Source: Ignavibacterium sp.
Lineage (GTDB): Bacteria > Bacteroidota > Ignavibacteria > Ignavibacteriales > Ignavibacteriaceae
DNA length: 39,271 nt
Direction: 5' to 3'
Assembly (NCBI GenBank): GCA_025056745.1
Contig: JANWVQ010000084.1
Span: 1-39,271, forward strand
In this document: positions 1 to 39,271 of the stretch, one piece after another
Layout: the number at the start of each line of letters is the position of its first letter
Position numbering within the stretch: position 1 is the first letter of the stretch
The notes under the pieces: model-generated
Told to the model about the DNA's origin: nothing
Seen by the model: the letters and a program-made list of their open reading frames with translations, nothing else
Database searches by the model: none
Translations under genes and position numbers: made by a program

Positions 1-1
1 T

Positions 2-1264
2 AGGAATGTTGGCCCGATACATTTCAACTTTCAATTCGACAAACCTTTTGAACCAAATAATTATACAGATAAAATCTCCATTGAAATTATAGATTACTCT
101 TTGAAAATGCTGCTTGAGAAAATAAAAAGTTTAAATAATTATAATGACTATGTTATACCAGTTGATTTCAACATTGATCAAATAAGTTTGATAACAGTTG
201 GTACTGCTAATTTGGAAAAAGAATTGATTGGCTTAGTTGATGAATTTTCATCGATAAATAATATTCCAATATTCGCTGATATAAGTTCAGGCTTGAGGTT
301 TAATAAAAAAAGCTTAAAGAATCTGATTAATAACTTTGATACAATTTTAAGATTTGAAGGATTTCAAAAAATCTTCAAACCAGAGTACACCCTTCATATT
401 GGAAGAAATATCACCTCTACAGTTTTAGAAGATTATCTTATTAAAACAAAATCAAAAAGAATAATTGTTAATAAATTCGGTGATAGGTTCGATACAACTA
501 AAAAAGGTAAAATATTAAAGATTGAACCAACCAAATTTTTTAGTAAAATATCAAACCTTAAAATCAAAAAAAATTCCTTATCCAACTTAGAACAATTACT
601 CCAAATTGATTATGAGATTGAAAAAATTAAATCAAAAGTTTTTGATAACACATTTACAGAAGTTGTATTATTCAGAACTTTAATTGAAAAAGTCCCTGAG
701 AACTCAAATTTATTTATTGGAAATAGCCTACCAATTCGAGATTTTGATTTCTTTATCGGTGCAAAGGCAAAGGAGGTTACTGTGTTTGCAAATCGTGGGG
801 CGAGTGGAATTGATGGAATTATTTCAACAGCAGCGGGAGTGGCTTATGCAAGCAAAAAACCGACTTATTTGATAATTGGAGATTTATCTTTTTACTACGA
901 TTCCAATTCTTTACTTTTAATTAAAGAATTTAACATACCATTAAAGATAATATTAATAAATAATCAAGGCGGAAGAATCTTTGATTACCTACCAATTAGC
1001 AGTTATAGAAATGTATTCAAAAAATATTTTCAAACACCCATAGAATTAAACTTTGCAAAACTTGCAGATGTTTTTGAATTATTAAATTATAAAGTAGATA
1101 ACAAAAATGACTTTTTAGAGATTCTTGATATTATTACTAAAACAAAATCATCAGTAATTTTGGAAATAAAAATTAATTCTTTATACACAAAAGCACTTAA
1201 GTTAAAATTTAGAAAAGAAGTTGATAGGTATTTATCAAAATTGACGAGAGATTATGTTCATTGA
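2..1264 (+). CDS. menD: MenD, SEPHCHC synthase (5'-partial)
   Basis: MenD is a thiamine-diphosphate enzyme that joins isochorismate and 2-oxoglutarate, the first committed step of menaquinone synthesis, in the cytoplasm. The frame is open to the window edge. Its first visible residues, GPIHFNFQFDKPFEP, match the MenD GPVHLNVPFREPLEP motif, so roughly 180 N-terminal residues lie outside the window. Further MenD signatures are GNSLPIRD (from nt 719), NRGASGIDG (from nt 791), the diphosphate-binding GDLSFYYDSNS (from nt 878) and NNQGGRIFDYLP. About 420 residues are present; with the missing part the size fits the 550-600 residue family. The TTG at 101 is internal. The 3' end overlaps menH by 11 bp, which suggests translational coupling. 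Family identity is certain; the real start cannot be seen. Confidence 0.95.
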   Translation, partial: RNVGPIHFNFQFDKPFEPNNYTDKISIEIIDYSLKMLLEKIKSLNNYNDYVIPVDFNIDQISLITVGTANLEKELIGLVDEFSSINNIPIFADISSGLRFNKKSLKNLINNFDTILRFEGFQKIFKPEYTLHIGRNITSTVLEDYLIKTKSKRIIVNKFGDRFDTTKKGKILKIEPTKFFSKISNLKIKKNSLSNLEQLLQIDYEIEKIKSKVFDNTFTEVVLFRTLIEKVPENSNLFIGNSLPIRDFDFFIGAKAKEVTVFANRGASGIDGIISTAAGVAYASKKPTYLIIGDLSFYYDSNSLLLIKEFNIPLKIILINNQGGRIFDYLPISSYRNVFKKYFQTPIELNFAKLADVFELLNYKVDNKNDFLEILDIITKTKSSVILEIKINSLYTKALKLKFRKEVDRYLSKLTRDYVH

Positions 1265-2093
1265 TTTTAATGGAATTAAACTTAATGTTGAAATTCCTAA
1301 AGAATTTAAATGCGACAAAGACTCAATTATTTTAATTCACGGATTTACTGGTTGTTCAGAAGACTGGCTACCAATCATTGATTTACTTCCTGAACATTTT
1401 AACTTCATATTAATGGATATGATTGGTCACGGTAAGAGCGAACATCCACTAACAGTTGATTTTTATAAAACAGATTCGATAGTCGAACAAATAAAAACAA
1501 TTAAAGAAAAAATCGTAAAAAATTCAAAAGTTATTTTGCTTGGATATTCGATGGGTGGAAGAGCAGCTCTCTCTTATGCAGTCAAATATCCTGATGATAT
1601 CAAAGGTCTCATTTTGGAAAGTGCTTCTGCAGGTATTAAAAACGATAAGGAAAGAAAAAAACGATACGAAGATGACCTTAAAATAGTTGATTACATTTCT
1701 TCTCATACAATTGAGGAATTTATTGAATTTTGGTATGATCAAGAAATGTTCAATACTCAAAGAAGATTTTCTAATGAAAAATTAAAGAGACTAAAAAAGC
1801 AGAAATATAACAACAGTAAAATAGGATTAATGAACATTCTTAGAGGTTTTTCTACTGGAATAATGCCACCACTTCACGATAAATTGAAAAATATAAAAGT
1901 AAGATCCGTCTTGATTAGTGGCGAATTAGATACTAAGTATACATTCATTAATTCCAAAATTGCAAGAGGTTTTCATAAAGCAAAACATAAAGTAGTAAAA
2001 AACTCAGGACACAATACTCATTTAGAAGAACCAACAAGGTTTGTGGAAATAGTTACAAATTATCTAAATCAAATATCACAAGTTAAAGTTTAG
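1254..2093 (+). CDS. menH: MenH, SHCHC synthase (alpha/beta hydrolase)
   Basis: An alpha/beta hydrolase of 279 residues that removes pyruvate from SEPHCHC to give SHCHC, the step after MenD. The oxyanion region HGFTG is at residues 29-33, the nucleophile elbow GYSMGGR puts the catalytic serine at 99, and the probable triad partners are Asp226 (in GELD) and His253 (in SGHN). The spacing resembles the Ser86/Asp210/His232 triad of E. coli MenH. The start lies 11 bp inside menD, and menB follows after 15 bp, so it sits where an operon logic expects it. Other alpha/beta hydrolases share these motifs, so the assignment rests partly on position between menD and menB. Confidence 0.88.
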   Translation: MFIDFNGIKLNVEIPKEFKCDKDSIILIHGFTGCSEDWLPIIDLLPEHFNFILMDMIGHGKSEHPLTVDFYKTDSIVEQIKTIKEKIVKNSKVILLGYSMGGRAALSYAVKYPDDIKGLILESASAGIKNDKERKKRYEDDLKIVDYISSHTIEEFIEFWYDQEMFNTQRRFSNEKLKRLKKQKYNNSKIGLMNILRGFSTGIMPPLHDKLKNIKVRSVLISGELDTKYTFINSKIARGFHKAKHKVVKNSGHNTHLEEPTRFVEIVTNYLNQISQVKV

Positions 2094-2108
2094 AAAAAGA
2101 GGAGATAT

Positions 2109-2951
2109 ATGAAATACAATTGGATAAAAGTAAAAGACTACCAAGATATTATTTATGAAAAATTAGAAGGTGAAGGCATTGCTAAAGTCACTATAAATCG
2201 TCCAGAAGTAAGAAATGCCTTCCGACCAGAGACTGTTAAAGAGATGATTGATGCATTTAATGATGCTCGTGAAGATCAATCCATCGGAGTAATATTATTG
2301 ACAGGTGCAGGACCTTCAAAAGATGGAAAGTACGCTTTCTGTTCAGGCGGCGATCAAAGAATAAGAGGAGATAAAGGTTATATTGGCAGTGATGATAACG
2401 TTCCAAGGCTAAATGTTCTTGACTTACAAAAAATTATTAGAAGCATTCCAAAAGTTGTAATTGCTGTAGTAGCTGGTTATGCGATAGGCGGTGGACACGT
2501 TTTACACGTTGTTTGTGATTTAACAATTGCCGCTGATAATGCAATATTTGGACAGACAGGTCCTAAGGTTGGTAGTTTTGATGGTGGTTTCGGTTCAAGT
2601 TTTCTTGCAAGAATCGTTGGTCAGAAAAAAGCGCGTGAATTTTGGTATCTATGCAGACAATATAATGCTCAACAAGCTCTTGAAATGGGTCTTGTAAACA
2701 CAGTAGTCCCAATAGAAAAACTCGAAGATGAAGCTGTGCAATGGGCACGAGAAATTATGCAACATAGTCCGATGGCAATTCGAGTATTGAAGTCTGCATT
2801 TAATGCCGAATTAGATGGTCAAGCAGGTATTCAAGAATTAGCTGGCAACGCTACTCTGCTTTATTATATGAGTGAAGAAGCACAAGAAGGAAAAAACGCT
2901 TATTTACAAAAGAGAAAACCTGACTTTAAAAAATTCCCAAGACTTCCTTAA
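2109..2951 (+). CDS. menB: MenB, 1,4-dihydroxy-2-naphthoyl-CoA synthase
   Basis: A crotonase-family enzyme of 280 residues that closes the naphthoate ring of o-succinylbenzoyl-CoA. Family signatures are [22 protein letters not shown] (oxyanion-hole region), [15 protein letters not shown] and [16 protein letters not shown]. The glycine in FGQTGP, rather than an aspartate, is the feature of the bicarbonate-dependent MenB type described for E. coli. The C-terminus [11 protein letters not shown] is also typical. A strong ribosome binding site, AGAGGAG at 2098-2104, precedes the ATG by 4 bases, stronger than that of its operon neighbours. Codon and base use are less AT-rich than in menD or menE, which is usual for a highly conserved protein. 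Confidence 0.97.
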
Positions 2952-2968
2952 TATCCTTTAATTACCAA

Positions 2969-3853
2969 ATGAATTCCTTTAATAAGCTAAACTATTGGAT
3001 ACTTGCAAGTCGTCCAAAGACATTGGCTGCAGCTATTGTACCTGTAATGGTTGGTTCTGCGTTAGCTATTAAACAAGGGAAATTCTTTTTTTCGTATTCT
3101 TTGATAGCTCTATTATGTTCAATTCTAATTCAGATAGGTACTAATTTTACAAATGATTTATTTGATTACCTAAAAGGTGCAGATACCAAAAAAAGAAAAG
3201 GACCACTACGAGTCATCTCTGCAGGTTTAATATCAGTTAAAGAAATGAAATTAGGAATTATAATAGTATACGTTCTCACTTTCATTCTTGGACTTTATCT
3301 GGTTTTCTCAACAGATATGGTAATACTCATAATTGGAATATTATCAATCGTGGCTGGTATTTTATACACAGCTGGTCCCTATCCTTTAGCCTACAATGGT
3401 CTTGGTGATTTATTTGTGTTCATCTTTTTTGGAATAATAGGAACGATGGGGACCTACTATTTGCATCATCAAGAATTTACAATCCTTTCTTTCTTATCTT
3501 CGATACCTGTTGGCGCACTTATTACAAATATTTTAATCGTGAATAACTACAGAGATATTGAGGAAGATAAATTGTCAGGGAAAAAAACATTAGCAGTAAA
3601 GTTTGGAAAAAAGTTTTCACGCCTTGAATATATTTTTTTTCTTTCAATATCACTTTTAATTCCAGTTGTATTTTATTTATTATTTGATTTCAACTATGCA
3701 ATACTTTTACCAATACTTTCCATTCCAATTTCCATAAAATTGATAAATATGATATTCAAATATCAAGGAGAAGAGTTAAATAAAACTTTAGAACTCAGCG
3801 CAAAATACTCTGCACTTTATGGTTTATTATTTTCTATTGGCTTAGTCTTATAA
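2969..3853 (+). CDS. menA: MenA, DHNA polyprenyltransferase
   Basis: A UbiA-family integral membrane prenyltransferase of 294 residues that attaches the polyprenyl tail to 1,4-dihydroxy-2-naphthoate, giving demethylmenaquinone. Hydrophobic segments run along the whole length, consistent with 8-9 membrane helices. The first metal-diphosphate motif is NDLFDYLKGAD (from Asn62) and the second NNYRDIEEDKLSGKKT (from Asn192), with the MenA-type YTAGPYPLAYNGLGDL between them (133-147). It lies 17 bp after menB and 5 bp before menE. There is no clear Shine-Dalgarno sequence before its ATG. The prenyl substrate is probably supplied by the polyprenyl synthase gene at 21077-22057. Confidence 0.94.
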   Translation: MNSFNKLNYWILASRPKTLAAAIVPVMVGSALAIKQGKFFFSYSLIALLCSILIQIGTNFTNDLFDYLKGADTKKRKGPLRVISAGLISVKEMKLGIIIVYVLTFILGLYLVFSTDMVILIIGILSIVAGILYTAGPYPLAYNGLGDLFVFIFFGIIGTMGTYYLHHQEFTILSFLSSIPVGALITNILIVNNYRDIEEDKLSGKKTLAVKFGKKFSRLEYIFFLSISLLIPVVFYLLFDFNYAILLPILSIPISIKLINMIFKYQGEELNKTLELSAKYSALYGLLFSIGLVL

Positions 3854-3858
3854 ATTAA

Positions 3859-5262
3859 ATGAAAGAATTATTTTATAAATATTCAAATCAAAAAGATTTA
3901 ATCGCTATCAGAACTCCTTCACAAAAAATTTATTATTATGAATTATTTGAATTATCTTATAAAGTTTCGTCAAATATTAAATCATTAAATCTCTCCTCAA
4001 AATATATTCCCATTCTAGCTTCCAATTCTATTGAATTTGTCGTGACAATTATTTCATTATGGAATTTGGGATTAGTTCCTGTTCCATTTAATATCAGATG
4101 GACTATAAATGAAATAAAATCAATAATTGAGAGATTTCAATTTGAAAAAATATTTTATGAAAAAAGTTTCTATGAAAAAATTACGGATTTAGTTATTGAA
4201 AAAATCCCTATTGATGATCTCTTTGATAATAAAAAATTAGAAAAAAATAATTCAAAAGAAGAAGAGGCTGTTGTAATCTTCACTTCTGGAAGCACAGGTT
4301 CTCCCAAAGGGGTTGTTCATACTTTTAATTCTCTTTCAAACAATGTATTAAACTCTTCAAACGCTTTAAACCTCAATAAATCAGATAGATGGTTAGCCTT
4401 ATTACCTTTTTACCATATTGGTGGATTTCAAATAATTTGCAGGACATTAATTAGTGGTAGTGAGATAATTATTCCTGATAGTTTAGATTATAACTCTATG
4501 AAAATAGCAATTGAGAAATTAAAACCAACACACTTATCCGTAGTTTCCACACAAATTAAATATTTAATAGACAATAAAATCATTCCAAATAAGGAAATTA
4601 AAAGAACTTTTATTGGTGGTGGATTTTTTGATGATGAATTAATTTTCAAGGCATATAATATAGGATGGAAACCTGTAAGAGTTTATGGATCCTCTGAAAC
4701 AGCATCGATGATTACTTCTGCTTCAATTGATGATATAAAAGTCAAACCAAATACTGTTGGGAAACCATTTAAAAACGTAAACATAATTGTCTCTGATAAA
4801 GGTGAAATTTTAATATCATCAAACAGTTTATTTAAGGAATATCTATTAGACGAAAAAACAACCAAAATCAAATTGAAGGATGGATTTTATCATTCTGGAG
4901 ACATTGGAAAAATAGAAGACGGATATTTATTTATCGAAGCTAGAAGAGATGACTTAATTATAACCGGTGGAGAAAATGTAAATCCTCAAGAAGTTGAACA
5001 AGCATTACTTAAAATAAAAGGAATTAAAGAAGCTTACGTCTTTGGAATTGATGATGAAAAATGGGGACATAAAGTTTGTGCTGCAATAATATCAGATTCT
5101 AATTTAAGTATTGACTACATAAATAACATTCTGTCAAAAGAAATATCAAGTTTCAAAATTCCTAAGGAAATATTTTTTCTTAAAGAAATACCTAAAACAT
5201 CTCTTGGTAAGATCGATAGAGAAAAACTTAAAATGATTATAACAAACAAAATTTTAAGATGA
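3859..5262 (+). CDS. menE: MenE, o-succinylbenzoate-CoA ligase
   Basis: An ANL-superfamily acyl-CoA ligase of 467 residues that activates o-succinylbenzoate for MenB. The ATP-binding P-loop TSGSTGSPKGV lies near residues 142-152, the A5 motif YGSSETAS at 276-283, the A7 motif SGDIGK near 347, the hinge-region RRDDLIITGGENVNPQEVE follows, and the C-terminal catalytic lysine is Lys451 in LGKIDR. Substrate preference cannot be read from the motifs, but the operon position directly after menA and the short, MenE-like length make this the natural call. The 3' end overlaps the convergent thioesterase gene by 9 bp. No strong Shine-Dalgarno sequence is visible. Confidence 0.92.
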   Translation: MKELFYKYSNQKDLIAIRTPSQKIYYYELFELSYKVSSNIKSLNLSSKYIPILASNSIEFVVTIISLWNLGLVPVPFNIRWTINEIKSIIERFQFEKIFYEKSFYEKITDLVIEKIPIDDLFDNKKLEKNNSKEEEAVVIFTSGSTGSPKGVVHTFNSLSNNVLNSSNALNLNKSDRWLALLPFYHIGGFQIICRTLISGSEIIIPDSLDYNSMKIAIEKLKPTHLSVVSTQIKYLIDNKIIPNKEIKRTFIGGGFFDDELIFKAYNIGWKPVRVYGSSETASMITSASIDDIKVKPNTVGKPFKNVNIIVSDKGEILISSNSLFKEYLLDEKTTKIKLKDGFYHSGDIGKIEDGYLFIEARRDDLIITGGENVNPQEVEQALLKIKGIKEAYVFGIDDEKWGHKVCAAIISDSNLSIDYINNILSKEISSFKIPKEIFFLKEIPKTSLGKIDREKLKMIITNKILR

Positions 5263-5655
5263 AGAAAAATCTCTAAACTTTGATACTAAATGCTCTGGAA
5301 TATCGATCTTATTAAATTTAGATTTACTTACAAAAACGTGAATAGTCTTTACCTTAGCGAATTTTCTCTCACCTAAAAAAAGTTCGTAAGTAATTTCAAA
5401 TGAAGACTTTCTTAATTCAGTGATTTTCAAAATTATTTCAATTTCATCACCATATTTAACAGGGTTATAGTATTCACACTCAGCTTTAATTATTGGGACA
5501 ACATATTGATTATTATTCCAATAGTTTTCTTGAAGTGAAAATTCTTCAATCATTCTTTCATAAGCTGAATGACAATATTCAAATATCTTGGAATAAAAAA
5601 TTATTCCTGCGGGGTCACAGTCAAAAAAATTAATTCTTTTATTAACTTTCATCAT
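5254..5655 (-). CDS. hot-dog acyl-CoA thioesterase, candidate DHNA-CoA hydrolase (MenI-like)
   Basis: A 133-residue single-domain protein of the 4-hydroxybenzoyl-CoA thioesterase/YbgC type. The N-terminal motif FFDCDPAGIIFYSKIFEYCHSAYERM (from residue 10) carries the family's catalytic aspartate at Asp14 (DxDPAG) and the long hot-dog helix. Menaquinone synthesis needs a thioesterase to release DHNA from DHNA-CoA, and hot-dog proteins such as cyanobacterial Slr0204 do this. No other candidate is seen in the men operon, and this gene abuts it tail to tail (9 bp overlap with menE). The link to menaquinone is inference, since YbgC-like proteins also act on other acyl-CoAs. The start is one of two adjacent ATGs. 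Confidence 0.85.
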   Translation of the reverse strand: MMKVNKRINFFDCDPAGIIFYSKIFEYCHSAYERMIEEFSLQENYWNNNQYVVPIIKAECEYYNPVKYGDEIEIILKITELRKSSFEITYELFLGERKFAKVKTIHVFVSKSKFNKIDIPEHLVSKFRDFSSS

Positions 5656-5760
5656 ATAATATCGATAATATTAATAAGATTTTCTTATTTGAATATAAAT
5701 ATTATCAATTTGTTTTATAAATATTTCAACAACAATTTTGTCAAAAATTTTTAATTATTT

Positions 5761-6168
5761 ATGTCAGAAAATACTGAAACAAGAAGTCTACAAATACCAA
5801 AAGTTCAGAAATATTTTTATCTAATTAGCGGAATATTATTAGTCGCTATTGGAGTCATTGGAATATTCTTACCAGTATTACCAACAACAATTTTTTTGAT
5901 ATTAGCTTCTGCTTGTTTTGTAAAAAGTTCTCCTAAAGCAAATGAATGGTTACGAAACCATAGAATCTTAGGTATTTATATTAAAAACTATCAGGAGAAA
6001 TCTGGATTAACAATCAAAGCAAAAATTTTCAACATTGTCTTTTTGTGGATTATGATTTTAGCATCTGCGTTCTTATTAACTGATGAATTATACATAAAAA
6101 TATTACTTCTTGCTATTGCAATTGGAGTTTCGATTCATATAATAATGATTAAAACAAAAAGAAATTAA
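5761..6168 (+). CDS. DUF454 (YbaN-like) inner membrane protein
   Basis: A small membrane protein of 135 residues. After a polar N-terminus there is a hydrophobic hairpin with the DUF454 pattern, GVIGIFLPVLPTTIFLILAS, then CFVKSSPKANEWLRNHRILGIYIKNY, which is the conserved family core, and a second pair of hydrophobic segments near residues 88-130. The function of DUF454 is not known. It is divergent from the thioesterase across about 105 very AT-rich bases and precedes glnE by 82 bp, so it may be its own transcription unit. Family membership is clear from the sequence; no role is proposed. Confidence 0.9.
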   Translation: MSENTETRSLQIPKVQKYFYLISGILLVAIGVIGIFLPVLPTTIFLILASACFVKSSPKANEWLRNHRILGIYIKNYQEKSGLTIKAKIFNIVFLWIMILASAFLLTDELYIKILLLAIAIGVSIHIIMIKTKRN

Positions 6169-6250
6169 ATTAATCTGATTCATTAACATTCCCATATCAA
6201 TAAATTCTTTTTCTTATATTAGCCTATCATCATTTTGATAATAAAATCGA

Positions 6251-9031
6251 ATGCATCGTTTGGAAAAGTTTTCAGATGATTTCATATCACACTTTTTTAA
6301 TTTAACTAAAGATAAAGTCAATTCACAACTTATTGAGAAATTTATAAATAAAACTGAATCTTATTTTAATAAATTTTACTTAACAAAATCATCTGAAGTT
6401 AATCTATTAAGAATACTTGAAAATCAATTTCAATTAAATTTATTCATAAGTGATTTAATAAGATTTGATCATTATATCGAAATACTTTTGACAATTGCAA
6501 ATTACAGCAATTACTTAACAGATATTTTAGTTCAAACACCATCTTTGTTTTATTGGATAACAAATCCACAAACACTTCAACAAAAAATCTCAACCAAATA
6601 TTTTAATGCTGAAATAAAAAAAATGGATTCAACATTTAATAATTTCAATTCTAAAGTAAATTTCTTGAAATACTTAAAGAAAAGAGAGATTCTGAGAATT
6701 GGAATTTTTGATTATTACCTTAATTATTCAATTACAGAAATTACAAAACTTTTATCCTTGTTGGCTCTATCAATTACAAAATATTTGTTTAGGCTCTGTT
6801 TGGATGAGATTAAAAAAAAATATTCAATAAAAAAGTTACCTAATTATTGTTTAGTTAGTTTAGGAAAACTCGGGGGATTAGAATTAAATTATAGTTCAGA
6901 TGTTGACCTGATGCTCTTTACAGAAAAAGACGTAAAACTTAAAAATATGAACATCAACACAAACAAAATATTTGAAGAAGCTGTTAAACTTTTTATAAAC
7001 ACTTCTTCTCAAGTTACAAATCAAGGCATACTATACAGAATTGATTTTCGTCTCAGACCATTTGGGAGAAATTCTGAATTAGTAAATACTATTTCAAATT
7101 ACCTCTATTATTATGAGAATCAAAGTGAACACTGGGAAAAGCAAATGCTTATAAAGTGTTCTTATCTCTCAGGAAGTAAACATCTATATAATAGATTTCA
7201 CAACTACATTCAAAATATTATTTATCCTAAAACCTTTCTTATTTCTCCAATTCAAAAACTTAAACAATTAAAATTGAGCATAGAGAACAAAAATAACATA
7301 GAAAACAACATAAAATTATCTTCAGGTGGAATTAGAGATATTGAATTTGCAATTCAAGCTTTGGAACTATTAAATGGTGGAAAAAATTCAGAGCTTCGTC
7401 AGAAAAACACTTTAACTGCTATTAAAAAACTTTATAAAAACAACTTATTGACAAAAGAAGAGTTTAATAATCTTTATTCAAATTATATATTATTCAGGAA
7501 AATAGAACACTTTCTTCAGCTAATGAATAATCTTCAAACACATTTAATTCCTGAAGATGGAGAGATATTGGGAAAAATTTCTTTTATTTTAGATTATGAA
7601 AATATTGAAAAGTTTAAAGAAGATTTGCGAAAAAGAAAATTATTTAACGCAAATTTTTTCAACCAAATAACAGATATTGATTCATCTCGGAAAAAATTTG
7701 ATGAAATAAAATTCAAGGATAAGAAGAAAGCAGATTTGAACTTCAATTACCTTTTAACCGGCTCGATTCAACTTGATCAAAAGAAATTTGATGAATTGAC
7801 CTCAACTTCATTTAGCCTTATAGTTGAAGACTTGTTAAAATATCTTAATAAATGTAAAAATCCTGATTCTACTTTAGAAAATTTTGTTAAACTGATAAAA
7901 TCATCTCTTTTCCCAAAATATTGGTATGATATTTTTAGCGATAATATAATATTAGACACAACACTTTCTATTTGTGAAAATTCAAATTTTTTATTGAGAG
8001 AATTACTTGTATCAAAAGAAGCAAAAGACTTTCTTATATCCAAACGATGTTTCACTAAATTTGAGTTAGATTACTTATCTAATTTTGGCACTAATCTTTT
8101 TAAGTTCATTTCTGTTTTCCAACTGTTTTTTCGAGTTATCGACACCAAACAGTTCTCTGAGGTTAATACAAAATATTTTTTAGAAAGAATTCAAAGAATA
8201 ATTCGCAGAGAAAAATTAGATATAAAATATGGCGAAGATTTAATTATCATCGGCTGTGGAAGTTTTGCATCTGAAGAGATGACTTTATTCAGTGACATTG
8301 ATTTAATTTTTTTAGTCAATGATTTAATGAAATATCCATCAGCACAGTATGATTTACAAAAGTTATTAAATAACTTAAAGTCAGAATTACAAATTGAAGT
8401 TGATTGCAGACTCAGACCAGAAGGAAAAAGTAGTCAACTAGTATGGAATTTTGAAGATTATATTAAATACATAAAAACAAGAGCAAGATTTTGGGAATTT
8501 CATAGTTTAACTAAATCAAGGATAGTTTTTGGCCAAGAAAAATTCTTAGAAAATATTCATCAAGCTATTATTGAAAAGCTAAAATCAGTTGACTTAAAAT
8601 TTGTAAAAAAAGAACTTTTAGAAATTAGAGATAAATTAGTATCAAACAATCCTTACTGGATAGACATAAAAAAGACAAAGGGCGGAAAAACTGATTTAAA
8701 TTTTATTATTGGATATCTAGTATTAAAAAATTCGATTCAAAATTCACAAATATTAAAGTTAAAGACTTATGAAAAACTTGAATTTCTCTATAATTTAATT
8801 TCCTCAAAAGATGTAATCGATAAGCTTACAAACAATTATTTTTTCATCTCAAAAGTTGAAATTTTTTACCAGATAATTACAGGAAATAAAAGTATAAAAA
8901 TAAATCTTGATGACGATAGTCTTAATTATCTATCAAAAAAATTAAACTTTAATTCGAAAGAAGAATTTTATAATCAATTGAATAAATCTTTAAAAGAGAT
9001 AAATAATTTATTTATCGAAACATTTAGTTAG
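6251..9031 (+). CDS. glnE: GlnE, bifunctional glutamine synthetase adenylyltransferase/deadenylase
   Basis: A 926-residue protein, near the 946 residues of E. coli GlnE, that adjusts glutamine synthetase activity by adding and removing AMP. Two nucleotidyltransferase domains are visible. The N-terminal one has GKLGGLELNYSSDVD at 205-219 (metal aspartates 217 and 219) and DFRLRPFGRNSEL; the C-terminal one has GCGSFASEEMTLFSDID (aspartates 682 and 684) and VDCRLRPEGKSSQLVW. In E. coli the N-terminal domain removes AMP and the C-terminal one adds it. The C-terminal motif lacks the usual GKLGG and reads GSFAS, still compatible with the hGS core of the superfamily. No glnA or glnB is in the window. 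The DUF2723 gene starts 4 bp later. No Shine-Dalgarno sequence is evident. Confidence 0.93.
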   Translation: MHRLEKFSDDFISHFFNLTKDKVNSQLIEKFINKTESYFNKFYLTKSSEVNLLRILENQFQLNLFISDLIRFDHYIEILLTIANYSNYLTDILVQTPSLFYWITNPQTLQQKISTKYFNAEIKKMDSTFNNFNSKVNFLKYLKKREILRIGIFDYYLNYSITEITKLLSLLALSITKYLFRLCLDEIKKKYSIKKLPNYCLVSLGKLGGLELNYSSDVDLMLFTEKDVKLKNMNINTNKIFEEAVKLFINTSSQVTNQGILYRIDFRLRPFGRNSELVNTISNYLYYYENQSEHWEKQMLIKCSYLSGSKHLYNRFHNYIQNIIYPKTFLISPIQKLKQLKLSIENKNNIENNIKLSSGGIRDIEFAIQALELLNGGKNSELRQKNTLTAIKKLYKNNLLTKEEFNNLYSNYILFRKIEHFLQLMNNLQTHLIPEDGEILGKISFILDYENIEKFKEDLRKRKLFNANFFNQITDIDSSRKKFDEIKFKDKKKADLNFNYLLTGSIQLDQKKFDELTSTSFSLIVEDLLKYLNKCKNPDSTLENFVKLIKSSLFPKYWYDIFSDNIILDTTLSICENSNFLLRELLVSKEAKDFLISKRCFTKFELDYLSNFGTNLFKFISVFQLFFRVIDTKQFSEVNTKYFLERIQRIIRREKLDIKYGEDLIIIGCGSFASEEMTLFSDIDLIFLVNDLMKYPSAQYDLQKLLNNLKSELQIEVDCRLRPEGKSSQLVWNFEDYIKYIKTRARFWEFHSLTKSRIVFGQEKFLENIHQAIIEKLKSVDLKFVKKELLEIRDKLVSNNPYWIDIKKTKGGKTDLNFIIGYLVLKNSIQNSQILKLKTYEKLEFLYNLISSKDVIDKLTNNYFFISKVEIFYQIITGNKSIKINLDDDSLNYLSKKLNFNSKEEFYNQLNKSLKEINNLFIETFS

Positions 9032-9035
9032 CGTT

Positions 9036-10946
9036 ATGAATTATTTGAAGAAATATTACCCAATTATAGTTTCTTTAATTTCTGCAGTGATTTATTATTT
9101 AACCTTAGCACCTTCAGTTGTTCAAATTGATTGTGGTGAATTAGCTGCAGTTCAAATAACATTAGGAATTGCTCATCCAACTGGATATCCTTTATTTACC
9201 ATAGTTGGTTATTTATTCTCACTGATTCCGCTTTTTAGTTCAAAAATATTTCAGATGAATTTTCTTGCAATGCTTTTTGTAAGTATTGGTGTTGGTATTT
9301 TTTCTTATTCAGTAAAGCTTATCCTTAATAACATAGATAAGTTTTCCAAAATTCAGAATTATAATACAAAGAAAAAAAATCAAAAGACTCAATTACAAAT
9401 TTTTGAGCTAAATGAAATTCAAAAAATTATAATTTCAATTATTGCAGGATTGATTTTAGCATTTTCCAAAACCTTTTGGTTACAAAGCACAAGTGTAGAG
9501 GTTTATAGCTTTCAAATACTATTGTTTAGTTTAATAATCTCTTCACTATTAAATGCTTATGTCTCAAATGATAATGATGATAAAAAAAGTTGGATAATTT
9601 TTTCAATAGCACTTGGATTTGGATTTTCAAACCATATGACTACCCTTCTTTTAATACCTGCTTCAGCATATTTGTTTTTTATAAAAAATAAGTTTGATAA
9701 GAATTCATTCAAGAAAATTCTAATAATGTTTTCAATTTTTTTACTTGTCTTGATAATAAATTATTCTTATTTGCCGATTCGTGCATCACAAAATCCAATA
9801 TTGAATTGGGGAAATCCGGTTGATTTAGAGAGAATTATCAGACACATCTCTGGTTTTCAGTATCAAGTATGGCTTTTCTCATCAACTGATTCAGCCAAAA
9901 AACAATTCACTCACTTTATAACAAATCTTCCTTATGAGTTTTATTTAAGCCTAGTAATAAGTTTAATCGGGATCATATTTTCATTTAGGGTTTATCAAAG
10001 ATTTTTTGTATTCAATATCATACTTTTTCTTTTTACCATTATTTATTCAATTAATTATGATATAAATGATATAGATTCATACTTTCTATTGTCTTACTTC
10101 TCTTTAAGTCTGTTTTCGATATATGGGATGATTTGGTTAGTTAAAAAATTTGCTCAATTAAAGAATTACCAACTTACTTTAGTTTTATCATTATTTCCTA
10201 TAATTCAAATTCTTGCAAGTTTAAATTCTGTTAATCAAAATAAAAACTTTATTTATGAAGATTATACAAAAGCAATTCTGAATTCATTGCCTAATAATTC
10301 AATAGTTTTTGGATATCAATGGGATTATTTTGTTTCACCATCATATTACTTTCAATTTGTTGAAAACTTCAGAAGAGATGTTGCAGTAATAGATAAAGAA
10401 TTACTTAGAAGATCCTGGTATTACAAACAAATTGATACTAATTATCCTGATATATTAGATGGAATAAATACAGAAATAAAATTATTTCTCGATGCTCTTA
10501 AACCATTTGAAAGAAAAGAAAACTACAATCCAAATTTATTGGAATCACTATATCGTCAAATTATGACAAATCTAATTACTACTAATATCAATAAAAGAGA
10601 CTATCATATTACGCCAGAGATAATAGAAAATGAACTCAGAAGAGGTGAATTTAATCTTCCAGAAGGTTATGATTTAGTGCCTTACCTACTAACTTATAAA
10701 GTTGTTAAAAATTCGACAGTTTACGTAGAAGCTCCTCTTCCAAACTTTAGTTTTAGAATAGATAAGATTAAAGACAAATATCAGGATTCAATAATAAAAA
10801 TTTCGTCTGCTATGCTTATTAATAGGGCTCTTTACGAAAGAATTCATAATAAAGATGAAAGAGCTAAGGTATATTTAAGAAAAGCTTTAGAAATAAATTC
10901 TAATGCAGTAATACCAAATCAATTAAAAGATTTAATATTTAACTGA
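9036..10946 (+). CDS. DUF2723 multispanning membrane protein (protein O-mannosyltransferase-like)
   Basis: A 636-residue protein with about ten membrane helices in the first 400 residues and a soluble, probably periplasmic, C-terminal region. The first loop has the DUF2723 signature, APSVVQIDCGELAAVQITLGIAHPTGYPLF, where Asp-x-Gly-Glu occupies the place of the catalytic acidic pair in the GT-C/PMT superfamily. Human TMEM260, a member of this family, is an O-mannosyltransferase, so protein glycosylation is a reasonable but untested role. The C-terminus (from about 600) resembles one TPR unit. The gene follows glnE by 4 bp and its end overlaps the convergent DUF4837 gene by 15 bp. Residues 105-135 form a lysine-rich cytoplasmic loop. 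Confidence 0.85.
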   Translation: MNYLKKYYPIIVSLISAVIYYLTLAPSVVQIDCGELAAVQITLGIAHPTGYPLFTIVGYLFSLIPLFSSKIFQMNFLAMLFVSIGVGIFSYSVKLILNNIDKFSKIQNYNTKKKNQKTQLQIFELNEIQKIIISIIAGLILAFSKTFWLQSTSVEVYSFQILLFSLIISSLLNAYVSNDNDDKKSWIIFSIALGFGFSNHMTTLLLIPASAYLFFIKNKFDKNSFKKILIMFSIFLLVLIINYSYLPIRASQNPILNWGNPVDLERIIRHISGFQYQVWLFSSTDSAKKQFTHFITNLPYEFYLSLVISLIGIIFSFRVYQRFFVFNIILFLFTIIYSINYDINDIDSYFLLSYFSLSLFSIYGMIWLVKKFAQLKNYQLTLVLSLFPIIQILASLNSVNQNKNFIYEDYTKAILNSLPNNSIVFGYQWDYFVSPSYYFQFVENFRRDVAVIDKELLRRSWYYKQIDTNYPDILDGINTEIKLFLDALKPFERKENYNPNLLESLYRQIMTNLITTNINKRDYHITPEIIENELRRGEFNLPEGYDLVPYLLTYKVVKNSTVYVEAPLPNFSFRIDKIKDKYQDSIIKISSAMLINRALYERIHNKDERAKVYLRKALEINSNAVIPNQLKDLIFN

Positions 10947-12032
10947 TTCATCAATTGATTCAATTAGATCGTCAACTTTTTCCTTTGGTAGTTCATCTTT
11001 CGTCATAAAAGATTGCAATAGAACATCAACTTGCTGAATTAAATTTCTTTTATAATACTTTGGAGCATATATAGAACCATCCAACATATAAATTCTATTT
11101 GACTTTTCATCATAAAAAGTATAATTAATAAAAGGACCTCCCATCCCTTTAACATTTAAATCCCATAAGCCTTGCGTAAGGATTGCATATCTATTATTAA
11201 AATTAACTTCACTTGTCGTTAAAAAATTCTCGGATACAACGACGAAAGCTGAATCATCAGAGGTTCTGTAATATTTCTCTGTTAATCTATTTCTAATATT
11301 AAGTATCGAGTCAATATTTAGATATAAAGGAGATGCATTCTCAATCCAATGTACAAAAATCCATCTTTCCATATCACTATTTGGAGAACGTCTTAGCCAA
11401 ACAAAATTATTTACACTGTCCTTTTTTGCTAACTTAAAGTCTGCTTGGACATAAATAATCCATCCAAAATCACGAAGAAGTATTCCTTCAATTTCTTTTC
11501 TTTCATATTTGGCATTATATAAACTTTCCCTCAATCTATCGTTTGACTTTTTTTGGTAAGCATAGAGAAGTTTGTCTTTATTCTTTAATATCTTGAACTC
11601 GAGTTCTTGCATATTTTTTGCCGATAAAACAGTAACAAGTTGATTTTTTGCCCATAAATCATTTTTGAATAATAAAAAATCTTCTTGATTGTTGAATAGA
11701 GATTTTATCGAATCATCAACAATTTGGTTTATGTAATTCGATACATCTGAATTAGAGGAAATTGGTGCAACAATGATTATATTCTTTCTTGTCTTGAATC
11801 TATCAATGTCTTTAAGTCTAACTGGTTTTAATGTAAAAAGTTTTTCTGGTAATGGGGTGTTGATTTCTATCTCAAATGTAGATTCCAAGGACATTTTCAA
11901 TTCTTCATATTCGGAAGAGTCTGCAATTACGTAAATCTCATCTTCAAGACCGAAAGCGTTTTTCTTTGTTTCACAACTAAAAGATAAAATTATTATGATA
12001 AAAATAGATATATAGTAAATTACTTTTTTCAT
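10932..12032 (-). CDS. DUF4837 family lipoprotein
   Basis: A 366-residue exported lipoprotein. The N-terminus has two lysines, a hydrophobic run and a lipobox LSFSC with the acylated cysteine at 20. The mature part matches the DUF4837 pattern: an early YVIADSSEYEELKMSLESTFE segment that looks like a small alpha/beta unit, and later the WIFVHWIENASPLY, NFLTTSEVNFNNRYAILTQGLW and GGPFINYTFYDEKSNRIYMLDG blocks. DUF4837 occurs mainly in the Bacteroidota/FCB group and has no established function. It is the last gene of the greA-ftsH run, 1 bp after the CTP-transferase-like gene. Its 3' end overlaps the DUF2723 gene by 15 bp. Confidence 0.85.
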   Translation of the reverse strand: MKKVIYYISIFIIIILSFSCETKKNAFGLEDEIYVIADSSEYEELKMSLESTFEIEINTPLPEKLFTLKPVRLKDIDRFKTRKNIIIVAPISSNSDVSNYINQIVDDSIKSLFNNQEDFLLFKNDLWAKNQLVTVLSAKNMQELEFKILKNKDKLLYAYQKKSNDRLRESLYNAKYERKEIEGILLRDFGWIIYVQADFKLAKKDSVNNFVWLRRSPNSDMERWIFVHWIENASPLYLNIDSILNIRNRLTEKYYRTSDDSAFVVVSENFLTTSEVNFNNRYAILTQGLWDLNVKGMGGPFINYTFYDEKSNRIYMLDGSIYAPKYYKRNLIQQVDVLLQSFMTKDELPKEKVDDLIESIDESVKY

Positions 12033-12033
12033 T

Positions 12034-12696
12034 TTAATTAAAAGCTAAATTCATACTTAATTCAGGAAGAAAAATCAAATACATTCCCCACATTAAAAAT
12101 CCAATAGTTAAAGGAATTGACAGATTATCATCCACCAAATTATTCGAGATATTTTCCACTATAGCACCAACAAGAGCTGCGACAATTCCAATCAAATATT
12201 CGTAGATATTGTTATCCAATTTTGGCGCTATAATAATTACAATTATTGCACTAATAAAAAAAGCTAAAGTTCCCTGAAGACTTTTTCGTAAGAAAGGAAT
12301 TGTTCCATATCTTCTTCCAATTAAGGCTGCGAAACTATCGCTAATAATTAGAATTGCAAAAGCATTTATGAATATTAATTTTGGAAATATTAGAACACCA
12401 AGAAAAGCAGATAACAATACATAGGTAGCACCATTTAGATTTTTTTTCAATTCATCTTTTTCGTGTCTTCTAAGCAAGAATCCGAAGATCATATAAAAAA
12501 ATTCACCGAATTTAGGGTATCTATATCGACCTAAATCAATAATCAAAGCAAGAAAACTTAAAATACCCAAAATTAATAGAGCATCATCTCTTGATATGAA
12601 ATAATAGATTGTTGGAATGGATAATGAGGAGAGATGAATTAATTTTCTAACTAATTCATCTCTATATGAAATTGTACTATCATCAATTCGAGTCAT
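12034..12696 (-). CDS. dolichol kinase/phosphatidate cytidylyltransferase-like membrane protein
   Basis: A 220-residue polytopic membrane protein with about six hydrophobic segments. The pattern [17 protein letters not shown] at the N-terminus, the central [17 protein letters not shown] with [10 protein letters not shown], and the C-terminal [20 protein letters not shown] are characteristic of the SEC59/VTE5 CTP-dependent lipid kinase group, which in bacteria is often named phosphatidate cytidylyltransferase. The aspartate pair near DDNLSIP is a likely metal/CTP site. Substrate is unknown; a polyprenol or other isoprenoid alcohol is as likely as phosphatidate. It overlaps the ftsH end by 14 bp and is followed 1 bp later by the DUF4837 lipoprotein gene. 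Confidence 0.8.
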
Positions 12697-14752
12697 TATT
12701 TGTTGGGATTTCTTTCTTATTTCTAAGTTCCATCAATTTTTTAACGTGTTCAGGAATTTCCTCTTCAGTTTTATTTTCATTTTTGGTAACAGGAGGTAAT
12801 TCTTGACCTTTAATAATTGCATCTATTTCTTCTGCATCTAAAATTTCACGCTCTAATAATTCTTTAGATAACTTATGAAGTAGCTCAATGTTCTCTCTTA
12901 AAATTTTTTCAGCTCTACTTTCAGCGTTTTTAATGATTGCTTTTACTTCTTCATCAATTTCAATTGCTGTTTTTTCACTGTAATCTCTATGCCTTTGAAT
13001 TTCACGACCTAAGAAAATTTCTTCTTGTTTAGCGCCATAAGATAAAGGTCCAAGTTTTTCACTCATTCCCCATTCACATACCATTTTTCTAGCAATGTTT
13101 GTCGCTTTTTCAATATCATTTCCTGCGCCAGTTGTGTAATGATTAAAAACTATTTTCTCAGCAGCTCTTCCACCGAGAGCGTAAGTAATCATCGCTTCAA
13201 GATATTCTTTCGAGTAAGTATGTTTTTCATCCATTGGTAAATAACTTGTAACTCCAAGTGCACGTCCACGCGGAATTATAGTAACTTTATGAACAGGATC
13301 AGCTTCAGGAATCATTCTTGCAACGAGAACGTGACCAATTTCGTGATAGGCAGTTGTCTTCTTTTCTTCTTCGGATATAATTAAACTTTTTCTTTCCATA
13401 CCCATCATAACTTTATCCTTAGCCTCTTCAAAGTCGCTCATTTCAACTTTCTTTTTATTTTTCCTTGCAGCTAAGAGTGCAGCTTCATTAACAAGATTCG
13501 CAAGTTCCGCACCGGCTAATCCTGGAGTTCCCTTTGCTAAAATTTCAAGCTTTACATCATCTCCAAGAGGGATATTTCGAGTATGGACTTTCAAAATTCC
13601 CTCACGACCTTTGACGTCTGGTCTATCAACAACGACTTGTCTGTCGAATCTTCCAGGTCTTAATAAAGCAGGATCTAAAACATCGGGTCTGTTAGTTGCT
13701 GCGATAATAATAACACCACTATTTTGTTCAAATCCATCCATTTCAACAAGAAGTTGATTTAATGTTTGTTCGCGCTCGTCGTGACCTCCACCAAGTCCTG
13801 CCCCTCTATGTCTTCCGACCGCATCAATTTCATCGATAAAGATTATGCAAGGAGCGTGTTTCTTACCTTGATCAAATAAATCTCTAACCCTACTTGCACC
13901 AACACCTACGAACATCTCAACAAAGTCTGCCCCTGAAATTGAAAAGAATGGAACACCAGCTTCCCCTGCGACTGCTCGAGCTAATAATGTTTTACCAGTT
14001 CCTGGAGGTCCAAGAAGAAGAACACCTCTAGGAATTTTCCCACCTAACTTTTGAAATTTTGATGGTTCTTTCAGAAATTCAATTATTTCTTGTAATTCTA
14101 ACTTAGCTTCATCAGCACCAGCAACATCTTTGAAGGTAACTCTTTTACTTGAAGGAGTTATAAGTTTAGCTTTACTTTTACCAAAAGTAAAAATTCCTCT
14201 GGTACCACCAGATTGCCCTTGCATCCTTCTCATTATAATAATCCAAATAGCAATAATCAAAATCCAAGGAAGGAATCCTAAAATAACATTTAACCATTCT
14301 GTTGAATCTTTTTCAAAGGTATATTGAATTTTTTTCTCTTTCCATAGAGATTCTTGTTCTTTAATCAGTGGTTCAGGGATATAAACAGAAATAGCTCTTA
14401 CTTTGATTTCCTGATTTCTAACTTTTACAGAAGTTTCAGATTTCAATTCAGCTTGAAAGAAATAATCATTGATATCTTTCTTTGTAACTTTTGCAGAGAC
14501 TATGTTCTCAGGCTGCTCTAATAATCTTTCATATTCTAAATAAGAAATTTCTATATAATTCTCTGCTCCTGAGCGAAATAGTTGCATAATTATAACAGCA
14601 GCAACAATTACCGCACCCCAACCAAAGACCATCCTAATGATTTTCGACCAGTCAAAGTTATCATTTTGTTTATTTGGATCATTACTATTCTTTGGTTGAT
14701 TATCGTATTTATCAGGATCTCCGTTGTAAAAATTATATTGTTTTCTATCCAT
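12683..14752 (-). CDS. ftsH: FtsH, ATP-dependent zinc metalloprotease
   Basis: A membrane-anchored AAA+ protease of 689 residues that degrades damaged or regulatory membrane and cytosolic proteins. An Asn/Asp-rich N-terminal tail of about 35 residues precedes transmembrane helix 1 (about 41-58), a periplasmic domain, and helix 2 (about 155-174). The AAA module has Walker A GPPGTGKT (248-255), Walker B IIFIDE (303-308) and the second region of homology with RPGRFDRQ. The protease site is HEIGH (470-474; the usual form is HEAGH, still HExxH) with the third zinc ligand Asp546 in [10 protein letters not shown]. Its ATG shares one base with the hpt stop codon (TAATG at 14754-14750). The tilS-hpt-ftsH order is common in bacteria. 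Confidence 0.98.
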
Positions 14753-15309
14753 TAATTAACTCCATCATTCGATAAAATATAGATTGAAGGTAAATTTCTA
14801 TACTTCTGTTGATAATCGAGCCCATAGCCTATTACAAACTGGCTTGGAATCTTAAATCCAATATAATCAATTTTTACTTCATATTTAAGACTTTCAGGTT
14901 TTAATAACAGGGTTACAACTTTCATACTTTTTGGATTATAATGTTGAAAAAGTTCTTCAATGTATTTAATTGAAAGACCAGTATCAACTATGTCTTCAAC
15001 GATGATAATATCTCTACCATTTGGATTACAGTTCAGATCCTTTATCATCTTCACTTGACCTGAGGAAATTTTTGAGTCTCCGTAACTTGATAATTTGAAG
15101 AAGTCAACTTCAGCCTCAATAGTAATATTTTTTAATAAATCCGCCATAAAAATAAAAGCTCCATTAAGAACACCTATAAAAATTGGGACAGAATTTTTAT
15201 AATCTTTAGAAATTTCTAAAGCTAATTCCTTTATTCGATTCTGAATTTTTTCTTTATCTATAAACTCAATGAATCTGTCACCATTTACATAGAGAAAATT
15301 ATTATGCAT
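14752..15309 (-). CDS. hpt: Hpt, hypoxanthine phosphoribosyltransferase
   Basis: A 185-residue purine-salvage enzyme that converts hypoxanthine (or guanine) and PRPP to IMP (or GMP). The PRPP-binding signature [21 protein letters not shown] is clear, as is the PP-i loop region with [19 protein letters not shown], and the C-terminal [23 protein letters not shown] matches the part that closes over the purine. Length is typical. It overlaps tilS by 8 bp at the start and touches ftsH through a one-base stop/start overlap, so the three genes are probably translated in a coupled way. Confidence 0.95.
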
Positions 15310-16678
15310 TTGTTAACTCAATTTTGTAAATATTTTTTGAGGACTCTGTGATTTTTACTCTATCATCAATTCTTAATCCAACAACATAAAATATCTTTTC
15401 AGAATCTTGCATAACTAAAATTTCATCTTTTTTAGACGACGGAACCTTTGAATCAGTTAAAAAATCTGAAATTTTTTTCATACCATTACACCCAAGTGGA
15501 ACAAATTTATCTCCCTTTTGCCAATTTCTTATTTTTATTTCTCCAGTAATCTTATCAGCATCAACATATTCTATGAATTTATTTTTATCGAATAAAACAT
15601 TGTTAACTTTTTTTATAGATATTTCAAAATTATTAATTGATAAACTTTTACCAGGTTCAACTTTATATGATAAATATCTTTTATTTTCAAATTTAATTAT
15701 TACAAGTCTATCGTTTTCTTTAATTACCTTAAAGTTATTTTTTAACCTGATTATTTTACCTTTCTGATTATTCAACAAGTTAAGAACCGAATTAATGTTC
15801 TTAAAAGTTGGTTCTAATTTTAACTCATTGATAAAGATTTTTCTAATTATCTCTGACTTTATGAAAAATTCTTCTTTATAAAAATTTATAAGATCAATTT
15901 CTATTCTATTTTCAAAAACATTAACGAATTTGTCATAAGTTTCATTTATAATTTTCTCAGTAAAATTTAGATACTCTCTTAAGATCTTTGATGATTGATA
16001 AATTGTATAATTAAAATTATTATTTAATTTATTCTCTATTAGAGGAACGATTCTGTTTCTAAGATAGTTTCTTTCATAATCTTCACAATAATTTGATAAA
16101 TCCTTTATGAATTTGATTTTGTTTACCTTTAAATATGTTTCAATTTCAGTTTTAGATAAGCAAATAATCGGTCTGATTATATTGTTGTACTTAATTGGAA
16201 TGCCAGAAATAGATGAAATACCTTTTCCTTTAATCAAATTAAGTAAAACGGTTTCACTATTGTCGTTCAAATTATGAGCAGTTGCAATTTTATTGAAGCC
16301 GTATTTTAAAGATATATCTTGAAGTGCTTCATACCTCAAAATTCTTCCAGCTTCCTCGATTGATAATTTTTTCTGTTTAGCAAATTGTTTCACATTTTCA
16401 ACTTTAGTAAAAAAAGGTATTCCAAAATTTTTACAGAGATTTTCACAAAAATCTTGATCTGATTTAGATTCATCTCTAAGAAGATGATTTAGGTGGAATG
16501 CGGCTAATTCAATATTATATTTTTTTTTATACTTGAATAAAAAGTTTATTAAAAATACAGAATCAGAGCCCCCACTTAATGCAATGAGTATCTTATCACC
16601 ATTTTCAATTAGACAGTTATCTTTGATAAACTTGATGACCTTTTGTTCAATGGTTTTATTGATCTTGTTGAGATTCAT
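15302..16678 (-). CDS. tilS: TilS, tRNA(Ile)-lysidine synthase
   Basis: A 458-residue PP-loop ATPase that converts C34 of the CAU-anticodon tRNA(Ile) to lysidine, changing its codon from AUG to AUA; it is normally essential. The PP-loop LIALSGGSDSVFL places SGGSDS at 35-40. HLNHLLRDESKSDQDFCENLC, SIEEAGRILRYEAL and ATAHNLNDNSETVLLNLIKG are further family motifs, and the C-terminal domain includes IRNWQKGDKFVPLGCNGMKKISDFLTDSKVP, the tRNA-binding part of long TilS proteins. The length fits the full multi-domain form. Its start lies 23 bp inside ribE and its end overlaps hpt by 8 bp. Confidence 0.96.
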   Translation of the reverse strand: MNLNKINKTIEQKVIKFIKDNCLIENGDKILIALSGGSDSVFLINFLFKYKKKYNIELAAFHLNHLLRDESKSDQDFCENLCKNFGIPFFTKVENVKQFAKQKKLSIEEAGRILRYEALQDISLKYGFNKIATAHNLNDNSETVLLNLIKGKGISSISGIPIKYNNIIRPIICLSKTEIETYLKVNKIKFIKDLSNYCEDYERNYLRNRIVPLIENKLNNNFNYTIYQSSKILREYLNFTEKIINETYDKFVNVFENRIEIDLINFYKEEFFIKSEIIRKIFINELKLEPTFKNINSVLNLLNNQKGKIIRLKNNFKVIKENDRLVIIKFENKRYLSYKVEPGKSLSINNFEISIKKVNNVLFDKNKFIEYVDADKITGEIKIRNWQKGDKFVPLGCNGMKKISDFLTDSKVPSSKKDEILVMQDSEKIFYVVGLRIDDRVKITESSKNIYKIELTNA

Positions 16679-17273
16679 TTTGAATTTTATTTGACATTAT
16701 TCTTTCAACATATTTACCAAGAACATCAAACTCAAGATTTACAGTATCACCAATTTTCTTCTCAGAAAAAATTGTCTCCCTCCAAGTATGTGGGATTATT
16801 CCTACAGAGAAATTATTTTCCTGAAGTTTTGCTACTGTCATACTAACCCCATCAATAGCAATTGAACCTACGTGAATCAGTAAATGCCTGAAACTTTCAG
16901 GATAGGAAATTGTCATCCAGTGACTGTTTGAAAGTTCTTGAATTTCTTCTATTCTTCCAACAGTATCAATGTGCCCAAGGACAAAATGACCACCAAGTCT
17001 TGAGTCAGCTTTGAGTGGCCTTTCGAGATTAACCAAATTTCCTTCTTTCAGAATTCCTAAATTTGTTTTATTAAGAGTTTCTTCGATTGTATCAACAGAA
17101 AAAGTATTTTCAGTCTTCTTAACAACAGTTAAACAACATCCATTTACTGCTATGCTACTTCCGATAGTAAGGTCTTCCATAACTTTATAAGCTTCAATTT
17201 CAAATTGAAACCCTTCTCCTGTAGGTATTTTTTTTATTAACTTCCCTTTTTCTTCAACTAATCCTGTAAACAT
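16656..17273 (-). CDS. ribE: RibE, riboflavin synthase alpha chain
   Basis: A 205-residue enzyme that dismutates two 6,7-dimethyl-8-ribityllumazines to riboflavin. It begins with the invariant MFTGLVEEKG and shows the two homologous lumazine-binding halves: the first with SIAVNGCCLTVVKK, the second with GHFVLGHIDTVG and SIAIDGVSMTVAKL. A ribosome binding site (GGAG) lies 8 bases upstream, supporting this start. The gene follows ribD by 12 bp and overlaps tilS by 23 bp. Genes for RibAB and RibH, needed for the rest of the pathway, are not in the window. Confidence 0.97.
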   Translation of the reverse strand: MFTGLVEEKGKLIKKIPTGEGFQFEIEAYKVMEDLTIGSSIAVNGCCLTVVKKTENTFSVDTIEETLNKTNLGILKEGNLVNLERPLKADSRLGGHFVLGHIDTVGRIEEIQELSNSHWMTISYPESFRHLLIHVGSIAIDGVSMTVAKLQENNFSVGIIPHTWRETIFSEKKIGDTVNLEFDVLGKYVERIMSNKIQNESQQDQ

Positions 17274-17285
17274 AATATCTCCGTA

Positions 17286-18383
17286 TTATTTTTTAGATTT
17301 TATAAAGATAATTCTTATATCATTTTCATATTTTTCAAATTTAACATCACAAGATGAGATTGAATTAATTAATTTATTTTTACTTACTGATGAAAATGAT
17401 CTTAATCCATCACCCAAAATCTTCGGAGCAAGAAAAATATTTATCTCATCCCATAAATTTTGTTGTAAAAATGAAGAAAATATCTTAGACCCACCTTCTA
17501 CTAATAACGAAGCAATCTTTAAACTTCCTAATTTTCTTAGAACCTCTTTTAAAGATAGACCTTTGGTATTTTTTCTAACAGGGATAATTCGTACACCCTT
17601 TGATTGTAGATAATTAATATACCTTTTTTTTGAATTAAGAGCATCATAAGAGCAGAAAATAATCGTTTTACAATCTTTATTGTTCTGAACCAAATTGGAA
17701 TTTTTTCTTATTCTTAAATTTGAATCTAAAACTACTCGATAAGGATCTCTACCTTCAACTAATCTTACATTAAGCGAAGGATTATCAATAATTGCTGTAT
17801 TTACACCTATTAGAACAGCGTCATATTCTGATCTCAATTTATGAACAACTTTTCGAGATTCTTTAGAAGTAATTATTTCAGATTTGTTTGCATTTGAAGT
17901 AATATAACCATCAAGCGATTGAGCTATTTTAAGATTAACATAAGGGATGTTTGTTTTGATGTATTTGAAAAAAAATTTATTTAATTCTAAACATTCTTTT
18001 TCAAGAACTCCAAATTTTACTTTGACATTTGATTTTGAAAGTTTTTTTATTCCTTTCCCTGCTACTAAAGGATTGGGATCAATTGTTCCAATAACTACTT
18101 TTTTTATTCCGCTTTCAATTATTTTATCAACACAGGGAGGAGTTTTACCAAAATGAACACAAGGTTCTAAATTAACATACAAAACAGCATCAGTTAAAGA
18201 TTCTTTAGCAGAATAAATTGCATTAACTTCAGCGTGATTATCTCCGTATTTTTTGTGATAACCTTGACCGATTATTCTATCATCTTTAACAATAACACAA
18301 CCAACAAGAGGATTTGGACTTACAAAACCCGCACCATTTTTAGCTAAATCAATACATAATCTTATGTATTTCTCATCATCCAA
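17286..18383 (-). CDS. ribD: RibD, bifunctional riboflavin deaminase/reductase
   Basis: A 365-residue fusion of a pyrimidine deaminase and a pyrimidine reductase, catalysing the second and third steps of riboflavin synthesis. The deaminase half has SPNPLVGCVIV, then HAE at 50-52 (zinc ligand His50, proton shuttle Glu52) and EPCVHFGKTPPC with zinc ligands Cys75 and Cys84. The reductase half starts near 145 with PYVNLKIAQSLDGYITSN and includes SEYDAVLIGVNTAIIDNPSLNVR and LVEGGSKIFSSFL, the NADPH-binding region. It begins 7 bp after greA and is followed 12 bp later by ribE, so the pair is probably cotranscribed from the greA promoter. Confidence 0.97.
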   Translation of the reverse strand: MDDEKYIRLCIDLAKNGAGFVSPNPLVGCVIVKDDRIIGQGYHKKYGDNHAEVNAIYSAKESLTDAVLYVNLEPCVHFGKTPPCVDKIIESGIKKVVIGTIDPNPLVAGKGIKKLSKSNVKVKFGVLEKECLELNKFFFKYIKTNIPYVNLKIAQSLDGYITSNANKSEIITSKESRKVVHKLRSEYDAVLIGVNTAIIDNPSLNVRLVEGRDPYRVVLDSNLRIRKNSNLVQNNKDCKTIIFCSYDALNSKKRYINYLQSKGVRIIPVRKNTKGLSLKEVLRKLGSLKIASLLVEGGSKIFSSFLQQNLWDEINIFLAPKILGDGLRSFSSVSKNKLINSISSCDVKFEKYENDIRIIFIKSKK

Positions 18384-18390
18384 AGTATTA

Positions 18391-18867
18391 TTAGGAAATT
18401 TCTAAAATTTCAAAATGCATAATCCCAGCAGGAGCTTTGATTTCAACTTTTTGACCTACTTTGCATCCCAATAGACCTTGTCCAACGGGCGATGAAACAG
18501 AGATTTTCCCAGCTTGAAAATCAGCTTCCTCTGGTGATACTAAGGTATACTCAAATATTTTGTTTGTTTTTAAGTTTTTAATTTTTACCGTTGAAAGGAT
18601 ATGAACCTCATCCTTTGGCATTTTGGATGTGTCAATAATTGTCGCCCTTGAGAGAATATCCTCTAGTTTACTTATTTTAAGTTCAAACAGACCTTGCTCT
18701 TCTTTGGCAGCATCATATTCTGCATTTTCTGATAGATCTCCGTGTGCACGCGCCTCAGCAATTCGGCGGGCAATTTCTTTACGACCGTTTGTTTTCATCT
18801 CCTGAAGTTGTTTTTCCAACTCCAGTAATCTTTCTCGAGTTAAATATACAAATCCTTGTCCGTTCAT
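18391..18867 (-). CDS. greA: GreA, transcript cleavage elongation factor
   Basis: A 158-residue factor that enters the RNA polymerase secondary channel and stimulates cleavage of backtracked RNA. The N-terminal coiled coil includes ARAHGDLSENAEYDAAKEEQ with the acidic tip residues (DLSENAEYD) needed for cleavage; the C-terminal FKBP-like domain ends with PVGQGLLGCKVGQKVEIKAPAG. The start is ATG 18867, because an AGGAG ribosome site sits 4 bases upstream and the protein then starts MNGQGFVYLT and has the family length. The ATG at 18945 in the same frame would add 26 residues unrelated to GreA and run through a hairpin. It is the first gene of an eight-gene minus-strand run. Confidence 0.97.
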   Translation of the reverse strand: MNGQGFVYLTRERLLELEKQLQEMKTNGRKEIARRIAEARAHGDLSENAEYDAAKEEQGLFELKISKLEDILSRATIIDTSKMPKDEVHILSTVKIKNLKTNKIFEYTLVSPEEADFQAGKISVSSPVGQGLLGCKVGQKVEIKAPAGIMHFEILEIS

Positions 18868-18878
18868 AAGCTCCTTTT
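18868..18878 (-). promoter_or_regulatory. greA ribosome binding site deciding the start
   Basis: Read on the minus strand, AAAAAGGAGCTT stands directly before the ATG at 18867, with AGGAG ending 4 bases from the start codon. It is one of the best Shine-Dalgarno matches in the window and rules in favour of the short GreA. Confidence 0.85.
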
Positions 18879-18897
18879 TATTTTGTAAGAATTGATT

Positions 18898-18938
18898 AAA
18901 AAAAATTGCCACCGATCGGAAAAAATCTTCACAGTGGC
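18898..18938 (-). terminator. terminator-like hairpin in the greA leader (possible attenuator)
   Basis: On the minus strand GCCACTG (18938-18932) can pair with CGGTGGC (18914-18908), giving seven pairs including one G-T wobble around a 17-base loop, followed by AA and eight T residues (18905-18898). No gene on this strand ends just upstream, so the hairpin is not an ordinary gene-end terminator; it stands between the probable greA promoter and the greA start. E. coli greA has a leader terminator that releases short RNAs, so attenuation is a fair guess. The stem is short and strength is uncertain. Confidence 0.45.
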
Positions 18939-18942
18939 TTTT

Positions 18943-18973
18943 CAAAAATATATATCATTAATCCATAATGCAA
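18943..18973 (-). promoter_or_regulatory. candidate Bacteroidota-type promoter of greA operon
   Basis: The minus strand reads TTG (18973-18971), 20 bases, then TATTTTTG (18950-18943), which agrees with the Bacteroidota consensus TTTG-N19/21-TAnnTTTG except for a shorter upstream element. Transcription would start near 18937, at the foot of the hairpin. In AT-rich DNA such matches arise by chance, so confidence is moderate. Confidence 0.4.
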
Positions 18974-19281
18974 GTGTTTTATTCTTCAAGTCCTTAATAA
19001 AGTTTAACTTTTGTCATTAAAGTTAGATTTAAAGAAATCTTAAAAAGTGTAAGAATTTGTAAGTCGAATTTAAAGAGTCGATATTATCAAATTTTCAAGC
19101 TGAAAAAGTTTTGGTTTTAATTATTATGCATTACTTAAAAATTATTTTTTATATTTTCAAGTATGCAGAATATCATTTCACTATTTTTTATTCCAACTAA
19201 ATCTTAAATTTGAGAAAGAAAATTTGTTGAATTGATTTCAAATTCTTTGTCTGAATTATGATTAATCCTTAGAGCTTAAAG
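18974..19281. other. AT-rich intergenic region between divergent greA and hisA-like genes
   Basis: The largest non-coding gap in the window, about 400 bases from the greA start to the hisA-like start. The greA-side promoter and hairpin are listed separately. On the plus strand, TTGATT (19232-19237) and TATGAT (19257-19262) are 19 bases apart and could be a sigma-70-like promoter for the hisA-like gene, but this is weak. I see no open frame with a ribosome site, no tRNA-like fold and no tandem repeat here. Confidence 0.5.
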
Positions 19282-20046
19282 ATGAAAAGCCTTCAAAAAA
19301 ATTTATTAATAATTCCATCAATTGATATTAAAGATGGAAAAATTGTTAGAGTTGTCCAAGAGATACCTGAACTTCACTGCTTAGAATATGGTGATGATCC
19401 TGTAGAAATGGCAATGCTTTGGAGGGCTGAGAATGCAAAACTGATACACATCGTTGATTTTGACTGTTCACAAACTGATTCGAAAAAAAACTTTTCATTG
19501 GTTGAACAAATTTGTAAATCTGTTATAATTCCTATAGAATTTGCCGGTGGAGTTAGAAGTTTAGATGATGCAAAGCAATTATTCGACATCGGTGTTTATA
19601 GACTTGCTTTAGGAACTTTGGCTATTGAAGATATTTCAACATTTCTAAAATTGTTAGAACTTTATGGACCCAATAAAATTGTAGCTTCTTTAGACATAAT
19701 AGATGAAAAAATTTGTATCAGGAGCAGAAGGATCAAAACAAACGAAAATTATATTGAATTTGCAGTAAAATTATCTAAATTAGGTATAGAAAGATTTATT
19801 GTAACTGATGTTGCAAAAAATGGTTTATTGCAAGGTATAAACATTGAATATTCAATTAATGTAGCAAAAGCAACAAATAAAAAAGTTACACATTCAGGTG
19901 GTGTTTCGAATTATAATGATTTACTAATTATTCAAAATCATATATCAGATGGAATTGATTCAGTAATTATTGGAAGAGCTCTTTATGAGAATAAATTTCC
20001 GTGTCAAAAAATTTGGCGAATAGCAGAATCAGGGATTTTTAACTGA
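19282..20046 (+). CDS. hisA: divergent HisA-family (beta/alpha)8 barrel isomerase
   Basis: A 254-residue protein of the HisA/HisF/PriA barrel family; HisA isomerises ProFAR in histidine synthesis. PSIDIKDGKIVRVVQ, GDDPVEMA, the FAGGVRSLDDA phosphate site, ASLD, TDVAKNGLLQG and HSGGVSNYNDL align with HisA. The three catalytic residues of Thermotoga HisA (Asp8, Asp127, Thr164) correspond to Asp15, Asp138 and Thr175. However, the loop after VRVVQ lacks the usual glycine and reads QEIPELHC, VDLDGA is replaced by VDFDCS, and RGW is replaced by RSRR so the substrate-closing tryptophan is missing. No other his gene is near; a cyclic-nucleotide-binding gene follows by 7 bp. Family membership is firm, the exact reaction less so. 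Confidence 0.75.
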   Translation: MKSLQKNLLIIPSIDIKDGKIVRVVQEIPELHCLEYGDDPVEMAMLWRAENAKLIHIVDFDCSQTDSKKNFSLVEQICKSVIIPIEFAGGVRSLDDAKQLFDIGVYRLALGTLAIEDISTFLKLLELYGPNKIVASLDIIDEKICIRSRRIKTNENYIEFAVKLSKLGIERFIVTDVAKNGLLQGINIEYSINVAKATNKKVTHSGGVSNYNDLLIIQNHISDGIDSVIIGRALYENKFPCQKIWRIAESGIFN

Positions 20047-20053
20047 GGTTTAA

Positions 20054-20632
20054 ATGAAATCAACAGATAATTCAAATTTAAGAACCAGTTTCTGGACAAA
20101 TCTATTTAATTCACCAACTGAAAGAGATGATCTTAAAAAATCAATTGAGCATATTCCTATTTTCAATTCACTTACTAAAAAAGAGCTCAACGAATTATTG
20201 GAAATCACTCATAACAGAACTTATATCCCTGGTGAAATTATTTTTGCTCAAGGAGATGTTGGAATAGGTTTATATATAATTAGAGATGGAGAAGTTGAAA
20301 TTATTAAAAAGGTTGATGACAATAAGGAACTAACACTTGCCAGTCTAACTCGAGGAGACTTCTTTGGAGAAATGGCTTTAATTGATAATGAAAAAAGATC
20401 TGCTTCAGCAATTGCAAAAACTAATTGTCGAATTTCTGTATTATTCAAACCAGATATTGATGAATTCATAGATAAATACCCTAAAAGTGGAATAAAAATT
20501 TTAAGAGGTATTTCCTTAATACTTGCTGAAAGATTAAGAAACATAAATGAAGAATATTTTTCTTTACTAATTAAAACTCAGAAAGGTTTTCAATATGAAA
20601 TTGAGTATAAAAAAGATTCTGGTTCCAATTGA
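20054..20632 (+). CDS. cyclic-nucleotide-binding domain protein without DNA-binding domain
   Basis: A 192-residue cytoplasmic protein consisting of one CAP_ED domain (about 36-160) and short tails. After IFNSLTKKELNELL come TYIPGEIIFAQGDVGIGLYIIRDGEVEI and the phosphate-binding cassette FGEMALIDNEKRSASAIA (104-121) with the ligand-contacting Glu105 and Arg115. Nothing resembling a helix-turn-helix or an effector domain follows; the C-terminal helix LILAERLRNINEEYF may mediate partner contact. Its ribosome site GAGG overlaps the stop codon of the preceding hisA-like gene. The last 38 bp overlap the start of uspA in another frame. Ligand (cAMP, cGMP or other) cannot be told. Confidence 0.88.
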   Translation: MKSTDNSNLRTSFWTNLFNSPTERDDLKKSIEHIPIFNSLTKKELNELLEITHNRTYIPGEIIFAQGDVGIGLYIIRDGEVEIIKKVDDNKELTLASLTRGDFFGEMALIDNEKRSASAIAKTNCRISVLFKPDIDEFIDKYPKSGIKILRGISLILAERLRNINEEYFSLLIKTQKGFQYEIEYKKDSGSN

Positions 20633-21080
20633 TTTTTCTGATTATTCCAAAAATGCTTTGAAATATGCACTAGAATTCTCAAGATATTTTGGTGCAGAGA
20701 TCATTCTAATTTACGTTGTTGAGCCGATTGTATATCCACCAGATTTTAGTATGGGTCAAATCGCAATTCCAACTATTGATATTGAACTAGATAAAAGAGC
20801 AAAGGAAGAATTAGAAAAACTATCCAAAAATGAATTATATCCAGACATTAAGTCACAAGTAGTTATTAAAACGGGAAAACCTTTTGTAGAGATTATACAA
20901 ACAGCTTCAGAGCTCGATGTTGACTTGATAATAATTGCTACTCACGGACATTCAGGTGTTGAACATATTTTGTTTGGAAGCACTGCAGAAAAAGTCGTAA
21001 GAAAAGCACCCTGTCCTGTTTTAACTTTAAGAGAACCATTAAAAGGTTTTAATTACAAAGAAGAGTTAAAAAAAGGTTAG
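20595..21080 (+). CDS. UspA-family universal stress protein, ATP-binding type
   Basis: A 161-residue single-domain Usp. It starts KKILVPIDFSDYSKNALKYAL with the adenine-site Asp13, and near the end carries the ATP-binding pattern G-x2-G-x9-G(S/T): GHSG at 118-121 and GST at 128-130, then PCPVLTLRE. It therefore belongs to the ATP-binding (UspFG/MJ0577-like) type rather than the UspA type lacking ATP. The ATG has an AGAAAGG ribosome site 8 bases upstream, inside the preceding gene, which supports the 38 bp overlap. Its stop overlaps the convergent polyprenyl synthase gene by 4 bp. A role in stress response is inferred from the family. Confidence 0.92.
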   Translation: MKLSIKKILVPIDFSDYSKNALKYALEFSRYFGAEIILIYVVEPIVYPPDFSMGQIAIPTIDIELDKRAKEELEKLSKNELYPDIKSQVVIKTGKPFVEIIQTASELDVDLIIIATHGHSGVEHILFGSTAEKVVRKAPCPVLTLREPLKGFNYKEELKKG

Positions 21081-22057
21081 TTCTTTCTTTCTGTTACGAA
21101 ATCTACTAATTTCTCTAAAGCAGATTTTACTTCAGAGTCATTGAATATGCTTAAAGAATTTTTTGCCTTTTCAGCAAACATTAAAGAAACTTGATAAGCA
21201 TATTCAATACCATTATTCCTTCTTACAAATTCAATAATTTCTTTTACTGTGGCTTTGTTATTGTTATTTTTAATTTTACTTCTAATTAAATCGGATTCCT
21301 TTTTGTCAACTTTATTTAAGCTATAAATCAATGGTAAAGTAATCTTTTTTTCTTTAATATCCCCACCAATCGGTTTACCTAGTAGAAAACTCTGGCCTTC
21401 ATAATCAAGAATATCATCTCTTATTTGAAAAGACATCCCTAAATTATGTCCGTAAGCTTTAAGTGCATCTTGATATTCTTTATTTTCTGTTGCACTAAGC
21501 GCACCGATAAGGCAACAGGTTTCAATTAATGAAGCAGTTTTATCAGAAATAACCTGGAAATAAGTTTCCTCATTAATATCTAATTTCCTAGTTTTTTGAA
21601 TCTGTAGTAGCTCACCCTCTGACATTCTTTTTACAGCTTTGGTGATAACTTTTAGAAAATCAAAATCTTCATTTTCAACTGCTAACATAAGTCCACGGGC
21701 CAGTAAATAATCCCCCATCAGAACAGATACTTTATTTTTGAAGACTTTGTTTATAGACCAAAAATTCCTTCTTTTATCAGCATTATCAACTACATCATCG
21801 TGAATTAAGGTAGCCGTATGCAAAAGTTCGACTAAAACTGCACCTCGATAACTTCTTTCATTAATACCACCAGAAAGTTTTGCTGATAGTAAAACCAATA
21901 GCGGCCTTATTTTCTTCCCTTTTTGACGAATGATATATCTGGCTATCAGGTCAATAAGCCCAACTTTACTTTTCATCGATTCCTGAAAGAAATCTTGAAA
22001 GTAATTAAGTTCATCTTTAACTGATGCCGATATTTGAGATAATTTATTGTTCAACAA
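21077..22057 (-). CDS. long-chain polyprenyl diphosphate synthase (IspB/HepT type)
   Basis: A 326-residue trans-prenyltransferase that elongates farnesyl diphosphate with isopentenyl units. ELLHTATLIHDDVVDNADKRR contains the first aspartate-rich motif DDVVD (87-91), and QIRDDILDYEG contains the second, DDILD (214-218). KGKKIRPLL and the GDYLLARG region are also conserved. The closest recalled relatives are octaprenyl/heptaprenyl synthases, so the product is probably the side-chain precursor used by MenA (2969-3853); chain length cannot be read reliably. The gene start overlaps tatC by 14 bp, and its end overlaps uspA by 4 bp. Confidence 0.92.
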   Translation of the reverse strand: MLNNKLSQISASVKDELNYFQDFFQESMKSKVGLIDLIARYIIRQKGKKIRPLLVLLSAKLSGGINERSYRGAVLVELLHTATLIHDDVVDNADKRRNFWSINKVFKNKVSVLMGDYLLARGLMLAVENEDFDFLKVITKAVKRMSEGELLQIQKTRKLDINEETYFQVISDKTASLIETCCLIGALSATENKEYQDALKAYGHNLGMSFQIRDDILDYEGQSFLLGKPIGGDIKEKKITLPLIYSLNKVDKKESDLIRSKIKNNNNKATVKEIIEFVRRNNGIEYAYQVSLMFAEKAKNSLSIFNDSEVKSALEKLVDFVTERKN

Positions 22058-22814
22058 CTTTTTTCTGAGATAATTTTGAAACTAAAATACTTATTTCATA
22101 AAGTAGAAACAAAGGAACTGCTAAGATTAGTTGCGAAATTGGATCTGTTCCTGGAGTTAATATTGCAGCAGCAATTAAAATTAAAACAATTGAATGTTTT
22201 CTGTATTTCTTCATAAACTCAGGAGTTAAGATACCAAGCCTAGATAAAAAAAAAGACAACATAGGTAACTCAAAAACTAATCCGGCTGCTAACATAACAC
22301 TTATTATTATTGACATATATTCATCGATAGCAAATTCATTTTTTATTGCTGTAGTTCCAAATTGACTTGCAAATGATAATGTAAGTGGAAGCATAACGAA
22401 ATATGCAAATAAAATTCCAGCAAGAAAACATACTGAAGAAAATATGACGATGGCTAAAATGTATTTTCTTTCATTTCTCCTTAAAGCTGGTGAAATAAAT
22501 TTCCAAAGTTGATAGAATATATTCGGTAAACTTAAAATTATTCCACCTATGATAGCTATTTGAAAATAAAGAAAAATTTGACCAAAAGGCTTTAAATTTT
22601 GGAGAGATATTTTGTTTGAAATCGCAGGTCTTAATAATATGGACTCAACGAGAAAATCTATAAAAATCCAAGCTATAATAGTTCCAATCAAAATTCCAAT
22701 TACTGAATATATTATTCTCCACCGAAGCTCTTCGAGATGCTCTAAAAATGTCATCTCCGCTTCATCATCTTGATTATTGAGCTGATGATTTGGAAATCTA
22801 TTATTATCCAACAA
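22044..22814 (-). CDS. tatC: TatC, twin-arginine translocase receptor subunit
   Basis: A 256-residue inner-membrane protein with six hydrophobic helices, which recognises twin-arginine signal peptides and exports folded proteins together with TatA. The cytoplasmic N-terminal motif MTFLEHLEELRWRI, the region NIFYQLWKFISPALRRNERKY after helix 2, the first-periplasmic and FELPML segments, and the RKHSIVLILIAAAILTPGTDPISQ block are all TatC hallmarks. It has about 20 acidic and polar residues before the motif. It is 6 bp downstream of glyA and overlaps the polyprenyl synthase gene by 14 bp. No tatA/B gene is in the window. Confidence 0.97.
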   Translation of the reverse strand: MLDNNRFPNHQLNNQDDEAEMTFLEHLEELRWRIIYSVIGILIGTIIAWIFIDFLVESILLRPAISNKISLQNLKPFGQIFLYFQIAIIGGIILSLPNIFYQLWKFISPALRRNERKYILAIVIFSSVCFLAGILFAYFVMLPLTLSFASQFGTTAIKNEFAIDEYMSIIISVMLAAGLVFELPMLSFFLSRLGILTPEFMKKYRKHSIVLILIAAAILTPGTDPISQLILAVPLFLLYEISILVSKLSQKKVVEQ

Positions 22815-22820
22815 TACAAA

Positions 22821-24110
22821 TTATCCTGCAAATAATGGGAACTTACTGGTTAATTGATAAACTTCATTTTTTAGTTCTTCGAGCACTTTTTCATTATCAT
22901 AGTTTTTAATAGCACGATCAATAATGCTTGCAATGATTTCCATTTCACCTTCTTTCATTCCACGAGTTGTCAATGCAGGAGTTCCAATGCGAATTCCACT
23001 TGTAACAAACGGACTTTTTTTATCAAAAGGAACCATATTTTTATTAACAGTAATTCCGGCTTTCTCTAAAACTGTTTCAGCTTGCTTTCCAGTTATATTT
23101 TTATTGGTTAAATCAATTAACATTAAATGATTATCAGTCCCACCTGAAACAATGTTAAACTCGAATTCTTTTAATTTATTTGCTAAAGCTTTTGCATTTG
23201 ATACAACTTGTTTTGCATAAGTCATAAATGAATCACTTAATGCCTCTCCAAATGCTACTGCTTTTGCAAGAATTATATGCATTAAAGGACCACCTTGGAT
23301 ACCAGGCATAACCATACTATCTATCAATTCAGAAATCATTTTGTTTCGATCCCCTTTTGGTGTTTTAATGCCCCAAGGATTTTCTTTGTCTTTTCCAATA
23401 AGAATAATGCCTCCTCTAGGACCTCGTAAAGTCTTATGTGTAGTTGATGTAACAACATCACAATATTGAATCGGGTTATTAAGAAGGCCTTTAGCAATTA
23501 GTCCTGCAGGATGTGCCATATCACACATTAAAAATGCTCCAACAGAATCAGCTATCTCTCTGAATTTCTTATAATCCCAATCTCTTGAATAAGCACTTGC
23601 ACCTGTTATAATCAATTTCGGTTTTTCCTTTTTAGCTATATCATAAATTTTATCATAATCTAATAAGCCTGTTTTTTCATCAAGCTCGTAACCAATAGCT
23701 GTATATAATTTCCCGGAGAAATTTACTGGCGAGCCGTGTGTTAAGTGTCCCCCGTGAGCTAAACTTAAACCCAAGAATTTATCTCCAGGATTTAGAAATG
23801 TCATTAAAACAGCCATATTAGCTTGTGAACCACTGTGAGGTTGAACATTTACATATTCGGCACCGAAAAGTTTTTTCAATCTTTCTCGAGCAAGATCTTC
23901 AGCTTGATCAACAAATTCACAGCCACCATAGTATCTTTTACCGGGATATCCTTCTGCATATTTATTTGTTAATACTGAACCCGCTGCTTCCAGAACTGCA
24001 GGACTAACGAAATTTTCTGATGCAATTAGTTCTAACTTTTTTGTTTGTCTCTCTATTTCTAATTGAACTATTTGATGAGCTTCTAAATCATTCTTTAAAT
24101 TTTCAATCAT
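22821..24110 (-). CDS. glyA: GlyA, serine hydroxymethyltransferase
   Basis: A 429-residue PLP enzyme that interconverts serine and glycine and feeds one-carbon units into tetrahydrofolate. [40 protein letters not shown], the HGGHLTHGS segment and [13 protein letters not shown], whose Lys226 binds PLP, are diagnostic. Length is normal. An AAGG ribosome site lies about 6 bases before the ATG. It is the first gene of glyA-tatC-polyprenyl synthase, and a hairpin in the 70 bp before it separates it from the TPR protein gene upstream. Confidence 0.98.
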
Positions 24111-24124
24111 AATTGACCTTGTTT

Positions 24125-24163
24125 TGTTTAAGAGAAAAGGTCTTCTGTTTAAGCAAAAGACCT
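24125..24163 (-). terminator. rho-independent terminator-like hairpin between TPR gene and glyA
   Basis: AGGTCTT (24138-24144) pairs with AAGACCT (24157-24163) on either side of a loop that adds two more pairs after one mismatch, leaving a six-base loop. On the minus strand the stem is followed by TTTTCTCTT. It lies about 17 bases after the stop of the TPR gene, so it most likely ends the glgA-gmhB-lipoprotein-barrel-TPR transcript. If glyA were transcribed from a promoter inside the TPR gene, it would instead be part of the glyA leader. Confidence 0.6.
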
Positions 24164-24179
24164 CTAAGTTTTTACAACT

Positions 24180-25424
24180 TTAAGGGACTGTTACACTTCT
24201 CCCAATCCAACCGAAACAATTACCTGTTATCTGAAGAGTTTGCCCTGATTTTATTCCTCTGAAGAAATAATCTTCTCTTGTTGGAACTGAACTAGCCAGA
24301 GCCGATATACGCTCTTGTGCTTCTGTTAAAGTTGGATCCATACTTAATGCACGTCTGTAAGTATTTTGCGCTAAAAGATAAACTAATTTGGTTTCGAAAT
24401 TAAATTCACAAGCTCTAGCTGATGATTCATAAAGCAAACCTTCATAGTAAACGGCTAAACCCCATCCACCACCTTTCTCGTTAGCTTTTTGAAATTCTGC
24501 GCGTGCAGCAGAGTATTTGTTTTGTTCCTTGTATATTAAACCAAGATTTAAATAGTGCTCTTTCTTATCTGGTTCAAGTTCAATAAGCTTTTTATAAGCT
24601 TTTTCAGCATCCGAGAGCCTTTCTGTTTTCTGATAAGCATTTGCTAATTGATTCCAGTAGTTTACTGTTTCTGGAGATTTTTTTACTAAAAACTCAAGCG
24701 GAATAATTGCTTCTTTAAAGTCACGTGCTCTTATTGCTGTTGAAGCATATTTCCAGGCTCTTGAGAGATCTTCTTTGTTAGCTTCCCAATTTTTTCTGGT
24801 AATTACAACTAACTCGTCAACATTATCAACTAGAGTTTCTAATTCCTGACTCCACTGGATGTTTGATGGGTCTCTTTCTGATAGAAAAGTATATAAGTCT
24901 AAAGCTTTGAGTTTGTAATCATTATCATCACTCATATTAGATTTATAAAGTTGCCCTAATCTATTATAGTAATAATTTGACAAATCTGGTTTCCATTCAA
25001 AAGCAAGCTCATAAAGTTTAATAACTTCTGGAGCTGGTAATTTTAACCAAGTTTCGGCTACAAAGGCTTTCCTTACCTGGAAATATCCTTTATCCTCAGG
25101 ACGATATTTTATTGCTTGATCATAGAAATAAAGAATTGTATCATTTATTGATTTCAATTCTGCTTGTGAAATATTTGATGAATCGTGAAGATACCACAAA
25201 CAATCTTCCATTTTATAGAATATCCATTTTGAAAATGCTTCAGGAGCATATTTAATTATGTCCCATCCATAAGGAAGTGCGCTGTGATAATCTTTGTTTT
25301 TGTGATATTCTGAGAAAAGACTATAGATTTTTTTAAGTGAATCGGGAATTTGTGCATTTATTTGAGCTTGAAACATCAAGCTAAATAAGATTATTGCTGC
25401 TATAGAAAATTTATTTTTTTTCAC
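24180..25424 (-). CDS. exported TPR-repeat protein
   Basis: A 414-residue protein with a cleavable signal peptide (MKKNKFSIAA then a hydrophobic run; likely cut after NA at 24). Its middle and C-terminal parts are helical repeats; two clear TPR units run through NYWNQLANAYQKTERLSDAEKAYKKLIELEPDKK and EHYLNLGLIYKEQNKYSAARAEFQKANEKG. The last part, ending GIKSGQTLQITGNCFGWIGRSVTVP, has a small motif I do not recognise. It follows the outer-membrane barrel gene by 24 bp, and a terminator-like hairpin follows it, so it seems the last gene of that operon. A periplasmic scaffold role is a guess. Confidence 0.82.
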   Translation of the reverse strand: MKKNKFSIAAIILFSLMFQAQINAQIPDSLKKIYSLFSEYHKNKDYHSALPYGWDIIKYAPEAFSKWIFYKMEDCLWYLHDSSNISQAELKSINDTILYFYDQAIKYRPEDKGYFQVRKAFVAETWLKLPAPEVIKLYELAFEWKPDLSNYYYNRLGQLYKSNMSDDNDYKLKALDLYTFLSERDPSNIQWSQELETLVDNVDELVVITRKNWEANKEDLSRAWKYASTAIRARDFKEAIIPLEFLVKKSPETVNYWNQLANAYQKTERLSDAEKAYKKLIELEPDKKEHYLNLGLIYKEQNKYSAARAEFQKANEKGGGWGLAVYYEGLLYESSARACEFNFETKLVYLLAQNTYRRALSMDPTLTEAQERISALASSVPTREDYFFRGIKSGQTLQITGNCFGWIGRSVTVP

Positions 25425-25448
25425 TTTTAACCCTTTTAATTTTTTGTA

Positions 25449-26690
25449 CTATTTTTCAAATCTTAAAAACCATAGTTCATTAAAAACAAGACTAACATTT
25501 AATTTGAAAAAATTTTCTTTAATTAAATTATTATCAGTTGTTCCTCTTAATGCATATTCAAAACTTAGGTCAATTAAATTATCGGGATTTATTGGTAAAG
25601 ATAAACCAGCTAAAAACGAGTATTGATTTATTCCAACATCATAAAATTTATAAGGTGTTTTTTCATAACTTAAACCAATTCTCCAAAGAACACGTTCCAT
25701 TAATTTTTGACTTAGTTCATTCACTGCTTGAGCTTCAAATCCTATTCTAAATTTATGTAAACTCTGTAAATTATCGGAAGTTTTAGAAAACACCTTAAAT
25801 TTTGAAAAATCTTGAGTTGAATAATCAAAAGTAAATAAATATTTTTGCTTCAAAAGAAAGCTTAATCCTATATTAAACTTCGGTGGAAGTTGCATATAGT
25901 CACTATATTGTGCAATTGTGTCCACCAAAACAGACGAGACACCAGTTATAACTGAATCCGTTTTAAATTTTGAATAAAAACTTGCTGAAATTCCAAAGTT
26001 AATATTTGATAAATCTTCGCTTCTTATTAATTCATTTAATGAAGAACTTATTATTCCTAATGTTGCACCATAACCATAAGGCCTGTAATTAAGAGTATAT
26101 TCTGATGAAAAATTATTTTGATTTGTAAAAGCTATTGCTGATATGTATCTGAAACTACCAAAATAATAATCAAATGCACCACCTATGGAGAAATTGTTTG
26201 ATAATTTAACTGATGAACCAATAAATATTTTTGAAAGTCCTCCTTTACCCTCTAATGTGATATCATAATTACTAATCATACTATCTGAGTTGACAAAATT
26301 AAATTTAGTTTTGTAGCTTACCCGAGAAACAGGTATTAAACCAAGTGCAACTCCAATTCCTAAATCCTTTTCAACTGGAAAACCAAAATTAATTCCCTCA
26401 ACTTCTGTTTCAGCAGTGAATGTTTTTTTATTAATGTTGCTAACCATTACTCCGTTGTAAGATAAAGCAAATTCTATTTTAGTACGATCAAAACTTGTCC
26501 ACGATGCAGGATTAATGGTGGAAATATGATATTTATCGTAAATGGAAACTCCTAAACCTCCCAAAGCCTTGTATCTAGTAGAGAATGAATGTTTAATATC
26601 TCCAATTCCATATCTTGAATAAACTGATGAACTTTGAGCAAATGTCAAAGAGCAAATTAATATCAAATAATAAAGCAAAAATGTTTTCAT
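25449..26690 (-). CDS. outer-membrane beta-barrel protein (PorV/FadL-like)
   Basis: A 413-residue protein with a signal peptide (MKTFLLYYLILICSLTFAQ, likely cut after Ala18) and then amphipathic beta strands throughout, ending in strands rich in aromatic residues. The start SSVYSRYGIGDIKHSFSTRYKALGGLGVS with INPASW resembles FCB-group FadL/PorV-type barrels, where the NPA motif is common near the N-terminus. The specific function is unknown. It abuts the lipoprotein gene upstream with no gap and is followed by the TPR gene, so the three probably act together at the cell envelope. Confidence 0.78.
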   Translation of the reverse strand: MKTFLLYYLILICSLTFAQSSSVYSRYGIGDIKHSFSTRYKALGGLGVSIYDKYHISTINPASWTSFDRTKIEFALSYNGVMVSNINKKTFTAETEVEGINFGFPVEKDLGIGVALGLIPVSRVSYKTKFNFVNSDSMISNYDITLEGKGGLSKIFIGSSVKLSNNFSIGGAFDYYFGSFRYISAIAFTNQNNFSSEYTLNYRPYGYGATLGIISSSLNELIRSEDLSNINFGISASFYSKFKTDSVITGVSSVLVDTIAQYSDYMQLPPKFNIGLSFLLKQKYLFTFDYSTQDFSKFKVFSKTSDNLQSLHKFRIGFEAQAVNELSQKLMERVLWRIGLSYEKTPYKFYDVGINQYSFLAGLSLPINPDNLIDLSFEYALRGTTDNNLIKENFFKLNVSLVFNELWFLRFEK

Positions 26691-27869
26691 TTATTTTCTC
26701 TTCGTATAAATTATTTCGATTTTAGGTCTTTCGTCATAAATTGGGAAAGAACTACTTTTTATTACAAATTTTTCCATACCTACTAATTCTCTTGCTGGTT
26801 TTAATAAAATACCAAAGTTTGGATTATTCGCCATCCAATATCTCACCATTCCACTAATATCACCTATATAATTATTACCTTTTCGCTTGAGCGGATAAAC
26901 ATTTGATTCATTAATCTTTAATGAGTCTGAATTAGTAATTATGTATGCGTGAATTTCATCTAAGTAATTACTACCAAACTTTGATTTAAGTGTATCTAAA
27001 GTTAAAGTCAACTGCGAGTAGTTTACAATTGATCCTCTTGATATCTTTGAAAGATCAAACTTTAATATGCCATTATAAACTAAACTGCTTTGAATGGTAA
27101 TGTAATTTGAATCAATTTGGTTATCACCGACAACAATGCTAACATCTGAAAGAACTAAGGCTGTCAATGTATCTGTATATGCTCCTAATTTTCTGTAAAT
27201 CACTTTGATTTTCGTATCTCTTGCAAAGTTAGGATCAAAAGCTACAAAACCTATGATTTTTTGTGAGTTGGGTTTTGGACTTAATAAAACCCCTCTATTC
27301 TGAGCTAAGGAAGTGTCTGCAGAATTTTTTAACCAATTTTTTATAATATTATTGTTGATATTAAAAGTGTATAAAGTATCACTTCCAACTCTATTGCTAC
27401 TTAAATCAATTGAAGAATAATTTAATGATGCAAAAGAATCAGCAGTAAAACCAGCAGAGGTCCAGTTTGATTGTATTTCGTAAACAGAGAAATCAAAAAA
27501 ACCATCTTTTTGACCAAAGTAATAATCCAAATTCATTTCAGCCTTTGCTTCAACTACCTCAATACTATCTTTTTTTACTAATTGTTTGATTGAATCCGGT
27601 AATGTGAAAAGGAAAGAAATTAAAGTATATGCTGTTTGATTTTGATATTTCCCAAGTAACAGTCTTGATGAGGTTCCAAGAGGAATAACTCTCTTAACCG
27701 AACTACTTATCTGATACAATGAATCTCGGTTCGAATCTAATTTAAGAACATCGATCATATCAGTTGTTAAAAGATTTGCACCAAGATCACTTGGTTCATC
27801 ACTGCAAGAGATAAAAACGATTCCTATTAAAAATAATATGATTAGACTAATTGTTTTTTTATTTAACAA
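26691..27869 (-). CDS. lipoprotein with DUF4270/DNRLRE-like features
   Basis: A 392-residue lipoprotein. I choose TTG 27869 as the start because AGGAG (27880-27876) lies 6 bases upstream and the result is a standard lipoprotein signal, KKTISLIILFLIGIVFISC; the in-frame ATG at 27890 has no ribosome site. After the cysteine come DEPSDLGANLLT and SSRLLLGKYQNQTAYTL, reminiscent of DUF4270 proteins, and the C-terminus MVRYWMANNPNFGILLKPA with FPIYDERPKIEIIYTK resembles a DNRLRE domain, a beta-rich surface-protein module. It overlaps gmhB by 11 bp and directly abuts the barrel gene. The partnership with the barrel protein is inference. Confidence 0.75.
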   Translation of the reverse strand: MLNKKTISLIILFLIGIVFISCSDEPSDLGANLLTTDMIDVLKLDSNRDSLYQISSSVKRVIPLGTSSRLLLGKYQNQTAYTLISFLFTLPDSIKQLVKKDSIEVVEAKAEMNLDYYFGQKDGFFDFSVYEIQSNWTSAGFTADSFASLNYSSIDLSSNRVGSDTLYTFNINNNIIKNWLKNSADTSLAQNRGVLLSPKPNSQKIIGFVAFDPNFARDTKIKVIYRKLGAYTDTLTALVLSDVSIVVGDNQIDSNYITIQSSLVYNGILKFDLSKISRGSIVNYSQLTLTLDTLKSKFGSNYLDEIHAYIITNSDSLKINESNVYPLKRKGNNYIGDISGMVRYWMANNPNFGILLKPARELVGMEKFVIKSSSFPIYDERPKIEIIYTKRK

Positions 27870-28440
27870 AATTTTCTCCTGAAAAATCATTAATTATAAA
27901 CTCACTTGCTTCTTTTAAGTTTTCTGCTACAAAGTTTGGTAAATTGTTATCGGATAACAATGCATTAAATGTTTCCTTTCCTAAACCTGTTTTAACTAAA
28001 ATACTTTTACAACCAGCATTTTTCGCTGCCAATATATCAGATTCTGAATCACCAATCATATAACTTTTAGTTAAATCTATGTTGTATTTTTCAGAGGCAT
28101 CAAATAACATTTTAGGAGAAGGTTTTCTGCATTGGCAATCTTCTTCATTATTGAAATCTGGGTGAGCGGTGCAAAAAAAGAAATCATCTATTTGAACATT
28201 AAATTTTTTTAATAAAGAATTAATTTTCTCATTTACTTTTCGAACGTCATCAATTGAAATTAGTCCTCTTGCAACACCAGATTGGTTTGAAATAACAATA
28301 AGCAAGAAATTAAAATCGTTTTTTAATCTTGCTAAAGATTCTCCGACGGTAGGTAATAAAAACACTTTATCTGGATCTCCTAAATAACCCGGATCTTCAT
28401 TTATTGTTCCATCTCTATCTAAAAAAACAGCTCTTCTCAA
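27859..28440 (-). CDS. gmhB: GmhB-like heptose bisphosphate phosphatase (HAD)
   Basis: A 193-residue HAD phosphatase, probably D-glycero-D-manno-heptose 1,7-bisphosphate 7-phosphatase for LPS core heptose synthesis. FLDRDGTINED holds the nucleophile Asp8 and acid/base Asp10; SNQSG (51-55), RKPSP (from 105) with the motif-III lysine and GDSESD (130-135) complete the HAD set. A zinc loop is present as Cys90, Cys102 and Cys104, but the ligand histidine of E. coli GmhB (two after the first cysteine) is alanine here, with His93 one position later. It also has a C-terminal extension of about 25 residues. It follows glgA by 2 bp. A histidinol-phosphatase or other sugar phosphatase role is possible. 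Confidence 0.85.
   Translation of the reverse strand: MRRAVFLDRDGTINEDPGYLGDPDKVFLLPTVGESLARLKNDFNFLLIVISNQSGVARGLISIDDVRKVNEKINSLLKKFNVQIDDFFFCTAHPDFNNEEDCQCRKPSPKMLFDASEKYNIDLTKSYMIGDSESDILAAKNAGCKSILVKTGLGKETFNALLSDNNLPNFVAENLKEASEFIINDFSGENFVK
27876..27880 (-). promoter_or_regulatory. ribosome binding site deciding the TTG start of the lipoprotein gene
   Basis: AGGAG on the minus strand, six bases before TTG 27869 and inside the 3' end of gmhB. It is the only good ribosome site near the beginning of this gene and gives the best signal peptide. Confidence 0.7.
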
Positions 28441-28442
28441 CC

Positions 28443-29939
28443 TTATTCTTCAGAAAGAATTTTTCTGTAGAGGTCAATATATTTTTTTGCCGAAACGTTC
28501 CAACTAAAATCTTGTTTCATTGCATTTTTCATTAACTTCTGCCAAGAATCCTTATTTGCAAAAACCTTTATAGCTCTTTTGATTTCTGAAATCATATCAT
28601 CAGCTTCATATTTCTTGAAGACAAAGCCAGTTCCTTCGCCAGTTTTATCGTTGTACTTTTGGACTGTGTCTGCAAGACCACCAGTTTCTCGAACGATTGG
28701 AATAGTTCCATAAACCTGACTATACATCTGATTCAATCCACAAGGTTCATATTTTGAAGGCATTAAAAACATATCAGCTCCGGCCTCAATTAAATGAGCT
28801 AATTCATCACTAAATCCAAGATAGCAAGAAAATTTATCCGAATACTTAAAGGACATTTTTTCAAAAAAAGTATGATATTTAAAATCACCAGTTCCTAAAA
28901 GAATAAATTGAATGTTAAGTTTCATTAAATCATTAAAAGCTTTTTGTATAAGATCAATTCCCTTTGATTCATAAAGTCTGCTTATTACTCCAATAAGAGG
29001 AATATTTGGATCGTATTTAAGCCCGAATCGCTCCAACAAATAAATTTTATTTTCAACCTTTTTATCTAAGTTCTTTATTGAATAGTTGAAAGGAATAAGT
29101 TTATCTTTTTCAGGATTCCAGGAGTTATAATCTATTCCATTTACAATACCAAATAATTTATCTTTCCTTTTTGCTAAAACATCTTTTAAGCCTTCACCAA
29201 ATTCATCCTTTGTTCGAATTTCCAGAGCATAAGTCTCACTAACTGTATTAATTGCATCCGAGAACAATAAACCTGATTTAAGAAAATTCAATTTCCCTTG
29301 ATGTATTATTCCTTTCTTTTCCGAATTAAGAGATTCAGGCAAGCCTGTTTTTTTGAAAGAGCTTTGAGGGAATTTACCTTGATAAGCTAAATTATGAATT
29401 GTAAATAGTATCTTTAATTTATCGAAACCGGCACTGTCCTTATAAATTGTTTTAGCATAAGCAGGTACCAAGCCACACTGCCAATCATTAAGATGAATAA
29501 TATCTGGTGTCCAACCAAGCTTGATCATCATTTCTAAAACAGCACGATTTAATAAAATAAACCTCTCATCATTATCCTGATAATCTTTTCCTGTTTTTGG
29601 ATCAACATATAAACTGTTTCTGTTTCCAAAGTATTCATAGTTTTCAAGGAAATAAATTTGAACTCTTGTTCTTACACCCGGTAAGAAACAAGATTTCAAC
29701 GAAAAGATTACATCTTTATCACCAATTTTAATTGAAATATCTTTTAGTCTAATTATGTCGTGAACTTTAAACTTTCTTTCATCAACAGCTCCATATTTTG
29801 GAATAATTAAACGAACTTCGTGTCCCATTTCAGTTAAAACCTTTGGAAGTGCTGCTGAAACATCAGCTAAACCTCCTGTCTTCACGAAGGGAACTGCTTC
29901 GGAAGTTACAAATAAAATCTTTAGTTTTCTTGTAGACAT
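28443..29939 (-). CDS. glgA: GlgA, glycogen (starch) synthase, GT5
   Basis: A 498-residue glycosyltransferase that extends alpha-1,4-glucan from ADP-glucose (or UDP-glucose). The N-terminal ILFVTSEAVPFVKTGGLADVSAALPKVL contains the KTGGL nucleotide-binding motif (20-24) of family GT5; DIIHLNDWQCGLVPAY and, near the C-terminus, MPSKYEPCGLNQMYSQVYGTIPIVRETGGLADTV are also hallmarks. It is the first gene of a five-gene minus-strand run, with a good Bacteroidota-type promoter immediately upstream. No other glycogen genes are nearby, so its coupling to gmhB and envelope genes is unusual. Confidence 0.97.
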   Translation of the reverse strand: MSTRKLKILFVTSEAVPFVKTGGLADVSAALPKVLTEMGHEVRLIIPKYGAVDERKFKVHDIIRLKDISIKIGDKDVIFSLKSCFLPGVRTRVQIYFLENYEYFGNRNSLYVDPKTGKDYQDNDERFILLNRAVLEMMIKLGWTPDIIHLNDWQCGLVPAYAKTIYKDSAGFDKLKILFTIHNLAYQGKFPQSSFKKTGLPESLNSEKKGIIHQGKLNFLKSGLLFSDAINTVSETYALEIRTKDEFGEGLKDVLAKRKDKLFGIVNGIDYNSWNPEKDKLIPFNYSIKNLDKKVENKIYLLERFGLKYDPNIPLIGVISRLYESKGIDLIQKAFNDLMKLNIQFILLGTGDFKYHTFFEKMSFKYSDKFSCYLGFSDELAHLIEAGADMFLMPSKYEPCGLNQMYSQVYGTIPIVRETGGLADTVQKYNDKTGEGTGFVFKKYEADDMISEIKRAIKVFANKDSWQKLMKNAMKQDFSWNVSAKKYIDLYRKILSEE

Positions 29940-29965
29940 TTTATAATTTCTTTAAAATTGTTTCG

Positions 29966-29996
29966 CAAATTTACTAAGAACAAAAAGTAACTCAAA
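29966..29996 (-). promoter_or_regulatory. Bacteroidota-type promoter of glgA operon
   Basis: The minus strand reads TTTG (29996-29993), 19 bases, then TAAATTTG (29973-29966), an exact match to the -33/-7 elements of Bacteroidota promoters, with the expected spacing. Transcription would begin near 29960, giving a leader of about 20 bases. Confidence 0.55.
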
Positions 29997-30021
29997 AAAT
30001 CAATATTAAGGTAGCATTGAA

Positions 30022-30585
30022 ATGTTTAAATCAATTATTAAAGGTTTGTTGATTTTTACTGTGATAATTTGCTTATTATCGTGTGGTGCAGTGCCAACAA
30101 CCCGTTATGAAAAAAATTCGACCGACTCACAAAAAGAAAATTCAACTAAAGAAACTCCAGGAAAATCATTTTCAAACGACACTGGAATAATAGAAGATTT
30201 TGATGTAAGCAGATTTAGAGCCCAGATTGATATTAAAGAAACTAAAAAAAAATCAAATAAACTATCCGATAAAGAAGTTTGGTATTCGTTCTCAACTGAC
30301 AGCAACAATCAAAGTTCAGAAAAAACAATCAGAACCGTTGAAGGCTACAGAGTATTAGTTTTTTCAACTGACGTTCTAGAAGAATTAAATGATGTTCAAC
30401 TAAGGTTAGAAGAAGTTAAAAATAATAATAAAATTTACACAGTTTTTGAACCTCCTTTTTATAAACTTTTAATTGGCGATTTGACAATTTTGGAAGATGC
30501 TAACGCCTTGAGAAGAAAGCTAATTCAACTTGGCTTCAAAGATTCAAAAGTTATTAGAACAACAGTAAATGTTTACGATAAATGA
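30022..30585 (+). CDS. SPOR-domain lipoprotein
   Basis: A 187-residue lipoprotein with signal MFKSIIKGLL, a hydrophobic run and lipobox LLSC (Cys21). A low-complexity Ser/Thr/Lys linker follows. From about 108 the sequence EGYRVLVFSTDVLEELNDVQLRLEEV, FEPPFYKLLIGDLTILEDANALRRKL and IRTTVNV fits a SPOR domain, which binds denuded peptidoglycan glycans at division or remodelling sites. The stop overlaps the hutI start as ATGA. The pairing with a histidine-degradation gene has no evident functional logic. It is divergent from glgA across about 80 bp. Confidence 0.85.
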   Translation: MFKSIIKGLLIFTVIICLLSCGAVPTTRYEKNSTDSQKENSTKETPGKSFSNDTGIIEDFDVSRFRAQIDIKETKKKSNKLSDKEVWYSFSTDSNNQSSEKTIRTVEGYRVLVFSTDVLEELNDVQLRLEEVKNNNKIYTVFEPPFYKLLIGDLTILEDANALRRKLIQLGFKDSKVIRTTVNVYDK

Positions 30586-31823
30586 AACTTTTCACAAACT
30601 CTAGCCAAATCATAACTTGTAATACCGAGTTCAAGAATTATAAATCAGGATCGGAATTAAATGATATTGGTTTATTATCCTCTTATTCAATTATCGTTGA
30701 AAATGGTATTATAAAAGATTTAATTCCAAATAACTCAATAAAGAATAGATCAGATTTTGAAATAATAGATTTAAGTGGAAAAGTTATTTTACCAGGATTA
30801 GTTGAATGTCATACTCACCTTGCCTTCTCTGGAAATAGATCTGATGAATATAAGTTAAAGCTTCAAGGAGTTACTTATGAAGAAATTGCAAAACAAGGAG
30901 GCGGAATTTTAAAGACTGTCAATAGTGTTAAAAAGACTTCAATAGTTGAATTGTTCGAATTGATGGAGAAGAGAATCAAAGAATTCATTTCTCAAGGAAT
31001 TACTACTATTGAAATTAAAAGCGGATATGGATTAGACTTCGATAATGAGATCAAACTTCTTCACGCAATTAAACTTATTGATGAATCTTATCCCATTGAT
31101 GTAATATCAACCTTTCTTGGTGCTCATACTTTTCCAGTTGAATTTTCAGATAATCACGATGGCTATATTAATCAAATCATTTATGAGATGATACCATACA
31201 TCTCTAAAAATAATTTGGCAGAGTTTTGTGATGGATTTTGTGAAAAGACAGCATTTAATGCAGAAGAAATTGATAAAATTTTTCAATCAGCAAAATCAAA
31301 TAAATTAAAATTAAAGCTTCATACTGATCAATTTAATTCAATTGGTGGAATTGATGTTGCTTTGAAAAATCAAGCAATAAGTGTTGACCATTTAGAAGTG
31401 GTAACAGAAGAAGAAATTTCCAAGCTTGCAAACAAAGAAATAGTTTGTGTGTTATTACCCGGAGTCTCTTTTTTCTTAAATCATCACTTTGCCCCGGCTC
31501 GAAAATTAATTGATGCAAATTGTATTGTTGCATTGTCAACAGATTTCAATCCAGGTTCATCTCACATTTTAAATTTGCATTTGATTATGCAGATTGCCGC
31601 ACTTAAAATGAAAATGAGCTTTGAAGAAATAATTAATTCAGTTACAATTAATGCAGCTAAAGCAATTGATAGAAGCCATTTAGTAGGATCAATTGAAATA
31701 AACAAAAAAGCAGATTTTGCAATTTTCAACACTGAAAATTACTCTGATATTTTTTACAGTATCGGAAGAAATTTAGTTTTTATGACTGTAAAGAATGGAA
31801 ACATCATATACAAACGAGATTGA
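30582..31823 (+). CDS. hutI: HutI, imidazolonepropionase
   Basis: A 413-residue amidohydrolase-superfamily enzyme that opens the ring of imidazolonepropionate to formiminoglutamate in histidine degradation. PGLVECHTHLAFSGNRSDEY holds metal ligands His77 and His79; QGVTYEEIAKQGGGILKTV, EIKSGYGLD, TFLGAHTFP (His182), KLHTDQFN (His247), SVDHLE (His270) and ALSTDFNPGSS (Asp321) complete the HutI pattern. It starts within the SPOR gene stop (4 bp overlap), implying translational coupling. hutH, hutU and hutF/G are not in the window. Confidence 0.96.
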   Translation: MKLFTNSSQIITCNTEFKNYKSGSELNDIGLLSSYSIIVENGIIKDLIPNNSIKNRSDFEIIDLSGKVILPGLVECHTHLAFSGNRSDEYKLKLQGVTYEEIAKQGGGILKTVNSVKKTSIVELFELMEKRIKEFISQGITTIEIKSGYGLDFDNEIKLLHAIKLIDESYPIDVISTFLGAHTFPVEFSDNHDGYINQIIYEMIPYISKNNLAEFCDGFCEKTAFNAEEIDKIFQSAKSNKLKLKLHTDQFNSIGGIDVALKNQAISVDHLEVVTEEEISKLANKEIVCVLLPGVSFFLNHHFAPARKLIDANCIVALSTDFNPGSSHILNLHLIMQIAALKMKMSFEEIINSVTINAAKAIDRSHLVGSIEINKKADFAIFNTENYSDIFYSIGRNLVFMTVKNGNIIYKRD

Positions 31824-31826
31824 TAT

Positions 31827-33494
31827 TTATTCAATAACAAATTGTATATCTGAAACACTCCAACGAGGCTTAATTTCTATAATACTTGGGTAATAATAAA
31901 ACTTTTCTGAAAATTTAAAGGGTATCAAAGAACCAAAATCATATTTTGAATTTTTATTTTGATCTTCAAAAGCTCCTAACAAATATTTTCCTGGTGGAAT
32001 TCTTTCAAATTCAAATTCATTTTTTTCATTTAAGGACGAATAATATTTAATATTTGATATCGCCTCCGACTCTAAGAAAAGAACTAAATTTTGTTTTTTT
32101 GTTATAACTCTACCACTAATTCCACTAAATTCATAATCTCCTTTTGTTAGTAAGTCAATTTTAATTACCGAATCAATTTTATTTCCATTGAAATCCAGTA
32201 GATAATTCATATCTATTTCAACTCTGTATCTTGAATCTGGCTTTAATTTTTGGATTGGTAAAATTTGAACTGTTGCATCATTAATGAAAGATATATTCAT
32301 TGGTATTTTATTATTATTTGAATCCCAAAAACTAAAAGCTTTGGGTAAATTATTTTTTTGAATAGCATCATCGAAAAAAAACTTTAAATCAAAATTTTGA
32401 TGATCTAACTTTAGTTCGGTTGGTTCTGTTTTAATAAGTTTTATCGATGACGTATCAACTTTATCTGTTGTGATAAAATCAATACTATCAAGTTCCAAGA
32501 CATTTCCTGATAAATCATATATATCTTTTACAAATAATCTGATCTCTTTTTTATTTGTAAAATTATTTTCAGGCACTAAAATCAACTCATTTAATTTTCC
32601 TACTGTATTAAAGTAAGCTGAGACTCCAGAGGATTGAATATCATTAAATGTTAAAAACTTAAAATTATCTAAACTTAATCTTTCTAATTGTAGTTCTTCT
32701 GTAAATTTTATTAAAATATGTTTATCATCTAACATTCTCGCTTCTAAAATTTTAGGTGGGATTGTATCAAACCTTGTTAAATAAAAATTAAAGTTTGAAA
32801 ATGAAGTATCAGTTTCAGAAAAGAAAATATCTTGAGAAGGAATACCTACCAAATCTTGTTCAGATTGAAAAATCAAGTCACGATATTGGTCTTTAATTGC
32901 AAAGATTCTAAATTTTCCAGAGGGCAAACCCTCGGTTAAAAAGCTACCATCTTTTCCGCATTGAGATATATAATCTGGTTTCTTCAGTAAATAGTTTGTA
33001 GTATCATTTTCAAATTTATAAGTAAAAATCATTACCCCTTCTTTTTCTTTATCAAATATTTTTCCATTTATTGTTCTAAAATCTATTTGATCACCGGTTG
33101 AAAACCTCAAATTAAAAGCGCTTGCCATTCTATTTTTGTTATTAAGATCTACAACGTCTGTTCCTATTGTGATAATGTAAGTAGTGTTCTCTTTAAATCC
33201 TTTTGTAAAAATTACTTCAGCTGTTTTTCCTGACCAATCAATTTTCATTTCACCATCAACACTTGGAGAGATAAAAATTGATTCTCTGAAACTTCTTTTA
33301 TCTACGTATTCTGAGAAAGTTACTTTGAAATAATTTTCGGAATAATTAACAGTTCCATTTTCAGGAAAAGATGAAATTATTTTAGGAGGTATCAAATCAA
33401 TTTCACCACCCTCAGGAGGAAGTTGCAAAGCGCAAGAGTTAAGGATTAAAATAAAAAGTAAAAGAGTTAATCTGATTTTTTTGTTTTTAACCAT
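31827..33494 (-). CDS. lipoprotein with bacterial Ig-like (Big_5) domains
   Basis: A 555-residue lipoprotein (signal to Cys21 in LILNSC). Immediately after the signal, PPEGGEIDLIPPKIISSFPENGTVNYSENYFKVTFSEYVDKRSFRESIFISP is the typical opening of the SbsA-like/Big_5 Ig domain in FCB-group proteins; a second unit begins at DTIPPKILEARMLDDKHILIKFTEEL and a third-like segment near KLIKTEPTELKLD. The C-terminus, PGKYLLGAFEDQNKNSKYDFGSL, resembles a small beta-sandwich often found at the end of these proteins. It overlaps mltG by 28 bp, suggesting translational coupling. Function is unknown; cell-surface location is expected. Confidence 0.82.
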   Translation of the reverse strand: MVKNKKIRLTLLLFILILNSCALQLPPEGGEIDLIPPKIISSFPENGTVNYSENYFKVTFSEYVDKRSFRESIFISPSVDGEMKIDWSGKTAEVIFTKGFKENTTYIITIGTDVVDLNNKNRMASAFNLRFSTGDQIDFRTINGKIFDKEKEGVMIFTYKFENDTTNYLLKKPDYISQCGKDGSFLTEGLPSGKFRIFAIKDQYRDLIFQSEQDLVGIPSQDIFFSETDTSFSNFNFYLTRFDTIPPKILEARMLDDKHILIKFTEELQLERLSLDNFKFLTFNDIQSSGVSAYFNTVGKLNELILVPENNFTNKKEIRLFVKDIYDLSGNVLELDSIDFITTDKVDTSSIKLIKTEPTELKLDHQNFDLKFFFDDAIQKNNLPKAFSFWDSNNNKIPMNISFINDATVQILPIQKLKPDSRYRVEIDMNYLLDFNGNKIDSVIKIDLLTKGDYEFSGISGRVITKKQNLVLFLESEAISNIKYYSSLNEKNEFEFERIPPGKYLLGAFEDQNKNSKYDFGSLIPFKFSEKFYYYPSIIEIKPRWSVSDIQFVIE

Positions 33495-34486
33495 TTCCTA
33501 TATTCTTTAACGTTATCCAAATGTTCTTTGTATGTTTTACCAAATTTATGCTTTCCTGAACCATCTGCAACGAAGAATAAATAATCTACATCAGCTGGAT
33601 AAAGTGCTGCAATTATTGCTTCCTTGCCCGGATTATTAATTGGACCTGGTGGTAATCCGTAATATTTATAAGTGTTATAAGGTGAATCAATTTTCAAATC
33701 TGTGTAATATAATCTTTTCCAAGGTCTATTCAGAGCATATTGCACTGTTGGATCAGATTGTAATTTCATCCCTTTTTTAAGTCTATTATGATAAACAGCA
33801 GAAATAAGTTTCATTTCATCAGGATAATTAGTCTCACCTTCTATAATTGAAGCAAGGGTTAAAACTTCGTGTTGTGTCAGTTTCAAATTTTTTGCCTGAT
33901 TATCTAATGAATCATTCCAAAATTCTTTAAGGTTATTTACAAATATTAAAATCACCTCTTTTGATGAAGAGTTCTCATATAATTCATAATCATCGGGGAG
34001 CAAATATCCTTCTAATGAATTCGTATTCAAGTTTAATGATCTTAGAAAGTTTAAATCTGAAGTTAATGATAAGAATTCTGAACTATCAATTTTAATTTCT
34101 TGACTTAGTGATTGAGCAATATTATTTATTGTTGAACCATCAAATATTCTTACTTTCTTTAAATAATCCGCTGGGCCAAAAACAAATAATTCTACAAGGT
34201 CTAAGTAACTTAAATTTTTACCAATTTTATATCGAGCAGCTTTAATGTTTCTCTCAGCTCCGTAAATAAATACAGCTATTTTGAAGAGCAATCTATTTTT
34301 TAATATTCCATTTGCGTATAATCTTTCAGTAATTGAATTAATACTTTCTCCTTTTTTTATCTCAAATCTTAATGGCTCTTTAATATTGTATCCAATTGGC
34401 AGAAAGAATAAATAATATCCTACTCCTAAAAAAATAAAAAAAGAAGCAACGACTATAAAGAACTGATTTCTGGTTAATAATTTCAT
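33467..34486 (-). CDS. mltG: MltG, endolytic murein transglycosylase
   Basis: A 339-residue membrane-anchored lytic transglycosylase (YceG family) that cleaves nascent glycan strands and sets their length. One transmembrane helix (about 9-30) is followed by a LysM-like part and the YceG domain with SLEGYLLPDDYELY (157-170), the catalytic Glu216 in LASIIEGET (E. coli Glu218), HNRLKKGMKLQSDPTVQYAL and GLPPGPINNPGKEAIIAAL, with the end YLFFVADGSGKHKFGKTYKEH. All are family features. It follows the aroQ-type gene by 7 bp and overlaps the Ig-like lipoprotein gene by 28 bp. Confidence 0.96.
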   Translation of the reverse strand: MKLLTRNQFFIVVASFFIFLGVGYYLFFLPIGYNIKEPLRFEIKKGESINSITERLYANGILKNRLLFKIAVFIYGAERNIKAARYKIGKNLSYLDLVELFVFGPADYLKKVRIFDGSTINNIAQSLSQEIKIDSSEFLSLTSDLNFLRSLNLNTNSLEGYLLPDDYELYENSSSKEVILIFVNNLKEFWNDSLDNQAKNLKLTQHEVLTLASIIEGETNYPDEMKLISAVYHNRLKKGMKLQSDPTVQYALNRPWKRLYYTDLKIDSPYNTYKYYGLPPGPINNPGKEAIIAALYPADVDYLFFVADGSGKHKFGKTYKEHLDNVKEYRKWLKTKKSD

Positions 34487-34493
34487 TATGGAG

Positions 34494-34787
34494 TTAATTT
34501 CCTAATCTTTTTTTCTGGAAGGAGCGCGATTCGATAATAATTTGCTCAAAAATATTTTTTATAGATGCTGCTACTTCGGATGGCAAATCCTTTATTATCA
34601 TATTGTAAATATCTATTTCTCTTTTATTATCAAAAAGTTCTGAAGATAGTTCTTTTTTTATTTGGATTATTCTCTCAACAAGTTGAAATCTTTCTAAAAG
34701 AAGTTCTCTTATCTTAAAATCAATATCATCAATTTTATTTCTTAAGTCATTTAACTTTTTTTCAAGTTCTGGTGAATGTTGAATCAT
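34494..34787 (-). CDS. monofunctional AroQ-type chorismate mutase
   Basis: A 97-residue all-helical protein that converts chorismate to prephenate. Aligned with the E. coli chorismate mutase domain, the active-site residues are all present with constant offset: Arg16 (11), Arg33 (28), Lys44 (39), Asp53 (48), Arg56 (51), Glu57 (52), then Ser87 and Gln91 corresponding to Ser84 and Gln88. It has no fused prephenate dehydratase, DAHP synthase or signal peptide, so it is a stand-alone cytoplasmic enzyme. It overlaps tsaD by 4 bp and precedes mltG by 7 bp; no aromatic-amino-acid gene is close, so its regulation is probably tied to this operon. Confidence 0.87.
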   Translation of the reverse strand: MIQHSPELEKKLNDLRNKIDDIDFKIRELLLERFQLVERIIQIKKELSSELFDNKREIDIYNMIIKDLPSEVAASIKNIFEQIIIESRSFQKKRLGN

Positions 34788-35812
34788 ATAAACTGTTCTA
34801 AAGTTAAGAAAGTGTTTTCGTTTAGTGATGGAAAAGGTTTGAAATTAAGTTCGTGCTTTATTCCAGATTTATAAAGAGTTTCTGCACGATAGGCTATCAT
34901 AGCAGCATTATCTCCACAAAATTCTAATGATGGTATAACAATTTTTTTATTGAAAGAATTTGCAAGTTCAATTGCTCTTTCTTTTAATAAACTATTTGCA
35001 GCAACTCCTCCAACAATAGATATAGAATTAACATCAAATTTTTTCAAAGCTAATTCCAACCTGCTTACTAAAGCTTTAACAACAGCATTTTGAAAAGAAG
35101 CTGATATATCTGCAATATGATTTTTATTGAGTTTTTCTACTCCCCCTTGTTTTTGAACATATCTCAAAACAGCAGTCTTTAATCCACTAAAAGAAAAATT
35201 AAATGGATTTTTCAAATCAGAGATTGGGAAATTTATTTTTTCTGCATCGCCACTTTTTGCTGAATCCTGAATTTTTGGACCACCAGGATATCCTAATCCA
35301 AGAAGCTTTGCTACTTTATCGAATGCCTCACCTGCAGCATCATCAACAGTTGTTCCTAATTTAATTATTTCATTATAATTTTTTACTAATACCAATAAAG
35401 TATGTCCACCTGAAACAACAAGGCATAAATAAGGAAAATCGGGCTTATCCTGCATCAGAAATCCAGAAAAAATATGTCCTTCAATATGATTGACTGCTAT
35501 AAAAGTTTTATTCAAACTTAAAGAAAGACCTTTAGCGTAGGATAAGCCGACCAAAAGTGCTCCAATCAATCCGGGTCCGGCAGTGGCTGAAATTACATCT
35601 AAATCTTTATATTCAATTCCAGAAATTTTTATTGCTTCTTTTACTAATGGATTTATTAACTGAATATGAGCTCGACTTGAAAGTTCTGGAACAACTCCTC
35701 CATATTTATTATGAAAATCCTGAGAGGAAATCAGATTAGCAAGTATATTACTGTCTTTTAATATCGCAACAGAGGTTTCGTCACAAGAAGTTTCTATCCC
35801 TAATGTAATCAT
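34784..35812 (-). CDS. tsaD: TsaD, tRNA N6-threonylcarbamoyladenosine transferase
   Basis: A 342-residue ASKHA-fold protein that, with TsaB and TsaE, transfers threonylcarbamoyl to A37 of ANN-decoding tRNAs. LGIETSCDETSVAIL, the YGGVVPELSSRAHI block, metal ligands His109 and His113 in HIEGH, VSGGHTLL, GLGYPGGPKIQ, FSFSGLKTAV and GGVAANSLLKER followed by FCGDNAAMIAYRA are diagnostic. Length is typical. It starts 5 bp after the proline dehydrogenase gene and overlaps the chorismate mutase gene by 4 bp. Bacterial partners tsaB, tsaC and tsaE are elsewhere. Confidence 0.98.
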   Translation of the reverse strand: MITLGIETSCDETSVAILKDSNILANLISSQDFHNKYGGVVPELSSRAHIQLINPLVKEAIKISGIEYKDLDVISATAGPGLIGALLVGLSYAKGLSLSLNKTFIAVNHIEGHIFSGFLMQDKPDFPYLCLVVSGGHTLLVLVKNYNEIIKLGTTVDDAAGEAFDKVAKLLGLGYPGGPKIQDSAKSGDAEKINFPISDLKNPFNFSFSGLKTAVLRYVQKQGGVEKLNKNHIADISASFQNAVVKALVSRLELALKKFDVNSISIVGGVAANSLLKERAIELANSFNKKIVIPSLEFCGDNAAMIAYRAETLYKSGIKHELNFKPFPSLNENTFLTLEQFI

Positions 35813-35817
35813 ATCAA

Positions 35818-36723
35818 TCAGGCTTTACCAAAAGTCAAAATACTTTTCACAATGTGACGCGCAATTGAAGGGTTTTCCTTTAATCTTCTAATAGAATAAG
35901 CATACCAATCTTTGCCAAAAGGAACATAAATTCTGATTTTATAACCATCATTGTTTATCTTATCCCTTAAATCTTCTCGCACTCCTAATAACATTTGAAA
36001 TTCAAATTTATCTTTAGGAATGTTAAGTTCTTTTATGAGCTTATATGATTCATCAATTAGATATTTATCGTGTGTTGCAATTCCAACATAATTTCCATCA
36101 ATAAACATTTGTTTTAGAATTCTCATAAAATTATCTCGAATGGCTTGTCTGTCCTTCAATGCAATTGTCGGTGGTTCGACATAAATTCCTTTACACAGTC
36201 GATAATTCGTACCAATTTTATTGAGAATTATGACATCATTCAAAGATCTTTTCAGGTAAGCTTGAATTACAATGCCCACATTCTTAAACTCTTGAAAAAC
36301 TCTTTTATAAACTTCAATTGTGTTATCTGTTGTTGAAGAGTCCTCCATATCGATTCTTACAAAGCTTTGAATCTCTTTAGCTTTTGCAACAATCTCACGA
36401 ATTTGTTCGTATGCAAAGTCTAAATTTATATTAAGCCCCATTTGAGTTGGTTTAATAGAAAGATTTGCCTTTAATTTGAATTTATCAATCGCTTCTAAAA
36501 CTTCAATTGCTTGATTCTTGTAATGAATAGCCTCTTGACGATTTTGAATTGCCTCACCTAAAACATCTAAGGTTGCATAAATACCTTTAGAATTTAGTTG
36601 TTGAACAGTCCTAATACCATCCTCTAAGGTATCTCCAGCAATATATCTTTTTGAAAAAAATCCTACTATAGGTTTTGGCATTAAGGTAACAGCTTTGACA
36701 ATTGCGTTATTTATTATACTCAC
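35818..36723 (-). CDS. proline dehydrogenase, monofunctional
   Basis: A 301-residue FAD-dependent enzyme that oxidises proline to pyrroline-5-carboxylate, usually passing electrons to the quinone pool, so it is linked to the menaquinone made by the men genes. SFVRIDMEDSSTTDNTIEVYKRV, IQAYLKRSLNDV, RLCKGIYVEPP, GIATHD, EFQMLLGVRED and the C-terminal YVPFGKDWYAYSIRRLKENP match the PRODH barrel; the paired arginines in the last motif bind proline. The start is GTG 36723, supported by a GGAG 5 bases upstream (36732-36729). No P5C dehydrogenase is fused or adjacent. It heads the tsaD-aroQ-mltG-Ig run. Confidence 0.93.
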   Translation of the reverse strand: MSIINNAIVKAVTLMPKPIVGFFSKRYIAGDTLEDGIRTVQQLNSKGIYATLDVLGEAIQNRQEAIHYKNQAIEVLEAIDKFKLKANLSIKPTQMGLNINLDFAYEQIREIVAKAKEIQSFVRIDMEDSSTTDNTIEVYKRVFQEFKNVGIVIQAYLKRSLNDVIILNKIGTNYRLCKGIYVEPPTIALKDRQAIRDNFMRILKQMFIDGNYVGIATHDKYLIDESYKLIKELNIPKDKFEFQMLLGVREDLRDKINNDGYKIRIYVPFGKDWYAYSIRRLKENPSIARHIVKSILTFGKA

Positions 36724-36746
36724 AATAACTCCAAAAAATTGTGTTT

Positions 36747-36777
36747 CAAATTTACTGATAGGATATGATCAAAAAAA
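36747..36777 (-). promoter_or_regulatory. candidate promoter of the proline dehydrogenase operon
   Basis: On the minus strand an exact TAAATTTG (36754-36747) lies 23 bases before the GTG start, identical to the element before glgA. A TTTTTTTG (36777-36770) stands 15 bases upstream, closer than the usual 19-21, so only the -7-like part is convincing. Confidence 0.4.
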
Positions 36778-36824
36778 TGAATTGAAATTTGAAAAGGTAA
36801 TATGATGGAAATAATTCTAGTAAT

Positions 36825-37058
36825 TTATCCTTCGTAGTCCAAAATCAATGATTTAGTGTGTCCGCAACTACAAACGAATTTAATTTCTCTTATATTATTG
36901 TTTTCATCTTTGTTAAGTATGATTTTAACATTGTCCATTGAATCTTCTTCAAAAGATACCTGAACTTTTCCGACTACTTTTGTATGCTCACCTTTTATAA
37001 CTTTTTTCTTACTACTTAAATTATTGGTATTAAAAATTTCAAATCTCATTTCTTCCAT
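36825..37058 (-). CDS. hypothetical 77-residue protein with C-terminal CxCGH motif
   Basis: I do not recognise this protein. It is short, mostly predicted beta with a charged N-terminus, and ends EIKFVCSCGHTKSLILDYEG, where Cys63, Cys65 and His67 could bind metal or be redox active. An AGGTGA ribosome site 5 bases before its ATG and a 7 bp gap after cheB show that it is a real, coexpressed gene. Position after cheA and cheB suggests a link with chemotaxis or a related signalling array, but there is no sequence proof. No signal peptide or membrane segment is visible. Confidence 0.75.
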   Translation of the reverse strand: MEEMRFEIFNTNNLSSKKKVIKGEHTKVVGKVQVSFEEDSMDNVKIILNKDENNNIREIKFVCSCGHTKSLILDYEG

Positions 37059-37065
37059 AACTCAC

Positions 37066-38136
37066 CTAAAACAGTTTATTGATTTGACTAGAAATTGAAT
37101 CTAATGGTAATATAGCGTCAGCTAGATTATTATCAACAATTGCTTTTGGCATTCCATAAACAACACTGCTCTCTTCATCCTGAGCGACAGAATAACCACC
37201 AAGTTGTTTTAATCTTTTAACAGCTTCTAAACCATCTTTTCCCATACCTGTCATAATTATAGCAAAGACGTGCTTTCCATAATAATCAATTAAAGAATTT
37301 AATGTTACATCAACAGATGGTTTATAGAGGGAATCAGCTGGTTGTTCGGTGATTTTGATGTTGTATCCTCCAAAGTTTTTTTCAATAATCATATGTTTAC
37401 CACCTTGCCCAATATATATTTGTGAAGGTACTATTTTCTCACTATCCTCAGCTTCTTTTACAGCTATTTGACTCATTTTATCCAATCTATCAGCAAGTGA
37501 TTTTGTAAATATTGGTGGCATATGCTGAACTATAAAAATTGGGACGGGGATATTTTTATTTAATTCTGGAATAACTTTTTGAAGTGAAAGAGGACCACCG
37601 GTAGAGATTCCAATCAAAATTGATTTTATTTCGAAAGATGGTTTTACAAAATTGCTTAAAGCTATACTTGTTTTTTTTTCTTGTGGTTCTGATATTTTGC
37701 CGTGAATTCGACTTAATCGGAAAGCTAAAGATTTTTGATTGTAAATAGTTTTAATCTTATTTATCAATTCCTTCTGAATATTCAGAAGACCAGAGTTTAT
37801 ATTAACCATATCTTTGGCTAAGAAATCAACTGCACCCAACGATAAGGCCTTGAGAGTAGTTTCCGTTCCTTCAGCAGTCAATGAACTAAGCATTATAACT
37901 GGTGTTGGACATTCTGTCATAATTTTTTTAAGAGTATCCAAACCATTCATAACCGGCATTTCAACATCAAGGGTAACAATATCTGGTTTTAATTTCAACA
38001 ACATCTCAAAACCTTCTTGTCCATTCTTTGCAGTGCCAACAACATCGATAACACCACTGCTTTCGAGAATATAAGAAATCGATTTTCTCATAAAAGCAGA
38101 ATCGTCGACTACAAGAACTCTAATTTTTTTATTCAT
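37066..38136 (-). CDS. cheB: CheB, chemotaxis protein-glutamate methylesterase
   Basis: A 356-residue two-domain response regulator that removes methyl groups from chemoreceptors and deamidates glutamines. The receiver domain has Asp11/Asp12 in VVDDSAF and the phosphorylated Asp57 in DIVTLDVEMP. The methylesterase domain carries the triad Ser178 (GISTGGP), His205 (IVQHMPP) and Asp301 (MTGMGKDG), equivalent to Ser164, His190 and Asp286 of Salmonella CheB. The linker of about 40 residues between domains is normal. It begins 4 bp after cheA. cheR and receptor genes are not in the window. Confidence 0.97.
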   Translation of the reverse strand: MNKKIRVLVVDDSAFMRKSISYILESSGVIDVVGTAKNGQEGFEMLLKLKPDIVTLDVEMPVMNGLDTLKKIMTECPTPVIMLSSLTAEGTETTLKALSLGAVDFLAKDMVNINSGLLNIQKELINKIKTIYNQKSLAFRLSRIHGKISEPQEKKTSIALSNFVKPSFEIKSILIGISTGGPLSLQKVIPELNKNIPVPIFIVQHMPPIFTKSLADRLDKMSQIAVKEAEDSEKIVPSQIYIGQGGKHMIIEKNFGGYNIKITEQPADSLYKPSVDVTLNSLIDYYGKHVFAIIMTGMGKDGLEAVKRLKQLGGYSVAQDEESSVVYGMPKAIVDNNLADAILPLDSISSQINKLF

Positions 38137-38140
38137 CTGA

Positions 38141-39271
38141 TTAAAGATTAATTATTTCTGAAACATCTAAAATTAAAATTACAGAGCCATCACCCATTAT
38201 TGATGAACCTGCAATACCTGGGATTTTTCCAATTAAATCACTTAAAGATTTAATAACTATTTCTTTCTGTCCAACCAATCCATCGACTTCCAAACCAATT
38301 TGTTTTTCAGCCACATTTACAATGACTACATATTGATATTCGCCATTAAAACCATTTAGTTTTTCTTTCAGAATTTTTTCTTTTAGCGATACTATCGGAA
38401 TTACTTTATCACGTAATTTAATATTCGGCTTTTGATTTACATAATAGATATAATCTTTATGAACTCTAATAACTTCTACTACCAAATTAAGAGGTATTAC
38501 AAATTGTTCAGTACTAACTTTAACGACAAGTCCACTTATTATTGCAAGAGTCAGAGGTAATCTAATTGAGATTTTTGTTCCCTTCTTAACAACAGAGTCT
38601 ATTTCAATCGTACCACGGAGTTTTGTAACGTTTGTTTTCACCACATCCATACCAACACCACGCCCAGAAATATTTGTCACAACTTCTGCTGTAGAAAATC
38701 CAGGTAGGAAGATCAGATTTAATATTTCTTGCTTTGATAATTCATCTGCTCTTTCTTTTGAGATTAAACCTTTACTAATAGCTTTGTTTTTTATTAGTTC
38801 AGGATCTATACCTTTACCGTCATCTTCTATGGTTATGACAACAGTGTTTCCCTCCTGAGCAGCAGAGAGTTTTATTGTTCCAACTGGATCTTTACCATTT
38901 GCTATTCTTGTTTCTTCACTTTCTATTCCGTGATCAACACTGTTTCTAATTAAGTGAACTAATGGATCGTTTATTTCTTCAATTAATGTTTTATCTAATT
39001 CTGTATCTTCACCTTCAATTATAAGATTGATTTTTTTATTAGCAATTTTAGATAAGTCTCTCACCAAACGTGGATATTTATTAAATACCTTTCCAATCTT
39101 AACCATCCTAACTTTCATAACAAGCTGTTGCAATTCGTTTGTCATCATATCAATTAGTTTTGTTGTTTCAGCGAGTTCGCGAGCTAATTTAGTTCCCTCA
39201 TACTCAGCTGAAACCTCCATATTAATTTGAGCTAATCTGTTTCTACCAAGAACTAATTCGGAAACGTTATT
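38141..39271 (-). CDS. cheA: CheA, chemotaxis histidine kinase (5'-partial)
   Basis: The C-terminal 376 residues of CheA. The frame is open to the window edge and the first visible residues, VSELVLGRNRLAQI, are the start of the P3 dimerisation helix (usual form VGELVIARNRL), so the HPt and P2 domains lie outside; the ATG at 39220 is internal. The kinase domain P4 has the N box DPLVHLIRNSVDHGIE, G1 EDDGKGIDPE and G2 ISGRGVGMDVVKTN. P5, a CheW-like regulatory domain, fills the last 140 residues and ends VILILDVSEIINL. cheB follows 4 bp later. Substrate phosphotransfer and coupling to receptors are known for the family. Confidence 0.97.
   Translation of the reverse strand, partial: NNVSELVLGRNRLAQINMEVSAEYEGTKLARELAETTKLIDMMTNELQQLVMKVRMVKIGKVFNKYPRLVRDLSKIANKKINLIIEGEDTELDKTLIEEINDPLVHLIRNSVDHGIESEETRIANGKDPVGTIKLSAAQEGNTVVITIEDDGKGIDPELIKNKAISKGLISKERADELSKQEILNLIFLPGFSTAEVVTNISGRGVGMDVVKTNVTKLRGTIEIDSVVKKGTKISIRLPLTLAIISGLVVKVSTEQFVIPLNLVVEVIRVHKDYIYYVNQKPNIKLRDKVIPIVSLKEKILKEKLNGFNGEYQYVVIVNVAEKQIGLEVDGLVGQKEIVIKSLSDLIGKIPGIAGSSIMGDGSVILILDVSEIINL

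What the first reader, a model, noticed from the sequence alone, without database searches (positions are those of the whole stretch)
36825..37058. Unrecognised CxCGH protein at the end of the cheA-cheB operon
The 77-residue protein has a good ribosome site and a 7 bp gap to cheB. Its only notable motif is CSCGH near the C-terminus, half a zinc ribbon, so it might dimerise through metal or sense redox state. Chemotaxis operons usually carry cheW, cheD, cheR or cheX at this position, none of which it resembles. It is a candidate for a new accessory element of the array.
Basis: partly seen in the sequence, partly recalled or inferred. Interest (0 to 1): 0.5.

Follow-up and report, generated by a model that had tools for sequence, protein, structure and literature searches.

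The report
Flagellum-linked small zinc-knuckle protein family
A tiny protein encoded right after the chemotaxis gene cheB belongs to an undescribed family that, in the bacterial class examined, turned up almost only in genomes with flagella and even in some without chemotaxis genes, so it looks like a part or regulator of the flagellum and not of the chemotaxis sensor array.

Summary
The ORF is real and conserved, with the start, ribosome site and 7-nt gap to cheB as described. It matches no Pfam or NCBIfam family above a cut-off. Homologues occur across the window's class (Ignavibacteria, inferred from record titles). CxC is present in 112 of 112 distinct homologues collected; the His of "CxCGH" is not conserved. 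cheB lies directly upstream in 78 of 78 named-assembly loci and flgB downstream in 71. It follows the flagellum, however, not chemotaxis: 91 of 114 FliG-positive class genomes have it, 0 of 180 FliG-negative ones, and 0 of 57 with CheB but no FliG. Four flagellated genera include genomes with no detected CheW-domain protein or CheB that keep it; in one it is as constrained as flgB. Best reading: a small cytoplasmic flagellar accessory or regulatory factor with a flexible N-terminal docking tail and a three-stranded C-terminal sheet carrying one CxCG knuckle, probably completing a zinc site by dimerising. Its step may be the sigma-54 switch of the flgB operon (inferred). "Accessory element of the array" is not favoured. 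Six searches of open-access papers listed no description of the family.

The parts
36825..37058 (-). ORF of the 77-aa CxCG protein (finding)
   Evidence: homologues
37061..37067 (-). Shine-Dalgarno-like AGGTGAG, overlapping the cheB stop codon
   Evidence: sequence
36861..36872 (-). CSCG knuckle (residues 63-66); both Cys invariant in the alignments made here
36990..37001 (-). VIKG (residues 20-23), the place of the N-terminal 'GN-x-IK' consensus; several distant members have IPAE-like letters there
37066..38136 (-). cheB, directly upstream
   Evidence: PF01339 at 37081-37620
38141..39271 (-). cheA 3' part (cut by the contig end)
   Evidence: PF01584 at 38147-38533; cheA by homology
36724..36824 (-). 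Downstream gap; lacks the flgB sigma54-type promoter that follows this gene in most relatives
   Evidence: sequence printed
35818..36723 (-). Proline dehydrogenase-like gene that takes the place of flgB here
   Evidence: Pfam PF01619

Best explanation
A flagellum-specific accessory or regulatory protein, spread through the window's class (Ignavibacteria), normally encoded directly behind cheB with overlapping or touching frames, so probably translated with it. Shown: in the class sample it occurs only with FliG; it is kept in four genera in genomes without detected CheB or CheW domains; it is strongly constrained; CxC is invariant; a three-stranded C-terminal sheet with the CxCG at its last turn is predicted. 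Inferred: two chains pair their CxC motifs around one zinc ion; the flexible N-terminal tail with its conserved patches docks on a flagellar partner; the step it serves is flagellar regulation or assembly, most likely the sigma54-activator two-component step that turns on the flgB rod-hook operon, rather than the receptor array.
For: FliG versus protein in the class: 91/114 with FliG, 0/180 without; CheB+FliG- 0/57. Within the family (80 genomes) the two sets differ only at G016 and G012, whose contigs break at this gene; seven genera hold both states and agree apart from those two, both in g6. Flagellated genomes without a CheW-domain or CheB hit that keep it: G002, G006, G007 and G106, G326, G336; in the first genus its identity (62-75%) and dN (0.14-0.26) match flgB and fliE. 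It sits behind a histidine kinase plus sigma54-activator response regulator in five loci of families f21 and f27 (L208, L214, L219, L221, L225, the first and last of one genus; Pfam domains shown for L219 only, the other regulators 61-78% identical to it), two more have cheR between (L217, L218), and the chemotaxis-free genus carries an activator 48-51% identical to these in the same cluster. In relatives its stop codon is followed at 14-35 nt by a conserved element and then a sigma54-type promoter of flgB. CxC in 112/112. C-terminal sheet in two models seeded with different sequences. No conserved CxC- or CxxC-type pair in 16 neighbouring gene families.
Against: 23 of 114 FliG-positive genomes lack it, so it is not needed for flagella as such. 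Six flagellated genomes without CheB or CheW lack it. Where the cluster is broken but cheB is present it stays with cheB (window clade, L209, L210). Among FliG+ genomes it is commoner with CheB (85/102) than without (6/12) (not corrected for phylogeny). Absence of che genes in draft genomes (G326, G336 and the g3 drafts) could be missing sequence; G106 is one contig. The link to the sigma54 activators is by gene order only, in a minority of genomes, and in f17 g70 it lies by ATP synthase genes. Zinc and dimer are untested; pTM is only 0.43 and 0.39.
Confidence: 0.5

Rival explanations
1. Chemotaxis accessory: it binds CheA, CheB or CheY and tunes the array or the CheY-motor coupling.
For: cheB is directly upstream with gaps of -44 to 48 nt (74 of 78 by rule, the other 4 overlap more). 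It stays with cheB in the broken clusters seen that still have cheB. In L213 and L215 it lies directly behind cheA, in L176 behind cheY. 85/102 of FliG+CheB+ against 6/12 of FliG+CheB- genomes have it.
Against: 0 of 57 CheB+FliG- genomes have it; flagellated genomes without any CheW-domain or CheB hit keep it, in one genus under measured constraint. Seven of eight inspected che loci of flagellated genomes that lack it have the same cheR-cheY-cheY-CheZ-cheA-cheB order, in whole or in part where the stretch is cut.
Confidence: 0.2
2. Switch or export-gate ligand: the N-terminal 'NVIK' stretch mimics the FliH N-terminus and docks on whatever FliH binds there, so the protein competes with or tethers FliH.
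For: 9 of 16 FliH proteins of the same clusters have MSx[VI][IL]K at the start; the alignment consensus here has GN-x-IK.
Against: A four-residue match; 7 of 16 FliH differ in it, and several distant members have IPAE-like letters instead. No significance test was made. That the FliH N-terminus binds FliN and FlhA is recalled, not looked up.
Confidence: 0.1
3. Redox or metal sensor: the CxC pair toggles between dithiol or metal-bound and disulfide and so adjusts motility to redox state.
For: Two invariant cysteines and in most members no others (88 of 111 CxCG homologues have no further Cys).
Against: CxCG at a hairpin turn is a usual form of a structural zinc knuckle (recalled); the weak sequence matches include ribosomal L31 and coronavirus PLpro zinc fingers (E 0.5 and 0.88).
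Confidence: 0.12
4. Not a functional gene: a chance ORF or a passenger between cheB and flgB.
For: Tiny size; missing in 23 of 114 flagellated genomes.
Against: dN/dS near 0.01 in the unsaturated congener pairs; kept away from both neighbours in several families.
Confidence: 0.01

Closest known systems
FlgZ (HP0958, DUF164 zinc ribbon) of Helicobacter pylori
   Same: Zinc-motif protein tied to flagella and sigma54: it protects RpoN from turnover (PMC3372290, abstract and outline seen)
   Different: FlgZ carries two CXXC motifs in one chain; this family has one CxC, and no DUF164 match was listed
Ribosomal protein L31 zinc knuckle
   Same: CxCG motif; weak profile matches in 2-3 of 39 members
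   Different: L31 supplies a second Cys pair in the same chain (recalled); none here, and no member was shown to reach the cut-off (best E 0.0012)
Coronavirus PLpro zinc finger
   Same: The only two PDB sequence matches listed, fvCsCG against FVCKCG, at E 0.5 and 0.88
   Different: Two CxCG stretches in one chain; here there is one per chain, hence the dimer idea. Not significant, no homology claimed
Flagellum-associated two-component systems (FlgSR, FleSR, FlrBC)
   Same: In some families the gene lies behind a PAS histidine kinase and a sigma54-activator response regulator
   Different: This protein has neither a receiver nor a kinase domain; any link is through gene order (PMC7064773, abstract and outline seen; the name FlgSR is recalled)
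CheW, CheD, CheR, CheX at the end of che operons
   Same: Gene position
   Different: No match to any of them listed in Pfam or NCBIfam

Membership tests
FlgZ / DUF164 zinc ribbon | two CXXC motifs coordinating zinc in one chain | tested here: not met
   The window protein has two Cys only, as CxC; 107 of 111 CxCG homologues have at most one further Cys; no such Pfam match among the families listed for 39 members
FlgZ / DUF164 zinc ribbon | works with sigma54 | not testable with these tools
   Only gene order and the neighbouring flgB promoter point that way
Ribosomal protein L31 | Pfam PF01197 match | tested here: not met
   2 of 39 members, best E 0.0045; not listed for the window protein
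Che proteins (CheW, CheD, CheR, CheC/CheX) | Pfam or NCBIfam domain match | tested here: not met
   none listed
FlgM | Pfam PF04316 match | tested here: not met
   Not listed for 39 members; a separate flgM-like gene occurs in the chemotaxis-free genus (E 0.0015, below cut-off)
Homodimeric zinc protein | Cys4 zinc site shared by two chains | not testable with these tools
   Inferred from CxC in 112/112 and no conserved CxC- or CxxC-type pair in 16 neighbouring families
Known fold in the PDB | significant structural match | tested here: inconclusive
   No Foldseek match at E <= 0.001 for either model; best VIA Z 5.5, rmsd 2.6, 54 aligned, to OspA, below the typical best Z of unmatched models that the tool states
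Flagellar accessory protein | found only with a flagellum | tested here: met
   91/114 FliG+ and 0/180 FliG- genomes of the class; in the family sample one exception, G012, whose contig ends inside the gene
Flagellar accessory protein | loss alters flagellation or swimming | not testable with these tools
   needs a mutant

The most novel reading that the evidence does not exclude
The family is a new flagellar checkpoint device: a zinc-bridged dimer, translated with the last chemotaxis gene, whose tail reads the state of the early basal body or export gate and whose folded end acts on the sigma54-activator two-component system that opens the flgB rod-hook operon, coupling che-operon expression to hook assembly in Ignavibacteria.
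Probability: 0.15. Interest if true: 0.75.

Novelty: new variant of a known kind. Interest (0 to 1): 0.52.

Why it matters
Flagella are among the best-studied bacterial machines, so an undescribed protein that in 294 sampled class genomes never occurs without FliG, and is kept where no chemotaxis genes are found, is an unusually clear lead to a missing part or regulator. The lineage is poorly known experimentally, and the gene could be tested with a single deletion.

Tried and rejected
Array accessory: weakened by presence in flagellated genomes without CheW-domain or CheB hits and absence from CheB+FliG- genomes. His as a metal ligand: H in only 6 of 111. Second Cys pair from a neighbour: no conserved CxC- or CxxC-type pair in 16 families at the 80% level; FliI has three separate conserved Cys, and FliH, CheA, CheR, the HEAT protein and CheB one each; for CheB only the part from residue 151 on was looked at. 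Known fold: nothing significant for two models. Known family: Pfam, NCBIfam and PHROGs. The most frequent weak match is the NCBIfam cytidine deaminase model NF005314, in 16 of 39 members with best E 8e-4; the window protein scores 16.5 bits against a cut-off of 131. Viral homologues: none confirmed. 'Next to fliI' in family f17: rejected; the neighbouring gene is an ATP synthase epsilon chain (PF02823, shown for L206), so the fliI label that my scripts gave there is taken as a hit to the related F1 beta chain (inferred). A sigma54 regulon by whole-genome pattern: not shown. Six genomes gave 6 pattern matches and the reversed control pattern gave 4; four of the 6 lie before flgB (G000, G059, G047 and G043 by their place just behind this gene), two do not. 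Literature: searches listed no paper that by title or abstract start describes this family; they cover open-access PMC papers only. The Ignavibacterium album genome paper was not held. PMC3534657 and PMC6338057 were seen only as passages (the second says that the flagellar genes of I. album form one cluster); PMC3372290 and PMC7064773 as abstract and outline.

Rows set aside before the counts: five of the 119 FliG hits (G155, G194, G307 and G316, whose only FliG_C-like matches lie in 628-683-aa frames; G264, below the cut-off), and one of the 92 matches (G231, E 8.5e-4, which reads like a CDGSH iron-sulfur protein; that motif is recalled). The genomes without a match are not all listed by the tool (155, 182 and 115 unlisted); their absence is read from the lists of matching genomes. 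The list of CheB places is cut, so for the genomes missing there adjacency was read from fetched loci.

Limits: homologues were collected with a profile in which CxC weighs heavily. Whether flagellated members of the phylum outside the class have the protein was not tested: one search found 49 of 395 genomes, all in the class, one of them weak (G135, E 0.002), but FliG was not counted there. Other phyla were reached only by the scan, whose patterns came from order-level sequences; its 78 loci overlap with the G-handle genomes. The class name comes from the record titles; no call names the window's genome. G064's copy has a TGA inside the match.

Full report
WHAT IS THERE. The ORF at 36825-37058 (-) is as described: 77 aa, ATG, an AGGTGAG that ends 2 nt before the ATG, 7 nt from cheB. 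The window is a whole contig (C79) of a 2.74-Mb, 185-contig genome. The 78 named relatives carry titles such as Ignavibacterium, Melioribacter, Melioribacteraceae, Ignavibacteriales and, for some MAGs, Bacteroidetes or Chlorobiaceae.

IT IS A REAL, CONSTRAINED GENE. In the same family 36 of 80 genomes (own included) have a relative at E <= 5.4e-16, and one more copy (G012) is cut by a contig end. Among the three congeners whose dS is 0.6-1.2, dN/dS is 0.009-0.017; most other pairs are saturated. Of 112 distinct homologues collected by profile all have CxC and 111 have CxCG; the residue after it is Q in 63, E in 24, K in 8, R in 6, H in 6 and another in 4. In a 39-sequence alignment only C63, C65, G66 and Y75 are invariant, in one of 30 more distant rows only the two Cys.

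GENE ORDER. In the family the usual order is MCP - HEAT-repeat gene - cheR - cheY - cheY - CheZ - cheA - cheB - this gene - flgB - flgC - small gene - fliE - fliF - fliG - fliH - fliI - fliJ. In 78 loci from named assemblies (some are the same contigs as the G-handle genomes) cheB is directly upstream in 78: 74 by the rule, with gaps of -44 to 48 nt, and 4 with a longer overlap; flgB follows in 71. The window clade (G000, G048, G050) is an exception: its flgB operon is on another contig and a proline dehydrogenase gene follows. Across the class cheB is directly upstream in 68 of 85 genomes with both genes; 17 have it elsewhere and 6 have no CheB.

FLAGELLUM, NOT CHEMOTAXIS. In 294 class genomes, 91 of 114 with FliG have the protein and 0 of 180 without; by CheB, FliG+CheB+ 85/102, FliG+CheB- 6/12, FliG-CheB+ 0/57, FliG-CheB- 0/123 (five FliG rows and one protein row were set aside as told under Tried and rejected). 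Relatedness inflates such a table, but inside the family seven genera (g3, g6, g8, g11, g16, g25, g29) hold both states and agree, apart from two cases in g6: the G016 contig starts at flgB, so the place of the gene is missing, and the G012 contig ends inside this gene; that the missing part of G012 held fliG is inferred. Flagellated genomes with neither a CheB nor a CheW-domain hit that keep it are G002, G006 and G007 (one genus), G106 (a single contig), G326 and G336, that is, four genera; drafts may miss genes. In the first genus it is as constrained as flgB and fliE (62-75% identity against 59-74% and 65-73%; flgC and fliG are more conserved, fliH is at 62-64%). Two more CheB-less genomes that keep it, G217 and G242, do have CheW domains. 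Against this reading, six flagellated genomes without CheB or CheW lack it (G102, G181, G303, G309, G319, G332), and f10 and f18 have the che operon but not this gene, so it is dispensable.

REGULATORY SETTING. Of 63 gaps to flgB of 60-200 nt, 50 hold TGGCA-N5..7-TTG and 51 hold TTARCCA, against 0.16% and 2.7% of mononucleotide shuffles; where both occur (42 gaps) they are 56-59 nt apart, and the -24-like element starts 33-51 nt before flgB. This looks like a sigma54 promoter with an upstream activator site (pattern recalled). It goes with flgB, not with this gene: the window's own genome has it on C5, ending 28 nt before the flgB ATG, and the gap after the gene in the window lacks it. It was not found in the three g3 loci. 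A genome-wide pattern search was no better than modest: 6 matches against 4 for the reversed control. So in most relatives flgB probably starts its own unit behind this gene. In five loci of families f21 and f27 the gene follows a histidine kinase and a sigma54-activator response regulator (L208, L214, L219, L221, L225; Pfam domains shown for L219), and in two more cheR lies between (L217, L218); the chemotaxis-free genus has a related activator, 48-51% identical, in the same cluster.

STRUCTURE. AlphaFold2 gives pLDDT 80 and pTM 0.43 for the window protein, nearly all beta. For a distant member it gives a three-stranded C-terminal sheet (block means 95, 92 and 89 over its last 30 residues) after a poorly ordered N-terminus, pTM 0.39. 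The CxCG sits at the last turn in both. No significant PDB match. The weak sequence matches include zinc sites of similar shape: L31, and PLpro fingers at E 0.5 and 0.88; the most frequent one is a cytidine deaminase model (16 of 39, best E 8e-4, far under its cut-off).

HOW IT PROBABLY WORKS (inference). The tail docks on a flagellar partner and the sheet dimerises by pooling two CxC pairs around zinc. Given the sigma54 setting and the precedent of FlgZ, a zinc protein that protects RpoN (PMC3372290, abstract), regulation of the flgB step is the most likely place, ahead of the array, the export gate or redox sensing.

VERDICT. The proposed array role is unlikely.

Noticed in passing
L054-L131 gaps between this gene and flgB; G000:C5:1268-1338 (L235): Conserved TTARCCA element and sigma54-type promoter 56-59 nt apart upstream of flgB (both in 42 of 63 gaps); not found in the chemotaxis-free genus g3
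   Followed up: partly
L034-L052, gene of about 80 aa between flgC and fliE (e.g. L039:9618-9884): Second conserved small flagellar-operon protein (15 of 19 loci), ending like SGKLSGVKIGSLIDMRG; the one member scanned has no Pfam match
   Followed up: no
L034-L052, gene of about 465 aa before cheR (e.g. L039:1685-3097): A HEAT-repeat protein regularly precedes cheR in this che cluster (15 of 19 loci)
   Followed up: no
L034, L035 (G002, G006): In a flagellated genus without CheB or CheW hits the che region is replaced by an flgM-like gene, kinases, a sigma54 activator and response regulators with HDOD and HD domains
   Followed up: partly
G000:C77:556-1083: A second CheB catalytic domain of the same genome lies in a 1228-aa open frame; frames of 900-1500 aa with this domain occur in other relatives too, also without FliG
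   Followed up: no
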